Shown here piece by piece: positions 1 to 64,000 of a DNA stretch of 64,000 nt. A program made the translations under genes and the position numbers. Numbering within the stretch: position 1 is the stretch's first letter; every line of letters starts with the position of its first letter. Source of the stretch: Neobacillus sp. YX16 (GTDB lineage: Bacteria; Bacillota; Bacilli; Bacillales; Cytobacillaceae); contig NZ_CP126115.1 of NCBI RefSeq assembly GCF_030123505.1, forward strand, positions 6,152,001 to 6,216,000, written 5' to 3'. The notes under the pieces were generated by a model. The model was not told where the DNA came from. It made no database searches and was given only the letters and a program-made list of their open reading frames with translations.

Positions 1-846
1 CTAATCACAACGGATGGCACGACTCTTCTAGGTGCAGACAACAAAGCGGGGATCGCTGAAATCATGACTGCCATGGCTCACCTGATTCAACATCCAGAAA
101 TCAAGCATGGTAAGGTCCGCGTTGCGTTCACGCCGGACGAGGAGATTGGCAGAGGTCCACATAAGTTTGACGTTGCGGCGTTCAATGCCAAGTACGCGTA
201 TACGGTGGATGGTGGTCCGCTTGGGGAGTTAGAATACGAAAGCTTCAATGCGGCGGCAGCGAAAATCACCATCAAAGGAACCAATATCCATCCAGGTTCA
301 GCGAAAGACAAAATGGTGAATTCAATGAAGATTGCCATGGAATTACATAGCCAGCTGCCCGCACTCGAAGCACCTGAACATACGGAAGGTTATGAAGGCT
401 TCTACCACTTGATTTCCTTCAATGGTGATGTCGAGCAAACGAAGATGTACTATATTATCCGTGACCATGACAAGGAAATTTTCGAAGCAAGAAAAAGCAG
501 GATGCAAAACATTGTCGACCTTCTTAATGAAAGATACGGCAAAGATACCATTCTTCTAGCATTAAAGGACCAATATTACAATATGGGTGAAAAAATCAAA
601 CCGGTAATGGAGATCGTCGACATCGCTCAAGAGGCAATGGAGAACCTCGACATTAAACCGCTCATCAAACCAATCCGCGGCGGTACAGATGGCTCTCAAC
701 TTTCTTACATGGGGCTTCCAACTCCAAATATTTTTACCGGCGGGGAAAACTTCCACGGAAAGTATGAATTTATTTCCGTAGATAACATGATAAAGGCAGC
801 AAACACCGTCATCGAAATTACGAAACTTTTCGAACAAAAGGCATAA
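1..846 (+). CDS. pepT: Peptidase T (aminotripeptidase), 5' truncated by window edge
   Basis: The reading frame is open from base 1, so the N-terminus lies outside the window. The protein is a zinc tripeptidase of the M20 family that removes the N-terminal residue of tripeptides in the cytoplasm. The visible part begins in the metal-binding segment [14 protein letters not shown], whose Asp bridges the two zinc ions in this family. It continues with TPDEEIGRG, carrying the catalytic Glu pair, a dimerisation domain with [16 protein letters not shown], and the late ligand segment [14 protein letters not shown]. About 281 residues are visible, against roughly 410 for the family. It converges on gltC, and the two share a terminator hairpin. 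Confidence 0.93.
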
Positions 847-850
847 AATA

Positions 851-876
851 AAGCCCAGCTGAAAAGTTGGGCTTTT
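851..876. terminator. Bidirectional terminator between pepT and gltC
   Basis: A 10-bp stem (851-860 with 865-874, one G-U pair) closes a GAAA loop. It is followed by TTTT on the plus strand and by a T-rich stretch on the minus strand. It lies between two convergent genes and overlaps the gltC stop codon. Confidence 0.8.
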
Positions 877-1780
877 ACATTTGATATCGGTCTAATCTAG
901 AAAAGAAATCCTTTAAGAATTCATAAAAGAGCCTGACCGTAGGGAGCAGCTTACGTTCCCTCGGGATAATAACTCCGACCGTACGGCTAACCTCAGGCTC
1001 AATAATCGGTATCTTAACGGTTGACCTGGGAAATCCATCCACCAGCGTGATTTCAGGAATTAAGGTGATACCGAGACCTGCTGATACCAATCCTTTTATC
1101 GAGTCAGTATCTACCCCTTCGAAGGACACCTTTGGCTGAAAGCCAATCTGCTCACAAGCACGAACAATGATTTCTCGTAATACATATTCCTTTGGAAACA
1201 AAACATAGGAATCCTCACGCAGTTGATTTAATTTTATCGCTTTCTGATTGGCTAAAGGATGAGTAGAGGGCAAGAGCGCCACAATATTATCTGTAAATAA
1301 TGTTGTCCCTAACACCTTCTTTTCCTGTTTTGGAACAGGACCAATTAAAGCCATATCAAAGTCACCATTAATAACCCCCTCAATCAGTTCGATATATGAG
1401 CCTTGTTTTAGTTGAAATTTCACCTGAGGATAGTGTTCACGAAAGGCTGAGATGGTTGTGGGAAGGGTATGGGACGCCAAGCTGCTGGGAAAACCAATTC
1501 GAATCGTACCTTTCATGGGATCTAGGTATTCTTTAATTTCCCGTTGTGCCTCCTCAATCACCTTCATCGCTTGTTCCATGTGCTCTAGAAACATCTGTCC
1601 GATCATTGTGAGTTTGACATTTCGTCCCTCACGGATAAATAAGTTCACACCGAGCTCTGTTTCCAAATTGAAAATTTGCCTGCTGACAGCTGATTGAGCC
1701 ACATGCAGAGCCAACGCTGCCTCCGTAACATGTTCTCTCTTGGCCACTTCCATAAAGTATTGAATTTGTCGTAATTCCAA
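875..1780 (-). CDS. gltC: LysR-family regulator, GltC-like
   Basis: This is a LysR-type transcription regulator. The N-terminal winged helix-turn-helix covers residues 1-60 (LRQIQYFMEVAKREHVTEAA, then VAQSAVSRQI). An effector-binding domain follows, including the GltC-like stretches GTIRIGFPSSLASHTLPT and GLVSAGLGITLIPE. Bacillus GltC activates glutamate synthase genes in response to nitrogen and carbon state. Here the gene diverges from a glutamate dehydrogenase gene instead. I place the start at TTG 1780-1778, because GGAGGTGA (1793-1786) sits 5-7 bases upstream. The ATG at 1795 overlaps that RBS and lies inside the palindromic operator. The resulting length of 301 residues fits GltC. Confidence 0.87.
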   Translation of the reverse strand: MELRQIQYFMEVAKREHVTEAALALHVAQSAVSRQIFNLETELGVNLFIREGRNVKLTMIGQMFLEHMEQAMKVIEEAQREIKEYLDPMKGTIRIGFPSSLASHTLPTTISAFREHYPQVKFQLKQGSYIELIEGVINGDFDMALIGPVPKQEKKVLGTTLFTDNIVALLPSTHPLANQKAIKLNQLREDSYVLFPKEYVLREIIVRACEQIGFQPKVSFEGVDTDSIKGLVSAGLGITLIPEITLVDGFPRSTVKIPIIEPEVSRTVGVIIPRERKLLPTVRLFYEFLKDFFSRLDRYQM

Positions 1781-1793
1781 AGAGTTCACCTCC

Positions 1794-1816
1794 ATTCATC
1801 TCATTTTGAGATGAAT
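1794..1816. promoter_or_regulatory. 23-bp perfect palindrome, likely GltC operator
   Basis: The arms ATTCATCTCA and TGAGATGAAT flank a TTT spacer. The core ATCTC-N5-GAGAT resembles the dyad element described for GltC in Bacillus. It overlaps the gltC RBS and lies about 107 bp upstream of the gdhA start. That position suits autorepression of gltC and control of the divergent gene. Confidence 0.75.
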
Positions 1817-1898
1817 GTTATCTATTATTAGCATTGTTTAGATTGTTATTTAATTATAAAATATTCCTTATTAATATTCTAATAATTTAAAAATTTAA

Positions 1899-3305
<1,407 letters not shown>

Positions 3306-3310
3306 AAACA

Positions 3311-3343
3311 TAAGGGTGCTCCGAGATGGAGCACCCTTATTTT
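3311..3343. terminator. Bidirectional terminator after gdhA
   Basis: A perfect 12-bp stem (3311-3322 with 3328-3339) has loop GAGAT. TTTT follows on the plus strand. It lies between the convergent gdhA and symporter genes. Confidence 0.88.
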
Positions 3344-4562
3344 ATGCAATTTTTTTAAGCCAATTCTTGCCTTCCACCATTCTCGAAACCATCATCCCCG
3401 CAACATTATCCCCGCTTGCATTCAGCATCGTAGCAGGCGGGTCAATTAACGTAGAAATCGCAGCAATAATTGGTAATGCCTCAGGCGGGAATCCAAATAA
3501 ACTTAGGATTAACATTTCCCCAATCATACCTCCGCTCGGAATTGCTCCCATAACAGCTCCAACTAAAAGAGACACACTTATAATTAAGAAAAACGTTCCA
3601 ATCCCATTGTTATTCATATCAAAGATTCCGAACAGGAAGACAATCTTTAATACGCCGCCGAGAACAGATCCATCCTTGTGCAAGGCTGCTCCTAATGGAA
3701 TCGTTGTATCACGTATGTCTTGCTTGATTCCCATTCTTTTTGAAGCCTCTAAGTTAACAGGGATAGCAGCAGCACTTGAACAGGTTGCCAGCGCCGTAAT
3801 CGAAGGTTCCAGCATATTACTCCATAACACTCGAATTCCTTTACCTTTGCCTGCCATAAAGGCATAAATCGTAAAGGCAATAAAGAAATAAACAATCGAA
3901 GCAACATAATACGTTACACCCGCTTTAATATAAGAGCCTAATAAAATCGGACCATACTGCCCCACCAGCGTGGCAAAATAAGCTCCAAGACCAACTGGCG
4001 CTAAGTACATGATTAAGGATACGACCTTCATCATTACTTCAGAGCCTGAGCTTAAAAAGCTGGTAAAAGGCTTACCGCGTTCTCCAATGGATTGTGCAGC
4101 AAATCCAACCAAAATAGAAATCACAATGAGCGCCAACATATTGCTTCTTGAGAACAATTCAACAAAGTCAGGTACTGTAAAGGTTTTAACGATTTGTGCG
4201 ACTGGATTTAATTCCTCCGCCCCTTCTGGTTTCATCAGTTTTAGATTAACACCTTCACCAGGATTCACGAGCTTTACGACAAAATACATGTAAATAGCTG
4301 AAATAAGTCCTGTAAACAAGAAGGTTCCAAACATCCAGCCAATAATTTTCCCTAATCTTTTTGCACCATTCATCGTTGCGATCGAAGAGGAAATGGTGAA
4401 GAATATCAGTGGTACGATAATTGTAAATAAAAGATTTAAAAAGACATCGCCTATCGGCTGTAAGATGACAGCGTCTTCCTTCATAACTAGACCTATAATT
4501 GCACCAAGCAAAATGGATAGCAATAGGATGATAGGAAAAAGATAATTCTTTAATTTTTCCAT
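3342..4562 (-). CDS. Dicarboxylate/amino acid:cation symporter (DAACS family)
   Basis: This is a membrane carrier of the sodium:dicarboxylate symporter family, which moves glutamate, aspartate or C4-dicarboxylates with Na+ or H+. It has about eight hydrophobic segments, starting with YLFPIILLLSILLGAIIGLV. The family's serine-rich re-entrant loop is present as ATCSSAAAIPVN, followed by PLGAALHKDGS. The second hairpin region reads IDPPATMLNASGDNVAGMM, with an Asn-Asp substrate/cation site. At 406 residues the length is normal. It stands alone and converges on gdhA, so a role in glutamate or dicarboxylate uptake is plausible, but the exact substrate cannot be read from sequence. Confidence 0.88.
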   Translation of the reverse strand: MEKLKNYLFPIILLLSILLGAIIGLVMKEDAVILQPIGDVFLNLLFTIIVPLIFFTISSSIATMNGAKRLGKIIGWMFGTFLFTGLISAIYMYFVVKLVNPGEGVNLKLMKPEGAEELNPVAQIVKTFTVPDFVELFSRSNMLALIVISILVGFAAQSIGERGKPFTSFLSSGSEVMMKVVSLIMYLAPVGLGAYFATLVGQYGPILLGSYIKAGVTYYVASIVYFFIAFTIYAFMAGKGKGIRVLWSNMLEPSITALATCSSAAAIPVNLEASKRMGIKQDIRDTTIPLGAALHKDGSVLGGVLKIVFLFGIFDMNNNGIGTFFLIISVSLLVGAVMGAIPSGGMIGEMLILSLFGFPPEALPIIAAISTLIDPPATMLNASGDNVAGMMVSRMVEGKNWLKKIA

Positions 4563-4609
4563 TTGTATTTTCTCCTTAGATGATCTTTCTCTAATTAAGT
4601 TGCGGAGTT

Positions 4610-5215
4610 TTATTTTACTTGCGAAATATCAATAATTCTACTGCAAAGTCTATTTAGAAGCGGCGCCTCATGGCTGATTACAAGTATTCCCATATTACGT
4701 TCTTTGGCCATATCGAGAACCACCTGCCATATTTGTGCTTGTGTAATTGAATCAAGCATGGTCGTCATTTCATCCGCAATAAGAAATTGTGTTTGAGGCC
4801 CTAGAGCTCTAGCCACACAAAAGCGCTGTAATTCTCCGCCTGATAATTCATTCGGCCAGCGACGAAGCCAATCTTGCTCAATCCCTAACCTTTCTAGTAA
4901 TTTATCATCAGGATTCCAGCCTTCATGAAGGATATCTTTCATTCTCCATTTAGGATTCACAGCCTTTTCAGGGTGCTGAAACACAAGCTGAACGGGGTGG
5001 TAGCCTGTACTTGTTAAGGGAGAGCCATTTAGCTTTACAGCCCCCTCCAAGGGCTTTTCGTAGCCTGCAAGAATTCGTCCAAGCGTTGTCTTTCCAGAGC
5101 CGCTTGGACCGACAAGGCCAACTATTTCACCTCTGGCTACGCTCAAATCAATATGACGAAAAGTCCAACTATTCTTCTGGTAACCAAAACCGACATTTAC
5201 AGCTTCAAGTAGCAT
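4610..5215 (-). CDS. ABC importer ATPase, nickel/peptide type (NikE/OppF-like)
   Basis: Short 201-residue ATPase: Walker A GPSGSGKTT near residue 40, Q-loop VFQHPEKAVNPKWRM, signature LSGGELQRFC, Walker B FLIADEMTTMLD and H-loop VISHE are all present, so it should be catalytically competent. It lacks the C-terminal oligopeptide/dipeptide extension found in longer OppF proteins, as in NikE/CntF-type subunits. It is the last gene of a five-gene minus-strand operon and overlaps the preceding ATPase gene by 11 bp. The two ATPases probably pair as a heterodimer on the inner membrane face. Confidence 0.85.
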   Translation of the reverse strand: MLLEAVNVGFGYQKNSWTFRHIDLSVARGEIVGLVGPSGSGKTTLGRILAGYEKPLEGAVKLNGSPLTSTGYHPVQLVFQHPEKAVNPKWRMKDILHEGWNPDDKLLERLGIEQDWLRRWPNELSGGELQRFCVARALGPQTQFLIADEMTTMLDSITQAQIWQVVLDMAKERNMGILVISHEAPLLNRLCSRIIDISQVK

Positions 5216-6128
5216 ACAGACACCTAACCATCCCGCCTCGAACTATTCTTTCAGCTGGCATTTCTTCTAAACAATTAGACGCAGCATGTTCACACCGTGG
5301 AGCAAAAGGACAGCCTTTAGGTAAATCATTTATTAGCGGCTGTGACCCCTTAATGGGAACAAACTCATTTTGAGGAAGTGCTCTCCACAGTGCTTTTGTA
5401 TAAGGGTGTCTGAGTCTCTCACCCGCACCAAAGAAATCAGAAACTGGGGCTGTCTCAACGGTTGTACCTGCATAAAAAACTGCAATTTTATCTGCCACCT
5501 TTAAGGCAAAATCAATATCATGAGTTATGATCATGACACCACTGCCGTTTTTAGCCAATTCTCTAAAAGAGATTTCCGCCTCCTTGATTACTTCCGCATC
5601 AAGCCCTGGTGTGGGTTCATCCGCTATAATTACATTCGCTTCACTTACGACTGCCATCGAAACGAGAACACGTCTTGCCATCCCTCCAGATAATTGAAAA
5701 GGAAATAATTTTTCTACAAGTGGATGTAATTTATACTTCTCAAAAATTTTCCTTTGTGCGGTTACAGCATTTTTCTTTCTAACGGAAGTTTGTACTTGTG
5801 GACCTATTTTCATTAATGGGTCCAAGGACTTTACAGTTTGGGGAATGATTACGATTTCTGAACCACGGAATTCTGCTTTCCGCTGCTCTGTAAGGACTTC
5901 CCCATTATAAAAAATACTGCCTGACATGTTTGCATTTCCCGGCAATATTCCAAGAATCGCGTGTGCTAATAAGCTTTTACCCGATCCGCTTGAACCTACA
6001 ACCGCGACAATTTCACCCTTGTTTATTGACACATTTAAGTTATGAATGACTTGATTGGTTTCCTGTCTTAATCCTTTTGAATACTTTGTAAAGGATATAG
6101 ACAAGTTTTGAACTTCTAGGATAGACAT
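5205..6128 (-). CDS. ABC importer ATPase, nickel/peptide type (NikD/OppD-like)
   Basis: 307-residue ATPase: Walker A GSSGSGKSL, Q-loop IPQTVKSLDPLMKIG, signature LSGGMARRVLV, Walker B VIIADEPTPGLD and H-loop IITHD are all visible. The C-terminus carries the oligopeptide/dipeptide ABC extension, with the Cys-containing segment CPFAPRCEHAASNCLEEMPA. That segment binds an iron-sulfur cluster in some family members. It is the fourth gene of a solute-binding protein, permease, permease, ATPase, ATPase operon, the order seen in nikABCDE and similar metal or peptide importers. Confidence 0.87.
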   Translation of the reverse strand: MSILEVQNLSISFTKYSKGLRQETNQVIHNLNVSINKGEIVAVVGSSGSGKSLLAHAILGILPGNANMSGSIFYNGEVLTEQRKAEFRGSEIVIIPQTVKSLDPLMKIGPQVQTSVRKKNAVTAQRKIFEKYKLHPLVEKLFPFQLSGGMARRVLVSMAVVSEANVIIADEPTPGLDAEVIKEAEISFRELAKNGSGVMIITHDIDFALKVADKIAVFYAGTTVETAPVSDFFGAGERLRHPYTKALWRALPQNEFVPIKGSQPLINDLPKGCPFAPRCEHAASNCLEEMPAERIVRGGMVRCLYAT

Positions 6129-6149
6129 TATCTTTTCTCAGCCCCCATC

Positions 6150-6974
6150 TTATTCATTGGCACGATAAGGATCAACGAGTGACCGCAGGCGATCCCCTAC
6201 TAAATCAAAGGCACGGACAATTAAAAGTAAACATAATCCGGGGAAAAATGCCAGCCACCACATGCCAGTAGATAAATATCGCATTGATTCTGAGAGAATA
6301 ATCCCAATTGCTGGCTGATGTGGCGATAAACCCATACCCAAGAATGTTACCGCAGCCTCATGAAGAATAGCATGGGGGAATAGTAGAAACAATCCCACTA
6401 AAAACTGCGGTACTAAATGAGGAAGTATATGCTTTACAGCAATAAACCACCGTGATTTTCCCAGCCTTTTCGAGGTTTGGACAAACTCTGCTGTTTTAAG
6501 CTGCATGACCTCAGCTCGAATAACCCGTGTTAAGCTTGGCCAGTGGGTGAGTGCTAACCCAATGACTACGCCTTTCATACCTCCGCCTAGCACAAAGGCT
6601 ATTAAAATAAGGATGACCAAATGGGGAACACTTAAAAACAAGTCAACAAGCCACGAGATAATACCATCAGCAATCCGTCCCATCGTTGCTGCGATTATTC
6701 CTAATCCTACCGCTATCATAACGGAAGCCGTGGCTGCGATAAGACCCACTCCTATACTCACCGACAACCCTTTTAACGTTCGAATCAGCATATCTCGCCC
6801 AAGCCAATCCGTACCAAATGGATGTTCAAGTGAAGGCGAAAGGTTGCGTTGTTCTAAATTTGTTGCAATTCTATCATTACTAATGAGCAGGCCGCCCACT
6901 AAAACTGCCAATACTATAGCGGATGTAACGACTAACACCATCACTGTTTTTTGTCTTTTATTTAAAGAAATCAT
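6150..6974 (-). CDS. ABC importer permease, NikC/DppC-like
   Basis: 274-residue binding-protein-dependent permease with about six membrane segments. The N-terminal part matches the OppC family: TM1 VMVLVVTSAIVLAVLVGGLL, then HPFGTDWLGRDMLIRTLKG. The EAA loop that docks to the ATPases is visible as EFVQTSKRLGKSRWFIAVKHI. Its start overlaps the stop of the upstream permease gene by 4 bp (ATGA), which indicates translational coupling. It pairs with the upstream NikB-like permease. Confidence 0.87.
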   Translation of the reverse strand: MISLNKRQKTVMVLVVTSAIVLAVLVGGLLISNDRIATNLEQRNLSPSLEHPFGTDWLGRDMLIRTLKGLSVSIGVGLIAATASVMIAVGLGIIAATMGRIADGIISWLVDLFLSVPHLVILILIAFVLGGGMKGVVIGLALTHWPSLTRVIRAEVMQLKTAEFVQTSKRLGKSRWFIAVKHILPHLVPQFLVGLFLLFPHAILHEAAVTFLGMGLSPHQPAIGIILSESMRYLSTGMWWLAFFPGLCLLLIVRAFDLVGDRLRSLVDPYRANE

Positions 6975-7957
6975 AGCGACCTTCTCTCCTTCATTCTTGG
7001 GTCGACAATAAAAGAAAAGAGATCTGCCATTAAATTTCCCACGAATACAAATATGGAACTAAAAATAACCAGTCCAAGAAGGAGCGGCACATCACCTCGA
7101 AGCCCCGCTTCAACCGTAGCCTGTCCTAAACCTGGGTATGAAAAAACCTGTTCAGCTAAAACAGCTCCACCAAAAAGTTCACTAAAGGCTGCAAAATGGA
7201 GAGTGATAGCAGGCAAAGAAATATTTCGGATACCATGTCTCCATATTAGTGTAAAACCTTTTTCCCCCCTGGCTTTTGCAAATAAAATATACTCACTTGA
7301 AAGGACTTCGATTAATTTTTGCCTAGTATGTAAGGCAATGTTTGCGACACCTACAATACTTAGTGTGAGAGCAGGGAGGATTAAATGGATGATCCGGTCC
7401 ATAAGGGTGACATTTTCAGCCAGCACACCTGCAGGAACCCCCATCCCAATTGGGAACCAATCTAACCATACGGCAAAAATTATTAATAATAGCAGGCCCA
7501 TCCAAAATGTCGGCGTCGAAGCCAATGTATAACAATACCATTTGATGATTCTATCAACCCATTTACCCTTTTTCATGGCTGCAGCTATTCCCAAAGAAAA
7601 GCCAATCATCCCCGATAATATCCAGGCAATGGTCATCAGCGCAAGCGAGTTAAGGAATTTTTCACCAATAATCTCTGTGACAGGACGACGATAGATCATC
7701 GATGTTCCTAAATCCCCCTGCAGGACAGAAGAACCCCACCGGAAGAATTGTTCCGTCGGTGGTTCATTTAACCCCCAATTTTCAGCTATTTTCTCACGCT
7801 GTTCAGGACCAACCCTCATCATATCGGCACCAATATAGGCTTGAATAGGATCAATCGGAGAATGGCTGATTAATAGAAAAGTAATGACACTAATAGCAAA
7901 CAGGAGAGAAAGAAGCCTGATAATTTTCCTCCCGATAAATGAACCTATTCTCAGCAT
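6971..7957 (-). CDS. ABC importer permease, NikB/DppB-like
   Basis: 328-residue permease of the oligopeptide/nickel family. It opens with TM1 LLSLLFAISVITFLLI and the conserved SPIDPIQAYIGADM. A periplasmic-side loop follows, then five more membrane segments. The EAA motif is EYILFAKARGEKGFTLIWRHG. It is the second gene of the operon, directly after the solute-binding lipoprotein gene. Confidence 0.87.
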   Translation of the reverse strand: MLRIGSFIGRKIIRLLSLLFAISVITFLLISHSPIDPIQAYIGADMMRVGPEQREKIAENWGLNEPPTEQFFRWGSSVLQGDLGTSMIYRRPVTEIIGEKFLNSLALMTIAWILSGMIGFSLGIAAAMKKGKWVDRIIKWYCYTLASTPTFWMGLLLLIIFAVWLDWFPIGMGVPAGVLAENVTLMDRIIHLILPALTLSIVGVANIALHTRQKLIEVLSSEYILFAKARGEKGFTLIWRHGIRNISLPAITLHFAAFSELFGGAVLAEQVFSYPGLGQATVEAGLRGDVPLLLGLVIFSSIFVFVGNLMADLFSFIVDPRMKERRSL

Positions 7958-7977
7958 TTTAGTCTTACACCCATCAT

Positions 7978-9579
7978 TTATTTCTCATCCCATTTCCAGT
8001 CAACTAGATTATCCGTAATTGGCCACCCGTGACCATGAGGTTGAATTCTCTGATCCCCAATGTTCAACTCTTCTTTTACTAAATAGAGGTGATTAACATT
8101 GACTAACCAAGCCCAAGGGGCGTCCCCTAAAGAGCTAAAACCTGTTGTCCCATCCCACTGAGCTTTTTTCCAATATTCAATTGCTGCTTCTTCACTTTTA
8201 GATAAAAGCGCCTTCTCTAAGTATTCATCTACTTTAGGATTTGAATAGAAACCTGAGTTGTAATAATCCATTCCTGCCATTTTTCCACTGAATAGATTAT
8301 AAATCTCAATTGGATCGTGGCTTCCCCAGCCCATCATCACAGCATTTGAATGCATTAGCGATTCAATTTCGTCCCAGCTTTTACCTTCAACATTTATTTT
8401 TATACCTAACGGTTTTACCATATCGCTAACAGCAATCGCTAAGGATTGTCTCGTGACATCACTAGCAGGGTATAGAAGGTCAAACTCCGCTTGTAAACCG
8501 CCCTTTTCGAGAAATTCATCTCCATTTTGGTCTTTCCATCCGGCACTTTCCAGGATTTCTTTAGCCTGTTTTAAATCACCATCTTTAAACTTGGTTTCTT
8601 CATTTGCCCACGGCAAGCCATCTGCCGCTGAATAACCTGGTGTACCATGGCCCTCTAAAACCCCATCAACAAGAGCTTGGCGGTCGATGGCAACATTAAT
8701 TGCTTTTCGAATCGCAATATCTGATGTCACATCATTTCCGATGGCATTACCATCTTTTGTTTTCTCTCCTGAAGGGACATAAGGGAACATGATTCCGCGA
8801 TTATCTACACTTTGTATTTCTTCAAGAGCCATTCCTGGAACTTGATTTTTACTAAAGGAAGCAGGTATATAAGCCATATCTACTTGTCCTGCTTTTGCCG
8901 CTGCAAAGGCTGCATCCTCATTTAGAAATAAGAATGTGATTCTTTTAAAGAATGGTTTTTTACCATAGTAGTTAGGGTTCATTTCAATGATAATTTGTTG
9001 TCCTTTATCCCATTGCACAAGCTTGTAGGGACCTGAACCAACAGGATTTTCCGCATATTCATCACCATATGAATGCTTTGGGATAATCCCTAGTGTCAAC
9101 AATGAATGGATAAAGGTTGAGTTTGCGTTATGAAGATGAAATTCAACCGTCGTTGGATCCTTAACCACTACTTTTTCAAGGATATTTAAGTCTAAAACAG
9201 AATCACTCGTCAGCGCCGTTTCAAAGGTAAATTGGACATCTTCAGCACTTAATGGTTTACCATCAGAAAAAAGAACATCATCTCGAAGTTTGACCGTCCA
9301 AACCTTACCATCCTGGCTGACAGCATAGCTTGTTGCCACGTCATATGTAATCTTCAAATCATTGTCTCTTTTTAATAATGTACTTTGAAAAAGAGGCGAA
9401 CCATATTGTCCCCAGCCTAATACAGGGTCAAATCCAGTTTCAGGCTCATTTCCAACAGCTAAAATAAGTTCATCTTTAGCAGCAGTTCTATCATTCCCTG
9501 ATTCACTATTTTGCCCTTTTGCACAACCTGCAATTATTAATGTAGCAATAACTAAAATAAAAATTATCGTTTTTTTCAA
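7978..9579 (-). CDS. Solute-binding lipoprotein, nickel/peptide family 5
   Basis: This is the extracellular solute-binding lipoprotein that delivers ligand to the downstream permeases. It has a short signal peptide ending in the lipobox LIIAGC and a family 5 fold, with GNEPETGFDPVLGWGQYGSP near the N-terminus. The C-terminal region includes a histidine-rich patch, PHGHGWPITDN. Histidines near this position contact metal in NikA-type proteins, so nickel or metallophore uptake is possible, but peptide uptake cannot be excluded. I choose TTG 9579 as the start, since GGAG lies 8 bases upstream. The GTG at 9588 abuts the RBS. Confidence 0.83.
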   Translation of the reverse strand: MKKTIIFILVIATLIIAGCAKGQNSESGNDRTAAKDELILAVGNEPETGFDPVLGWGQYGSPLFQSTLLKRDNDLKITYDVATSYAVSQDGKVWTVKLRDDVLFSDGKPLSAEDVQFTFETALTSDSVLDLNILEKVVVKDPTTVEFHLHNANSTFIHSLLTLGIIPKHSYGDEYAENPVGSGPYKLVQWDKGQQIIIEMNPNYYGKKPFFKRITFLFLNEDAAFAAAKAGQVDMAYIPASFSKNQVPGMALEEIQSVDNRGIMFPYVPSGEKTKDGNAIGNDVTSDIAIRKAINVAIDRQALVDGVLEGHGTPGYSAADGLPWANEETKFKDGDLKQAKEILESAGWKDQNGDEFLEKGGLQAEFDLLYPASDVTRQSLAIAVSDMVKPLGIKINVEGKSWDEIESLMHSNAVMMGWGSHDPIEIYNLFSGKMAGMDYYNSGFYSNPKVDEYLEKALLSKSEEAAIEYWKKAQWDGTTGFSSLGDAPWAWLVNVNHLYLVKEELNIGDQRIQPHGHGWPITDNLVDWKWDEK

Positions 9580-9631
9580 CTTATCCACTCCAGTAATATA
9601 AAAGGTGAGTTTTCAAATTTTTAATAAGAAA

Positions 9632-9640
9632 ATTATAGCA
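9632..9640 (-). promoter_or_regulatory. Extended -10 promoter for the nickel/peptide importer operon
   Basis: On the minus strand the sequence reads TGC-TATAAT, an extended -10 element. The match at -35 is poor. It sits about 50 bp upstream of the lipoprotein start. No clear NikR operator was seen. Confidence 0.5.
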
Positions 9641-9683
9641 TAGGAAACGGAACGTATTAATTATTCGAAAAATTTTCACCACT

Positions 9684-9722
9684 AAAAAAAGAGAGATAAG
9701 CAAGAAACCATGCTTACCTCTC
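9684..9722 (-). terminator. Terminator of the parMR-like operon
   Basis: A 12-bp stem (9691-9702 with 9711-9722, one mismatch) is followed on the minus strand by seven T residues (9690-9684). It lies 32 bp past the parR-like stop. Confidence 0.85.
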
Positions 9723-9753
9723 ATATCATTATATGTGCCAGAAATTGCACTAT

Positions 9754-10338
9754 TTATTTATTCATACTCGCTAGAAATCCGCCAAGCAAATCATCTAAAT
9801 CAGGCTCTTCTTCAACCTTTTCTTCTTCAATCACAGGTTTCACATTATCCCAATCAAATCCACTTAAGTCATCATCCATATCGCTTAAATCAATCGAAGC
9901 AGCGATTTCCTCTACGGCGCTGTCATTCTCACGATAAGAATGGATCTCAGGAATACTTTCCTCTTGGAGATATAAAGCCTCATCGATATCTAGTGAACTG
10001 CTATTTAAACTCGCAAGCAGGGAAGTAGACCGGACTGGGTCTGATATTAACTGATAGATAATACTCCCTAATAATGCCTCAGAATGCTCATGCTTCAACC
10101 AGTCACGCTGTGCTTTCGTTAGCTTTTTGGGCAGCGGGACATTAATCATCTCGCGTTCTCTTGCATTAACGTTACTGACACCCTCCATCACGAACTCTGC
10201 AATCTTGCTGGAAAAATTTCTTCTTTCAGTTTCCTTTAACTTTTGCAGCTTCTTAACCAAATGGTCAGGTGTATCAGAAGGGACACGGAAGGAGATTGCC
10301 TGTCCCCGCTGAATTTCATGTGTTCCAGCCTTTTTCAT
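9754..10338 (-). CDS. ParR-like DNA-binding segregation protein
   Basis: 194-residue protein directly downstream of a ParM-like actin gene (12-bp gap), the usual place for the ParR adaptor. The N-terminus looks like a ribbon-helix-helix: a strand QAISFRVPSD, then two helices covering about residues 20-55. The C-terminal third is strongly acidic, with EEEKVEEEPDLDDL, and ends in a short amphipathic helix GGFLASMNK. In ParMRC systems such a tail contacts the filament end. No sequence family was firmly recognised, so the assignment rests on gene order, architecture and the adjacent repeat array. Confidence 0.7.
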   Translation of the reverse strand: MKKAGTHEIQRGQAISFRVPSDTPDHLVKKLQKLKETERRNFSSKIAEFVMEGVSNVNAREREMINVPLPKKLTKAQRDWLKHEHSEALLGSIIYQLISDPVRSTSLLASLNSSSLDIDEALYLQEESIPEIHSYRENDSAVEEIAASIDLSDMDDDLSGFDWDNVKPVIEEEKVEEEPDLDDLLGGFLASMNK

Positions 10339-10350
10339 TTCATCACCCTA

Positions 10351-11538
10351 TTAATTGGTAACAGGTTTTTTAGGTTGTTCGACCTTTTGTTTCTCTGCCT
10401 TTTTAACAAAATCTTGAATTAGCTTATAATAGGCATTTGCCATCATCCAAATGCTTTCTTTTTCATCTTCAAAGAAATCAATATTAAAACCATCGAGATT
10501 GTTATTTAATGTTTTAAGATAATCCTTTAAAACGGTAGCACCACCGCCGACAAAGTAACAAATTTCCGTTTGGGAGTTCTTTGACCAAACATTACGTAAT
10601 AAGCGGTATTGTTTCTTTGCTAAATCTAGTAGAATGCGATCCGTTATATCATGAACACTTGTTCTGCTTCCTTTAACCATGATATGATTTCGGTCGTTTT
10701 TCTTGGTGATGATTTCAACAACATCACGACGGCTGTCTAGTTCAACACCGTGCTTTGTTCTAATTTCTTCACGGATTGCTTCTAATGATTCTGAAACCCC
10801 GAGATTAAAGCCTTGCGCTTTATCATCATCAACATTTCGATTTTTAATAACGGCGATATCTGTTGATAATCCGCCAATATCTTGAATCAAGATACGCTTA
10901 TCGATTAGGTCTTTATTAATAATTTTTGAGTTATTATCCATTACTAGGTTAATATAAGCAGCAAAACCTTCAGGGTATACCTTGATTTCATCAAACTTAA
11001 TATTTACCTTTAAACCTTGGTATTTAGGTGTAACCAGAAACTCTACTTGGTGAACAGAACCGATTAGCTTCGAACGGTAGCCTGCATCCTTACCTTCCTT
11101 AACTTCACGAAGAGGGAGGCCAGTTCCAAGTGTGTAGTTCGCATCAATGACATTTTTCGTTTGACGGAAATTATTCTTATTTCCTTCCTTCACAGCGTCC
11201 AAAGCCAATGTAGTAAAGAGTAGAATTAACGTTTGATCTTCTTCAGACTTACTGCTGCCAGGATCTAATTCAGTCCCATTGTTGCTTTTAGTTGCTAGAT
11301 TTCCGACACGATATATGGCGTTATTCTCCTTTAATGCAGGAGAGTGCACTTTTACATGAATACCATCAAGTGGATTCTTATCATCTAATTCTTCTATTCC
11401 AATAACAGGGCGGTCTTCCGTGTCCCTTGCGATAATATTTGGGATATTAAGTTCATATTCTAATTCTCCAAAAATAGCCTTAATTGAATCATTCCCTACA
11501 TCAATAGCTGCAATTCTAGTATTATTCAAAATTGTCAT
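10351..11538 (-). CDS. ParM-like bacterial actin (segregation ATPase)
   Basis: 395-residue actin-fold ATPase. Phosphate-1 motif AAIDVGNDSIKAIFG is at residues 9-23, phosphate-2 motif QDIGGLSTDIAV lies mid-protein, and the adenosine motif is CYFVGGGATVLKDYL near residue 340. This pattern fits the ParM/StbA/Alp group that polymerises to push DNA apart, rather than MreB, FtsA or DnaK. It is first in a two-gene operon with a ParR-like gene. A 180-bp repeat array lies immediately upstream, as parC does in plasmid ParMRC loci. Such systems are typical of plasmids and phages, so finding one between metabolic genes here is unusual. Confidence 0.82.
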   Translation of the reverse strand: MTILNNTRIAAIDVGNDSIKAIFGELEYELNIPNIIARDTEDRPVIGIEELDDKNPLDGIHVKVHSPALKENNAIYRVGNLATKSNNGTELDPGSSKSEEDQTLILLFTTLALDAVKEGNKNNFRQTKNVIDANYTLGTGLPLREVKEGKDAGYRSKLIGSVHQVEFLVTPKYQGLKVNIKFDEIKVYPEGFAAYINLVMDNNSKIINKDLIDKRILIQDIGGLSTDIAVIKNRNVDDDKAQGFNLGVSESLEAIREEIRTKHGVELDSRRDVVEIITKKNDRNHIMVKGSRTSVHDITDRILLDLAKKQYRLLRNVWSKNSQTEICYFVGGGATVLKDYLKTLNNNLDGFNIDFFEDEKESIWMMANAYYKLIQDFVKKAEKQKVEQPKKPVTN

Positions 11539-11658
11539 CCTTTCATTCTATTAATTTAGATGTTAATGAAGATATGTATCTAACTTCTCTAGTATAAGAG
11601 TATAGAAGTTTGCTAGATTCTTCAATATCCCAGACAAAAAGAAATGAAAGTGTAAAAT

Positions 11659-11840
11659 TGTAAACAATACGTAATCGTTGTATACATTTATGTTTACAAC
11701 GAACACAAACCTGTACACATCGCTCTATATCAACATGTATACGAGTTTGTACACATGTAAACATTTTTGTAAACACCATGTATACAATATTGTAAACAAG
11801 TGTACATTTTTCGTAAACATGTATACGCATTCTGTATACA
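11659..11840. repeat. Candidate parC centromere: 14 phased TGTAWACA-type motifs
   Basis: Motifs of the form TGTAAACA, TGTATACA, TGTACACA or their complements begin at 11659, 11679, 11691, 11712, 11736, 11748, 11756, 11768, 11779, 11791, 11801, 11812, 11820 and 11833. Most spacings are 8-13 bp, close to one helical turn. The array lies between the parM-like gene and its upstream neighbour. A clustered, phased array next to a parMR operon is the standard layout of a ParR-binding centromere that also acts as operator. Confidence 0.78.
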
Positions 11841-11867
11841 AAAAAACAGACCCCTTGGGTAAGGGAC

Positions 11868-12113
11868 CTATTCCTTCTTTGTCCGTTTGATTCCTTCATC
11901 CGTTACAGCAAAGTCTCGAACCATTTTCTTAATTTTTTCAGGTTTACGGAATCTTAATGCAGACCAATCATCGTCAATCGCAATTTGCCGAACTGGTTCA
12001 TAGCCTTCTTCAGAGAGCATACCCGTAACCGTTTCTCGGCTGCAGTTGGATCCTTTATAGGTCTTCGATGACTTCTTAGGGTAGCAGAGCCAAAATAAGC
12101 CATCATCCTTCAC
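11868..12113 (-). CDS. C-terminal half of a frameshifted DUF3052-like protein
   Basis: The 81-residue segment begins VKDDGLFWLCYPKKSSK and continues with EEGYEPVRQIAIDDDWSALRFRKP. This looks like the C-terminal half of a small conserved bacterial protein resembling DUF3052. In this family the segment follows directly on the helix encoded by the upstream frame. The apparent start (GTG 12113) has no convincing RBS, and the frame is open further upstream. It is therefore more likely reached by a -1 frameshift at the A AAA AAG heptamer, or represents a mutational split. Function unknown. Confidence 0.65.
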   Translation of the reverse strand: MKDDGLFWLCYPKKSSKTYKGSNCSRETVTGMLSEEGYEPVRQIAIDDDWSALRFRKPEKIKKMVRDFAVTDEGIKRTKKE

Positions 12114-12328
12114 ATAAGTAACCGCTTTTTTAGCATTAGATGAAGTTCTTCATTACTAGTACCAAACACCTGAACAAAATCATACATCTCCAGTTCTGCC
12201 TGATGATGAACCTCCCCTTCGAATGCAGCTTTCATCTCATCATAAGACTTTGGTGCATTGATAACTAATACCGGCTGCCCTTGATCCTTAAAGTTTAACT
12301 TTTTTAATACGGGAGCTCCTGCTGTCAT
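12110..12328 (-). CDS. N-terminal half of a frameshifted DUF3052-like protein
   Basis: 72-residue frame with a good RBS (GGAAGG) before ATG 12328. It encodes VLVINAPKSYDEMKAAF and YDFVQVFGTSNEELHLMLKK, then diverges into RLLM and stops at 12110. The zero frame reads CTA AAA AAG CGG. Slipping back one base after AAG gives GCG GTT ACT TAT GTG AAG, which encodes AVTYVK and joins the downstream half perfectly. Two explanations fit: programmed -1 frameshifting at a dnaX-type heptamer, or loss of one A from a longer A run. It diverges from the M6 protease gene. Confidence 0.65.
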   Translation of the reverse strand: MTAGAPVLKKLNFKDQGQPVLVINAPKSYDEMKAAFEGEVHHQAELEMYDFVQVFGTSNEELHLMLKKRLLM

Positions 12329-12576
12329 TTATAAGACCTTCCTCTCATTAAAATATACTCTCTCCATATTAGCATAAAAAATCTTTGAAACATTATAAGA
12401 TCATGTCCATCTACCTATTACTTAAGTCCTTTACCCTGTTAAAATTGACTCAAATCCTAGAATTTGGTTATTTCGCCTCACTAAATATATGGTGGCAAAT
12501 TAGGTACTTCGATTCTACTAGTTATTTGATAATTCTGATATATTTTAATCCTCAAATAATTTTAGGAGTGACGCAC

Positions 12577-14412
12577 ATGTTAAAAGTACTATCAAAGACC
12601 GGTCTAACTCTAGCATTAGCTGGAAGTATTGTGGCAGCAGGCTTCCAACCTACTGAAGCCCCATCCACAACAAAAAGTACATACACTTTAAGTCCCGCTG
12701 AATTCGTTGGAGCCGCTCCAGAACTAGCTGCAAAGGCAAAAGAGCTTGGTGTCGATTTATCAAAGGCTGACCCTGCAGAGAAGGCTAATATAGGAACGAA
12801 ATTCCAGGAGCCTGGGGACAATCATGTAGAAAATAAAGCAGCTACAGGAGATGTACCTGTTCTCGTAATCCTAGCAAAATATAAGGATGGCGATGAGCCA
12901 ATCGGCGACTTGGAAGGTCAAGTCCCTGCAAAATACTATGAGGATTTAATCTTTGGAACAGAATATAATCCATATGAATTAGAAGCATTCAAACAATATG
13001 CTGAATATAACGGTGTTAAGGCACCAACCGACCGAACCATGCAAAATGCCTATAAAGAATCTAGTAATGGCAGAGTTAATATCGTCCGCAAAGAAAACAC
13101 CGAGTTTGTTTGGGTAGAACTTCCTAAAGGGGCTTCTTACTACTTAGACCAAGAAGGCAAGTATGCAGAAAATGGTAAATATGTACTAGGCAATGTAAAC
13201 GGAGATGCTCATACTGGTGAATTCGTTCGTGACCTATTAAAGTCCGCTGACGATCAGGTAGACTTCTCAAAATATGCTGAAAACGGCGAGGTTCCAAACG
13301 TATTCGTTGTTCACGAAGGAACAGGAGCTGAGTGGAGCCAAGACCCTGCTCAATTCTGGTCTCATAAATGGAGTTTACTAAGTGCCTTATACTATGGTAA
13401 ATACTATGAAACTGGTAAACCATCAGATGTTCATGCTGGCATGAGCCAAAGTGCTTGGATTAATCAGACGGTTGCCGAGGATATGACATATGATGGTGTA
13501 ATCGTAAATAACTACAATATCCAACCTGCGATTGGCGGCAACGTAGCTGGTTTCAATTTAACAACTGGCAGCTATGACGAAGCTTCTAAAACAGGCCCAT
13601 ATCCTGCCCAAGCTGGGGTATATGCTCATGAATTTGGACATGCATTAGGTCTTCCTGATTTCTATGATACTGTCTATACTTCTGAAGGGGTAGGAAACTA
13701 CTCGATGATGGCTGGCGGTTCCTGGATGCGTTATCCAGACAATAATGCCTATTCCGGTAACTCACCAACTCATTTTGATCCATTCTCAAAGGTTTTTCTT
13801 GGCTGGGCTGAGCCTATTAATATAACACCTGCTGACGGTGTTAAAGACATTACCTTACCAGCTATTAATAAAGCCAATGCTACAAACGGAATTGTAAAAA
13901 TGGAGGTTCCTGGTTCTCATGGAACAGAGTATTTCTTATTTGAAAACGTTCAACAGGATGGCTTTAATAAAGGATTAGTTCGTCAAGGCGAGGATTCTCA
14001 CGGATTATTAGCATGGCATGTCGATGAAAATATCATCAACCTATATCAAACTGCCGGCTTCCGCCCTAATAACGTTGAAAACTGGATGAACAAACGCTTC
14101 CAGTTTAATCAATCAGAAACAGCAAGCAATGGCCAGGTTGTAACCCATTATGGCTTATCCCTTCTTCAGGCCGATGGAAAATATGATTTAGAAAAGAATC
14201 TAAACCGTGGTGACGCAGGAGACTTCTTCAAGACAGGTGCGAATATCACGCCAAACTCTTCTAATGTTCATACAGGTTCCTACTACTTCTGGAAGGGCAA
14301 CGGCGCCACTCCAGCAGACTCTGGAATTCATGTAACTGACATTAAAGAAAACGCTGATGGTTCTATCACAGCTAAATTCTATTATAGTTTTAATGAAGGT
14401 AACAAAAAGTAA
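12577..14412 (+). CDS. Secreted M6-family (immune inhibitor A-like) metalloprotease
   Basis: This is a secreted zinc endopeptidase. The signal peptide covers residues 1-30 (KVLSKTGLTLALAGSIVAAG). The zinc site HEFGHALGLPDFYDT at about residues 351-365 contains HExxHxxGxxD, and a nearby Met-containing segment NYSMMAGGSW follows. The C-terminal part is a carbohydrate-binding-like beta domain. Related proteins degrade host or matrix proteins and are often extracellular scavengers. The start is ATG 12577, since AGGAG lies 8-9 bases upstream. The frame is open for 192 further bases upstream, but that part has no RBS. At 611 residues it is shorter than InhA. Confidence 0.87.
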   Translation: MLKVLSKTGLTLALAGSIVAAGFQPTEAPSTTKSTYTLSPAEFVGAAPELAAKAKELGVDLSKADPAEKANIGTKFQEPGDNHVENKAATGDVPVLVILAKYKDGDEPIGDLEGQVPAKYYEDLIFGTEYNPYELEAFKQYAEYNGVKAPTDRTMQNAYKESSNGRVNIVRKENTEFVWVELPKGASYYLDQEGKYAENGKYVLGNVNGDAHTGEFVRDLLKSADDQVDFSKYAENGEVPNVFVVHEGTGAEWSQDPAQFWSHKWSLLSALYYGKYYETGKPSDVHAGMSQSAWINQTVAEDMTYDGVIVNNYNIQPAIGGNVAGFNLTTGSYDEASKTGPYPAQAGVYAHEFGHALGLPDFYDTVYTSEGVGNYSMMAGGSWMRYPDNNAYSGNSPTHFDPFSKVFLGWAEPINITPADGVKDITLPAINKANATNGIVKMEVPGSHGTEYFLFENVQQDGFNKGLVRQGEDSHGLLAWHVDENIINLYQTAGFRPNNVENWMNKRFQFNQSETASNGQVVTHYGLSLLQADGKYDLEKNLNRGDAGDFFKTGANITPNSSNVHTGSYYFWKGNGATPADSGIHVTDIKENADGSITAKFYYSFNEGNKK

Positions 14413-14420
14413 TATTTGTT

Positions 14421-14453
14421 AAAAAACCTGAGTTCTACGGACTCAGGTTTTTT
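14421..14453 (+). terminator. Terminator after M6 protease gene
   Basis: A perfect 13-bp stem (14421-14433 with 14441-14453) encloses a 7-base loop. It ends in six T residues. Confidence 0.92.
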
Positions 14454-14579
14454 CTTGTTTTTCTTTAAGTGAAGACCTTCCCTTCTACCTTTTATATTAA
14501 AGAAATTTCCCGGAAATAAGACATAGTTTACTTTTAGCAGCACATCCTAAGGAAAAGGATGACAAACGGAGGAAGAAAT

Positions 14580-15788
14580 ATGAATGTAGATGATATTATT
14601 ATTGCACGTGAGAAGATGAAGGGAGTCGTCCATACAACGCCGCTGGACTATTCCAAAACTTTTAGTTTACTGGCTCATAACGAAGTATATCTAAAGCTCG
14701 AAAACCTCCAAAAAACGGGTTCTTTTAAGGCTAGAGGATCTTATAATAAGTTAATATCCCTTTCACAGGAAGAGCTGCAAAAAGGGGTTGTGGCAGCCTC
14801 TGCCGGCAACCATGCGCAAGGAGTAGCTTACTCAAGTCAAATGCTTGGTGTTAATTGTACGATTGTCATGCCAAAGGGGGCACCCCTTAGTAAGGTGCTG
14901 GCTACGAAGCAATATGGGGCAGAGGTACTCTTAGAGGGAGCAACATTTGATGATGCACTAGCCTATGCTTTAGAGCTTAAAGAGCAAAGGGATGCTACTT
15001 TTATCCATGCCTTTGATGATGATGCCATCATCGCTGGACAAGGAACGGTTGGTTTGGAGATACTCGATCAGCTGCCCGATGTAGAGGCTATTATTTGCCC
15101 CGTGGGCGGCGGTGGGCTAATTGCAGGGGTTGCAATGGCCGTGAAGGAGAAAAACCCTCATATAGCTGTCTATGGCGTCCAGTCACTGGCCTGCCCTAGT
15201 ATGAAACAGTCATTATTTGAAAATAAACCTGTAATGGTAGAATCAACACCCACGATGGCAGATGGGATAGCTGTTAAAAAACCTGGACTGAGAACCTTTG
15301 ATATCGCCCAAAAATATGTCGATGATATTTTTTGTGTTGATGAGATGGAGATTGCTAGAACGATGCTGATGGTTTTAGAAAGAAATAAGCTGTTAGTGGA
15401 AGGATCAGGTGCTTGTTCCCTCTCAGCACTACTATATGAAAAAGTGAAGTTGAAAGAAAAGAAGGTTGTGGCTGTTTTAAGCGGCGGAAATGTTGATATG
15501 AATTTTATTTCAAGGGTCATCGAACGAGGATTAGTGGAGTCAGGACGGTATGCTGCTTTTACAATAACTTTAAAGGACAAACCTGGAGAACTTCAAAAGG
15601 TACTAAACGCTCTAACCGATTTAGACGCAAACATTCAATCCGTGAATCTCAGTCATATGGGCAAAAATATTTATCCTGGCTATGCCGGGCTGGAAATTTC
15701 TGTAGAAACAAAGAATAACGAACATATCGACATGCTGTATAAAGTACTTAAAGAGAAAAACTACATAGTAGAAATGAATCATTTCTAA
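14580..15788 (+). CDS. ilvA: Threonine ammonia-lyase with C-terminal ACT domain
   Basis: A PLP enzyme that deaminates threonine to 2-oxobutyrate, feeding isoleucine synthesis or threonine breakdown. The PLP lysine is K50 in GSFKARGSYNK. The phosphate-binding glycine loop is PVGGGGLIAG, and SGGNVD closes the cofactor site. The last 70 residues form an ACT-like domain (FTITLKDKPGELQKVLNAL), implying allosteric control. The sequence is of the shorter TdcB-like class (402 residues) rather than the classical Bacillus IlvA, so the symbol is approximate. The start is ATG 14580, behind CGGAGGAAG. The ATG at 14559 lacks an RBS. No T-box leader was seen. Confidence 0.85.
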   Translation: MNVDDIIIAREKMKGVVHTTPLDYSKTFSLLAHNEVYLKLENLQKTGSFKARGSYNKLISLSQEELQKGVVAASAGNHAQGVAYSSQMLGVNCTIVMPKGAPLSKVLATKQYGAEVLLEGATFDDALAYALELKEQRDATFIHAFDDDAIIAGQGTVGLEILDQLPDVEAIICPVGGGGLIAGVAMAVKEKNPHIAVYGVQSLACPSMKQSLFENKPVMVESTPTMADGIAVKKPGLRTFDIAQKYVDDIFCVDEMEIARTMLMVLERNKLLVEGSGACSLSALLYEKVKLKEKKVVAVLSGGNVDMNFISRVIERGLVESGRYAAFTITLKDKPGELQKVLNALTDLDANIQSVNLSHMGKNIYPGYAGLEISVETKNNEHIDMLYKVLKEKNYIVEMNHF

Positions 15789-15805
15789 TTCCTAAAGAAT
15801 TACAC

Positions 15806-15840
15806 AAAAAATCCTTACTTTTTATAAGTAAGGATTTTTT
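15806..15840. terminator. Bidirectional terminator between ilvA-like gene and oppF
   Basis: A perfect 15-bp stem (15806-15820 with 15826-15840) has A and T tracts on its two flanks, so it can act for both convergent genes. Confidence 0.92.
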
Positions 15841-15870
15841 AGTAAAAGTATTCTCATGGTTCTATTAATT

Positions 15871-16800
15871 TTACTTTTGCTCATTTTGGTATCTTTCTAA
15901 TTCCTTTGCTGTACAGCGTACAAAGTGTCCTGGAACCACTTCTCTAAGTTCAAACTCGCCATTTGTATCATGTACAGTAGGATCATAGCTGATACGCTTA
16001 CGAGCGCGCTCATATCTTGGATCTGGCAGCGGAATCGCTGATAGTAATGATTTTGTATATGGATGAATAGGATTATTGTATAATTCATCACTTTCAGCTA
16101 ATTCAACTAGATTACCCATATACATAACGCCAATACGGTCAGAGATATATTTAACCATTGAAAGGTCATGGGCAATGAACAAGTACGTTAATCCACGTTC
16201 TTTTTGGAGTTTCTTAAGCAGATTCACTACCTGTGCCTGAATGGATACATCCAATGCAGAGATAGGCTCATCGGCAATAATAAACTCAGGGTCAACAGCA
16301 AGCGCTCTAGCAATTCCAATACGCTGTCTTTGACCGCCACTAAATTCATGTGGAAAACGCGTAGCGTGCTCTTTATTTAAACCAACCGATTCTAATAATT
16401 CTTCAACCTTTTGCTTTCGTTCAGCCTCATTCTTTACGAGTTTATGAACGTCAAGACCCTCAGCAATAATATCCAAAACAGTCATACGTGGATTTAATGA
16501 AGAAGAAGGATCTTGGAAAATCATTTGCATTTTGCGGTTAAATTTAAGTAATTGGGATTTATTCTTTTTACCGTGAACATCTTCACCATTAAATTTAACT
16601 TCACCGCCAGTTGCATCGTAAAGTCGAATGATGGTTCTGCCGGTTGTAGACTTTCCACAGCCAGACTCCCCAACTAGACCAAAGGTTTCACCTTTAAATA
16701 CATCAAAGCTAACACCATCAACAGCCTTGATTGTATTCTTTTTACCAACAGCAAAATGTTTTTGTAAATTTTTAACTTCAAGTAACTTTTCTCTTGTCAC
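15871..16800 (-). CDS. oppF: Oligopeptide ABC transporter ATPase OppF
   Basis: 309-residue ATPase that powers oligopeptide import. Walker [14 protein letters not shown]-loop [15 protein letters not shown], signature [15 protein letters not shown], Walker [13 protein letters not shown] and H-loop FIAHD are all intact. The C-terminus has the family extension ending [18 protein letters not shown]. It is the last gene of oppABCDF. Its start overlaps the oppD stop by 4 bp. Confidence 0.92.
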
Positions 16801-17852
16801 CTTTTTCCACCGCCCTTAGTACCTGTTTGAGCAAAACCTTGCATCCTGTGCTTAACGGCATCAGGCGGCTCAATTTTAGGCGCATCTGGATGCAGCAGCC
16901 AGGTTGCCGCATAATGTGTGTCTGAAACCTTAAACATAGGCGGTTCCATCACAGTATCAATTTCTAACGCAAATTGATTTCTTGGAGCAAACGCATCTCC
17001 TACAGGAGGGGTAAGCATGTTTGGCGGGCTGCCAGGAATAGCAAAAAGCTCTTCATCCGAACTATCCAATGTTGGCATAGAGCCTATCAATCCCCAAGTA
17101 TACGGGTGCTTAGGATTGTAGAAAATATCATCTACCGTCCCAATTTCTACGATTTTTCCAGCGTACATGACGGCTACACGGTCTGCAACGTTTGCTACAA
17201 CACCAAGGTCATGCGTAATAAAAATAATCGCACTATCGGTTTTTTGTTGAATACTCTTCATCAATTCTAAGATTTGAGCTTGAATCGTTACGTCAAGAGC
17301 CGTAGTTGGTTCATCTGCAATTAAGATTTTTGGATTACATGCTAATGCAATCGCTACTACCACACGTTGACGCATACCGCCAGAGAATTGGTGAGGATAT
17401 TGATTAATACGAACATCCGGTCTTGGAATACCAACAAGTGTTAAAAGCTCAAGAGCAGTCTTTCTAGCCTCAGTTTTGCTCATATTCTGGTGCTTCATCA
17501 AACCTTCCATGATCTGATAACCAATTTTCATAGTCGGGTTTAGAGACGACATTGGATCTTGGAAGACCATAGAGATGTCTTTTCCGCGAATTTTTTGCAT
17601 TTCTTTGCTTGTTTTTTTAGCAAGGTCTACTCCCTCGAGAAGGATTTGTCCTTCTTTAATATAGCCATGCGGCTCTGGAAGAAGTCTCATAATCGCATTT
17701 GAGGTTACTGACTTACCTGAACCAGATTCACCTACGATTGCTAACGTTTCACCTTTATTTAAATCAAAGGTAACACCTCGAACAGCATGCACTTCACCAT
17801 TGTAGGTGTTAAATGATACTTTTAAATCTTTGACTTCCAATAATTTACTCAT
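16797..17852 (-). CDS. oppD: Oligopeptide ABC transporter ATPase OppD
   Basis: 351-residue ATPase partner of OppF. Walker [15 protein letters not shown]-loop [16 protein letters not shown], signature [15 protein letters not shown], Walker [13 protein letters not shown] and H-loop FITHD are intact. The C-terminal oligopeptide/dipeptide extension is present ([18 protein letters not shown], then [19 protein letters not shown]). It lacks a clear four-cysteine iron-sulfur cluster motif. Confidence 0.92.
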
Positions 17853-17871
17853 TTATTAAACACCTACCTTC

Positions 17872-19026
17872 TTATTTATGCATTTTCGGATCGAATGCAT
17901 CTCTCAAACCATCACCAACGATATTAAATGCAATCATAAGAACAGAGATTACAATTGCCGGGAACACGAGCATATATGGATAAAGTCTGAGGTTATCAAA
18001 CCCAAGGTCAATTAAAGAACCAAGTGAAGCATCTGGAGGAACAATACCTAATCCGATAAAGCTTAAGAATGCTTCAAAAAAGATTGCGCCTGGAACAGAA
18101 AACATTGTGTTAATAATGATAATACCACTGATATTTGGTACCAAGTGTTTTCTAATAATAGTACCATTAGATGTTCCTAAAGTTCTTGAAGCTAAAACAA
18201 ACTCTTGATTTTTTAACTTTAATACTTCACCACGGACAATCCGGGACATACCAATCCAGCCTGTTATTGACAACGCAATAACAATCGATATAATACCTGG
18301 TTTAAGAACAAGCATCATTAAGAGGATAATGACCAAGTTAGGAATACCAACTAAAATCTCGGCTATTCGCTGCATGATATTATCAACTCTTCCACCATAA
18401 AATGCAGAAATCCCACCATAAGAAACTCCAATGGCAAGGTCAAGAAGTGCAGCAACAAAAGCGATAATTAAAGAAACCCTTGTACCTTCCCAAAGCCTTG
18501 TCCATTGGTCACGCCCTAAGGCATCACTGCCAAACCAGAAATAGGTGTCTTTCATATCTTTCGCTTCATAAATACGATAGGTAGCTTTCACTTCAGCAGA
18601 ATTTCTAGTGCCGTCACCTTTATTAATGACTTCAAGATCAATAAACTCTTCTTTATTATCAAATCTTGCATTTGCCTTGGCCGTTGCCTGCTGAACATCT
18701 TTACCTTGGAACGTTCCAGATAAAGTACCATTCATACCAAGCCAAGAGACATTCTCCAAAGCCGGTACACGTGGAGGCATTTTTGCCCTGTTTAAATCCT
18801 GTTCATCGGAACCATAATTGGTCATCCATGGACCGACAATACTCATGATGATAATAAACAGGATAAGAATCATGCTGAAAACAGCAGGTTTATTATTGAA
18901 AAGGGTTCTTTTCGCATCCTGAAAAAACGTTCTGCTGGGAGCTGAAATCTTATCGCTCGTATCCTCCTTACGAACAAGAGGGACAAATAAATCTTTTGGT
19001 ATATTATTTAGGTTATTTTTATCCAT
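17872..19026 (-). CDS. oppC: Oligopeptide ABC transporter permease OppC with enlarged outer loop
   Basis: Inner-membrane permease with TM1 AVFSMILILFIIIMSIVGPW, five further membrane segments after residue 170, and EAA loop EFVLASRTLGTSNGTIIRKHL. At 384 residues it is about 80 longer than typical OppC proteins. The extra length lies between TM1 and the conserved FWFGSDALGRDQWTRLW, as a hydrophilic outer loop (residues about 85-155) with GKDVQQATAKANARFDNKEE. Enlarged loops of this sort occur in some Bacillaceae OppC proteins and could contact the binding protein. Confidence 0.9.
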   Translation of the reverse strand: MDKNNLNNIPKDLFVPLVRKEDTSDKISAPSRTFFQDAKRTLFNNKPAVFSMILILFIIIMSIVGPWMTNYGSDEQDLNRAKMPPRVPALENVSWLGMNGTLSGTFQGKDVQQATAKANARFDNKEEFIDLEVINKGDGTRNSAEVKATYRIYEAKDMKDTYFWFGSDALGRDQWTRLWEGTRVSLIIAFVAALLDLAIGVSYGGISAFYGGRVDNIMQRIAEILVGIPNLVIILLMMLVLKPGIISIVIALSITGWIGMSRIVRGEVLKLKNQEFVLASRTLGTSNGTIIRKHLVPNISGIIIINTMFSVPGAIFFEAFLSFIGLGIVPPDASLGSLIDLGFDNLRLYPYMLVFPAIVISVLMIAFNIVGDGLRDAFDPKMHK

Positions 19027-19031
19027 TTTAC

Positions 19032-19958
19032 TTATTTCCCCCCTGCTAGTCTTATCCTAGGATCAATTAATCCGTATAGGAGGTCAATGATTAAGATAAT
19101 CACAATAAAGCCAAACGCAAATAACAATGTTGTACCCATAATGGTTGGGTAGTCATTTACCATTACAGATGTAACGAATTGCTCACCAATACCAGGAATC
19201 GCAAAAATTTGCTCAATAACCATTGAGCCTGTCATCAAACCAACTGCCATTGGACCCAATACTGTAATTAACGGGATAAGTGCATTACGTAATCCATGTT
19301 TTAAAATAATTCCAGATTCAGCAACACCTTTAGCACGTGCCGTTATGATGTAATTAGAATGTAACACTTCTACCATTTCTGTTCTTGTAAAACGAGCAGC
19401 TGTTGCCATCGGATGAATGGCCAAAGCGATCGTTGGCAAAATGGTATGTGCAGGTGTGCCCCAAAGAGCAACCGGGAACCAGCCTAATTTTACTGCAAAA
19501 ACATATTGTAATAATCCTGCAAATACAAACGAAGGTATCGAGGTTCCGATAACCGCAATGATTGTGGATGAAAAGTCAATCGGACTATTTCGGAAGATTG
19601 AGGCCATTAATCCAAGGAATATTCCCAAGATAGAGCCTATCACTAATGCCTGAAAACCTAATAGTGCAGATGGCCCGATTCTATCAAACAAGATTGTTGT
19701 TACCGGTGTATTATCAAATTTAAAGGATACACCCAAATCACCTTTTACAAGTCCGCCAAGATATTTGGCATACTGAACAGGTATTGGATCATTCAATCCA
19801 TATTTTTCTAAAATAATTTCTTTTTGTTCTTCAGTCAATTTATCTTCTGCCTGTAACGGGCTCCCCGGCAAGATTTTCATAAGAAAGAACGAGAATGTCG
19901 CAATAATAAATAATGTTATTAGCATATACCATACGCGACGAAGTAAATATCGAGTCAT
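19032..19958 (-). CDS. oppB: Oligopeptide ABC transporter permease OppB
   Basis: 308-residue permease with six membrane segments. It opens with TRYLLRRVWYMLITLFIIAT and the family motif MKILPGSPL. EAA loop NYIITARAKGVAESGIILKHG is present, and the C-terminus ends LLYGLIDPRIRLAG. It is separated from oppA by 173 bp containing a hairpin, and from oppC by only 5 bp. Confidence 0.92.
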   Translation of the reverse strand: MTRYLLRRVWYMLITLFIIATFSFFLMKILPGSPLQAEDKLTEEQKEIILEKYGLNDPIPVQYAKYLGGLVKGDLGVSFKFDNTPVTTILFDRIGPSALLGFQALVIGSILGIFLGLMASIFRNSPIDFSSTIIAVIGTSIPSFVFAGLLQYVFAVKLGWFPVALWGTPAHTILPTIALAIHPMATAARFTRTEMVEVLHSNYIITARAKGVAESGIILKHGLRNALIPLITVLGPMAVGLMTGSMVIEQIFAIPGIGEQFVTSVMVNDYPTIMGTTLLFAFGFIVIILIIDLLYGLIDPRIRLAGGK

Positions 19959-20054
19959 GTTTGCACCTCCTAAATTTCTCTTTATTATATGTTATATCTT
20001 GTCGATTATAAATTTTTGTTATAATCGGAATATTCAAGTCCAAACAGGAGAAAA

Positions 20055-20083
20055 GAGAGTATATGCTTTAACAGCATACACTC
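20055..20083 (-). terminator. Hairpin between oppA and oppB, likely partial terminator
   Basis: An 11-bp stem (20057-20067 with 20073-20083, one A-C mismatch) has loop TTAAC. The minus-strand T tract after it is weak (CTCTTTTCTCC). This fits an attenuating or mRNA-stabilising hairpin that keeps oppA expression above oppBCDF. Confidence 0.6.
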
Positions 20084-20131
20084 CCTTCAATTTTTAATAA
20101 TAACGTACTATATAATCTTTTTTAATGCTGA

Positions 20132-21799
20132 TTATTCTTCAGCACCAACGCTAGCCCACTTGTATTCGTAAGTTGCTCCGAATAGATTTGTAAACACACC
20201 TTGTACTTTTGGAGAAACTAGTAGAGCACCAGCTCTTTGATATACAGGAGCGATAGCTGCATCTTCAAATAAAACTTTTTCTGCTTTTAAGAAGTTGTCA
20301 ATACGTGCTTCTGGATCTAAAGCTAAAGTTGTTGCAGTATCATTTATTAACTTATCATATTCTGGGTTAGAGTAGCCCATTTGATTGTTTCCGCCACCAG
20401 TTAACCAAAGATTCATGAAGGTATATGGATCAAGGAAGTCAGGTCCCCATCCAGCAAACTGCATGTCATAATCCATAGCTGTGTCTAATTCTAGACGTTG
20501 TTCAAATGGTACTTCTTTTAAAGTAACTTTTAAACCAGGCAGGTTAGTAGACAATTGGTTAGCAAGGTATTGGTTCATCATCTTAGAAACATCGTTGTCG
20601 CCGCCAAGGAATTCGATTTCAACTGTATCAGTTCCTAGTTCAGTTTTAGCTGTTTCCCAGAACTTTTGTGCTTCTTTAACGTCAAATTTCACAAGGTCTC
20701 CACTAACTTCGCGGAAGTCTTTACCGTCAGCAGTTGGGAAGAAATCCTTTGGTACTAAACCGTTAGCAACGATAGAACCGTTGTTTAAGATTTCATCTAC
20801 TAATGCTTGCTTATCAAATGCTCTAGAGATTGCTTTACGTACGTTTACGTTCTTAAGAGCTGGGTTTTTAGTTTGGTTCATCTTAATATAGAATACGGAG
20901 TTATCTGGTTGTACTGTGTAATCATCATGAGTTGAGTATGTATCAACTAGGTCAGATGATAAACCAGCACGGTCAACTTCACCTTTTTCATATAAGTCAA
21001 CACCAGTTTGTGCTTCTTTTACTACAACATAAGTCATTTTTTCTAATTTTACAGTTTTCGCATCCCAGTAAGTTTCGTTCTTAACTAATTCCCACTCATT
21101 AGCAGTACTAGTCCAAGAAGCGAACTTAAATGGTCCGTTAGCTAATAATGTATCAGCGCTAGTTGCATATGTGTCACCTTTTTCCGTAACAAACTTCTCA
21201 TTTAATGGGAAGAAAGTTGGGAAAGTTGTTAATGATTCAAAATATGGAGTTGGGTTTTCAAGTTCAACAACTAGTTTGAAATCGCCATCAGCTTTAACAC
21301 CTAATTGATCTACAGGAACTTCACCTTTGTTAACAGCAGTTGCGTTTTTGATAACGCCGCCCATCATGTATGGACCATATTCAGATCCTTGATTTGGGTC
21401 TACTGCACGACGCCAAGAAAATACGAAGTCGTTTGCAGTTACAGGTTCACCATTTGACCATTTTGCATCTTCACGTAATGTGAAAGTCCAAGTTTTACCA
21501 TCATCACTTACTTCGTGCTTAGTAGCCATACCTTCAACAGGCTTTCCGCTTTCGTCAAGACGGTATAAACCTTCCATAATAGCAGCCGTGAATTGGATAC
21601 CGTATTCATCAGTTACCATACCAGGGTCCATAGAAGGGATCGTGTCACCATTAATAAAGTTTAACACTTGTTCTACTTCTGGCGCATCTTCAGCTGGCTT
21701 TTTATCATCATCAGCTGTTTCCTTGTTGCCTGAGCAAGCCGCTAAAAACATGCTAAGTACTAGGCTTAGGGCTAAAAGCCATGCAAATTTTTTCTTCAT
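20132..21799 (-). CDS. oppA: Oligopeptide-binding lipoprotein OppA
   Basis: Surface lipoprotein that captures peptides for OppBCDF. The start is ATG 21799, behind a strong AGGAGGTCA. The frame is open 27 codons further upstream, but no RBS supports that. The signal peptide KKKFAWLLALSLVLSMFLAAC carries the lipobox FLAAC. The mature part is a family 5 solute-binding protein of the OppA/DppE type: MDPGMVTDEYGIQFTAAIMEGLY, WTFTLREDAKWSNGEPVTA and SRAFDKQALVDEILNNGS. A very similar paralogue lies at 24861-26525. Confidence 0.92.
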   Translation of the reverse strand: MKKKFAWLLALSLVLSMFLAACSGNKETADDDKKPAEDAPEVEQVLNFINGDTIPSMDPGMVTDEYGIQFTAAIMEGLYRLDESGKPVEGMATKHEVSDDGKTWTFTLREDAKWSNGEPVTANDFVFSWRRAVDPNQGSEYGPYMMGGVIKNATAVNKGEVPVDQLGVKADGDFKLVVELENPTPYFESLTTFPTFFPLNEKFVTEKGDTYATSADTLLANGPFKFASWTSTANEWELVKNETYWDAKTVKLEKMTYVVVKEAQTGVDLYEKGEVDRAGLSSDLVDTYSTHDDYTVQPDNSVFYIKMNQTKNPALKNVNVRKAISRAFDKQALVDEILNNGSIVANGLVPKDFFPTADGKDFREVSGDLVKFDVKEAQKFWETAKTELGTDTVEIEFLGGDNDVSKMMNQYLANQLSTNLPGLKVTLKEVPFEQRLELDTAMDYDMQFAGWGPDFLDPYTFMNLWLTGGGNNQMGYSNPEYDKLINDTATTLALDPEARIDNFLKAEKVLFEDAAIAPVYQRAGALLVSPKVQGVFTNLFGATYEYKWASVGAEE

Positions 21800-21863
21800 A
21801 AAAAAATGACCTCCTATTGTTTTATTTTTCTGTAAATTCGCTCTTAAAAAAGAAGCTAAGGAA

Positions 21864-21893
21864 ATCATACTATTTTTCAACTACTCTTGTAAA
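21864..21893 (-). promoter_or_regulatory. Candidate sigma-A promoter for oppA
   Basis: On the minus strand TTTACA (21893-21888) and TATGAT (21869-21864) are 18 bp apart, about 65 bp before the oppA start. The same TTTACA-18-TATNAT layout precedes the oppA paralogue. In the rest of 21800-22135 I see only AT-rich sequence. Confidence 0.45.
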
Positions 21894-22135
21894 GACTAAA
21901 TATATAAAAGAGTCAAAAAATTATTATATTATTATAGATTACAACAACATTACAGTTGATATAACAATACCTTTCCAGAGGATGACCGAAAAAAATTTAT
22001 TCTAAAATAAGAATGCGCTTTCTTTTTTAATAGATGAAAATAGATAAAGTATACTTTATAAGCGTATTGGGTTAAAATACCTTTATTATTTATTGCATGT
22101 CTAAAATAATTTTATAAATGAAAAGGTGAATGAAA

Positions 22136-22501
22136 ATGCTCAAGAATAAATGGAAGTTTTTAGTAATTAATATTATATTAACCTGTTTATTCTTTCTAAT
22201 TTTTGCAGCCGACTATAATCTCCTGCACTTTATTAATTCGTTATTTTATCTTTGCTTTGTTTACCTGATTATTGTTTTATTTATGTATACCTCAAAAGGA
22301 GGCTTTTTTGACGGCGTTACATTTGGATTTAGAAGATTTAAAAGTATAATGTTTACGCGAAATGGTTATCTCGAAGAATATCTAGATAAGCCACTTCCTT
22401 CTGAAAACTTTAATGCTTCTATCTATCAAAGTCTTAAATTCCAAGCTATTTCGTTGCTCGTGCTGCTAATCCTTTTACTTTTCTTATACTATGCATTTTA
22501 A
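22136..22501 (+). CDS. Small DUF3899-type membrane protein
   Basis: 121-residue integral membrane protein with two N-terminal membrane segments (FLVINIILTCLFFLIFA, then LFYLCFVYLIIVLFMYTS). A central soluble loop reads GGFFDGVTFGFRRFKSIMF and a third membrane segment lies at the C-terminus. The loop signature GFFDGVTFGFRRF matches the uncharacterised DUF3899 family of Bacillaceae. The start is ATG 22136, with AAAGGTGA 7 bases upstream. The ATG at 22130 abuts that RBS. It lies head-to-head with oppA. Confidence 0.72.
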   Translation: MLKNKWKFLVINIILTCLFFLIFAADYNLLHFINSLFYLCFVYLIIVLFMYTSKGGFFDGVTFGFRRFKSIMFTRNGYLEEYLDKPLPSENFNASIYQSLKFQAISLLVLLILLLFLYYAF

Positions 22502-22527
22502 AATAACCTGCAAGGGAGAATCTATCT

Positions 22528-22896
22528 ATGGAAATTCAAAAAGTTGGACAAATTGCGGTACCTGTTAAGAATCTGGATCAAGCGGTACAGTTTTATAAAG
22601 AAAAACTTGGACTTCCTCATTTATTTTCCTCAAACGGATTAGCATTCTTCGACTGCCACGGTTTGCGTCTTTTGCTAAGTGTACCTGAAAAAGAGGAATT
22701 CGCTCATTCCAGTTCCATTATCTACTTTCAAGTTGAAAATATTCATGCAGCTTATGAAGAATTGTTACGTAAGGAAGTTACATTTATCGACGAACCACAC
22801 CTTATTGCAAAAATGGGACAAACAGAAACATGGATGGCCTTTTTTAAGGACAGTGAAGATAATACGCATGCATTAATGAGTGAATTTGACGTATAG
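22528..22896 (+). CDS. VOC-family (glyoxalase/dioxygenase fold) protein
   Basis: 122-residue single-module vicinal oxygen chelate protein. The first beta-alpha-beta unit reads VGQIAVPVKNLDQAVQFYKEKLGL. The second unit is SIIYFQVENIHAAYEELLRK, ending in WMAFFKDSEDNTHALMSE. A His in the first strand, normal in glyoxalase I, is replaced by Gln (GQIAVP), and Glu/His candidates remain at the C-terminus. The substrate cannot be predicted. It is probably cotranscribed with the DUF3899 gene (26-bp gap) and has its own terminator. Confidence 0.82.
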   Translation: MEIQKVGQIAVPVKNLDQAVQFYKEKLGLPHLFSSNGLAFFDCHGLRLLLSVPEKEEFAHSSSIIYFQVENIHAAYEELLRKEVTFIDEPHLIAKMGQTETWMAFFKDSEDNTHALMSEFDV

Positions 22897-22906
22897 TTAT
22901 TTGCCC

Positions 22907-22939
22907 AAGAGACCGAAATTAAAATTCGGTCTCTTTTCT
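22907..22939 (+). terminator. Terminator after VOC gene
   Basis: A perfect 11-bp stem (22907-22917 with 22925-22935) with a 7-base loop is followed by a TTCTTTT tract. Confidence 0.88.
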
Positions 22940-22960
22940 TTTGTGTAGGCTCTATTAAAC

Positions 22961-23105
22961 TTGGCTGTTGATTTGTGCTCCAGGCGCTTCGCTTTCCGCA
23001 GGCGGTTCGGGAAGCCTCCTCGACGCTAAAGCGCCTGCGGGGTCTCCCCTGTCCCGTCCTCCTGCAGGAGTCTCGCGCCTTCCGCACAAATCAACAGAGT
23101 GCCAA
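22961..23105. repeat. GC-rich interspersed repeat with 14-bp terminal inverted repeats (copy A)
   Basis: The ends are CTGTTGATTTGTGC (22965-22978) and its exact complement GCACAAATCAACAG (23084-23097), with outer TTGGC and GCCAA. The 145-bp interior is far more GC-rich than its surroundings and contains stretches shared with a second copy at 62421-62796: GGCGCTTCGCTTTCCGCAGG, GGGGTCTCCCCTGTCCCGTC and TCTCGCGCCTTCCG. It has no coding capacity. It looks like a MITE-like or REP-like Bacillaceae repeat. Confidence 0.85.
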
Positions 23106-23147
23106 AATCAATAATAAGCTTTAACATTGCATTTGTGTAAATAAATC

Positions 23148-23288
23148 TTAATACCTGCCCATCATGTGAAAATAACGATCCAAATTCTCCTGCATACGTT
23201 TTTCAACCATTTCTCTATGAATTGCTTCATCTAATGTAACTTTACGGGGTTTTATGATTATGGTGAAAAAGAGAATATTTAAGGTCAT
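23148..23288 (-). CDS. YrzI-family small protein
   Basis: 46-residue frame starting ATG 23288 behind a strong AAGGAGGAAT RBS. It reads MTLNILFFTIIIKPRKVTLD and ends with EKRMQENLDRYFHMMGRY. The hydrophobic N-terminal strand MTLNxxFxTIxIKxR followed by a charged helix is the pattern of the YrzI small-protein family of Bacillus, annotated as probable sporulation-associated. Function unknown. It stands alone, between the repeat element and the amidase gene. Confidence 0.72.
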   Translation of the reverse strand: MTLNILFFTIIIKPRKVTLDEAIHREMVEKRMQENLDRYFHMMGRY

Positions 23289-23457
23289 GGGTAATTCCTC
23301 CTTCTCAAATTCAATTAGGTAAGTTTGTTATTTATCGTTCTCATCTAGATAACGTTTAAAGGCAATGAAGTGTTGGGGAAATGATGCAAATTTTTTTTAA
23401 GAATAATCTTATGGGTGTTCTACAAACTAAACCTAAAAGGTTTGAAAGGATACCAAA

Positions 23458-24156
23458 ATGAGAAAAAAACTTGTACTTATTGTTGGAGTCATTTTAAGTT
23501 TACTTTTCCTGCCTATAGCTCCTGTTCATGCAACTGAAATCCAAGGACAGCATATCCTAATGACGAGAGAGGAATTCAAGGATTGGTTATCAAACACACA
23601 AGTTAACCGAGAAATACGGTTAATCCAACAGCATCATACCTGGTTACCTTCCTATAAGCACTTTAATGGTTCTAATCATTTTCGCATGTTGATGGGTATG
23701 GAGAATCATCATAAAAAAACGATGGGCTGGAGTAACATAGCTCAAAACATCACCACCTTTCCAGATGGAAAAGTAGCAGTATCTAGACCCCTTAACGTTA
23801 TTCCCGAAGGAACAATTGGTCCAAATGCTAATTCTGTTGGGATTGCGATTGAGCATGTTGGAAACTTTGATATTGGGCAGGATGTAATGACTAAGGAACA
23901 AAGGGAAACAATTATTTACATTAATGCTTTGCTTTGTATAAAGTTTGGGCTTGTCCCTTCTATTGACAGTATTACTTATCACCATTGGTGGCACTTAAAA
24001 ACCAAAGAAAGAGTCTTAGATGCCACAGCTAGTTACAATGTTAAATCATGCCCTGGAACTGGTTTTTTTGGTGGTAATTCTACAAATAGTGCTAAGACCA
24101 ACTTCTATCCCCTCATCACAGATAAGATGGAGGAAATAGTAGAAACTGGGCAATAA
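23458..24156 (+). CDS. Secreted N-acetylmuramoyl-L-alanine amidase (Amidase_2/PGRP fold)
   Basis: Secreted peptidoglycan hydrolase of 232 residues. The signal peptide ends near VHA-TE (residues 1-25). The zinc ligands of the amidase_2 fold are visible: His in QQHHTWLPSY (about residue 62), His in YHHWWHLK (about 178), and Cys in SCPGTGFF. Further conserved segments are IAQNITTFPDGKVAVSRPL and NSVGIAIEHVGNFD. The RBS is AAAGGA, 7 bases before ATG. It is a single gene and could act in cell-wall turnover, spore germination or competition. Confidence 0.85.
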   Translation: MRKKLVLIVGVILSLLFLPIAPVHATEIQGQHILMTREEFKDWLSNTQVNREIRLIQQHHTWLPSYKHFNGSNHFRMLMGMENHHKKTMGWSNIAQNITTFPDGKVAVSRPLNVIPEGTIGPNANSVGIAIEHVGNFDIGQDVMTKEQRETIIYINALLCIKFGLVPSIDSITYHHWWHLKTKERVLDATASYNVKSCPGTGFFGGNSTNSAKTNFYPLITDKMEEIVETGQ

Positions 24157-24177
24157 AATCTCCTTTCCTCTTAAAAC

Positions 24178-24211
24178 ATTGATTTTCTTGACCTAAGTCA
24201 AGGAAATCAAT
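24178..24211. promoter_or_regulatory. 34-bp palindrome with TTGAC-N4-GTCAA core upstream of cupredoxin gene
   Basis: Fifteen-base arms (24178-24192 with 24197-24211, one G-T pair) flank CTAA. The core at 24188-24201, TTGACCTAAGTCAA, resembles the binding site of Crp/Fnr-family regulators. There is no T tract on the plus strand, so it is a weak candidate for a terminator. It is centred about 75 bp before the cupredoxin start. Confidence 0.5.
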
Positions 24212-24268
24212 GACATACTATCTTAAATTTAAATAGTAAAAACAAAGAGGAAAAGGAGACTACATACT

Positions 24269-24676
24269 ATGAAGAAGTTCGGCTTATTATTATTAATAAT
24301 GGGGGCAATCCTATTTGGCTTAGCAGCTTGTGGAGGAGCAAAGGAAGAAGCAGCTCCTAAAGAAGAGGCAAAAACAGCAGATGCATCAACAAGTGCCACA
24401 GATGCTGAGGAATTCACAATCACTGCAAAGAACTGGGAATTTGCTTCTGATAAAGAATTGACGATCAAAAAAGGGTCGAAGGTTAAAATTAATTTAGTAA
24501 ACGAAGAGGGAATGCATACAATTAGCAATGAGGATTTAGGAATTGAACTCAAAGCTGACACTCCTTCTGTTTTTACTGCTGATAAAACAGGGGAATATGA
24601 ATTAATTTGTTCTACTATTTGTGGTGCTACTGATGACCATGAAGCAATGAAAATCTCACTAAAAGTTATAGACTAA
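24269..24676 (+). CDS. Cupredoxin-domain lipoprotein
   Basis: 135-residue exported lipoprotein with signal peptide KKFGLLLLIMGAILFGLAAC (lipobox GLAAC). A low-complexity Ala/Glu/Lys linker follows (residues 22-50), then a cupredoxin domain related to cytochrome oxidase subunit II: FTITAKNWEFASDKELTIKK, then a His in EEGMHTISNE. The C-terminal copper loop is CSTICGATDDHEAM. A canonical CuA loop has C-x3-C-x3-H-x2-M; here it is C-x3-C-x5-H-x2-M, two residues longer. It stands alone and may be an extracytoplasmic electron carrier or copper-binding protein. Confidence 0.82.
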   Translation: MKKFGLLLLIMGAILFGLAACGGAKEEAAPKEEAKTADASTSATDAEEFTITAKNWEFASDKELTIKKGSKVKINLVNEEGMHTISNEDLGIELKADTPSVFTADKTGEYELICSTICGATDDHEAMKISLKVID

Positions 24677-24681
24677 TAGGA

Positions 24682-24709
24682 AAAAGTCCTGATTTTCAGG
24701 GCTTTTTTT
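24682..24709 (+). terminator. Terminator after cupredoxin gene
   Basis: The stem pairs AAAAGTCCTGA with TCAGGGCTTTT (one T-G pair), with a TTT loop. It runs into seven T residues. Confidence 0.85.
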
Positions 24710-24762
24710 GTTTTCCTACTAATCTATGCTAATAATTCACTACCTAAATTATCCAACAATAC

Positions 24763-24792
24763 TTTACAAGAAAAGAAGTTAATGAGTATAAT
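24763..24792 (+). promoter_or_regulatory. Sigma-A-type promoter for OppA paralogue
   Basis: TTTACA (24763-24768) and TATAAT (24787-24792) are 18 bp apart, about 70 bp before the start codon. The -10 box is perfect. Confidence 0.7.
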
Positions 24793-24860
24793 CATTCTTA
24801 GAGTCTCAATTTTCTGTAGATAGATAATATTCAGAATTAACTACTTTAGGGGGAAAACGA

Positions 24861-26525
24861 ATGAAGGTCAAACATTGGTTATTGCTTTTAACATTTGGAT
24901 TGATGCTTAGTGTACTAGCCGCATGTTCCGGAAATGAATCAAAGGAACCAGCAGGTACAGATGCGAAAGAGGAGGAAAAGGGAGAAAAGGTACTTAACTT
25001 TTTAAATCCTGAAGCCATTCCTTCAATGGACCCCTCTCTAGCAACAGATGAATCTTCTTTCATCTACTTAGCAGCAACAATGGAAGGTCTATACCGACTA
25101 GATGAAAAAACACAGGCTACACCAGGAATTGCAAAAGAACATAAAGTAAGTGTCGATGGTCTGACTTGGACCTTTACACTACGAGAGGATGCAAAATGGT
25201 CAAATGGTGACCCGGTAACAGCGCATGATTTCGTGTATTCATGGCAGCGTGCCGTTGATCCTGCGACACAATCTGAATACGGACCGTACATGATTAGTGG
25301 CGTTATTAAAAATGCTACTGCAATTACCAAAGGTGAAATGGCAGTGGATCAACTTGGCGTTAAAGCTGAAGGTGATTACACGCTTGTTGTTGAATTAGAA
25401 AATCCAACACCATACTTTGAAACACTAACAACCTTCGGAACATTCTTACCAATGAACAAAAAGTTTGTAGAAGAAAAAGGCGATAAATTTGCAACAAGTT
25501 CTGAAAACCTCTTAGCCAACGGACCATACGTTATGTCCAATTGGTCAAGCACAAGCGATTCATGGGAACTTGTGAAGAACGAAGATTATTGGGATGCAAA
25601 AACAGTGAAAATGGATAAATTAACGTTCAAAGTCGTTAAAGATCCACAAACTGCTCTAAATCTATATGAAGAAGGAACCGTTGATCGTATGGATTTAACA
25701 TCCGATTTAGTAGACCAATATTCTACTAGTGAGGACTATGCGGTTGCAGCAGATACATTCGTTTACTTCTTAAAGTTTAATCAAACTAAATCAGAAGCAT
25801 TAGCAAATAAAAATATCCGTGCTGCACTTAGCCGTGCATTTGACAAAGATGCATTAGTAGGAGAGATCTTAAACAATGGATCCATCGCAGCGAATGGATT
25901 GGTTCCAAGAGACTTCACGCCAATGCCAGGTTCAGGAGAGGATTTCCGTAAAGTAAGCGGTGACCTTGTGACATATGACCTTGCGGAAGCGAAGGAATTC
26001 TGGGCAAAAGGATTGGCAGAGTTAGGAACTGATACAGTTGAACTTGAGTTCTTAGCAGATGATGACCAGACAACAAAGAACCTTGTTCAATACGTTGCTA
26101 ACCAGCTTTCAACGAATTTAGAAGGATTAAAGGTTACGATCAAACAAGTACCGAAAAAGCAGCGTCTCGCTTTAGACACAGCGATGGATTACCAGCTTCA
26201 GCTATCTCGTTGGGGCCCTGACTTCCTTGATCCATATACTTTCATGAACCTATGGACGACAGACAGTGGAAACAACTGGACAGGTTATTCCAACCCAACA
26301 TATGACAAGCTAGTAAAAGATACCGCTTCAACACTTGCGACTGACCAAGAAGCACGTTATAAAAACTTCTTAGAAGCTGAAAAAGTGCTATTTGAAGATG
26401 CAGCCATTGCTCCTGTTTACCAGGCTTCTCGTGCACAATTGATTTCACCAAAAGTTCAAGGTGTATTTGTGAACCCATTCGGTGCAACATACGAATATAA
26501 ATGGGCTGACGTAGGCGAAGAGTAA
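24861..26525 (+). CDS. Stand-alone OppA-type oligopeptide-binding lipoprotein
   Basis: 554-residue family 5 solute-binding lipoprotein with signal peptide KVKHWLLLLTFGLMLSVLAAC. It is clearly a paralogue of the OppA at 20132-21799. Long blocks are nearly identical: TWTFTLREDAKWSNG, EYGPYM, GVIKNATA, ALSRAFDKDALV, WGPDFLDPYTFMNLW and FGATYEYKWA. It has its own promoter and terminator and no adjacent permease genes, so it probably shares OppBCDF and widens its peptide range, or acts as a signalling-peptide receptor. The RBS is AGGGGGAAAACG. Confidence 0.88.
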   Translation: MKVKHWLLLLTFGLMLSVLAACSGNESKEPAGTDAKEEEKGEKVLNFLNPEAIPSMDPSLATDESSFIYLAATMEGLYRLDEKTQATPGIAKEHKVSVDGLTWTFTLREDAKWSNGDPVTAHDFVYSWQRAVDPATQSEYGPYMISGVIKNATAITKGEMAVDQLGVKAEGDYTLVVELENPTPYFETLTTFGTFLPMNKKFVEEKGDKFATSSENLLANGPYVMSNWSSTSDSWELVKNEDYWDAKTVKMDKLTFKVVKDPQTALNLYEEGTVDRMDLTSDLVDQYSTSEDYAVAADTFVYFLKFNQTKSEALANKNIRAALSRAFDKDALVGEILNNGSIAANGLVPRDFTPMPGSGEDFRKVSGDLVTYDLAEAKEFWAKGLAELGTDTVELEFLADDDQTTKNLVQYVANQLSTNLEGLKVTIKQVPKKQRLALDTAMDYQLQLSRWGPDFLDPYTFMNLWTTDSGNNWTGYSNPTYDKLVKDTASTLATDQEARYKNFLEAEKVLFEDAAIAPVYQASRAQLISPKVQGVFVNPFGATYEYKWADVGEE

Positions 26526-26537
26526 AATATTTATAGT

Positions 26538-26573
26538 AAAAGGGAGAAATGCCAATTTGGTATTTCTCCCTTT
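26538..26573. terminator. Bidirectional terminator between OppA paralogue and ABC exporter
   Basis: A long stem (26538-26554 with 26558-26573, one G-T pair) lies between convergent genes. T-rich runs follow on both strands. Confidence 0.85.
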
Positions 26574-26575
26574 CT

Positions 26576-28396
26576 TTATTGATGAATGAACTGACTATCA
26601 TACATATTGAAGTAAAATCCCTTTTTCTGTAAAAGCTCTTGATGTGTTCCTGATTCAATGATTTCTCCTTGATGTATGACTAAAATACGATCAGCATTTT
26701 CGATGGTCTTTAGGCGGTGAGCAATGATAAAACTGGTTCGCCCTTTCGTTAACTGATTGATTCCCTTTTGAATTTCGATTTCGGTTGTTGTATCAATACT
26801 TGAGGTCGCTTCATCTAGAATCAATACGTCTGAATCGGCCAAAATCGCCCTGGCGATAGCTAGTAATTGACGCTGCCCCTGACTTAAATTATATCCACCA
26901 GACGTAATAGGGGTATGATAGCCTTCAGGCAAATGTTTAATGTATTGATGTGCAGATGCCATTTTTGCTGCCGCTATGACTTCCTCATCTGTTGCCTCTA
27001 AACGGCCATATCGAATATTTTCCATAATACTTCCTGAAAACAAGAATGTATCTTGAAGCACAACTCCGACTTTTTTCCGCAGCCCGCTTATTTGATAATC
27101 ACGAATATCCCGGCCATCCAGTTTAATCACACCAGAGGTCACATCATAAAACCTCATCAATAAATTAATAATCGTTGTCTTCCCTGATCCTGTTGGACCA
27201 ACAAGAGCAATCTTTTCACCCGATTTGACACGAAAATCAATATTTTTCAAAATAGGCACTTCTTGCTCATAACCAAAATGGACATGGGAAAACTCAACCT
27301 CGCCTTTAAATGAATCTACAATGATTGCATTCTCCTTATCTACTAAATCCGGCGTCTCATCCATGATTTCAAATACACGCTCCGCACCAGCTATTGCCGA
27401 TTGGAACATATTTAATAAATTAGAAAGCTGTGCAATCGGCCTAAAGAATTGACGAGAGTAGGTTACAAAGGCCGCAATAATTCCAACAGAAGCCAATTCC
27501 TGAACTGTCATGAGAGCTCCAATCGCAATAATCAAACAAAGTCCTAAATTATTAATAAAATTATTAACAGGTCCGAGATATCCAGATACCGTATCCGCAT
27601 CCATAGCGGATTGACGCAGACGTTCATTCACTGCTGAAAATTGCTGATTCATTTTTCCTTCTTTTCCAAATAGCGTTATCACTTCGTTACCCGAGATTGT
27701 TTCTTCAATAAATCCGTTTAATTCACCCAAATCTCGCTGCCTTTTAATAAAATGACTGCTGCTGTAGGTAATCAACTTTTTAGTGGTAAAAATGATTAAT
27801 GGAATAATTAAAAGTGCCACAATGGCCAGCACCCAATTAAGGGAAAACATTGCAATCGCCACACCTATAAGCATCAATATCGATGAGAAGATTTGTATGA
27901 TACTTTGACTTAGGGCACTATTCAAACTATCTATATCATTCGTGACCCTGCTCATTAAATCGCCATGTGTTCGTTTATCGAAAAATCGTAAAGATAAGGT
28001 TTGAAACTTATTAAATAAATCCTGCCGCAAATTCCGTATCGTTTGTATCGATACCCGAACCATCATAAAAGATTGCAGCCAAGTAAACAATGCAGTCGCG
28101 CTATAGACTGCTGTAAGGAAAACCAAAAATCTTAGCGTTCCGGCAATATCCTTTGGAATAATATATTTATCAATAATAACCCCAATCATATATGGGCCCA
28201 AAAGACCCAATAAAGTTGAGACAATGACAAATATAATTGATGCTATTAGCGCTGTTTTTTGCTTCTCCATATACAGCCAAATCCGTTTTATCGTTCCCTT
28301 CCAATCCTTTGCCTTTACAACCGGTCCGCTTAACCCTCTCGGACCACGGACTTTATTCATAAAATTGGGATTGTGTTGTGAAGCTGATTTACTCAT
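26576..28396 (-). CDS. Heterodimeric ABC exporter subunit, YfiC-like
   Basis: 606-residue half-transporter with six membrane helices (residues about 30-340) fused to an ATPase. Walker A GPTGSGKTT, Q-loop VLQDTFLFSGS, Walker B VLILDEATSSID and H-loop FIIAHR are canonical. The signature motif is altered to LSQGQRQLLAIARAIL, with Gln in place of the first Gly of LSGGQ. It overlaps the partner subunit by 4 bp. By length and pairing it resembles Bacillus YfiC, a multidrug-type exporter. The substrate is unknown. Confidence 0.87.
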   Translation of the reverse strand: MSKSASQHNPNFMNKVRGPRGLSGPVVKAKDWKGTIKRIWLYMEKQKTALIASIIFVIVSTLLGLLGPYMIGVIIDKYIIPKDIAGTLRFLVFLTAVYSATALFTWLQSFMMVRVSIQTIRNLRQDLFNKFQTLSLRFFDKRTHGDLMSRVTNDIDSLNSALSQSIIQIFSSILMLIGVAIAMFSLNWVLAIVALLIIPLIIFTTKKLITYSSSHFIKRQRDLGELNGFIEETISGNEVITLFGKEGKMNQQFSAVNERLRQSAMDADTVSGYLGPVNNFINNLGLCLIIAIGALMTVQELASVGIIAAFVTYSRQFFRPIAQLSNLLNMFQSAIAGAERVFEIMDETPDLVDKENAIIVDSFKGEVEFSHVHFGYEQEVPILKNIDFRVKSGEKIALVGPTGSGKTTIINLLMRFYDVTSGVIKLDGRDIRDYQISGLRKKVGVVLQDTFLFSGSIMENIRYGRLEATDEEVIAAAKMASAHQYIKHLPEGYHTPITSGGYNLSQGQRQLLAIARAILADSDVLILDEATSSIDTTTEIEIQKGINQLTKGRTSFIIAHRLKTIENADRILVIHQGEIIESGTHQELLQKKGFYFNMYDSQFIHQ

Positions 28397-30132
28397 CCAT
28401 ATTCAACCTCCAATCCACTCTGTGAAGTATATATATCACAATAAACTTTACTATTTTTCAGTAATTCATCGTGTGTACCTTGGGCTTCAATTTCCCCATC
28501 CTTCATCACAAGGATTTGGTCCGCATCCTTAATGGAGGAAATCTTTGATGAAATAATAAACACCGTCGTATGGGAATTAGCTTGTTTTAATACCTGTTGT
28601 ATCGCTGCCTCTGATAAAGCATCAATGGCAGAAGTAGAATCATCGAGAATCAGAATACTGCCATCGCGAATAAAGGCACGCGCCATCGCTAATCGCTGTC
28701 TTTGACCTCCTGACAGATTTGTTGCTCCTTGCATAAGTGAATGTTCAAATTTATCATCAAACCTATCGATAAATTCACTGGCAACCGCTGATTGGGCCGC
28801 TTGATTTAAGTCAGTAATGGTTGCTTCTTCTTTTCCAAATCGTAAATTGTCCTCAATGGTGCCTGAAAATAAAGTCGCCTTTTGTGGAACAAACCCGATT
28901 TCTGTACGGAGTTTTTCCAGCGAAAAATCCTTGATGTTTACCCCATCAATAAGAATAGCTCCAGAATCAGGATCATATAGACGCGGAATCAGTTTAACTA
29001 GGGTTGATTTCCCGCTTCCCGTTGAACCAATAATCCCAATGGTTTGACCAGCACTTGCTTTAAATGAAATGTTTTGAAGGACATATTTCCCATTTTTACT
29101 ATAGCTGAAGTTCACATTCCTAAATTCAACTTCTCCACTTAGTTTAGAGACCGAAACCGGTTGATTAGGTTCCTTAATATCAATTTCTGTTTCAAGAACC
29201 TGATTAATTCGCTCAGCGGAGGAAAAAGAACGGGCAATCTGCATTAACACATGACTGCTGCTCATTAATCCATTTATCATAATGTTTAAGTAGTTAATAA
29301 AGGCTAAAATAACCCCAACCTGGAGGGTACCTTCATTTACCTTTATTACCCCCATCCAGAGTCCAGCAATGATTCCTAGATTAACAATGAACATCATAAT
29401 CGGCATCATGGTTAAAATAAGCTGTTCAGCGGTCATATTACGTTTCATTAATAAATCATTGACACTTTTAAAATGGTACTTTTCATAATCTTGGCGGTCA
29501 AATGCCTTGATTACTCGAATACCCGCTAACATTTCTTGAAGCTTTGTGTTCACCTGATCCATGGCTTTTTGCACGTTCAAGAAAAGCTTCCCTGACTTTA
29601 CTGAAAAGAAATAGATACAAGCCATCAGAATAGGTATGGATACAAGCAGCACTGGAAATAGTTCTCGGGCAGTAATCCAAACGATGATAACAGATCCGAT
29701 AAACAACAAAGGTCCCCGTATAAACATACGTAATGTCATTATAACTGCCTGTTTTAGTGTCTCCACATCACTTGTCGCTATGGTAATTAGTTTGCCAGTA
29801 CCGAATGAATCTGTATTTTGATTTGAAAAATTTCCTATTTTTTTAAACACATCACGGCGAATATCAGTAGCAAAATGGACAGCGGATTTTGCAGCATAAA
29901 TAGAACTCCCCGCCCCGCCAATTAGACCGATAAACGCACTAAGCAGCATTAGAAGACCAAGTTTTATAACATACGCATTATCTTGATTGGCAATGCCTGT
30001 ATCAATCATCTTCTGCATAATTGTTGGCTGCAGCAGATCCATCAGCACTTCTATACACATTAGAAGTGGTCCTAAAATGGCAAAAAACTTGTATGGTCCA
30101 ATATAGTGTAGTAATTTTTTCATGGCTTTCAT
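28393..30132 (-). CDS. Heterodimeric ABC exporter subunit with degenerate ATP site, YfiB-like
   Basis: 579-residue half-transporter with six membrane helices, Walker A GSTGSGKST and signature LSGGQRQRLAMARAF. Walker B is ILILDDSTSAID, with Asp where the catalytic Glu normally sits. The H-loop reads VFIISSKISS, lacking the switch His. In an asymmetric exporter this subunit's Walker motifs pair with the partner's signature (LSQGQ), so one ATP site is degenerate and the other competent. It is the second gene of a padR-exporter operon. Confidence 0.87.
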   Translation of the reverse strand: MKAMKKLLHYIGPYKFFAILGPLLMCIEVLMDLLQPTIMQKMIDTGIANQDNAYVIKLGLLMLLSAFIGLIGGAGSSIYAAKSAVHFATDIRRDVFKKIGNFSNQNTDSFGTGKLITIATSDVETLKQAVIMTLRMFIRGPLLFIGSVIIVWITARELFPVLLVSIPILMACIYFFSVKSGKLFLNVQKAMDQVNTKLQEMLAGIRVIKAFDRQDYEKYHFKSVNDLLMKRNMTAEQLILTMMPIMMFIVNLGIIAGLWMGVIKVNEGTLQVGVILAFINYLNIMINGLMSSSHVLMQIARSFSSAERINQVLETEIDIKEPNQPVSVSKLSGEVEFRNVNFSYSKNGKYVLQNISFKASAGQTIGIIGSTGSGKSTLVKLIPRLYDPDSGAILIDGVNIKDFSLEKLRTEIGFVPQKATLFSGTIEDNLRFGKEEATITDLNQAAQSAVASEFIDRFDDKFEHSLMQGATNLSGGQRQRLAMARAFIRDGSILILDDSTSAIDALSEAAIQQVLKQANSHTTVFIISSKISSIKDADQILVMKDGEIEAQGTHDELLKNSKVYCDIYTSQSGLEVEYG

Positions 30133-30143
30133 GAAATTTCCCC

Positions 30144-30602
30144 TTACTTCGTGCTTTTCTTTTTCAAACGATCGGTCATTTCATCGATAAAGGCGATTAA
30201 TTCAAATACACTTTCTGGATTCCCTCGTGCTTGTTTCATCGCTTTTCGAAATTCTGCTTCCCACCGATCCATTGCCGCCCTTAATTGAACAGACTCCTCT
30301 GACTTCCTCCACATCATTCTCTCTTTCCACTCAATCCAAAAATCGCCTTCCACACGTTTTTCCTCTAATCGTTTTTTGCCATTCTCATTGATCGAATAGG
30401 TCTTTTTATCCGATTCAGTATCTAGTTCAATTAAATTTTGATCTACTAATTCTTGAAGTGCAGGATATACCGTTCCAGCACTGGCTGAATAAGCACCATT
30501 TGACCGTTCTCCCAGCCCCTTCATGATTTGATACCCATGCATGGATTCTTCATTTAACAAATGCAGAATAGCTACTTGAACAAATCCTCTCCGTCTTTTC
30601 AT
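30144..30602 (-). CDS. PadR-family transcription regulator
   Basis: 152-residue regulator with an N-terminal winged helix (GFVQVAILHLLNEESMHGYQIMKGLGERSNGAYSASAGTVYPALQELVDQNLIE). A charged dimerisation helix follows. PadR proteins commonly repress an adjacent multidrug ABC exporter and are released by its substrates. This gene starts the operon, 11 bp ahead of the YfiB-like gene. A 23-bp palindrome just upstream is the likely operator. RBS AAGGAGG precedes ATG 30602. Confidence 0.87.
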   Translation of the reverse strand: MKRRRGFVQVAILHLLNEESMHGYQIMKGLGERSNGAYSASAGTVYPALQELVDQNLIELDTESDKKTYSINENGKKRLEEKRVEGDFWIEWKERMMWRKSEESVQLRAAMDRWEAEFRKAMKQARGNPESVFELIAFIDEMTDRLKKKSTK

Positions 30603-30619
30603 TTTATTCCTCCTTAATT

Positions 30620-30642
30620 ATATCGATAATATTAATCGATAT
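30620..30642. promoter_or_regulatory. Palindromic operator candidate upstream of padR
   Basis: ATATCGAT and ATCGATAT flank a 7-bp spacer (AATATTA). Further TCGAT or TCGTTT half-sites recur to about 30672. Autoregulation by the PadR protein is inferred from position. Confidence 0.5.
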
Positions 30643-30681
30643 ATCGTTTAAAATCATCGTAATAAATCGATAAAAATATAC

Positions 30682-30712
30682 AAAAAAGGATTTGCCCTGT
30701 TTGAGCAAATCC
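30682..30712 (-). terminator. Terminator after germination operon
   Basis: A perfect 8-bp stem (30688-30695 with 30705-30712) with a 9-base loop is followed on the minus strand by six T residues. Confidence 0.82.
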
Positions 30713-30730
30713 CAAAATTTCAATTAAATT

Positions 30731-31831
30731 CTAAAAGACATTCCCTGTTCTTATGATGTTTACCTTTACATTCGGTTCAAATTGAACGTTTTTATATTCC
30801 TCTCCCCAATTGATTTTCTTCCATAATTCAGGGTGAAAACTTGAAATTCGTCTTCCAATTCCCAACGCATCACAATTGGCTTCTAATAAAGTGTTGGTTA
30901 CTTCCTTTGCTTGTTTCGTTAATTCATCAGAAATTTCTTTATTTAATTTTTTGATATCTAGTCCTTTTCTAAAATCTTGAGGATAGCTTACTACGTCAAT
31001 ATTCATTTTGACATTAATTTTGCATGTTATTTTATTATCCTGATTCACAAGGACCTCTAAATTTCGACTCAAGTCTTTAGTTGTAAAAGAAATGGCATTT
31101 TTTTCGGGGCCCAATAATAAAGCCAATCTGTTCATCTTGCTTAATTGATCCATTAATGACAATAGTATACTGCTTTTTTCTTTTGATAATGTTAAACCTG
31201 TATATTTATCATCGTCTACTAGAGCCACTCCAGCTACTTCAACTTTATTAGACTCTACTATTTCCAGGTAAGGTAAAATTATATCTTCACCATAATCTAA
31301 CATTTTTTTCCAAACTGTAAATGTTGTTTCTTTCGGTATGACCGTATCCACTTCTGCTCCATTTAGTAATCGCAAGATTTCAAATGCGATTGGGCTTTTT
31401 TCTTTTTCCAAAGAAAGAATATCTTTCGCTTTTCCTTTAGTTATGACAATTTTGGAAGACAAATATGAACCCATATTTCGATAAAAGACCTCAATGATAG
31501 GGTGAATCCCTTTTTTAGCTAGATCTTCACCTATTATTACCACAAACGCTTTACTAGCATCTATTTCACCCCCAATTTTACTGTCTACATCTAATGCTAA
31601 ACCAGAAGTTGTTGGTCTTACAGCAGATACTAGTTCATCGTATATATCAAATTGCCCTCCTCCTTTACTTTGAATGTTTAATGCTCTAACTGATGCATCA
31701 ATTTTTCCCTCTTCAGTAATATCAAAACTAATTCCGTTCACAAGCGTTCGATTCACTAGATAATGCTGGTCCCAACAGCCAGTCAACATGATAGGGATAA
31801 TGCATGTGATAATAAGGAGTATTTTTCTCAA
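30731..31831 (-). CDS. Spore germination lipoprotein, Ger(x)C family
   Basis: 366-residue C subunit of a germinant receptor, anchored on the outer face of the spore inner membrane. The signal peptide RKILLIITCIIPIMLTGC ends in a lipobox, followed by WDQHYLVNRTLVNGISFD, typical of GerAC/GerKC. Later family segments are DIYDELVSAVRPTTSGLALD and the C-terminal helix KEISDELTKQAKEVTNTLLE. The start is TTG 31831, overlapping the preceding stop in TTGA. The RBS is weak, so translational coupling is likely. It is the last gene of the A-B-C operon. Confidence 0.9.
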   Translation of the reverse strand: MRKILLIITCIIPIMLTGCWDQHYLVNRTLVNGISFDITEEGKIDASVRALNIQSKGGGQFDIYDELVSAVRPTTSGLALDVDSKIGGEIDASKAFVVIIGEDLAKKGIHPIIEVFYRNMGSYLSSKIVITKGKAKDILSLEKEKSPIAFEILRLLNGAEVDTVIPKETTFTVWKKMLDYGEDIILPYLEIVESNKVEVAGVALVDDDKYTGLTLSKEKSSILLSLMDQLSKMNRLALLLGPEKNAISFTTKDLSRNLEVLVNQDNKITCKINVKMNIDVVSYPQDFRKGLDIKKLNKEISDELTKQAKEVTNTLLEANCDALGIGRRISSFHPELWKKINWGEEYKNVQFEPNVKVNIIRTGNVF

Positions 31832-32934
31832 GCGGATTCACTACTTTCATGCTTTTTAAATAGGAACGAAAGGATTAAAAGCAAAGTTGGGATGATAAAA
31901 ACAACCGCATAACTTAAATACGTCACATATTTGTTAAATAGAGTAGTGGTAGCGTCATTATGTGGAATTAATGTAATCAAAAAAATAATGAATCCATTCA
32001 TTAAGACTACCCTTGGGTAATTCTTCTTCTTTACATTCATACTCTTACTAGCAAAAAATAAATAGGCAATAATGGAAGTGACCATCGGGACAATCCATAT
32101 CGACAGGAAAATGAGATCCACCCGATCGACCATCTTGTAAGTTATTCCTCTAAGTAAATTTAAAATCGGTTCTCTCATTTGTGCCAACTGATCTGTACTA
32201 AAACTGATTAGAGAAAGGAAGATAAAGTAAGTGTAAAAAATGACGATAAGAATGTTGGATATCGATACCGTCTTTAATACTCCTTTTTTATTATCAATAA
32301 TGAAGGGGAACGTAAACAGTAACCCTTCAAATCCCAACATCGCAAGAAGAGAATTGTTAGTACCCAATAAAATATTTTTAATTCCAGAACTTCCAATTGG
32401 AAGAATATATTGAAACTCTTTAGGAGTAAACCAGCTTAATAAAGAAGTAAACATTAATAATAGGATTAAGGAAGTTGCTAGGACAAAGAATCTTGCAATG
32501 ATTCTTAAATCACTAACCGCTAAATAAATACAAGCGGTAAGGATGAGTATGGATATGATCCAATTAGGTGTTAAAGGCAATAACCATAAATTAATGATTT
32601 TAATAAATAAAATGGTGACTAAGCCTCCGACAAGGATGAAATTCATATAGATAACAAGATTAATCAATTTCCCTAGAAAACGACCAAGTATCTTTTGAGT
32701 GATTTCGGTATAAATAAGATTGGGAAATCGTTTTAGTAACTGCCAGTAGATGACGAGCATAACTTGAACAGCTACCCCTGCAAAGAGGGGAGAAATCCAA
32801 CCATCTCCTTTAGCCGTCTTCTGCACGACATTCGGCAATGATAAAAGTCCTACGCCAATTTGACTTTGAAGCATGATAAAAAACAGCTGAAATTTTGTAA
32901 TCGAAAGATTTTTATCTGTCATTTCTTCTTCCAC
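31828..32934 (-). CDS. Spore germination permease-like protein, GerAB family
   Basis: 368-residue B subunit with about ten membrane helices, related to amino acid permeases. The first helix region carries the conserved QLFFIMLQSQIGVGLLSLP. In characterised receptors the B subunit binds the germinant, usually an amino acid. The start is probably GTG 32934 or the ATG four codons later, which has a purine-rich AAGAAGAA before it. It overlaps gerAA-like by 16 bp. Confidence 0.9.
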   Translation of the reverse strand: MEEEMTDKNLSITKFQLFFIMLQSQIGVGLLSLPNVVQKTAKGDGWISPLFAGVAVQVMLVIYWQLLKRFPNLIYTEITQKILGRFLGKLINLVIYMNFILVGGLVTILFIKIINLWLLPLTPNWIISILILTACIYLAVSDLRIIARFFVLATSLILLLMFTSLLSWFTPKEFQYILPIGSSGIKNILLGTNNSLLAMLGFEGLLFTFPFIIDNKKGVLKTVSISNILIVIFYTYFIFLSLISFSTDQLAQMREPILNLLRGITYKMVDRVDLIFLSIWIVPMVTSIIAYLFFASKSMNVKKKNYPRVVLMNGFIIFLITLIPHNDATTTLFNKYVTYLSYAVVFIIPTLLLILSFLFKKHESSESA

Positions 32935-34418
32935 GCCCTTGTTTGCCCCTGTTGTTTTGCGTAAGCTGGCTTTGCGTCAGTTGGTCGAGTATTTAGTTTC
33001 CATAATGGAAGCCTTATCAACGAATCCTTTAAATCTTCTTTCTTAAATGGGGCTATAGGTGAAAAATAAGGCGTTCCAAAAGAATCTAATTTACTTAAAT
33101 GCATAAAAATCAACATTAACACGAATACAATCCCAAAAAATCCAAACATGGATGCCGCGATCATCGTTGGAAAACCTAATAACCTTGCACTTGTCCCCAT
33201 TTCATTTATAGGTGCCACAAATGAGGCAATGGCCGTAAATCCAATCACAACGATCATCATATTCGATACAATATGCGCATCTACCACCGCTGTCCCAATG
33301 ACTAATCCCCCTACAATCCCGATTGTTTGGGCTATAGGTGAAGGCAAGCGAATCGAGGCTTCCTTTAATAGCTCCAAAATGATTTGCATAGCTATCGCTT
33401 CCGCCAAGGGAGGAAAAGGAACATATTCTAATGAAACCCTGATGGAGTAAAGAATTCCGATCGGAAGGACCTCTGAATGAAACGAAACGATGGCTATGTA
33501 GATGGCAGGCAAGCTAATCGCAATGATAAAACTAAAGACGCGAATTATTCGAAAGAAAGATCCAACTAACCATCGGCTATTATAGTCATCAGGTGCTTGA
33601 TAAAACGCAAAAAACGTGATTGGAACGACTAACACACGTGGATTGCCATCCAAAATAATGGTGATTTTCCCTTCTGTTAAATAGGACACCGCTCTGTCAG
33701 GTCTTTCTGTAGCTAAAATATGTGGAAAAGGTGAAAAAGGATTATCTTCAATAAGATCCTCTAATTCACCAGTTGAATAGAGCTGATCAATTTCGATTGA
33801 AGTTATTCTGCGCTCTACTTCGTTAATAAGCTCTTTATTTGCAAGATTTTCAATAAAAACCATGCCAACTTTCGTATTCGAAAGATTTCCGAGAGTAAAA
33901 TATTTCACTTTTAACTGTGGATTTTTAATTCTCTTTCTTAAAAGGTGTAGATTAGAGCTAAAATCTTCAACAAAGCCATCATGAGTACTTTTAATGCTTC
34001 GCTCGTTATTCGGCTCTTGAATAGCCCTGCCTTCTATTCCTCCAACAGAAGCCATATAGGCTTGGGGATTGTTTTCTATCAAAATCATACAGAATCCATC
34101 TAATAACTGTTTCCCTGCTTCTGAAATAGTGGAAGTCCTTTTGATTTCTGCCGCATGGACGGTTTTCTCCATTTCACCCGCTTTCATTTCTAAAATAGGC
34201 TCAATAATAGAAGCTTGGAGAAGCTCCTTCTTCACCAACGAATCAAGATAAAGAATGACACACTTCTGGTTATGAAATCGTAGTTCCTTTTTCATTAAAT
34301 CTTCTGTATGGCAAAAATGTTCTTCTAACATTTTTATATTTTTCTCAATATCATCACAAAGCTGCCCGTCACCATTTGACGAGCTAGATAAAGATGATTT
34401 CCCTTTAAAGAAACTCAT
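32919..34418 (-). CDS. Spore germination receptor subunit, GerAA family
   Basis: 499-residue A subunit. The N-terminal soluble domain covers residues 1-290. Four to five membrane helices follow, with the conserved stretches EGKITIILDGNPRVLVVP, PDDYNSRWLVGSF and YVPFPPLAEAIAMQIILELLKEA. The A subunit oligomerises into a channel-like complex in GerA receptors. The start is ATG 34418, with AAGGAG 9 bases upstream. The GTG at 34451 has no RBS. No confident sigma-G promoter was assigned in 34419-34611. Confidence 0.9.
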   Translation of the reverse strand: MSFFKGKSSLSSSSNGDGQLCDDIEKNIKMLEEHFCHTEDLMKKELRFHNQKCVILYLDSLVKKELLQASIIEPILEMKAGEMEKTVHAAEIKRTSTISEAGKQLLDGFCMILIENNPQAYMASVGGIEGRAIQEPNNERSIKSTHDGFVEDFSSNLHLLRKRIKNPQLKVKYFTLGNLSNTKVGMVFIENLANKELINEVERRITSIEIDQLYSTGELEDLIEDNPFSPFPHILATERPDRAVSYLTEGKITIILDGNPRVLVVPITFFAFYQAPDDYNSRWLVGSFFRIIRVFSFIIAISLPAIYIAIVSFHSEVLPIGILYSIRVSLEYVPFPPLAEAIAMQIILELLKEASIRLPSPIAQTIGIVGGLVIGTAVVDAHIVSNMMIVVIGFTAIASFVAPINEMGTSARLLGFPTMIAASMFGFFGIVFVLMLIFMHLSKLDSFGTPYFSPIAPFKKEDLKDSLIRLPLWKLNTRPTDAKPAYAKQQGQTRAWKKK

Positions 34419-34611
34419 TTGCGAAAACTCCTTAGAAGAGTAGATACCCACTATTATTTCCCTAAATCCTTACTATATTTATTTAATGCCAAACCGTTTG
34501 ATGCAATTTCCCCATCTATCAAGAAACTATCCGTATTGGACAATTAGGCTTGTACACTTTCTGAAAATTTAATATAATTATTTTTACCACTATCTCTATG
34601 TTGTTTAATAT

Positions 34612-34647
34612 AAAAAAAGTGCCCCAAATGATTAATCTGGGACACTT
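34612..34647 (-). terminator. Terminator after phaC
   Basis: A 10-bp stem (34617-34626 with 34638-34647, one T-G pair) is followed on the minus strand by a run of T residues and lies 12 bp past phaC. Confidence 0.85.
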
Positions 34648-34659
34648 CTATTAGAATAT

Positions 34660-35736
34660 TTAGTTAGATCGTTCTTCCAGCCAGTCAGCAATGGTTGGAT
34701 ATGTTATTTTTGTAGCTTGACTTCCAAATGTAATCGATGTATGCCCCACTGGCAAACATTTATATTCTTTATCTTCACTAGATATAGCATTCATCAATGC
34801 TTCCACTTGGTGCGGCTGGGCAATGAGGTCGTTTTTACCAGATAAATTGAGCACGTTAGCTCTGATATTTTCAAGGTTAACCTTCTTACCACGAATAACC
34901 ATTTCTCCTTTTATCAGTTTGTTTTGCTGATAAAAGTCCCTAATCCACTGACGGTAGGCCTCACCTGGGAATTGAATACCGTCGTTTAACCATTTTTGCA
35001 ATAGCTTAAAGCTCTTTATGAACTTTTCATTATCCGCACGTTCATAAAGACTAATATATGGTCCATAGTTCGTTCCCATTGGATTGATCATTTTGTTACC
35101 AAAGTCAATCATTTCAGGTGGAATAACACCTAGGGTATCTACAACTTTATCAATATTAAAATATCGTTCATCTAACATCGCACCATATGAGCCAGTCTTT
35201 TCAAAATCAAAAGGACTTGTCATAAAGATAAGATTCCGGATCGGTAATTCAGGGTGCAGTGCTGCAAATGCAGCCGTGATCGTTCCCCCCATGCAATAAC
35301 CAAGGATTGAAACTTCATCCACGTTTGATTTTCTCAGTACCTTCCGAACGGCACGTGGGATATAGTCCATAATGTAATCATCTAGTTTCATATTTCTATC
35401 TTCATAACCAGGTTGGCCCCACTCAAGCAGATAGACTTCAAACCCGCGATTAACCAAGTATTCTACTAAACTACCGCCCTTTGTTAAATCCAGGATATAA
35501 GGTTTATTAATAAGGGCATACACCAAAAGAAGAGGAATCTTATGTTTTTTTGGACTTTCAGAAATATAGCGATAGAGCTTCGTTTTATTTCTTGTCCAAA
35601 TAAGTTCTTTCGGTGTTGGTGCTACTTCCGGATCAGCATCTGTTGTTAGAACTTGATTTGCTCTTAATGTACGTTGATACATCTCCTTGTATTCCGGAGG
35701 TGTATATTCGAGCAGTTCATTCCAATCGGTAGGCAT
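34660..35736 (-). CDS. phaC: Class IV polyhydroxyalkanoate synthase subunit PhaC
   Basis: 358-residue catalytic subunit that polymerises (R)-3-hydroxyacyl-CoA into polyhydroxyalkanoate granules. The alpha/beta-hydrolase nucleophile box is GYCMGGT (Cys in place of Ser, about residue 150). The catalytic Asp and His lie in SGKNDLIAQPHQ and LPVGHTS. The length and the adjacent phaR put it in the Bacillus-type class IV. It is the third gene of phaR-phaB-phaC. Confidence 0.93.
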   Translation of the reverse strand: MPTDWNELLEYTPPEYKEMYQRTLRANQVLTTDADPEVAPTPKELIWTRNKTKLYRYISESPKKHKIPLLLVYALINKPYILDLTKGGSLVEYLVNRGFEVYLLEWGQPGYEDRNMKLDDYIMDYIPRAVRKVLRKSNVDEVSILGYCMGGTITAAFAALHPELPIRNLIFMTSPFDFEKTGSYGAMLDERYFNIDKVVDTLGVIPPEMIDFGNKMINPMGTNYGPYISLYERADNEKFIKSFKLLQKWLNDGIQFPGEAYRQWIRDFYQQNKLIKGEMVIRGKKVNLENIRANVLNLSGKNDLIAQPHQVEALMNAISSEDKEYKCLPVGHTSITFGSQATKITYPTIADWLEERSN

Positions 35737-35816
35737 AAGTACGCTAATGACTGTTCACTCCTTACATGATTTATTTACTCTATTAATTTATTAATAAATA
35801 CGAACCTTCATGACAC

Positions 35817-36560
35817 TTACATGTAAAGTCCACCGTTAATATTTAATTGCTGACCAGTAATATAGTCACCATCTTTACATAGGAAAACAACACCACGAGC
35901 GATTTCTTCAGGTTTGCCTAAACGTTTTTGTGGTACTTTTTCAACGATACCTGCAAGAACTTTTTCAGGAATGGCTTGGACCATCTCGGTTCCAATAAAT
36001 CCTGGGCAAATGGCATTAACAGTTACCTTACTTCTAGCAAGTTCAAGAGCGAGGGATTTAGTATATCCAATTAGTCCTGCTTTTGCTGCAGCATAGTTGG
36101 TTTGTCCAAACCCGCCAGCTTGTCCAATAATTGACGAAATGTTGATGATGCGGCCTGCATCTGATTCAAGAAGATAAGGTAAGGCAGCAGAAGTATTGTT
36201 GTAAACACTGTTTAAATTAACATTGATTACTTCTCTCCAATCTTCTTCGGTCAATTTTTTAAACGTGCTGTCTCTTGTAATTCCTGCATTATTAATCAGG
36301 ATATCTAATTTGCCATAATGTTTGATGGTTTCTTGTACTAGATATGCTGACTCATTACTTTCTGAAACATCCGCTTGAACGGCGTATGCATCTCCGCCAA
36401 ATTCATTAATTTCTGCGACTACTTTATCTGCTAATTCTTTACGGATATTATAGTTAATGACAACCTTTGCTCCATTTTTAGCCAATTCCAATGCAATCGC
36501 TGCTCCGATTCCTCTGCTGCCACCTGTTACGATTGCTACTTTACCCGTTAATCCTGTCAT
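35817..36560 (-). CDS. phaB: Acetoacetyl-CoA reductase PhaB (SDR family)
   Basis: 247-residue short-chain dehydrogenase that reduces acetoacetyl-CoA to (R)-3-hydroxybutyryl-CoA with NADPH, supplying PhaC. The cofactor motif TGGSRGIG is at residues 12-19. NNAG lies near 90, the catalytic Ser in NISSIIGQ near 140, and YAAAKAG holds the Tyr and Lys. The sequence also resembles FabG; the operon context decides for PhaB. RBS TGGGGTGG precedes ATG 36560. Confidence 0.92.
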   Translation of the reverse strand: MTGLTGKVAIVTGGSRGIGAAIALELAKNGAKVVINYNIRKELADKVVAEINEFGGDAYAVQADVSESNESAYLVQETIKHYGKLDILINNAGITRDSTFKKLTEEDWREVINVNLNSVYNNTSAALPYLLESDAGRIINISSIIGQAGGFGQTNYAAAKAGLIGYTKSLALELARSKVTVNAICPGFIGTEMVQAIPEKVLAGIVEKVPQKRLGKPEEIARGVVFLCKDGDYITGQQLNINGGLYM

Positions 36561-36610
36561 CTTTAATCCACCCCATCTATAGTAGTTGTAAAAAACTATG
36601 TAATACTTTT

Positions 36611-37015
36611 CTATTTAACCTTTTCTTGTGATTTCAACATGGTAAGGATTTGATTCAACTTTGTATCCAAACTCTTCATGTCCTTCTTTAAATGGGCCAA
36701 TTCTGTTTTAAATGATTCCTGAACATCTTGGCTGTCCAATTTCTCTTCTAATTTTTCTTCTAAATCATCCACTTTTGCATCTACATTAACAATCAACGAA
36801 GAAATATTCGCAATGTCATTTCGACTTGGTACGTTCATAAACTCTAAGTACTTTAATGTGGATTCATCAATCATTTTTTTAAATTGAAGATTCATCTCCA
36901 AAATCTGTCCCATACCTTCAGAAGGGAAATCCTTGCTGATTTTTTCATCAAATAATTTACTGGTTTGGGAATAATAATCCTTCCACATATCATAAAAGTT
37001 AAAGCTTTGGTTCAT
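36611..37015 (-). CDS. phaR: Class IV polyhydroxyalkanoate synthase subunit PhaR
   Basis: 134-residue helical partner required for PhaC activity in Bacillus-type synthases. It begins MNQSFNFYDMWKDYYSQTSK and has a long coiled-coil C-terminus (VDAKVDDLEEKLEEKLDSQD, then LAHLKKDMKSLDTKLNQI). The start is ATG 37015, behind AAGGAGGAAAAGG. The frame is open 37 codons further upstream, but that part lacks an RBS. It is the first gene of phaRBC. Confidence 0.9.
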   Translation of the reverse strand: MNQSFNFYDMWKDYYSQTSKLFDEKISKDFPSEGMGQILEMNLQFKKMIDESTLKYLEFMNVPSRNDIANISSLIVNVDAKVDDLEEKLEEKLDSQDVQESFKTELAHLKKDMKSLDTKLNQILTMLKSQEKVK

Positions 37016-37193
37016 ATCCTTTTCCTCCTTATTCTTTCTAGACGTTTCAATCATACTAACTATATGGAAATAATTAAAGATTAAATATTGAAAATTATCG
37101 AAATACTTTTCTTCTTTTATTGACAAAATCCTCCCTTTTTCGCAAACAACCGTACAATTTCAATTGGTATGATAGGATATTAATCAAAATAAA

Positions 37194-37232
37194 TAAAAAT
37201 CCCCTTTTGCTTTTTTATCAGCAAAAGGGGAT
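37194..37232 (-). terminator. Terminator after GH43 gene
   Basis: A perfect 13-bp stem (37199-37211 with 37220-37232) is followed on the minus strand by TTTTTATTT. It lies 37 bp past the stop. Confidence 0.9.
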
Positions 37233-37268
37233 GGACCTCAAAATTCTATTCCAATTTTTTCAAAACTG

Positions 37269-39842
37269 TTACTCTCCAGCTGGATTTTGGTAAAGGGACT
37301 GGACTTCATTTGCAGGAAGGGCCAATCCATCATAAACTCGCACTTCATCTATTAATCCTTTAAAAGGAGTATCCCAGTAGTTCACACCTAACCCAAATTC
37401 CGCATCAATGGAGGTAAATACATTCGGGAAGTTGATCCCTGTATATTTCGCTACACCATTAACATAAAACACAACGTCGCCTTCTTTTACCGTTAAAGTA
37501 AGATGTGACCACTCACCTACAGGTATAGTCCGATCCGTTACCGCATCATACCACTGGTCACCATTGTGTGACCAAACCATCGTATTACCCCATCCTGTTT
37601 TAGGTACAACACTAATCCAATTATTCGCGGTTTTTGCCCCAAAGAATGAGGTTGTAAATTCAGTGAGTTGTTCAGGCTTTAACCACAATGATACAGAGTA
37701 AGTGTCACCTGTAATTAAGCCGTCATCTAAACGCAGTCCCGAATTTCCATCAAATTTTGCGGCTTGTCCTACTTTACCTTCAGCAAAGGTAATTTGTCCG
37801 CCTTGATTATTAATTCGGTCTCCCGTTACGGCTGCGTCCGTTTTATTTGTTCCCGAACGATCTTTGAAACTATCATTAAAATCGTAGAAAGCCGCTAAGC
37901 CGCCTTCTGCCTTTTTGGTCACTGTAACGGTTATGGTTAATGTTTCAGTGGCATCACCTAGTGTAATCTTCGCCGTTAATTCTACCACAGCATCTTGGGC
38001 ATCATAGCTTGGTCGTGTTACCACGCCTTCAGTGGACACGGCCTCTGGATTGGAAGATTCCCAGGTAATTTTCGCTCCTTTTGTAGCTACGGATGGAAGC
38101 TCTAAATTGCTAATGACAGTAGACGGGAAACTAGTACCTAACTCTTGTTTAATTGCCTGTACTAATTCTTCATCAGAAGATGCATCTACATGACTTCCCC
38201 AAATGACGATTCCTTCATCTGACATTGCACTAAACGTCATCACCCACTGTCCCGATGTAGGGTCATATTGGCGGATAAATACACCATCATACGTTCCTTC
38301 ATTATCGATGGTTAATTCTGCCCGATACTTGCCATACAGTTTCCATGTACCTGTTACTGCTCCAGAAATGGTGTGATCGCTGTTCAACTTCACCCATGTG
38401 GATTCAGTCAATTTACCTGTAATTTCTTTTCCGTGATTAATGAACTTATAGTCACCCGTTACATCACCTTCGGAAACTTTCTTGATTGTTTCACCAGCAT
38501 AGCGGTATGGTGTCGGTACTGGCCATTGTTCAATGTTCTTAAATGTTTGATGTACACGAACTTCATGCATTTCCCCTTGCTGCGGGAAACGAGTATGAGT
38601 CACGATAAATTCCTTGCCTAATTCTTCGTCAATGAGGTAAGAGTTATGTCCTGGAGAAAGGTAGCCTGTACCAATTCCCGTGCCCGCTTCACCAAGATCT
38701 CTTTTAAATAGGAAATTCCCAATCATTTTATTACCGATATCTTTATGATCCTTATTACTTGGGAAGTTGCCTACTCCGATATCAAATGACTCCGGGAATA
38801 CCGCAGGGTTACCTTTTGCATCTACATATGGACCAGCAGGACTCTCTGATCTAAACTGTCTCATCTGATAACCGCCATCAGATGCTAACCCTCCATAGGT
38901 AATGTATAGGTAATAGTAGCCGGATTCCTTATCATAGACAGCGTATGTCCCTTCAGCAGAACGGCCGTATCCAGAGGCAATTTTTGTACCAAAATATCTG
39001 TCTATCATTCTTCCATCTTCTGTAATTCCATCTTTTCCAGGATACTTTGGCAGTCCTGTTTTCTTATCTAATTCTAAAATAAAGGTTCCGCCAGACCAGG
39101 AGCCGTAAGTCATATAAATCTTATTATTCTTAGCCTGAAGAATGTTGGCATCAATTGCATTCGTATAAAGTTTATTATTATAGGCTCCATTTGCCGTAAA
39201 CCAATCAGGATTTACCTCATCGATTACTCCATTTTCAATCAGATCTGCGATATTCGTATTTTCCCAGTGCTTATTTACGGTACTGTTTCGATCATAGGCT
39301 TCCGTATTCGTAAATCCTGAATACATAATGGTATCTACATATTTAAATGGTCCTTCAATGTTCTTCGACACCGCGATTCCGATTGCAGAACGGATATAAG
39401 TGGAAGACACACTATAGTAAATCATATAGGCACCCTTTGTACCATCTTCATTTACATAATGTTTATTCCAAAAAACATCCGGAGCCCAAACAGCATAGCC
39501 GCCTTTGCTGTCTGAATCATTCTCTCCGGCCCATTTAAAGGACTCGGCAAGGTTTGCCGACAAATCTCCATATACCTTATTATTGGGAGTAGTATACCCA
39601 TTTGTGAATCGATCCCAATTGATTAAGTCCGTTGATTTAGCCCCATCAATGTGTGAGCCATAGACATAGTAAGTTCCCGTTTTTGGATCTTTAATGATGG
39701 AAGGGTCATGAACAGAAGCATTTCTAAACTCAAGTGGTTCAGAATTACTTGTTTCCTCGTTGCCAAACGCGGTTATGGGTATTAACAACAGCAGTATTAG
39801 AAAAACAGATATGAAACTCTTAAAAAGACCTTTCTTTTTCAT
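37269..39842 (-). CDS. Secreted GH43 endo-arabinanase-like enzyme with LamG domain
   Basis: 857-residue secreted glycoside hydrolase. The signal peptide covers residues 1-27. The family 43 five-bladed propeller covers about 35-465: catalytic base Asp in VHDPSIIKDP, pKa-modulating Asp in VWAPDVFWN, and the acid Glu in SAEGTYAVYD. A lipocalin-like module typical of long arabinanases follows (about 470-560). Next come an atrophied Ig-like repeat (ITWESSNPEAVSTEGVVTRP) and a C-terminal LamG/concanavalin-like domain (LAAFYDFNDSFKDRSG). It resembles the Bacillus Abn2 type. It likely degrades plant arabinan. Predicted AraR and cre sites lie upstream. Confidence 0.88.
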   Translation of the reverse strand: MKKKGLFKSFISVFLILLLLIPITAFGNEETSNSEPLEFRNASVHDPSIIKDPKTGTYYVYGSHIDGAKSTDLINWDRFTNGYTTPNNKVYGDLSANLAESFKWAGENDSDSKGGYAVWAPDVFWNKHYVNEDGTKGAYMIYYSVSSTYIRSAIGIAVSKNIEGPFKYVDTIMYSGFTNTEAYDRNSTVNKHWENTNIADLIENGVIDEVNPDWFTANGAYNNKLYTNAIDANILQAKNNKIYMTYGSWSGGTFILELDKKTGLPKYPGKDGITEDGRMIDRYFGTKIASGYGRSAEGTYAVYDKESGYYYLYITYGGLASDGGYQMRQFRSESPAGPYVDAKGNPAVFPESFDIGVGNFPSNKDHKDIGNKMIGNFLFKRDLGEAGTGIGTGYLSPGHNSYLIDEELGKEFIVTHTRFPQQGEMHEVRVHQTFKNIEQWPVPTPYRYAGETIKKVSEGDVTGDYKFINHGKEITGKLTESTWVKLNSDHTISGAVTGTWKLYGKYRAELTIDNEGTYDGVFIRQYDPTSGQWVMTFSAMSDEGIVIWGSHVDASSDEELVQAIKQELGTSFPSTVISNLELPSVATKGAKITWESSNPEAVSTEGVVTRPSYDAQDAVVELTAKITLGDATETLTITVTVTKKAEGGLAAFYDFNDSFKDRSGTNKTDAAVTGDRINNQGGQITFAEGKVGQAAKFDGNSGLRLDDGLITGDTYSVSLWLKPEQLTEFTTSFFGAKTANNWISVVPKTGWGNTMVWSHNGDQWYDAVTDRTIPVGEWSHLTLTVKEGDVVFYVNGVAKYTGINFPNVFTSIDAEFGLGVNYWDTPFKGLIDEVRVYDGLALPANEVQSLYQNPAGE

Positions 39843-39858
39843 ATTATCTCCTCCTTAT

Positions 39859-39874
39859 CATTGTACGGACAAAT
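39859..39874. promoter_or_regulatory. Predicted AraR operator upstream of GH43 gene
   Basis: CATTGTACGGACAAAT matches the Bacillus AraR consensus ATTTGTACGTACAAAT at 13 of 16 positions. It sits immediately before the RBS, where a bound repressor would block transcription. A weaker ACGTACAAGT half-match lies at 40066-40075. Confidence 0.6.
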
Positions 39875-39940
39875 AATGTTGATCCCCTTTTTTCAACTTT
39901 ATAGTTTCCTCCAATCCCAATAAAGTTGTACATACAGGTG

Positions 39941-39954
39941 GTAAACCGCTTACA
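39941..39954. promoter_or_regulatory. Candidate cre (CcpA) site upstream of GH43 gene
   Basis: GTAAACCGCTTACA fits the cre consensus except at the first two bases. It is flanked by a 12-bp inverted pair, CAACTTTATAGT (39894-39905) and ACTATAAAGTTG (39990-40001). Catabolite repression would suit an arabinanase. Confidence 0.45.
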
Positions 39955-40084
39955 TAGTTAAACTAGCAAACTACTACTTATTAAACAATACTATAAAGTT
40001 GAAAAATTCTCAATATTCTTTTATACACTTGTTTGAACAAGTTTACAAAAAAATAATATAGATGAACGTACAAGTTGAAAATTC

Positions 40085-40113
40085 AAAAAAAGAACAAGGG
40101 TTTAGTCCCTTGT
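40085..40113 (-). terminator. Orphan terminator upstream of GH43 region
   Basis: A perfect 7-bp stem (40094-40100 with 40107-40113) with loop TTTAGT is followed on the minus strand by seven T residues. No intact gene ends before it, only the remnant at 40114-40276. Confidence 0.75.
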
Positions 40114-40276
40114 CCATTTTCCTTAATTTCCAATGATTGTTAGCAGCCGCCACTGTTTGAAAATGAGTGGCAATTACCTGTGAGGACAGTGTAAGACTGT
40201 CTGCATTTCCTTCATATTCTGTCCGAAGTTTATTCCATACATCTGCAGAGGGCTGGGTATATGCTACACCTTTAGA
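40114..40276 (-). pseudogene. Possible gene remnant without start codon
   Basis: The minus-strand frame encodes a protein-like stretch, GVAYTQPSADVWNKLRTEYE then GNADSLTLSSQVIATHFQ and TVAAANNHW. It begins inside the upstream gene's terminator and runs on into the next terminator without a proper stop. This suggests the 3' end of a deleted gene that kept its terminator. I do not recognise the family. Confidence 0.3.
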
Positions 40277-40277
40277 T

Positions 40278-40310
40278 AAAAAAAGGCGCAGATTAAGCTC
40301 TGCACCTTTT
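40278..40310 (-). terminator. Terminator after YczE-like gene
   Basis: A 12-bp stem (40281-40292 with 40299-40310, one G-T pair) is followed on the minus strand by a run of seven T residues. Confidence 0.85.
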
Positions 40311-40334
40311 AAGATTCACAAACTTATGACTATT

Positions 40335-40970
40335 TTATGCTGCTAGTTTTTGGTGTTCCTTTTTAACAAGTAAATACTTTAGTAGTGTTTTACATTGCGG
40401 TAAGGAAAAGCCTACAATCGGACCCAAGAATAAGGCAATAATCACTGATCCAATCCCGACAGGACCTCCTAATGTCCAACCTAGAATGAGTACAAGTATT
40501 TCCATTCCATTACGAACCCATTGTATACTCCATCCAGTTTTGTCTACAATCAGGAGCATAATACTATCTCGTGGACCAGAACCCAAATCAGCGGAAACAT
40601 AGAGTCCAACCCCATACCCCATTAGAATAATTCCTAAAACAAAGAATAATAGTGCTCCTGTTAAACTATCGATACTTGGCAATAGCCACAAAAAGAAATC
40701 TATGAATAAACCTAGTAACAGCATATTTAAAAATGCACCTATTTTAGGTAACTTTTTCGTTGCAATGGAGGCAGCAGCCAGCAAAAGAAATCCGATAATA
40801 ATCGACCATGTGCCAATCGTCAGCCCCAGCTTCAGAAACATTCCATAATGAAACACATCCCAAGGAGCTACTCCTAACAATTTTCCTTCAATCGTAAAGG
40901 CAGCGCCTAACGCTAAAACAATCAGTCCAAAAACAAAAAAAGACCAGCGAAGAATCCATTCTTTTCTCAT
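40335..40970 (-). CDS. YczE/YyaS/YitT-family membrane protein
   Basis: 211-residue membrane protein with five to six hydrophobic helices. Family segments are LGVAPWDVFHYGMFLKLGLTIGTWSI near residue 32 and VSADLGSGPRDSIMLLI near 125, the latter being the most conserved motif of the YczE/YyaS group. Its biochemical function is unknown. The family is common in Firmicutes and often stands alone, as here. RBS AGGAGA precedes ATG 40970. Confidence 0.85.
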   Translation of the reverse strand: MRKEWILRWSFFVFGLIVLALGAAFTIEGKLLGVAPWDVFHYGMFLKLGLTIGTWSIIIGFLLLAAASIATKKLPKIGAFLNMLLLGLFIDFFLWLLPSIDSLTGALLFFVLGIILMGYGVGLYVSADLGSGPRDSIMLLIVDKTGWSIQWVRNGMEILVLILGWTLGGPVGIGSVIIALFLGPIVGFSLPQCKTLLKYLLVKKEHQKLAA

Positions 40971-41089
40971 AATTTCTCCTATAATCTCAAAACTTTTTAA
41001 CTAGACCACTATACCATATCCATTATAAAGGAAACTATAAAAATTAAATGGAAATCCCCCTAAGCCTTTCTTACGTTGATCAAGATTTA

Positions 41090-41107
41090 TTATTTATGAT
41101 ACGGTTC
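41090..41107 (-). repeat. att-like direct repeat 3 (rlmH 3'-end copy, 16/18)
   Basis: The minus strand reads GAACCGTATCATAAATAA, matching the rlmH terminus GAACCATATCATAAGTAA at 16 of 18 positions and ending in a stop codon in the same frame. The flanking CCTCATTTTGAT is shared with repeat 2. The layout resembles the SCC attachment site of staphylococci. Confidence 0.65.
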
Positions 41108-41170
41108 ACCGCAATATATCAAAATGAGGCATTCATAAATGTTTTCGGTTTATTAACTATTTTTATCTCT

Positions 41171-41872
41171 TCATCCCAATATAGCTACATACTGATTTTG
41201 CAAAACAAACCTATTATCTAACCATCCTAATGTGTTCAAAATATACCCTAAAGAATCGGCGTTATATCTCCCTGCAATTTTTTGATATGCCAATAGCTCA
41301 TAAACTTTATTTGAATCAAAATCTACAGGATATAAGCCGCTCAAAGGATTAACAAAACCAGTAATAGGTTTTTTCAGTTTGCCGTTTTCATCATATATTT
41401 CATTTAAATACTCAGAACCTTTTGTTGATATGTCTATGATGTACTTTTTATTATTGGTCTTGCTGACAACTTCAACTTTGAAATTGTCACGGTAAGTAAC
41501 CTCATATTGGTACTGCCCATTATATACATTAAAATCAAATATCAATTGTGCTGTATTTTCCAAAAAGGAATAAATATAATGGTACATGATTCCACCACTA
41601 CCACCAGTAGCAATACTGATTAATATATCACTTACTCCATTCCCGGTAAAATCCCCCAAGAATATAGCAGGATTGTAGCCTGCATTTTCACGCAGTAGAA
41701 CACTTTTTACCATTCCAGTTCTTCCATTTTGAACGTGCAGGGTTATATTTTGTGTAAATGGACTTGCTGGGGTCTTTATCCCTGTCAAATAGACATAATC
41801 AGGTACTTTATCCCCAGTTACATCACCACTTGCAAACGATACAATACTTGGCTGAGAATAATTTATATACAT
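41171..41872 (-). CDS. FG-GAP/VCBS-type repeat protein
   Basis: 233-residue protein with two calcium-loop-like motifs, SGDVTGDKVPDYVYLTG near residue 15 and GDFTGNGVSDILISIATGG near 72, as in FG-GAP or integrin-type propeller repeats. A third degenerate segment is DFDSNKVYELLAYQKIAGRY. There is no signal peptide. Similar short proteins occur in spore formers with no known role. RBS AAGGAG lies 6 bases before ATG 41872. It lies between two rlmH 3'-end copies, divergent from the next gene. Confidence 0.72.
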   Translation of the reverse strand: MYINYSQPSIVSFASGDVTGDKVPDYVYLTGIKTPASPFTQNITLHVQNGRTGMVKSVLLRENAGYNPAIFLGDFTGNGVSDILISIATGGSGGIMYHYIYSFLENTAQLIFDFNVYNGQYQYEVTYRDNFKVEVVSKTNNKKYIIDISTKGSEYLNEIYDENGKLKKPITGFVNPLSGLYPVDFDSNKVYELLAYQKIAGRYNADSLGYILNTLGWLDNRFVLQNQYVAILG

Positions 41873-42015
41873 AATATACTCCTTCTCATTACGACTATCA
41901 TCATCATTCGCTAACAGCCTACCAGAATGATTACTGCTTACTTACTTGCATTGATTAAGTAATATCTAATAACCAGCAACATAAAATTTATTAGGCATCA
42001 AAAAGGAGGGGAAAA

Positions 42016-42507
42016 ATGAAAAAATTCACTTCTGTCTCTGGGACGGTTACGATGATTCAAGATCATTTTGTAAGTTCAGACGAAGAGTTAAATGGGTGTT
42101 TTAAGTTAATGTCCATATTAGGAGGGGATGGGTCAATAGTAAATTTTGTTATTAGTCCAACGACCTATTTTCTCGACCATGTTATGGTCTCAGTTGGAGA
42201 CCGAATAACTGGTTTTTATGATGCAAATGTACCTGTCATTCTTATTTACCCACCACAATATCAAGCCCATATTATCGTAAAGGATAACCCTTATCAAAAT
42301 GTAAAGGTAGATTTTTTTAACAGCCAACTAGTGAGTAGTGATGGACAGTTACAATTAAATATTTCTAGTTTTACTCCAATCTTATTACAAAACGATCAGC
42401 CCTTCACATTGAATCCTGCAAGCCGAAATCTTCTTGTTGTATATGGTCCTACCACATTTAGCATTCCAGCCCAAACTACTCCCTATAAAATCATTGTGAT
42501 CTGTTAG
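42016..42507 (+). CDS. Hypothetical beta-rich protein
   Basis: 163-residue protein, not recognised with confidence. It starts MKKFTSVSGTVTMIQDHFVS and has a conserved-looking core VGDRITGFYDANVPVILIYP followed by PQYQAHIIVK. The C-terminus is AQTTPYKIIVIC. There is no signal peptide or membrane segment, and the pattern of alternating strands suggests two small beta domains. A strong AAGGAGGGG RBS and a good terminator indicate a real gene. It diverges from the FG-GAP gene, and the two sit together between att-like repeats. Confidence 0.7.
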   Translation: MKKFTSVSGTVTMIQDHFVSSDEELNGCFKLMSILGGDGSIVNFVISPTTYFLDHVMVSVGDRITGFYDANVPVILIYPPQYQAHIIVKDNPYQNVKVDFFNSQLVSSDGQLQLNISSFTPILLQNDQPFTLNPASRNLLVVYGPTTFSIPAQTTPYKIIVIC

Positions 42508-42524
42508 TCGCTTTTAGATGAATT

Positions 42525-42547
42525 AAGGGGCGAAAAAGCCCCTTTTT
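42525..42547 (+). terminator. Terminator after hypothetical gene
   Basis: Stem AAGGGGC with GCCCCTT, loop GAAAAA, then T residues. The following stretch to 42742 holds nothing recognisable. Confidence 0.85.
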
Positions 42548-42742
42548 AATTGATAATCGGTGGCGGAGATGAATGAACTCCTCCCCTTGGTGCACATCTT
42601 TATTTGTCCCTATACTCTATGTAAATTTCACCTTAAATGAGTTTGTACGGATTATTTAGGTCTTATCCTTATTTCAGTTTTAAATTAAGTTAGAAATACT
42701 AGAAAAAAAGGTGCTCTTTTAAGGTTAAACCCAATAATGCCC

Positions 42743-42760
42743 TTTACTTATGATATGGTT
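42743..42760 (-). repeat. att-like direct repeat 2 (exact rlmH 3'-end copy)
   Basis: All 18 bases, GAACCATATCATAAGTAA on the minus strand, are identical to the last 18 of rlmH, and identity extends to 20 bp. The upstream frame reads IRYGEPYHK-stop, mimicking the rlmH C-terminus. Confidence 0.75.
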
Positions 42761-42893
42761 CACCATAGCGAATCAAAATGAGGTTCTCTTGGATTTCTTT
42801 GAAATAATAAAAAGATCAGCTTTAAAAGGCCCGTCTCACTTTCTTTTAAATAAGAAGTCTTGTCCTCAACTGTGTAACCAACGAAGGGAAAAT

Positions 42894-43079
42894 AGGCGGA
42901 AATTTTCCGGTTAGGTACAGAGTGAAGCTCGTTTCGGGGTATATAAGCGGAGGTTTTCCGTCTATGCAACGCAAAATCCTCCATTTTAACGTTTTTTGAG
43001 TCAATAGGCGGAGTTTCTCCGTCTATTTAGGCTATTTTTATTTTATTTACTAACTAAGCGGAATTTCTCCGTCTATTTA
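42894..43079. repeat. Four-unit array of 13-bp hairpins CGGANNTTYTCCG
   Basis: Palindromes CGGAAATTTTCCG (42897-42909), CGGAGGTTTTCCG (42948-42960), CGGAGTTTCTCCG (43009-43021) and CGGAATTTCTCCG (43059-43071) recur every 50-61 bp. The last three are followed by TCTAT. The array fills the space between two att-like repeats and has no coding support. Confidence 0.8.
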
Positions 43080-43231
43080 TCAGATAGGGTGCTTAACCTG
43101 ATCCCCCAATTATCAATCATTTACTTTACCTTCTGACAATACCATTCTTATCACTTCTATTTCCGTTAAGAAAACTTATTCTGTTCTAACCTCCCCAACC
43201 TTAAGGAGAGGTATTTGGCTAAAAGCCTCAT

Positions 43232-43249
43232 TTACTTATGATATGGTTC
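43232..43249 (-). repeat. att-like site 1 at the rlmH 3' end
   Basis: These are the last six codons of rlmH, GAACCATATCATAAGTAA, encoding EPYHK-stop. They correspond to the position used by staphylococcal cassette chromosome recombinases (core TATCATAA). Copies at 42743 and 41090 make it one of three direct repeats. Confidence 0.75.
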
Positions 43250-43711
43250 ATTGCGATTTATTCTGAACGCTCTATAAATCTGCTCCACTAATATTAATTT
43301 CATCAGTTGATGAGGGAAGGTCATTTTTGAAAAAGAAAGCTTTTCATTCGCACGTTTTAGCACTTCTACACTTAATCCTAACGATCCGCCAATAACAAAG
43401 GCAATCTTACTTTTCCCATACGTGGCTAATTTGTCTAACGTATCCGCAAGCTCTTCAGAGGATTGCATTTTCCCATTGATTGCAAGTGCTATTACATATG
43501 TATCCTGGCTAATCTTAGCCAAAATTCTTTCTCCCTCTTTTTGCTTTACCTGAATCATTTCCAACTCACTTAGTTCTTCTGGTGCCTTTTCGTCAGCCAC
43601 CTCAATGACTTCCACTTTCGCATATGAATTCAGTCGCTTTAAATATTCATCAATTCCCATTTTTAAATATTTTTCTTTTAATTTACCAACACTGACAATC
43701 GAGATATTCAC
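43232..43711 (-). CDS. rlmH: 23S rRNA pseudouridine1915 N3-methyltransferase RlmH
   Basis: 159-residue SPOUT methyltransferase that methylates pseudouridine 1915 of 23S rRNA. Family motifs are [22 protein letters not shown] at the N-terminus and [17 protein letters not shown] in the SAM knot. The C-terminal [20 protein letters not shown] carries the catalytic-site residues and ends EPYHK. The start is GTG 43711, since AAGAGGG lies 9 bases upstream and the length then equals the Bacillus protein. TTG 43720 abuts the RBS. Equivalent to staphylococcal orfX. Confidence 0.94.
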
Positions 43712-43756
43712 AATCCACAACCCTCTTTTTTATATTACAAACAGTTTGCAAACAAG

Positions 43757-43922
43757 ATATCCACAGAAGTTATCCACATGTCCACAATTTTTATCCACAT
43801 CTTGTATGGAATCATTTGTTCGCCACAATATATACAGCTGTATTTCGACAATATTCACAACCTGTTGATAAGTTATCCCCAATTACCTTAGATAAAACTG
43901 GAAACGTTTCAACTCATCCACA
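43757..43922. promoter_or_regulatory. DnaA-box cluster upstream of rlmH
   Basis: Perfect TTATCCACA boxes lie at 43770-43778 and 43791-43799. Single-mismatch boxes lie at 43757 (ATATCCACA), 43873 (TTATCCCCA), 43914 (TCATCCACA) and, in opposite orientation, 43863 (TGTTGATAA). Weaker matches lie at 43778, 43819 and 43711. No AT-rich unwinding element or dnaA/dnaN genes are nearby, so this is not oriC itself. Confidence 0.72.
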
Positions 43923-43990
43923 ACTCCTAAAAACATGTATCATTATTATTTACTTTCCTATATGCTTCATTCAGTTTCCTATCATACCAT

Positions 43991-44021
43991 AAAAAAACAG
44001 AAAGGTGATTACACCTTTCTG
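43991..44021 (-). terminator. Terminator of the wal operon after htrC
   Basis: A perfect 10-bp stem (43998-44007 with 44012-44021) with loop ATTA is followed by seven T residues on the minus strand. Confidence 0.9.
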
Positions 44022-44029
44022 CCTTATCA

Positions 44030-45271
44030 TTATGACCTATCTTCAGCTAGCGTTATTGTAGTGGTATTCAACTTTCCTTCTCGATAGTATTTTACTTCCA
44101 TCTGGTCACCAATTTTGGTCTCTTGATATAAATGCTTTCTAAGATCAATGACGTCATGAATGGTTTCACCATCCATTTCCACAATAACATCCAGCTCTTG
44201 TAACCCAGCCTGTGCAGCAGGTGAATTAGAGACAACTTGTCGAAGAGCAACTCCATAGTTAATATCTCTAGGTAATTTTAATGCTTCTTCTTGATAATAC
44301 CCAGGAATTTCAGCTACAGACTTCAAATCCACTCCCATATATGGGCGTTTCACCACTCCAAATTGCTCCAAATCATCAATAATTGGTCTTGCATAATTAA
44401 TTGGAATCGACAAGCCAATCCCTTCCACGGCATCTTGTGCGATTTTCATCGAGTTTATCCCAATAAGTTGTCCAGCAATATTGACTAAGGCACCACCGCT
44501 GTTACCTGGATTTATGGCTGCATCTGTCTGCAGTACTTCTGCTTGCCAATCCATAATCCCATCTTGATTGATATCAACTGGGATCGTCCGGTTAATTCCT
44601 GAAATAATCCCTTGGGTCACAGAACCAGAGAATGTCGCACCCAACGGATTCCCAATTGCCATGACGGGCTCACCCATTTTCAATGCCTCTGAATTGCCAA
44701 ATTCAGCAACTTTTTTAATCTTGGATGCATCAATTTCAAGAACTGCTAAATCAGTCCAGACATCGCCTCCGAGCAATTTAGCAGGTATTTTTGTACCATC
44801 ATTTAAAGTAACCTCTAATTGTGTTGCACCCTCGACCACATGCTGGTTGGTCACGACGTATGCTTTATTTCCTGCCTTTTTATAAATAACACCTGAGCCT
44901 GTACCAGCAGGACCTTGGTCGTCACCCGACTCATCATACCAAAAATTTGAATTTTGGATATTATTAATCCCAACTACAGCATCTGCAGCCTTATCAATCG
45001 CTTTTGTTGTATCCGTATTTACATCATAGGATACCTGCTGTTGAATAAAATTGTCTTGATTATCATTATTTCCACCAGCAGACTGGTTATTGTTTGGCTG
45101 CACATCGTAAGGAAGGAATCCTTGGTTGGATAATGCCGGAATTGAAATGACAACTAGCATCGCTCCAAGTATTGCACCGACAATACTGGCAAGAAAATAT
45201 CCTCCTCTATTTCCACTCTGTTTTTGGTAACGCCCCTGTGAATGATCATCATAATAACCCATTTTCACCAC
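44030..45271 (-). CDS. htrC: HtrA-like serine protease HtrC (YycK)
   Basis: 413-residue membrane-anchored serine protease of the DegP/HtrA family. One N-terminal membrane segment lies at residues 25-50 (GGYFLASIVGAILGAMLVVI). The trypsin-like domain has His in TNQHVVEG, Asp in TDLAVLEI and Ser in NPGNSGGALVN. A single C-terminal PDZ domain covers about 315-405. It acts outside the membrane in envelope protein quality control. It is the last gene of the walRKHIJ-htrC cluster. Confidence 0.92.
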   Translation of the reverse strand: MVKMGYYDDHSQGRYQKQSGNRGGYFLASIVGAILGAMLVVISIPALSNQGFLPYDVQPNNNQSAGGNNDNQDNFIQQQVSYDVNTDTTKAIDKAADAVVGINNIQNSNFWYDESGDDQGPAGTGSGVIYKKAGNKAYVVTNQHVVEGATQLEVTLNDGTKIPAKLLGGDVWTDLAVLEIDASKIKKVAEFGNSEALKMGEPVMAIGNPLGATFSGSVTQGIISGINRTIPVDINQDGIMDWQAEVLQTDAAINPGNSGGALVNIAGQLIGINSMKIAQDAVEGIGLSIPINYARPIIDDLEQFGVVKRPYMGVDLKSVAEIPGYYQEEALKLPRDINYGVALRQVVSNSPAAQAGLQELDVIVEMDGETIHDVIDLRKHLYQETKIGDQMEVKYYREGKLNTTTITLAEDRS

Positions 45272-45345
45272 GTCTCCCTTTCGTAAGCAACTACCTTTTA
45301 TTTTGGCTTATACTTACAATTATACTCTGTCCACAGTCATTTTAT

Positions 45346-45384
45346 AAAAAAAGAACAAAGATACCAATCAAGTATCTTTGTTCT
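45346..45384 (-). terminator. Terminator after walJ
   Basis: A perfect 13-bp stem (45352-45364 with 45372-45384) with a 7-base loop is followed by a T run on the minus strand. htrC therefore probably has its own promoter as well. Confidence 0.88.
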
Positions 45385-45387
45385 AGG

Positions 45388-46191
45388 CTATACTGCTGTT
45401 AAAATCGTTGGAACTTTAGGGTCTGTGTCGTAGAGGTCAAACTGCTCGCCAACAATCAATCCTTGGCTTTGCATCGTTTGTGTTACTGACATTCTTGCTA
45501 AGTCTTTCATATTGTTATCAAGACTTAAATGGGCAAGATATATTCTTTTTGTATTGTCTCCAATTACTTCACTCATCGCAATCGCTGCATCTTCATTTGA
45601 AACGTGACCAAGGTCGCTCAGAATCCTTCGTTTCGTATTCCAAGGATATCTTCCCATTCTCAGCATTTGCACATCATGATTTGACTCAAAAATATAGGCA
45701 TCAGCATTTGATATAATCCCTTTCATCCGATCACTTACATAGCCTGTATCTGTGATTAAAACCAATTTCTTGCCTGAGTGATGGAAAACATAAAACATCG
45801 GCTCTGCTGCATCATGCGAGACCCCAAATGATTCAATATCTGTTGCACCAAAGCTTTTTACACTTTCTGTGCTGAAAATCATCTTTTGTTCTGTTGGAAT
45901 ATCTCCAACATTTCGTTCCATTGCCCGCCAGGTATTTTCATTCGCGTAAACTGGCAGTTTATATTTACGGGCCAATACACCAATCCCTTTAATATGATCG
46001 CTATGTTCATGGGTTACAAAAATTCCTGATAATTTACTTATATCTCGATCTATATGTTGAAAAAATGCCTCCATTTGCTTCCCGCTAAATCCTGCATCTA
46101 CTAGAAAGGAATGCTCGTCTGATTCAACATAAAGCGAATTCCCCGTACTCCCGCTCGCTAAAACGCTAAACCTCAAATCCATATTTTTCAC
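45388..46191 (-). CDS. walJ: Metallo-beta-lactamase-fold protein WalJ (YycJ)
   Basis: 267-residue cytosolic hydrolase of the metallo-beta-lactamase superfamily. The metal motif [10 protein letters not shown] (about residues 60-69) is HxHxDH. Further ligands are the Asp in ITDTGYVSD and the His in [10 protein letters not shown] and LAHLS. WalJ links the WalRK pathway to cell-division/replication coordination and resembles 5' exonucleases. It follows walI with a 9-bp gap. Confidence 0.93.
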
Positions 46192-46200
46192 TCCACATCC

Positions 46201-46986
46201 CTATTTTTCATCGCTGTTAAATTCTATAATCTGTCCTTCTAGTGCATTAACATAAAGACTTTCTTTATCATCCACCACAAAACGCCATGTTGGTGCTAAA
46301 GCTTGTGAAGCCGCAAGCTGAATCAATGTTGAATAACCAAGTTCAACTTTTGTAATTTTACTTTTTGGCATTAGAGCACCTTTTTGATGCAAGGTTTCCA
46401 ATGCCTTTAAAGGAGGGAGAATTTCCTCCTTTTCTGTCACTTTTTCAATATCCTCTAGATAGGTTTGTTCATAGGATATAATTTGATTATGATCATCAAT
46501 TTGAAAAGTAAGCATTCCGCTTAGGTTTTCATATAAAGTCATATTCTCATATTGTTGAAAGTAAATGATGGTGTTTTTCTTATCCTCTTTCTTCCAAAAT
46601 TTATACTGGCTGCCGTACAAAACATTATCCTTAATAAAAGGTGTTAACTCAGCTGCTTCAAATTTTGGCTTTAAAGCGATCGGCTTATCCAGCTTCACTA
46701 TCAGTGCTGTGCTGGGTTCCTTTAGAAGCGCTGTTTGCCCCTTAAGTTTTGTTATATCATCCTTCGTAAACATTTTGGGTTTGGCACTTAGATACTGGTC
46801 CTCAATAGGTGCCTTTGGCAGCTCTTTATAACGAATTTCCTCTGCCTCTAGCATTTCCACAAAAGAGGCCTCTGTGACGACCTCGTATTGATTTGCATCT
46901 CTAACTTTCATAAACTGAAATAAAAGATAAACATCTAATATCAGGAACGTTAAGATAAAAATGGTCTTAATTTTACTCCAATCCAT
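46201..46986 (-). CDS. walI: WalRK regulator WalI (YycI)
   Basis: 261-residue bitopic membrane protein with an N-terminal helix (IKTIFILTFLILDVYLLFQF) and an extracytoplasmic YycI domain. With WalH it restrains the WalK kinase. I start it at ATG 46986 (MDWSKIKTI), the usual family start, behind GGGGGG. It overlaps the end of walH by 14 bp. Confidence 0.92.
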   Translation of the reverse strand: MDWSKIKTIFILTFLILDVYLLFQFMKVRDANQYEVVTEASFVEMLEAEEIRYKELPKAPIEDQYLSAKPKMFTKDDITKLKGQTALLKEPSTALIVKLDKPIALKPKFEAAELTPFIKDNVLYGSQYKFWKKEDKKNTIIYFQQYENMTLYENLSGMLTFQIDDHNQIISYEQTYLEDIEKVTEKEEILPPLKALETLHQKGALMPKSKITKVELGYSTLIQLAASQALAPTWRFVVDDKESLYVNALEGQIIEFNSDEK

Positions 46987-48301
46987 GCAACAATCCCCCC
47001 AGGTCATCCTTCGTGATTTGTCCCCATGTCTGGTTATAACGGTAGAACCAAGCAGGCTCTAGGAGAATCAGTTTATTTTCACCTTTATCCCTTGTCATCC
47101 TGTATCCTAAAACAAGTTGCTCTAATAATTCTGGTTTAAAATTTTTTTTACTTTCGAGATATCCCAGTACATCTGAACCTGTTGGAAGTGTTACCTTTAC
47201 CATTTCCGTCGTTAACGGAAGCTCTAAAGCCATATTGGGCCTAACATATTTCGAAATCTCATTTCTGCCCCAGACTTCTTGAATCTCTGACATGCCGCTC
47301 TCATTAAAGACAGGAAAACCATCATTATTATATAAACGAAACGTAACAGATTTCCTTTTTACATCCCTGGCAACATATCGATAAGGGTCTGTCCAGCCGC
47401 CATGCCCATTAATAAAATCGATACTCCTCATTAATAAATCATAAGCATTGTCAACATAATCAGACTCTCCATTAGGATTAACATAAAGGAGCATATTGGT
47501 ATTCTGATTAACAGTCATCTTACTCGAAGCATCACTAAATTCTTCTACCCCGGAAACCGTTCCCCTTTGTACAAATCTCGGGTCACTAAACAATGCCTCT
47601 TTGAATGCCTCCGAGTTAAGAACGACAGGTAGATAGGTATATTCCATCATTTCTACATTTCCATCTGGGATAAAAACAGTCCTCTCCTCTGTTGCCTCAT
47701 AAGCGAAATAGCGCTGATATTGCTCAGCATTTTTATAAAAATCACGATTAAATTCATTTAATAACCCAGGGGATATATGGCTTATATAAACCTGCCGGTA
47801 ATCGGCCGAAACGAAATATACTGTCCCATTTCCCTTTTCAGAATTCTCAACGTTGATAATAATTCGATTAAAATTGAAAGCAGGAATTCTTTTCTCCTCA
47901 AATTTTAGTACACTTCGATATAGTTCAATCGGAATGTCAGTTGGAAAGACAATTTCAGCATTGCCATTTCCATGTACTAATTCTTTGATATCCTCTACAT
48001 TTTCAGAGTAGTTTTTCACGTCGTAGAAAGACCATTTCCTTATTTCACTCATAATCTGATTTAGTAGAGCGGCATTGGTTGTCCCATTATGCTGCCCGTT
48101 TCTATGAAATACCACTAAATCAGGGGTAATGACCTCATGAAGCTCGCGTTTTTCCTTTAAAGTTACCTCTGCAACATTATTACCATTTTCCATCATGTCA
48201 AAATTAGGCTGATACGTCCAAAGATTCCAAGTTAAAACAATACTAACCAGAATTAGAATTGTTAATATGACTGATTTACTATTTTCGTATCTCATGACCA
48301 T
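46973..48301 (-). CDS. walH: WalRK regulator WalH (YycH)
   Basis: 442-residue membrane-anchored protein with a single N-terminal helix (SVILTILILVSIVLTWNLW) and a long extracytoplasmic YycH domain. It contacts WalK and WalI at the membrane and tunes kinase activity. It overlaps walK by 10 bp. Confidence 0.92.
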   Translation of the reverse strand: MVMRYENSKSVILTILILVSIVLTWNLWTYQPNFDMMENGNNVAEVTLKEKRELHEVITPDLVVFHRNGQHNGTTNAALLNQIMSEIRKWSFYDVKNYSENVEDIKELVHGNGNAEIVFPTDIPIELYRSVLKFEEKRIPAFNFNRIIINVENSEKGNGTVYFVSADYRQVYISHISPGLLNEFNRDFYKNAEQYQRYFAYEATEERTVFIPDGNVEMMEYTYLPVVLNSEAFKEALFSDPRFVQRGTVSGVEEFSDASSKMTVNQNTNMLLYVNPNGESDYVDNAYDLLMRSIDFINGHGGWTDPYRYVARDVKRKSVTFRLYNNDGFPVFNESGMSEIQEVWGRNEISKYVRPNMALELPLTTEMVKVTLPTGSDVLGYLESKKNFKPELLEQLVLGYRMTRDKGENKLILLEPAWFYRYNQTWGQITKDDLGGLLHGLE

Positions 48302-50115
48302 TCATCCTCTTCAGATTGCTCATATGGCAGTGAAAAGGAAATTTCCGTCCCTTTTCCCTCGTCACTTACAGCCCAAATCATGCCGCCATGAACATTAACC
48401 ATTTCCTTTGCAATGGCCAATCCTAATCCCGTACCACCCAATTTTCTTGTTCTCGCTTTATCCACACGATAAAAACGATCAAAAATCTTAGCGATATTCT
48501 CCTTGGGTATTCCTACCCCTTCATCAGAGACACTTACGACAATTTTTTCTTCTTCCTCTTTTATTGAAAAAGTAACCTGTCCGCCTTCTGGAGAATACTT
48601 AAGTGCATTCGAAATAATATTGTAAAGTACCTGTGTCATTTTATCTTCATCTATTTCTACGAAGATTGCATGAGTTGGCAGTAATCTTTGAAAGCTTACA
48701 TTTTGCTCTTTTGACATTTCAAAACGGTCAATAATACGGTCAAAGAAATCAACAAAATTTACCCATTCTTTTGAAAGTCGATAATCTGTACTATCTAATT
48801 TGGATAGTTGAAGAAGATCATTGACTAGGCGGATCATTCTTTCCGTTTCAGTCCGCGTAACTTCTAAAAAGTTAGGGGCAATCTCTTCATCCTTCCAGGC
48901 GCCATCGGCCAATGCCTCTAAGTAACTTCTCATCGTAGTGAGCGGTGTTCTTAACTCATGAGATACATTGGCAACAAACTCTCTTCTTTCCGCGTCTATT
49001 TTTTCCTGGTCGGTTATATCGTGAAGAACCGCAATTAACCCATTTACAAAACCCGTCTCTTTTTGAATAACTGAAAAGTTAGCACGAAGAATATAAGGTT
49101 CTTTTTTCGTACTATAATCAAGAATTAACGAATCCTTTTCTTCTAATAAATCTTCAAATGTATTCGTATCACTTAACCCTAATAGAGAAACAATTGGCTG
49201 TGAGAGAACTGTTTCACGTGAAACATTCAGCATCTCCGCAGCAGGTTCATTGATTAAGATAACTCTGCCTTTTCGGTCTGTCGCAATTACTCCGTCTGTC
49301 ATATAGGATAAGACGGAAGAAAGCTTCCTTCTTTCTCCCTCGGTCATGGCCTGAGCTTCTTGGAGCTTTTTCGTTAAATTATTAAAGGTTAGAGCCAAGG
49401 TTCCAATTTCATCCTGCCCGTATACCCTTACTTTTCGCGAAAAATTCCCTTTCGCCATCGCCATTGCTTGCTTTTTCATGTCTGTAATCGGTCTGGTTAT
49501 CGTCTGTGCCAGCAGTATTCCCAAGATAGCCGTAATCGCTAATGCAATACCTGTACCCGTTGCAAAAATACCATTAATGGTTTTCATTTGGGTAAAAACA
49601 TTTTCTATTTTAGCTTCCAAATAAATAGCACCAATAACATTATTGCCTGATTTTATTGGCGTCGAAAGTACCCAAATCCGGTGCCCGCCTTTTTTATCAA
49701 TTCTGATACTGCTCGAGTCTTCCCCAAGATTGATGGACTGCGTAATCCGCAGCTCTGTCGTTCTCTGTCCGACGATACCTTGGTTTGTATCGGAGGTTCC
49801 GAGAATTTTACGAGACTTTCCCTCAATAACCCTAACCTCAAAAATATCAGCAGATTCAAAATCACGAAGAATCTTTTTAATTTCATCTTCAAGGGTAGGA
49901 TCTTCAGGAGTCCTTTTTCTTTCCATTTCTTCGACCACATTATAGGCAAGCAGATTAACGCGTTCTTTTATCGAGGTTTGAAAATTTGTCCTTAATGTTT
50001 CTTCGAGCTGCCTGACAAAATAGACGCCAATAATCTGCATCGCAACTAAAATTAGCAGTACGTAGATGATTACAAATTTAACATGTATAGAACGAAAAAA
50101 ACTAACCTTTTTCAT
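48292..50115 (-). CDS. walK: Sensor histidine kinase WalK (YycG)
   Basis: 607-residue essential kinase of cell-wall metabolism. TM1 lies at about 10-32, the extracytoplasmic PAS-like sensor at 33-180, and TM2 at about 182-205. A HAMP domain, a cytoplasmic PAS domain (VIATDRKGRVILINEPAAEM) and HisKA with FVANVSHELRTPLTT (phospho-His about 388) follow. The ATPase domain includes NALKYSPEGG, DEGVGIPKEN and GTGLGLAIAKEMV. The start is ATG 50115, about 10 bases after AGGAG. The ATG at 50124 is too close. The gene carries a perfect parS site. Confidence 0.95.
   Translation of the reverse strand: MKKVSFFRSIHVKFVIIYVLLILVAMQIIGVYFVRQLEETLRTNFQTSIKERVNLLAYNVVEEMERKRTPEDPTLEDEIKKILRDFESADIFEVRVIEGKSRKILGTSDTNQGIVGQRTTELRITQSINLGEDSSSIRIDKKGGHRIWVLSTPIKSGNNVIGAIYLEAKIENVFTQMKTINGIFATGTGIALAITAILGILLAQTITRPITDMKKQAMAMAKGNFSRKVRVYGQDEIGTLALTFNNLTKKLQEAQAMTEGERRKLSSVLSYMTDGVIATDRKGRVILINEPAAEMLNVSRETVLSQPIVSLLGLSDTNTFEDLLEEKDSLILDYSTKKEPYILRANFSVIQKETGFVNGLIAVLHDITDQEKIDAERREFVANVSHELRTPLTTMRSYLEALADGAWKDEEIAPNFLEVTRTETERMIRLVNDLLQLSKLDSTDYRLSKEWVNFVDFFDRIIDRFEMSKEQNVSFQRLLPTHAIFVEIDEDKMTQVLYNIISNALKYSPEGGQVTFSIKEEEEKIVVSVSDEGVGIPKENIAKIFDRFYRVDKARTRKLGGTGLGLAIAKEMVNVHGGMIWAVSDEGKGTEISFSLPYEQSEEDEWS
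49210..49225. promoter_or_regulatory. Perfect parS site (Spo0J/ParB binding) inside walK
   Basis: TGTTTCACGTGAAACA is the exact 16-bp parS consensus of Bacillus. On the walK strand it encodes part of NVSRETV. It marks the origin-proximal ParB loading domain. Confidence 0.95.
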
Positions 50116-50123
50116 GAAGAACA

Positions 50124-50834
50124 TTACTCCTGATCTGGGTTACGCAAATAGTAGCCCACTCCTCTACGAGTAACAATCCACGTAGGGTGGCTAGGGTTAT
50201 CTTCAATCTTTTCACGTAAACGGCGAACCGTTACATCCACTGTTCGAACATCTCCGTAATAATCATAGCCCCATACGGTTTGCAGCAGATGCTCCCTTGT
50301 CATTACTTGTCCAATATGCTTTGCCAAATAGTAGAGCAGTTCAAATTCACGGTGCGTTAGTTCAATTGTCTCTCCGCGTTTTGAAACGACATATGCATTT
50401 GGATGGATGGTTAGTGAACCAATTTCAATTTCGTTTGTTTCAATTTCCTCATCTGTCTGAGAAATGACAACCTGATGTCGACGCAGATTCGCTTTGACTC
50501 TGGCAATTAATTCCCTGGTACTAAAAGGTTTTGTTACATAATCATCTGCACCAAGCTCAAGGCCTAATACCTTATCTATTTCCGAATCTTTAGCAGTCAG
50601 CATAATAATCGGCATATCATATTTCTTGCGGACTTCGCGACAAACTTCCATTCCATCTTTTAAAGGAAGCATAATATCTAAGAGAATTAAGTCTGGCTGT
50701 ACTTCTTCTACCATTACGAGAGCTTCGTTTCCATCATAAGCACTGTAAACATCGTAACCCTCTTTTTTTAAGTTAAACTGCAAAATATCCGCAATCGGTT
50801 TTTCATCATCCACTACGAGAATTTTCTTTTCCAT
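50124..50834 (-). CDS. walR: Response regulator WalR (YycF)
   Basis: 236-residue OmpR/PhoB-family regulator that controls peptidoglycan hydrolase genes. The receiver domain has the acidic pair in VVDDEKP, phospho-Asp in [10 protein letters not shown] (about residue 53) and Lys in [10 protein letters not shown]. The C-terminal winged helix has [15 protein letters not shown] and [16 protein letters not shown]. The start is ATG 50834, 8 bases after AGGAG. The ATG at 50840 is too close to the RBS. It heads the wal operon. Confidence 0.95.
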
Positions 50835-50952
50835 ACCCATTGCTCCTTTGTTTTTAAAAATTATCTATTGATAAAAATATAAATGGCATTTCTACTCTAG
50901 TTTACTTTACCATTGTTTCTGTTGTAATTCATCTATTAGTAGTATTTGACAC

Positions 50953-50987
50953 AAAAAGAGCCTCTAGTACTAGTAGAGACTCTTTTT
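50953..50987 (-). terminator. Terminator after M23/G5 gene
   Basis: Stem AAAAAGAG/CTCTTTTT extended by CTCTA/TAGAG across one mismatch, followed on the minus strand by TTTTTG. Confidence 0.82.
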
Positions 50988-51000
50988 GTAGGATGTGGAA

Positions 51001-52461
51001 TTATTGATGTGTATAATTTAAAGGATTTTGAAGAGCTCCATTTTTGTATACTTCAAAATGTAAATGTACTCCGGTTGAGTTTCCAGTTGAGCCCATGATA
51101 CCAATGGATGAGCCTTGCGAAACGGTTTGACCAACACTTACATCAATTGATGCTAGGTGGGCATATACCGTACGCAAACCATTTTGGTGATCAATCACGA
51201 TTTTGTTTCCATAACCGCCGTCATAACCTGCTGAGACAACTTTACCATTATCTGCAGCTTTAATTGTTCGATTGCTTGGTCTTGCGATATCAATTCCTTT
51301 GTGGGCTCTACCCCATCTCTGGCCTTGTTGGCTGGAAATGTAACCTCCAACTGTTGGCCAGGCAAGAGTACCCGTGCCACGTGAAGGAATCACCTTTGTT
51401 CCTTTTACAACAATATGAGTAACAGGCTCTGTAAGGACAACCTCACTTGTTACTGTACTGCTGACGGTAGCTCCATTTTCTGTCGAAATGCGATAGGTAA
51501 CAGAACGTTCTCCATTTTTGCCTTCTTGCTTTACTGTTGTTTCGCCTTTTGGCATGCTATCATCATTAACGGTTTCATTGGCAAAAGTTACCGCTTCTTT
51601 TCGATTTTCTTCTTTTTCAACAATAATTTTAACAAAAGGCTTTAATGCTGTAACATTAACCTCTTGACCAATTTTCACTACAGTATCTTCTGTAAGTCCA
51701 GGATTTAAGGCAAGAAACTGGTCTAATGGTAATCCATGGTTATTAGCGATCGTTCCTAGAACATCGCCTTCATTTACTACATACTTCTTTTCTTCTAACG
51801 AACCTTTTTGTAAAAGGGTAACGGCTTCTTCAGCCGACATAATTTCATCAGGCGAAACTTTCTCTGTATCAAATGAAACATTTTCAACGGCTCTCACGTC
51901 TAATATACGAGTTTCATTTTCCTTTAATGGTTGTAATTCAGTTTCAGGTGCAGCCTTCCTAGCTTCTACCTCATCTAGTTGAGCTTGAGTTACATAGGCA
52001 AGTTTAAGTCTTTTAATAACATCTTCAGCAGTCTCTTGGTTTTCTAAGAAAACAACAGGCTTTCCGTCAATAATAATGGCGGAAGCTTCAGCTTGAATCT
52101 GGATGGTACTATCAAGTTTTTGAATGGTTTCTTCATCATTTGCTGTTGAATGAAAAACCTGTTCCTTTATGTACTCAATATTTGAGCCAAAATTCAAGTC
52201 CATATCCTTAGTAGATTCTCTTAATTTGTCTTCCTTTTCTTCGACAATGTTTTCAACAATCTCTTTATTAGAAACAGTTCCTATATATTGTTGATCATGG
52301 TATACATGGTAAACAGTCGTTAATTTGAACGAACCTGCAGCACTTGCAGACACGCTGCTAAATATTAGTGCAGAAGCCGCAAACGCTGTCATAACAGCCA
52401 TTTTCAAAGATTGTTTTTTCTTTAATTTACTTGATTTATTTCCTTTATTATTAAATAACAT
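51001..52461 (-). CDS. Secreted M23 endopeptidase with LysM and G5 domains
   Basis: 486-residue cell-wall hydrolase. The signal peptide covers about residues 1-42 (MAVMTAFAASALIFSSVSAS). A YabE-like N-terminal region leads to LysM (KYVVNEGDVLGTIANNHGLP, about 228-272). G5 is at about 275-355 and M23 at 370-486. The M23 zinc ligands are visible in RAHKGIDIARP (His, Asp) and GVHLHFEVYK (HxH). It lies upstream of walR in the same direction, so WalR control is plausible, but I did not find a convincing WalR direct repeat. Confidence 0.88.
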   Translation of the reverse strand: MLFNNKGNKSSKLKKKQSLKMAVMTAFAASALIFSSVSASAAGSFKLTTVYHVYHDQQYIGTVSNKEIVENIVEEKEDKLRESTKDMDLNFGSNIEYIKEQVFHSTANDEETIQKLDSTIQIQAEASAIIIDGKPVVFLENQETAEDVIKRLKLAYVTQAQLDEVEARKAAPETELQPLKENETRILDVRAVENVSFDTEKVSPDEIMSAEEAVTLLQKGSLEEKKYVVNEGDVLGTIANNHGLPLDQFLALNPGLTEDTVVKIGQEVNVTALKPFVKIIVEKEENRKEAVTFANETVNDDSMPKGETTVKQEGKNGERSVTYRISTENGATVSSTVTSEVVLTEPVTHIVVKGTKVIPSRGTGTLAWPTVGGYISSQQGQRWGRAHKGIDIARPSNRTIKAADNGKVVSAGYDGGYGNKIVIDHQNGLRTVYAHLASIDVSVGQTVSQGSSIGIMGSTGNSTGVHLHFEVYKNGALQNPLNYTHQ

Positions 52462-52814
52462 TGGAATCCTCCTAAATTACGGAAACAACTCTCTTAATCT
52501 AGTACTTTATAACCACAAAAGAAATTTCCTTCTTTTTCTACTCTATAACTTTAACATAATTTCAAATTTAATAACGATTAGTCTTTATAATGTAACAAAA
52601 TTGTATAACAGCTGACATTTTACTACAGATATAGGAGTTGGAAGTAGGAGGATTTTCTGTGTATTTTTTCCTATTTTGGTAGGTAAAAGTTATTATACCA
52701 ACGTTTTAAACAGGTGATAGAATATGACCACATTTTACATAATGGGACAAGCTTCGCCAAAATCTTGTAAATAATTAGATGTTTTATTACATCAATATTA
52801 CGCTTATAACAAAT
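52462..52814. other. AT-rich intergenic stretch
   Basis: This contains the RBS (AGGAGG) of the M23 gene and AT-rich promoter-like sequence. No start-supported gene, repeat or structured RNA was recognised. Confidence 0.5.
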
Positions 52815-52850
52815 AAAAAAAGAAGCCTACATCTGCAAGCTTCTTTTTTT
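52815..52850 (-). terminator. Terminator after tRNA cluster
   Basis: AAAAAAAGAAGC (52815-52826) pairs with GCTTCTTTTTTT (52839-52850). It lies 5 bp past tRNA-Phe. Confidence 0.82.
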
Positions 52851-52854
52851 ATTA

Positions 52855-52927
52855 TGGCTCAGGACGGAATCGAACCGCCGACACAAGGATTTTCAGTCCT
52901 TTGCTCTACCGACTGAGCTACTGAGCC
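52855..52927 (-). tRNA. tRNA-Phe (GAA)
   Basis: 73-nt cloverleaf: acceptor GGCTCAG/CTGAGCC, D arm GCTC/GAGC, anticodon stem AAGGA with loop CTGAAAA, T arm with GGTTCGATTCC, discriminator A. The CCA end is not encoded. Confidence 0.96.
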
Positions 52928-52969
52928 AACTTAAGTTGTTACCATAACTTATCTATTTAGGTAAGTTAA

Positions 52970-53046
52970 TGGCGGTCTGGACGGGACTCGAACCCGCGAC
53001 CTCCTGCGTGACAGGCAGGCATTCTAACCAACTGAACTACCAGACC
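52970..53046 (-). tRNA. tRNA-Asp (GTC), CCA encoded
   Basis: Acceptor GGTCTGG/CCAGACC, anticodon loop CTGTCAC, T loop GGTTCGAGTCC, discriminator G followed by an encoded CCA (52972-52970). Confidence 0.96.
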
Positions 53047-53110
53047 ATATGATATTGATTGTCAGCAAGCAACCGGACTTGCCGATGTTTTGCCAACAAT
53101 CAAATGCCAA

Positions 53111-53182
53111 TGACCCCTACGGGATTCGAACCCGTGTTACCTCCGTGAAAGGGAGGTGTCTTAACCACTTGACCAAGGGGCC
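53111..53182 (-). tRNA. tRNA-Glu (TTC)
   Basis: 72-nt tRNA: acceptor GGCCCCT/AGGGGTC, anticodon loop CTTTCAC, T loop GGTTCGAATCC, discriminator A, no encoded CCA. Confidence 0.96.
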
Positions 53183-53246
53183 ATAAATTGAAGGTTATTT
53201 TGCTAACGCGAAAGGAAAGTAATTTTCCACTATCGCGAAAAAACTT

Positions 53247-53322
53247 TGGTGAGCCATGAAGGATTCGAACCTTCGACCCTCTGATTAAAAGTCAGATGCT
53301 CTACCAACTGAGCTAATGGCTC
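53247..53322 (-). tRNA. tRNA-Lys (TTT), CCA encoded
   Basis: Acceptor GAGCCAT/ATGGCTC, anticodon loop CTTTTAA, T loop GGTTCGAATCC, discriminator A and encoded CCA. First of the Lys-Glu-Asp-Phe cluster, the set found between purA and walR in Bacillus. Confidence 0.96.
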
Positions 53323-53415
53323 GTCATAAGATGTCTCGTTTGTGACGACGCTTTTTATAATAACACGGCTTGTACGTAAAGTACAATACTTTTTTAAAAA
53401 AAGATTTTTAAAAGT

Positions 53416-53445
53416 GAAAGCCCTCAGAAAATGAGGGCTTTTTCA
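53416..53445 (-). terminator. Terminator after purA
   Basis: Stem GAAAGCCCTCA / TGAGGGCTTTTTC around a GAAAA loop. It overlaps the few bases before the purA stop. Confidence 0.85.
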
Positions 53446-53448
53446 AGA

Positions 53449-54741
53449 TTAAATTTGTCTCCAAGGACTGCGAACAACATTTGTTTGATTGCGATCTGGC
53501 CCTACAGAGAAAGTAGTTAATGGAATTCCAGTAAGCTGTGTTACCCGTTCAACATAATGACGTGCATTTAAAGGAAGTTCATCTAATGTTTTAACTCCTG
53601 TAATATCCTCAGACCATCCTGGAAGCTCTTCATAGACTGGTTCACACTCCGCTAACACCTTAAGGCTTGCAGGGTATTCAGTAATCAGTTCACCCTTGTA
53701 GCTATAGGCTGTACAGATTTTTAACGTTTCAAGCCCAGATAGCACATCAATGGAATTCAGTGAAAGGTCCGTTAAGCCGCTAACACGACGTGCATGACGA
53801 ACAACTACACTGTCAAACCAGCCAATTCGACGTGGACGTCCAGTTGTTGTACCGTACTCACGTCCTACTTCACGAATTTGACTGCCAATTTCATCATGTA
53901 ACTCCGTTGGGAACGGTCCGTCACCAACACGAGAGGTATACGCCTTACAAACTCCCACAACATGTGTGATTTTTGATGGGCCAACGCCAGAGCCAATTGT
54001 AACGCCTCCTGCAACAGGATTCGATGAAGTAACAAATGGATACGTACCTTGGTCAATATCTAACATAACTCCCTGAGCGCCTTCAAATAAAACCCGTTTG
54101 CCTTCATCTAGAGCGTCATTTAACACTACAGATGTATCACAAACATATTGTTTAATTTGCTGCCCATATTCGAAATACTCATCTAAGATTTCCTCTTTTG
54201 TAAATCCTGTTGTCTCATAAATGCGTTCGAACAAACGATTCTTTTCAGCTAGGTTTCGTTCAAGCTTTTCTTCAAAAACGTCACGCTCAAGGAGGTCAGC
54301 AATTCTGATTCCAACGCGCGCTGCCTTATCCATATAAGCAGGGCCGATTCCTTTTTTAGTGGTTCCAATTTTATTGGCACCCTTACTTTCTTCCTCAACA
54401 ACATCGAGTTTTAAATGGTAAGGAAGGATAACGTGTGCGCGGTTACTGATGCGAAGGTTATCGGTTGTAATCCCTTTTTCGTGTAAATAGGCAAGCTCAG
54501 CAACAAGTGCCTTAGGATCGACCACCATTCCATTGCCAATTACACAGATTTTTTCCTTATAAAAGATTCCAGATGGAATTAAGTGTAATTTATATGTTTC
54601 ACCGTTGAATTTAATGGTGTGACCTGCGTTATTTCCACCTTGATATCGAGCAATTGCCTCTGCATTTTCGGAAAGAAAATCGGTAATTTTACCCTTTCCC
54701 TCGTCTCCCCATTGTGTACCAACTACCACTACTGACGTCAT
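53449..54741 (-). CDS. purA: Adenylosuccinate synthetase PurA
   Basis: 430-residue GTP-dependent enzyme joining IMP and aspartate in AMP synthesis. The N-terminal P-loop [14 protein letters not shown] is at residues 8-21, with the catalytic Asp and the adjacent GNNAGHT near 38. The IMP loop is [14 protein letters not shown], the switch region is [14 protein letters not shown], and the GTP end is [10 protein letters not shown]. The length is normal. Two PurBox-like sites upstream suggest PurR control. Confidence 0.96.
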
Positions 54742-54816
54742 ATAGGCACCTCCAAATTAAATACGCTTTTCTTTTTCCACACACAAGTTTACCAATTAAT
54801 GCAGGTAAAAGTCAAC

Positions 54817-54860
54817 AAAACACGAACGATTTATATTAACTTATTAAAATATGTTCGTAA
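54817..54860. promoter_or_regulatory. Inverted PurBox-like pair upstream of purA
   Basis: CGAAC (54823-54827) and GTTCG (54853-54857) lie 25 bp apart in AT-rich context. Each flank matches the PurBox consensus at about 10 of 13 positions. The spacing is 2-3 bp longer than usual. Confidence 0.5.
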
Positions 54861-54937
54861 AATATTAATTTATGAATCTAGCTTGTATTAGATGTTAGTT
54901 TTCCATAAAATAGGTATCATTAGGAAGGAAGTGTTAT

Positions 54938-55843
54938 ATGATTTTTAAAAAGAGATCGGAACCATTGGAATTAGTACTTTATCGTTTATTAAATGCTAGA
55001 ATGGATCTTTCAGAGAATGATAAAAAACATTTTTGGACAATCAATAAAGGGTATGAAGGCGAGGTAAGAAGCGATATTTGGCTGCTAAATCTTACTGATG
55101 ATTGGTTCGTTCTGCATGACTTATTACTTGAACATAACCAATCCACGTTCCAAATTGATACGTTAATCATTGCTTATGAGAAGATTCATCTATTAGACGT
55201 AAAAAATTTTGAAGGAGATTATGTTGTCAAAGATGATAAATGGTATAACCCCGCAGGTGTCCTACAAAAGAATCCATTACACCAGCTAGAACGCTGCGAA
55301 ACCTTACTTGAAAAATTGCTGCACGAATTAGGATATCATTTTACGATTGCTTCCTATCTTATCTTCAAAAACCCCGAGTTCCACTTATATTTACCCTCAA
55401 TCCAGCCAGCCATTATTTTTCCAACACAGCTTAACCGCTTTTTAAAAAGGTTAAATTCAGGACCAGTAAAACTAAACAAAAAGCATTTTCAATTAGCCGA
55501 GCAATTAGAAGGTCTGCATAAAATTGAATCTCCCTATCCAAGATTACCTCCATACAGCTTTGAAAAGTTGAAAAAAGGTATCACTTGCCGGGATTGCAGG
55601 AACTTTTTAACAGATGGGACATTGAAATGTAAGAAATGTGGATGTATAGAGGAGCCTGAGGCAGCTATATTAAGAAGTGTGAATGAATTTAGCTTACTTT
55701 TTCCGGATATAAAGATTACGACAGATAGAATTCATGAATGGTGCAGCATCATAAAGTCTAAAAAAACGATTAGACGTATTTTAGCAAAAAATCTTGAACT
55801 AATAAGACATAGTAGATCATCTTATTACATTTTAAAAGAGTAA
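54938..55843 (+). CDS. NERD-domain protein with zinc ribbon
   Basis: 301-residue protein with an N-terminal NERD (nuclease-related) domain at residues 35-150. The core strand pair FQIDTLIIAYEKIHLLDVKNFEGDY contains the Asp and the xVK lysine of the nuclease-like fold. A four-cysteine zinc ribbon is at about 222-244 (CRDCRNFLTDGTLKCKKCGC). The C-terminal 50 residues form a basic helix pair (KTIRRILAKNLELIRHSRSS). NERD proteins of this layout are common in Bacillus. The nuclease role is unproven. RBS AGGAAGG precedes ATG 54938. It diverges from purA. Confidence 0.85.
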   Translation: MIFKKRSEPLELVLYRLLNARMDLSENDKKHFWTINKGYEGEVRSDIWLLNLTDDWFVLHDLLLEHNQSTFQIDTLIIAYEKIHLLDVKNFEGDYVVKDDKWYNPAGVLQKNPLHQLERCETLLEKLLHELGYHFTIASYLIFKNPEFHLYLPSIQPAIIFPTQLNRFLKRLNSGPVKLNKKHFQLAEQLEGLHKIESPYPRLPPYSFEKLKKGITCRDCRNFLTDGTLKCKKCGCIEEPEAAILRSVNEFSLLFPDIKITTDRIHEWCSIIKSKKTIRRILAKNLELIRHSRSSYYILKE

Positions 55844-55848
55844 TTTTT

Positions 55849-55949
55849 CTATTCGTTACCGTCTATTTACCTTTTCAGCCTTTGCGGGCACGAATAGCCT
55901 CTATTCGTTACCGATAATCCCCATTTTCGGCCTGAACGGGTACGAATAG
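55849..55949. repeat. Two-unit inverted/direct repeat CTATTCGTTACCG ... CGAATAG
   Basis: CTATTCGTTACCG occurs at 55849-55861 and 55901-55913. Each copy is followed 36-40 bp later by a complementary half, CGGGCACGAATAG or CGGGTACGAATAG. Each unit can fold into a hairpin, and the unit period is 52 bp. It lies between the convergent NERD and dnaB genes. Confidence 0.78.
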
Positions 55950-55992
55950 CCTCAACTTTACAATTCTGGCCTTGTTGAGTTATCAATCTATT

Positions 55993-56020
55993 AAAAAAGC
56001 CAGCCAATGATTGGCCGGCT
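55993..56020 (-). terminator. Terminator after dnaB
   Basis: A 10-bp stem (55998-56007 with 56011-56020, one mismatch) is followed by a six-base T run on the minus strand. Confidence 0.85.
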
Positions 56021-56033
56021 AGCTCATTAAAAG

Positions 56034-57383
56034 TTATGCACTTGGATCGTACCGTGTCTCGAGGTTTACGAATTTATTGTACTCTTTTACAAACGCCAGC
56101 GAAACGGTGCCGGTTGGGCCGTTACGCTGCTTAGCGATAATGATTTCGATGATGTTTTTATTCTCGGATTCTTTATCGTAGTAATCATCACGGTAGAGGA
56201 AGGCAACGATATCGGCATCCTGCTCAATCGAACCGGATTCACGAATATCGGACATCATCGGACGTTTGTCCTGACGCTGTTCCACACCACGGGAAAGCTG
56301 TGATAGGGCAATAACAGGAACCTTAAGCTCACGCGCTAATTGTTTTAGGGATCTGGAAATCTCTGAAACCTCCTGCTGACGGTTCTCACCTGAACGGCCG
56401 CTTCCTAGGATTAACTGCAAATAATCGATTAGGATCATGCCTAAACCATGCTCTTGCTGCAGGCGACGGCATTTTGAACGGATATCACTGATTCTAACCC
56501 CAGGTGTATCGTCTATAAAAATTCCCGAATTTGACAGACTTCCCATGGCCATCGTCAGCTTACCCCAGTCATCATCTGTAAGGGAACCTGTACGCAGCCT
56601 TTGAGCATCGATATTTCCTTCCGAACAAAGCATACGCATAACAAGCTGTTCTGCACCCATCTCTAGACTGAATATGGCCACATTTTCACCCGTTTTTGTC
56701 GCAACATTGGCAGCAATGTTCAAGGCAAATGCCGTTTTACCAACGGAAGGACGGGCCCCAACGATAATTAAATCATTACGCTGGAAACCTGCTGTCATCC
56801 GATCCAATTCAGCAAATCCAGTTGAAATACCGGTAATATCCCCTACACGGTTATGCATTTCTTCTATATTGTCATACGTACGTACAAGGACATCTTTAAT
56901 ATTGTGGAAGGATCCAGCATTTTTCCGCTGCGCTACGGCAAGAATATTTTTTTCTGCCTCGCTTAAAAGTGCTTCGACTTCATCTTCACGAGAATAACCA
57001 TCTGAAGCAATCTCAGTGGCTGTTCGTATTAATCGTCTTAACAAAGACTTCTCTTCTACGATTCTCGCATAATACTCAATATTAGCAGCTGTTGGAACAG
57101 AACTAGCCAATTCACTTAAATAACTCACTCCGCCTGTATCTTCAATTAGCTTTGCTGCTGCTAACTCCTCGGTTACCGTTACAAGGTCAACGACCTTACC
57201 TTCGTCGTTCAGCTTCAACATAGCATTAAATATCTTTTGATGCGAAGCACGGTAAAAATCTTCAGGTATCAAGATTTCTGTAGCCACAGTTAAAGAAGAG
57301 GGTTCTAAGAAAATCGCACCTAAGACAGCTTGTTCAGCTTCAATATTTTGCGGTGGCAGACGATCTGCATATAAATCATTCAT
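56034..57383 (-). CDS. dnaB: Replicative DNA helicase DnaB (DnaC in Bacillus nomenclature)
   Basis: 449-residue hexameric replicative helicase. The N-terminal DnaB domain begins RLPPQNIEAEQAVLGAIFLE. The RecA-like domain has Walker A GARPSVGKTAFALN (about residue 207), Walker B MILIDYLQLI, and the conserved SDIRESGSIEQDADIVAFLY with the arginine finger region. It lies downstream of rplI, the usual Bacillus order. Confidence 0.96.
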   Translation of the reverse strand: MNDLYADRLPPQNIEAEQAVLGAIFLEPSSLTVATEILIPEDFYRASHQKIFNAMLKLNDEGKVVDLVTVTEELAAAKLIEDTGGVSYLSELASSVPTAANIEYYARIVEEKSLLRRLIRTATEIASDGYSREDEVEALLSEAEKNILAVAQRKNAGSFHNIKDVLVRTYDNIEEMHNRVGDITGISTGFAELDRMTAGFQRNDLIIVGARPSVGKTAFALNIAANVATKTGENVAIFSLEMGAEQLVMRMLCSEGNIDAQRLRTGSLTDDDWGKLTMAMGSLSNSGIFIDDTPGVRISDIRSKCRRLQQEHGLGMILIDYLQLILGSGRSGENRQQEVSEISRSLKQLARELKVPVIALSQLSRGVEQRQDKRPMMSDIRESGSIEQDADIVAFLYRDDYYDKESENKNIIEIIIAKQRNGPTGTVSLAFVKEYNKFVNLETRYDPSA

Positions 57384-57572
57384 CTATCAAAAACCTCCTA
57401 ATATGAAGAGGATAATTTATTATATATTAATAGTATTAAACCTAATTATGTCCATAATAAAGAAAAGTGACCAGCCTCAACCGATCACATCACTCATTTA
57501 AGAAAAAGTGTAGTTCCTTTTTCCCTTAACTTTTATTATTTTAACATGTTTAGCTAAAATTTGAACTGGAAA

Positions 57573-58022
57573 TTAATTTACTTCTTTTACATGAACGGTT
57601 AAAGTTGCTAAAACTTCATGATGAAGCTTAACTGGAACCTTTGTATGTCCAAGAGTACGAATCGCATCTGATAATTCCATTTTGCGCTTATCGATTTTAA
57701 TACCATGTTTCTTTTGAAGTTCTTCCGCAATTTGTTTTGTCGTAATTGAACCAAAAAGGCGGCCGCCTTCACCTGCTTTAGCAGAAAGCTCAACAGTAAT
57801 TTTTTCTAACTGCTCTCCTAGCTTTTTCGCTTCAGCTAGCTCTTCTGCTGCACGTTTGTCTTCCTTTTTCTGTTGACCTTCCAATGTGCTGATGTTTGCA
57901 TTACTCGCTTCAATTGCCAGGCCTTGCTTAATTAAGAAGTTATGCGCATAGCCATCCGCAACATTCTTTACTTCACCTTTTTTGCCTTTTCCTTTTACAT
58001 CTTTTAGAAAAATTACTTTCAT
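57573..58022 (-). CDS. rplI: 50S ribosomal protein L9
   Basis: 149 residues. The signature [27 protein letters not shown] lies near the N-terminus, followed by the long connecting helix (about 45-75) and a C-terminal domain. It binds 23S rRNA near the L1 stalk base. Its start overlaps the gdpP stop by 4 bp (ATGA). Confidence 0.96.
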
Positions 58023-59992
58023 TCCTTTTTCCCACCTTCAAAATAGTCTTCAATTGTTAGCTTTAATTGTCTTTCTGCTTCTGCTATGGAAATCCCGGTC
58101 AGCTGGGTAGCTGCATTTGTCAGGTGCCCGCCGCCTTGAAGCTTTTCCATAATGACCTGGACATTTACATTTCCAAGCGATCTGGCACTAATTCCAATCA
58201 GCCCTTCATTTCGTTTCGCAATCACAAAGGAGGCTGCTACACCATCCATCGTCAGGAGAGTATCTGCTGCCTGGGCTAGAAGGACTTGATCATGTTGGTC
58301 GCCTTCATCCCCTTTAGCAATGGCAATTCCATCGCGGTAAAAAACAACCGATTCAATTAATTTAGCCCGCTTAATGTACGTATCAACGCTTTCCTTTAAA
58401 AACTTCTGAACGAGGATGGTATCCGCTCCTTGGCCTCGTAAATAGGAGGCAGCGTCGAAGGTTCTAGCACCTGTTCGTAAAGTAAAGCTTTTCGTATCCA
58501 CCACGATTCCCGCGAGCAGTGCCGTTGCTTCTATCATTTCTATTTTACCGCGTTTCGGCTGGTATTCAAGAAATTCAGTTACAAGCTCTGCAGTTGAGGA
58601 AGCATATGGCTCCATATAAACAAGAACTGGATTTGAAATAAATTCTTCTCCTCGGCGATGATGGTCAATAACCACAACATTATCTATTTTATTAAGCAGT
58701 CGTTCTTCAATGACGAGTGCTGGCTTATGGGTATCAACGATAACTAGCAATGTTTTTTCTGTTGAAATCTCCAATGCTTCTTCTGGACCAATAAATCGAG
58801 AAAATAACTGCTCTTGATGGCGGATTTCTCCCATGAGCCGGTGAACAGCGCCATCCATTTCTTGGGGGTTCAAGACTATGTAGGCATCCTTTTGATTCAT
58901 TTGAGCAACCTTGTAAATACCAATAGATGACCCAATAGAATCCATATCAGGATTTTTATGACCCATAATTATGACCTTATCGCTTGCGGTAATTAAATCC
59001 TTTAAGGCATGGGAAATAACGCGGGCGCGTACTCTTGTCCGTTTTTCAACCGGATTTGTTTTACCGCCAAAGAATTTAACTTTACCATTGGGCTGTTTAA
59101 TCGCTACCTGATCTCCGCCTCTTCCTAAGGCTAAATCCAGACTTGATTGCGCTAATACACCTAACTCAGGCAGAGAAGGCGTCCCAGCACCTACACCTAT
59201 ACTTAGTGTGAAGGAGATATTTTGCTTAGATGTCATTTCTCTTACTTCATCTAGAACGGTAAATTTTCCTTTTTCGAGAAGCAGAAGAATAGCTTCATTG
59301 AAAACAGCAATAAATCGTTCAGATGAAATTCTTTTAAGAAAAATACCATTGTCCTGGGCCCACTTATTTAGGGTTGAAGTAACCATATTGTTAATACTGC
59401 CACGCATTTGGTCATCCATACCTTGTGTTAATTCATCATAATTATCTAAAAAGATAACTGCAATAACGGTGCGTTCATCGTGGTACATTTGTTCAATTTC
59501 TTTTTGTTCGGTGACATCAAAGAAGTAAAGGAGCTTCTCTTCACTTTTAAGAATCACCTGAAATTTCCGTTCGTGAAGGGTAATAATTTCTGTGCCAACC
59601 TCTTGTTTAATTAACGGAATCAACGTATCAGCTATTTCGTAGAGTGACCTTCCAATTAGGGTATCCTCATCAAAATAGGAGGAAAGAAAAGGATTGGTCC
59701 ACTCGATAGAGTATTCATCATTTATGAGCATAATCCCAATCGGCATCTCCATCAGCGCTTCTTCGCCAACCCTTTTCACTCGGTAAGAAAGGGTTGAGAT
59801 ATAGTCTTCCATCTCTTTTCTTTGGCGGGAATCAATGACTAACATATAGTAAAATGGCGGGATAATGAGAAATAACCCAACTAAGCTTAGTATCCAATTA
59901 TAGTAGGCCAGGACAATGAGCAGCACCACTGTAATGCCTATTAGCCCGTAAAAAGGATAACGAATCGAGCGTTTTTCAATAAATGCAGGCAA
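58019..59992 (-). CDS. gdpP: Cyclic-di-AMP phosphodiesterase GdpP (YybT)
   Basis: 657-residue membrane enzyme that hydrolyses c-di-AMP. Two N-terminal helices cover residues 12-52. A PAS domain (about 75-165) and a degenerate GGDEF domain (about 170-300, no GGDEF motif) follow. The DHH/DHHA1 domains contain [21 protein letters not shown] and DHHRRG, and the C-terminal [10 protein letters not shown]. It lies between yybS and rplI in the core replication/translation cluster. Confidence 0.95.
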
Positions 59993-60015
59993 ATTTTTCA
60001 GCTCCTAAACAGTAG

Positions 60016-60963
60016 TCATCTCTCTTTTTTCGTAAAGCCTTTTCGTAAATCAAAGCCTAAGTCAATTATACCTAATATCCCTACAATATAAAGAAAAATT
60101 GGAATGGTGAAAGAGACAATCGCTATTGTTATAGAAATAGCTTTTGAAATACCCTTTTGATCGAAGTAATAAAATATAAATGTATATCCTTGCAGGACCA
60201 TTAGGAATTGCAGGATGTAGGTCATATTGATAATTGCCATATACCAGAAGGTACCTTCTTCAGGATTCATAAACATGCTTAAAAGCAAAGTAAGGAGAAA
60301 ATAATACATGATGCTTTTTGGCAAGGAAATGTCTTTAAAGCTTTTCCATTTTTCTACCTTAACTCCAAATCTTTTTATAATTGGGAAGGATACAAGCTGC
60401 ATGATAAATACAATTAAAAAGGAAGAAAGAACGAATAACGTTGGGATTAAAGTTTTAATTAGATTTAATCCATTATTAAATTGCTCCAACACCTTCTCCG
60501 AGTCCTGCGCATTTCCAAAGTTCTTTAATAAATCAGCGGAAACATTGAGTGACTCACGCATCATTTCAATCATTTCAGTGATCATATCTACTTTAAAAAG
60601 AACAATACTTGATACATAAATAATAATTAAATTAACTAGAAAGACAAGAGTACCTGCAATGAATAGAACACCCATATTCTTCTGTTTTTGAATAAGGTAC
60701 CCGATTACGACACCTGTTGTTCCATATGCAAGCGTTAATGGCAGGGACATAATACTTCCTACAATGAATGATAGAAGAAGGGAGGCGATGATAAAAACAA
60801 ATATACTTTTCCCATCATTCTTGGCTGCAAAAAGCATAAATGGTACAGCTAAGAATAGGTTTACAACCATTCCAAGCAACGGGACATAGATTGTAAGTAA
60901 CAATAGAACTGCAAAGGCTGCTAAAAGGATAGCACCTTCTGTTAATTTACGAACATTTTTCAC
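60016..60963 (-). CDS. yybS: DUF2232 membrane protein YybS
   Basis: 315-residue integral membrane protein with about eight helices, beginning LTEGAILLAAFAVLLLLTIY. It matches the DUF2232 (YybS) family always found beside gdpP in Bacillaceae. It resembles the membrane half of ECF-type transporters. Function unproven. It is 23 bp upstream of gdpP and probably cotranscribed. Confidence 0.9.
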   Translation of the reverse strand: MKNVRKLTEGAILLAAFAVLLLLTIYVPLLGMVVNLFLAVPFMLFAAKNDGKSIFVFIIASLLLSFIVGSIMSLPLTLAYGTTGVVIGYLIQKQKNMGVLFIAGTLVFLVNLIIIYVSSIVLFKVDMITEMIEMMRESLNVSADLLKNFGNAQDSEKVLEQFNNGLNLIKTLIPTLFVLSSFLIVFIMQLVSFPIIKRFGVKVEKWKSFKDISLPKSIMYYFLLTLLLSMFMNPEEGTFWYMAIINMTYILQFLMVLQGYTFIFYYFDQKGISKAISITIAIVSFTIPIFLYIVGILGIIDLGFDLRKGFTKKER

Positions 60964-61047
60964 TGCTTCACCTCAATTAATTCAAAAAACCCTATTTCTT
61001 AATTTTAGCTAGATACGCGCTGCTATTCAACAATTCTGCAATATAAA

Positions 61048-61080
61048 AGAAAAAAGCAGCAAGGGTTCCCCCTAGCTGCT
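61048..61080 (-). terminator. Terminator after rpsR
   Basis: AGCAGC with GCTGCT, one A-A mismatch, then AGGG with CCCT around loop TTCC. Six T residues follow on the minus strand. Confidence 0.87.
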
Positions 61081-61090
61081 CGAATTCAAT

Positions 61091-61333
61091 TTATTCCCCT
61101 GCAACGAATGGTAATAATGCCATTTGACGTGCACGTTTGATTGCAACTGTTAGTTTACGCTGATATTTAGCGCTTGTACCAGTTACACGACGTGGTAAAA
61201 TCTTTCCACGCTCAGAGATAAACTTTTTAAGTAAATCTACATCTTTATAATCGATGCGAGAGATACCATTTGCTGTAAAATAGCACACTTTACGGCGCTT
61301 CGCGCGTCCGCCTTTACGTCCTCCACCTGCCAT
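61091..61333 (-). CDS. rpsR: 30S ribosomal protein S18
   Basis: 80 residues from [20 protein letters not shown]. The S18 signature [20 protein letters not shown] leads into [20 protein letters not shown]. The start is ATG 61333, behind GAAGGGAGGG. It pairs with S6 in the ribosome platform and is third in rpsF-ssb-rpsR. Confidence 0.96.
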
Positions 61334-61387
61334 GAAAATTCCCTCCTTCATTACTGTTATTTTAGAAACGTTCATTCAAATTTTACT

Positions 61388-61918
61388 TTAAAATGGTAAA
61401 TCATCATCGGAGATGTCTATCTGACCGTTACCTGCGAACGGATCATCATCCACTTTAGTAAAACCTTTGTTATTATTATTGTTGTTGTTTTGATACTGAC
61501 GTTGATTCTGATTGCCGCCGCCATAAGGATTTCCTTGCGGTTCCCTTGGAGGTGCACCGAAGTGATCGTTGTCGCTTCTTCCGCCGCCGCTAGATGCATT
61601 TTTAGGTTCAAGAAATTGAACACTTTCTGCCTGAACTTCAGTAACGTAAACACGCTTACCATCTTGTCCTTCATAGTTGCGGGTTTGAATACGGCCATCA
61701 ACACCTGCAAGACTGCCCTTTTTCAAGAAGTTCGCCACATTTTCAGCAGGTTTTCGCCAAACAACACAATTAATAAAGTCTGCTTCACGCTCACCAGCCT
61801 GACTAGAAAACGGGCGGTTAACTGCTAAAGTAAAAGTAGCTACAGGAACCCCATTTGGTGTATAACGCAAATCAGGATCTTTTGTTAAACGGCCAACAAG
61901 CACGACACGATTCATCAT
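61388..61918 (-). CDS. ssb: Single-stranded DNA-binding protein SsbA
   Basis: 176 residues. The OB fold (about 1-105) begins [21 protein letters not shown] Gly/Asn/Gln-rich linker follows, and the acidic tip DISDDDLPF recruits partner proteins. The start is ATG 61918, 9 bases after AAGGAG. The frame is open upstream through a parS-like site, but no RBS supports that. It lies between rpsF and rpsR, as in all Bacillus. Confidence 0.95.
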
Positions 61919-61946
61919 CAGAATCAACTCCTTTTCTTTCGGAGAA

Positions 61947-61962
61947 TGTTTCATGTGAAACA
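61947..61962. promoter_or_regulatory. Near-perfect parS site (15/16) upstream of ssb
   Basis: TGTTTCATGTGAAACA differs from the parS consensus only at position 8 (T for C). It lies in the 66-bp gap between rpsF and ssb. Confidence 0.75.
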
Positions 61963-61984
61963 TTCTGACCAAAATACATATATA

Positions 61985-62272
61985 TTAAGCTTCTTCTTTA
62001 ATTACTAAATGGCGAATGATATCTTCGCTGATTTTCGCAAGACGAGAAAATTCTTGTACCGCGTCAGCTGAAGATGTAGTTTTAACGATTTCGTAATATC
62101 CATCACGGAAATCATTGATTTCGTAAGCTAAACGACGCTTACCCCAATCTTTTGTTTCAGCAGTTTCCGCACCGTTTTCAAGAAGAATTCCGTTGAAACG
62201 CTCAACAAGAGCTTTTTTCGCTTCATCTTCAATATTTGGGCGGATGATGTACATGATTTCGTACTTATTCAT
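61985..62272 (-). CDS. rpsF: 30S ribosomal protein S6
   Basis: 95 residues from [20 protein letters not shown]. Family segments are [20 protein letters not shown] and the C-terminal [13 protein letters not shown]. The start is ATG 62272, with AAGGAGGTGAC upstream. It heads the rpsF-ssb-rpsR operon and is preceded by a structured leader that could bind S6:S18. Confidence 0.96.
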
Positions 62273-62281
62273 CACAGTCAC

Positions 62282-62318
62282 CTCCTTTTGGTCTAAACGG
62301 CCCATTTTGGGCAAGGAG
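62282..62318 (-). promoter_or_regulatory. rpsF leader structure, S6:S18-binding candidate
   Basis: CTCCTT (upstream in the mRNA) pairs with AAGGAG of the rpsF RBS (62313-62318 with 62282-62287). A stacked inner hairpin GCCCA/TGGGC lies between them, followed by an unpaired strand beginning CCG. This sequesters the RBS and resembles the known S6:S18 autoregulatory motif with its conserved CCG. Confidence 0.6.
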
Positions 62319-62420
62319 CAATTATTCATTACTCACAAGGTAAAATTTTAGCATAGTTCATCAGGAAAAGCAAGGTTGTTCACTATTTCAGTTTTTTCCT
62401 TTATGCTGTGTTAAATTAGG

Positions 62421-62796
62421 CTGTTGATTTGTGCTCCACAAAGGAAAGCTTCTTTGAATAATCACCGCAGTGACAGGCGGTCTCTGCCTGTCACGAGGCG
62501 CTTCGCTTTCCGCAGGCGGCTCGGGAAGCCTGTCTAGCTGCAGCGCCTAGCCCCTCGAGTCGCTTCGGTCCCAACGTTGAAGTCAAAGAACGACTTCATC
62601 GTCAGGCCCTCCAGCGCTTGTCGGGGCTGGACAAGGCGCTTCCGCTTTTCCTACTCCTCGGCGCTAAGAGATGAGCGGGGTCTCCCCTGTCCCGTCCTCC
62701 TGCAGGACATTGATTTACATCCTCGAGTCTGCCCACGCACGAAGAAAATGCGATAGCATTTTCGAGGAGTCTCGCGCCTTCCGCACAAATCAACAT
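62421..62796. repeat. GC-rich interspersed repeat, expanded copy B with nested hairpins
   Basis: The terminal repeats CTGTTGATTTGTGC (62421-62434) and GCACAAATCAACA (62783-62795) match copy A at 22961. The shared backbone includes GGCGCTTCGCTTTCCGCAGG, GGGGTCTCCCCTGTCCCGTC and TCTCGCGCCTTCCG. Copy B carries extra modules: hairpin GTGACAGGC/GCCTGTCAC near 62471-62495, GAAGTC/GACTTC near 62579-62598, GAAAATGC/GCATTTTC near 62744-62764, and a second GC-rich unit beginning GTCTAGCTGCAGCGCC. No gene was identified here. Confidence 0.85.
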
Positions 62797-62853
62797 AGTT
62801 CTAAAATCAAAAGTTTCCTTCAACACAGCCTTCCCTTAAAAGTCTCCCCACGT

Positions 62854-62877
62854 AAAAAGCCCTGCGAATGCAAGGCT
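62854..62877 (-). terminator. Terminator after ychF
   Basis: AGCCCTGC with GCAAGGCT (one mismatch) around GAAT, followed on the minus strand by TTTTT. Confidence 0.8.
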
Positions 62878-62884
62878 GACAATT

Positions 62885-63985
62885 TTATACATTAAAACGG
62901 AAGTGAATGACATCTCCATCTTTTACTAGATACTCTTTTCCTTCTAAACGGACTTTTCCAGCTTCCTTAGCGGCATTATAGCTTCCTGCTGCTAATAAGT
63001 CATCATAAGAAACTGTTTCTGCACGAATAAATCCGCGTTCAAAATCAGAGTGAATGATACCCGCACATTGTGGAGCTTTCATGCCATGTATAAACGTCCA
63101 TGCACGAACCTCCTGAACACCTGCTGTAAAGTAGGTAGCTAATCCAAGCAAATTATAAGCCGCACGAATTAATTGATCAAGTCCGGATTCTTCAATTCCA
63201 AGTTCCTCAAGGAACATTTGCTTTTCATCGCCTTCAAGCTCAGCAATTTCTTCTTCAATCTTTGCACAAATCACGATAACTTCAGCATTGTCTGCGGCTG
63301 CAAACTCACGAACCTTTTGAACATATTCGTTCTCTGTTGGATTCGCTACATCATCTTCACCAACGTTCGCCACATATAGAACGGGCTTAATCGTTAAAAG
63401 ATGAAGCATTTTTGCAATTTTCAACTGTTCATCGGTAAATTCAACCGTCCGTGCTGGCTTCTCAGCTTCAAAAGCATCACGAAGCATAGAAAGCACTTCA
63501 AACTCAGCCGCTGCCTCTTTATCTTTTTGCTTCGCTAGTTTTTCAACACGGCTTATCCGTTTCTCTACAGATTCCATATCCGCAAGAATTAACTCTAAGT
63601 TAATGACCTCTATATCTGAAATTGGATCAACTTTCCCTGAAACGTGAGTAATATTATCATCTGCAAAGCAGCGGACAACCTGACAAATCGCGTCTACTTG
63701 ACGAATATGAGATAAGAATTTATTTCCTAATCCTTCACCTTTACTTGCACCCTTGACAATTCCTGCGATATCGGTAAATTCAAATGCAGTGGGAACTGTC
63801 TTTTTCGGCTGAACAAGCTCAGTCAATTTATTTAGACGGTGGTCTGGTACTTCCACAATTCCTACGTTTGGATCAATCGTACAGAACGGATAGTTAGCTG
63901 ATTCAGCCCCAGCCTGTGTGATTGCATTAAATAATGTAGACTTACCAACATTCGGCAGCCCTACAATTCCTGCTGTTAATGCCAT
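62885..63985 (-). CDS. ychF: Redox-regulated ATPase YchF (OBG family)
   Basis: 366-residue P-loop protein of the Obg group that prefers ATP and binds ribosomes. G1 is GLPNVGKSTLFNAI at residues 8-21, and G3 is FTDIAGIVKGASKGEGLGNK. The NKxD-equivalent is replaced by NVGED, as expected for the ATP-specific YchF branch. A coiled-coil insert (about 130-200) and a C-terminal TGS domain (VRAWTFIHGMKAPQCAGIIH) follow. The start is ATG 63985, behind GAGGAGTG. Only 15 bp upstream are visible. Confidence 0.95.
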   Translation of the reverse strand: MALTAGIVGLPNVGKSTLFNAITQAGAESANYPFCTIDPNVGIVEVPDHRLNKLTELVQPKKTVPTAFEFTDIAGIVKGASKGEGLGNKFLSHIRQVDAICQVVRCFADDNITHVSGKVDPISDIEVINLELILADMESVEKRISRVEKLAKQKDKEAAAEFEVLSMLRDAFEAEKPARTVEFTDEQLKIAKMLHLLTIKPVLYVANVGEDDVANPTENEYVQKVREFAAADNAEVIVICAKIEEEIAELEGDEKQMFLEELGIEESGLDQLIRAAYNLLGLATYFTAGVQEVRAWTFIHGMKAPQCAGIIHSDFERGFIRAETVSYDDLLAAGSYNAAKEAGKVRLEGKEYLVKDGDVIHFRFNV

Positions 63986-64000
63986 TACTTTCACTCCTCA

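Follow-up and report, generated by a model that had tools for sequence, protein, structure and literature searches.

Origin-linked cassettes of spore-forming Bacillales suggest a role for actin in moving or anchoring the chromosome

The window analysed here is a stretch of 64,000 nucleotides from the forward strand of the Neobacillus sp. YX16 chromosome (contig NZ_CP126115.1, positions 6,152,001 to 6,216,000), and coordinates without further label refer to it. Positions 9754-11840 hold a two-gene operon, encoding an Alp7A-type actin and a ParR-like protein, behind a 182-bp array of TGTAWACA motifs. The features assigned to the locus are as follows.

10351..11538, minus strand: gene for an Alp7A-type actin-like ATPase of 395 aa, a member of a chromosomal ortholog group (from Pfam and PHROG matches and invariant nucleotide motifs)
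9754..10338, minus strand: parR-like gene, 194 aa (from homology to a plasmid partner gene, an alignment of 55 orthologs, and AlphaFold2 helices)
11659..11840, no strand assigned: parC-like centromere array of 13-14 TGTAWACA palindromes (from motif counts in the window, the genome and relatives)
11599..11625, minus strand: sigma-A-like promoter candidate, with TTGAAG at 11625-11620, a 15-bp spacer and TATACT at 11604-11599 (by eye from an alignment)
9691..9722, minus strand: intrinsic terminator-like hairpin after parR, 12 pairs and a T run
11851..11865, minus strand: weak terminator-like hairpin of 5 pairs after the upstream gene

Both reading frames are present on the minus strand, and the hairpin that ends the upstream gene would make the cassette a transcription unit of its own. 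The promoter candidate lies between the array and the actin gene, 34-60 bp past the array. It comes from inspecting by eye an alignment of 17 of the 120 upstream regions, at least 80% of which keep TTG and CT-TA; a generic promoter scan did not list it among its sites, and found no excess of sites over shuffled sequence (8 versus 8.2). A sigma-A pattern is present in 16 of the 120 cassette upstream regions (1.55 in shuffles). An operon confined to sporulation is not supported: the promoter candidate looks vegetative, and matches to the sigma-H and sigma-F consensus numbered 0 and 0 in the same 120 regions (0.1 and 2.15 in shuffles).

The best Pfam match of the actin-like protein is to Alp7A_like_C, at 130.6 bits against a gathering cut-off of 22 (5.6e-38), which places it in the Alp7A family. 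ALP_N also scores above its cut-off (3.5e-10), as does MreB-like_C, annotated as 'archaeal actin homologue' (50.1 bits against a cut-off of 27.8; 5.1e-13), though far under Alp7A_like_C, and the protein matches a PHROG 'partition protein' family (1.8e-41). Scores against the NCBIfam ParM and FcmB models fall far under both cut-offs; FtsA models gave no match, and no canonical MreB model outranks Alp7A_like_C. The AlphaFold2 model of the protein is poor (mean pLDDT 48.3) and was therefore used just for the ParM-class nature of its best Foldseek matches, of which nine reach E<=0.001: BtParM (twice), pSK41 ParM, pCBH ParM, Alp7A, Dh-cParM1, archaeal Ta0583, Alp12 and AlfA. With this low-confidence model no MreB structure was retrieved at that threshold, MreB structures appearing solely at E>=0.025. 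Assignment to MreB or FtsA, which had been named as the outcome that would undermine a ParMRC-like reading, is rejected on these grounds, and comparison with the ParM, AlfA and Alp families gives an Alp7A-class protein. All three nucleotide motifs claimed for it (D-GND, DIGGLSTD and GGG) were found, invariant across 34 sequences that include four plasmid relatives, so that the gene encodes an actin-fold ATPase of the ParM/Alp class with its nucleotide motifs intact.

A ParR-like gene stands beside the actin gene at every locus examined for it: 80 of 80 named loci and 40 of 40 distant ones (29 families), giving 120 of 120. The named loci are the best 80 of 426 matching stretches, and the genera represented include Neobacillus, Cytobacillus, Mesobacillus, Robertmurraya, Lysinibacillus, Ureibacillus, Metabacillus, Lederbergia and Fredinandcohnia. 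The window's protein matched no Pfam family above cut-off, and 55 orthologs gave nothing but scattered weak Pfam matches. Its residues ~8-103 (about 95 at the N-terminus) are homologous to a 'hypothetical protein' adjoining parM on plasmids (22 records), and in the four plasmid records opened the parM-parR order is that of the cassette. In an alignment of 55 of the 120 chromosomal orthologs a nearly invariant stretch, RGQ...FR.PSDTP...KE..RNFSS, is followed by a second, similar one, then by a variable acidic linker and a nearly invariant tail, LLG-FL-MN. Bacillales plasmid ParM systems, such as that of pBM69 of B. methanolicus, share with the cassette an actin 45% identical, a homologous N-terminal half of ParR and the gene order, but at 139-149 aa the four plasmid ParRs read fall short of its length, and their tails carry TFL and acidic residues in place of LLG-FL-MN. 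The AlphaFold2 model of the window's ParR, of moderate confidence (mean pLDDT 66.5), has helices at 25-37, 42-63, 75-82, 84-99, 101-112, 118-123 and 181-192. We infer that the basic N-terminal half, with its RGQ...RNFSS stretch, is a DNA-binding ribbon-helix-helix; the fold is put forward as an inference because Pfam, a sequence search of the PDB and Foldseek gave no confirmation of it, and the PDB offered no convincing match to the protein by fold or by sequence.

The array is an iterated, centromere-like one lying next to these genes. Thirteen motifs matching at least 7 of the 8 positions of TGTAWACA occur in 11659-11840, while elsewhere in the window a stretch of that length has at most three; with a further TGTACA at 11801, found by eye, the 14 motifs originally counted are a fair figure. 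The pattern TGTAWACA-N(0-25)-TGTAWACA occurs five times in the 6,231,385-bp single-contig genome, always inside the array, and the reversed control pattern is found 0 times in the same 6.23 Mb. Over 119 loci, adjacent motifs are most often spaced by 12 and 8 bp, followed by 20, 11, 24 and 21, and of the periods tried 11.0 bp gives the peak in pairwise motif distances, so that the description of the spacing as near one helical turn was roughly right. Such spacings would suit ParR dimers winding along one face of the DNA, an arrangement proposed for plasmid ParRs.

The repeat array is conserved beside the actin gene in relatives, at 120 of 120 loci. An upstream cluster is present in all 80 named loci (4-13 motifs per 220 bp) and in all 40 distant ones (4-12 motifs per 220 bp). 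Outside the array, the richest 220-bp stretch holds 1-4 motifs at 64 of these 80 loci and at least five at the other 16, and the latter are mostly extra upstream clusters. Three loci (L099, L170 and L186) have just four motifs, which is weak taken alone. Under a stricter rule (at least four motifs, no gap exceeding 40 bp) no cluster was detected in L060, L066 and L099, three of the 80, and L081 and L094 have one only farther upstream; further clusters 0.6-7 kb upstream are found in 17 of the 80 loci, these two included.

The position of the cassette on the chromosome is nearly constant. The dnaA gene was located in 80 genomes (44 + 36), picked mainly for few contigs and in the second set also by actin position, and two were dropped: G157, for which no actin position was listed, and G342, where dnaA and actin are on different contigs. 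With distances allowing for wrap-around, 77 of the other 78 genomes have the cassette to the left of dnaA at a distance of 35-313 kb (median 83 kb), and all 78, from 16 families, have it on the strand opposite dnaA. The sole exception in address, G079, is a draft shotgun scaffold, so gene order there may be unreliable. In Neobacillus sp. YX16 the actin gene is carried on the single-contig 6.23-Mb chromosome itself, with dnaA 69 kb away. The immediate neighbours are variable: within up to 8 kb on each side, the best-kept neighbouring family is present in 25 of 80 loci. The importer flanking the cassette is of the nickel/oligopeptide type, and its permease and binding-protein genes, like a neighbouring M6 metalloprotease gene, have matches in 5-7 of the 80. 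The gene upstream at 11868-12328 had been called an ordinary small conserved gene; it is matched in 14 of the 80 loci, and what is one reading frame in relatives is two in the window. What is kept in relatives is accordingly the three-part cassette and its origin-linked address.

Genes of three types lie between the cassette and dnaA in this genome: Noc, which passes its cut-off, ParB/Spo0J and ParA/Soj. The designations Soj and Spo0J rest on position and on our own reading. These ParABS genes are ~57 kb from the cassette, and the parS sites predicted in the window are indeed there, as parS-like sequences at 49210 (exact) and 61947 (one mismatch). ParABS is a Walker ATPase system that moves on the nucleoid. 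It resembles the cassette in acting on origin-proximal sites and in having both genes and sites in this genome; its proteins and sites are unrelated to those of the cassette.

The array immediately precedes the operon, the promoter candidate lies 34-60 bp beyond the array, and plasmid ParRs autoregulate their operons. It might then be a mere operator of an autoregulated actin operon whose filaments do a cytoskeletal job without moving DNA. We consider this unlikely, if worth keeping in view, because 13-14 palindromes over 182 bp far exceed the needs of an operator, the further upstream clusters in 17 of 80 loci lie up to 7 kb away, and a diffusible cytoskeletal protein needs no fixed origin-linked address.

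The actin gene is present in one copy in its own genome and has a match in each of the genus's 61 genomes. Identity is 85-100% in 60 of them, and the remaining one (G024) has nothing but relatives of 40-44% identity. In the family, 156 of 193 genomes match at E<=1e-90. An even draw of the order gave 201 of 397 genomes at E<=1e-60 (all best matches at E<=4.3e-200), spanning 55 of 135 genera and 32 of 47 families. Among 398 genomes drawn evenly from the class, identities are either 78-100% or at most 43%, with a gap between, and the upper group extends to two families outside the order (f49 and f73). The Alp7A_like_C model found nothing in 14 control genomes, B. subtilis among them.

The distribution was compared with that of the sporulation gene SpoIVA, which is present in 382 of the 397 order genomes. 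Of the genomes with SpoIVA, 201 carry the cassette and 181 do not; of the 15 that lack SpoIVA, none carries it (Fisher p 1.9e-5, uncorrected for relatedness). Four families hold both kinds of genome. With and without SpoIVA respectively, the cassette is found in 14 of 14 and 0 of 2 genomes in f7, in 9 of 15 and 0 of 1 in f14, in 4 of 7 and 0 of 8 in f26, and in 0 of 11 and 0 of 4 in f36. Genomes that lack SpoIVA are on the small side (2.5-3.8 Mb), and the absence of the cassette from them may therefore come from general gene loss. A general trade-off with the origin anchor RacA, which the cassette had been expected to complement, was rejected: RacA-like genes, called by NF009648 at E<=1e-12, a loose threshold that may admit other MerR proteins, are present, among SpoIVA-bearing genomes, in 98 of the 201 that have the cassette and in 82 of the 181 that do not (Fisher p 0.54). 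Ten genomes alone pass the model's own cut-off, and the cassette is in none of those ten.

Compared with 14 genomes from 11 families, the actin of this genome shows 78.5-88.7% amino-acid identity and its DnaA 79.3-90.5%. Agreement at fourfold-degenerate sites is 0.27-0.48 for the actin gene and 0.28-0.41 for dnaA, where composition alone would give 0.32. DnaA-like protein identity together with near-saturated fourfold sites indicates that the actin gene is old, and constrained like DnaA. Distances of the two proteins over 15 genomes are modestly correlated (Mantel r 0.42, p 0.008; Spearman 0.12). In a tree of 52 actin sequences (the window's own, four plasmid relatives and 47 from the set of 120 chromosomal orthologs), plasmid and chromosomal forms part with full support. 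Families f44, f42 and f30 are split, and a single clade holds rows of f14, f2, f9, f15 and f43 together with the window's gene and with named rows from Bacillaceae and Ureibacillus. This mixing of families and the modest co-divergence with DnaA mean that inheritance has not been purely vertical. The near-saturated fourfold sites argue against recent horizontal spread and leave room for old transfers. If some of the mixing does reflect transfer, the one such copy that could be placed, in G494 (f15), lies 109 kb from dnaA, at the usual address, which would argue that the address matters.

The family mixing, the modest co-divergence and the patchy presence in several families would all be expected of a self-maintaining cassette that spreads horizontally without benefit to segregation, its origin-proximal site being where transfers or replacements of the origin region happen to be tolerated. 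We think this quite improbable, given fourfold sites near saturation, an address kept in 77 of 78 genomes and an orientation kept in 78 of 78 though no neighbouring family exceeds 25 of 80 loci, and absence from 15 of 15 SpoIVA-lacking genomes.

Among plasmids, the best relative of the actin in PLSDB has 45% identity; 369 of 72,556 records have any match, and none reaches 60%. Phages gave two weak partial matches in 50,697 records. A prophage or plasmid remnant is not supported, since plasmid relatives stay at or below 45%, phage matches are weak and neighbours differ between loci. Descent from a domesticated plasmid system, one of three ideas in the original prediction, is plausible as an origin, but the domestication would then be old and its product widespread. 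Retention of such an ancient plasmid-derived locus as an incompatibility, decoy or anti-plasmid device, the second idea, is very unlikely: plasmid relatives do occur in related genera and the P. polymyxa plasmid examined has TGTAWACA-type sites, but DNA alone would do for a decoy and would need no origin-linked address, yet the complete motor shows conservation close to that of DnaA, the chromosomal ParR C-terminus is unlike those of the four plasmid ParRs read, and no plasmid record matches at 60% identity.

The alp7 system of B. subtilis plasmid pLS20 has the same gene order and upstream repeats. Its actin Alp7A (PDB 5ec0) and the present one share the Pfam family Alp7A_like_C, a likeness at the level of the family model; in contrast to Alp7ARC, the cassette is chromosomal, origin-linked and widespread in the order. 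Chromosomal ParMs as a kind have already been published, from Desulfitobacterium, Clostridium botulinum, Bacillus tropicus, Moorella and others (2025, J Biol Chem, PMC12270681). The portion of that paper considered here describes chromosomal ParM and ParR conserved across species, with ParA/ParB also present in the hosts or related genomes, as well as a palindromic cparC upstream in C. botulinum; Bt-cParM of B. tropicus is conserved on several Bacillus chromosomes, and cParM function is left open (PMC12270681). The same portion reports no fixed origin-linked address for cParMs, and a legend in it states that no conserved cparC was identified in Clostridium strains (PMC12270681). Dh-cParM1 is a marginal sequence match to the present actin (phmmer E 0.27). 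Titles and abstract openings found by searching open-licence papers describe no origin-linked, order-wide cassette of Alp7 type. What the present analysis adds is the order-wide conservation, the fixed address and the co-conserved array; Bt-cParM may or may not belong to the same ortholog group.

Taken together, an Alp7A_like_C score of 130.6 bits and the conservation of cassette and array at an origin-linked address bear out the ParMRC-like reading, and the third of the ideas originally offered, a second origin-region segregation device, fits best. On balance we favour, from the sequence comparisons, the view that the cassette is a chromosomal actin machine of Alp7A/ParM type that would segregate or anchor the origin region. 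Its starting point is the actin ATPase-parR operon lying behind a genome-unique array ~69 kb left of dnaA. ParR dimers would bind the TGTAWACA palindromes through their N-terminal half, assembling on the array as a ring or helix, and would probably also repress the operon. The conserved C-terminal helix of ParR, LLG-FL-MN, may then capture the ends of ATP-actin filaments, and filaments running between sister arrays, or between an array and a cell end, could push apart or hold the two origin regions. The actin machine would in this way supplement ParABS, with a need for it that appears in spore-forming lineages. Against such an origin machine it counts that 181 of 382 SpoIVA-bearing genomes and the B. 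subtilis control do without the cassette, as do the vegetative-looking promoter candidate, the lack of confirmation of the ParR ribbon-helix-helix by Pfam, PDB sequence search or Foldseek, the small clusters at some loci, the off-address G079 and the non-vertical descent.

The wider proposition is evenly balanced in our judgement: that origins in many spore-forming Bacillales are moved or anchored by a ParM-type motor on an origin-linked centromere, beside ParABS, and that this was missed because B. subtilis lost the motor or never had it. In a narrower form, the motor may serve capture of the origin in the forespore. DnaA-like conservation, an array in every locus checked, a near-constant address and absence from 15 SpoIVA-lacking genomes provide a strong new reason to expect actin-based segregation of chromosomes, and point to something that reliance on B. 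subtilis as the model would miss. Whether bacteria use actin to segregate their chromosomes becomes a question that can be tested in culturable Neobacillus or Cytobacillus species.

Clusters of TGTAWACA motifs additional to the array were found 0.6-7 kb upstream of the actin gene, mostly at a distance of 0.6-1.9 kb, in 17 of the 80 named loci, themselves the best 80 of 426 matching stretches (L040, L042, L046, L047, L050, L051, L052, L068, L070, L074, L075, L077, L081, L085, L089, L092 and L094). At L070 and L074, the small flank gene is present in incomplete copies near the extra clusters, which suggests that the array was duplicated there along with flanking DNA.

The window copy of this small gene, and a tRNA gene cluster, are located as follows:

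11868-12328, minus strand, small gene upstream of the actin cassette, as two overlapping ORFs of 81 and 72 aa
52855-53322, minus strand, cluster of four tRNA genes

The ORF break in the small gene resembles a frameshift. The same gene is a single ORF of 153 aa in relatives, for example at locus L031, and at L035 it is broken up in a similar manner to the window copy.

Among the 61 genus genomes, the chromosomal actin type is missing in G024 alone; this genome houses two divergent actin relatives (40-44% identity), both on one contig.

Inspection by eye of the region upstream of parM at plasmid loci L223, L225 and L226 revealed a few palindromes of the GCATAC or GCATGC type and no long TGTAWACA array, whereas the Paenibacillus polymyxa plasmid (L224) bears four TGTAWACA-type sites at this position. 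This points to a possible divergence of the recognition sites from one cassette to another.
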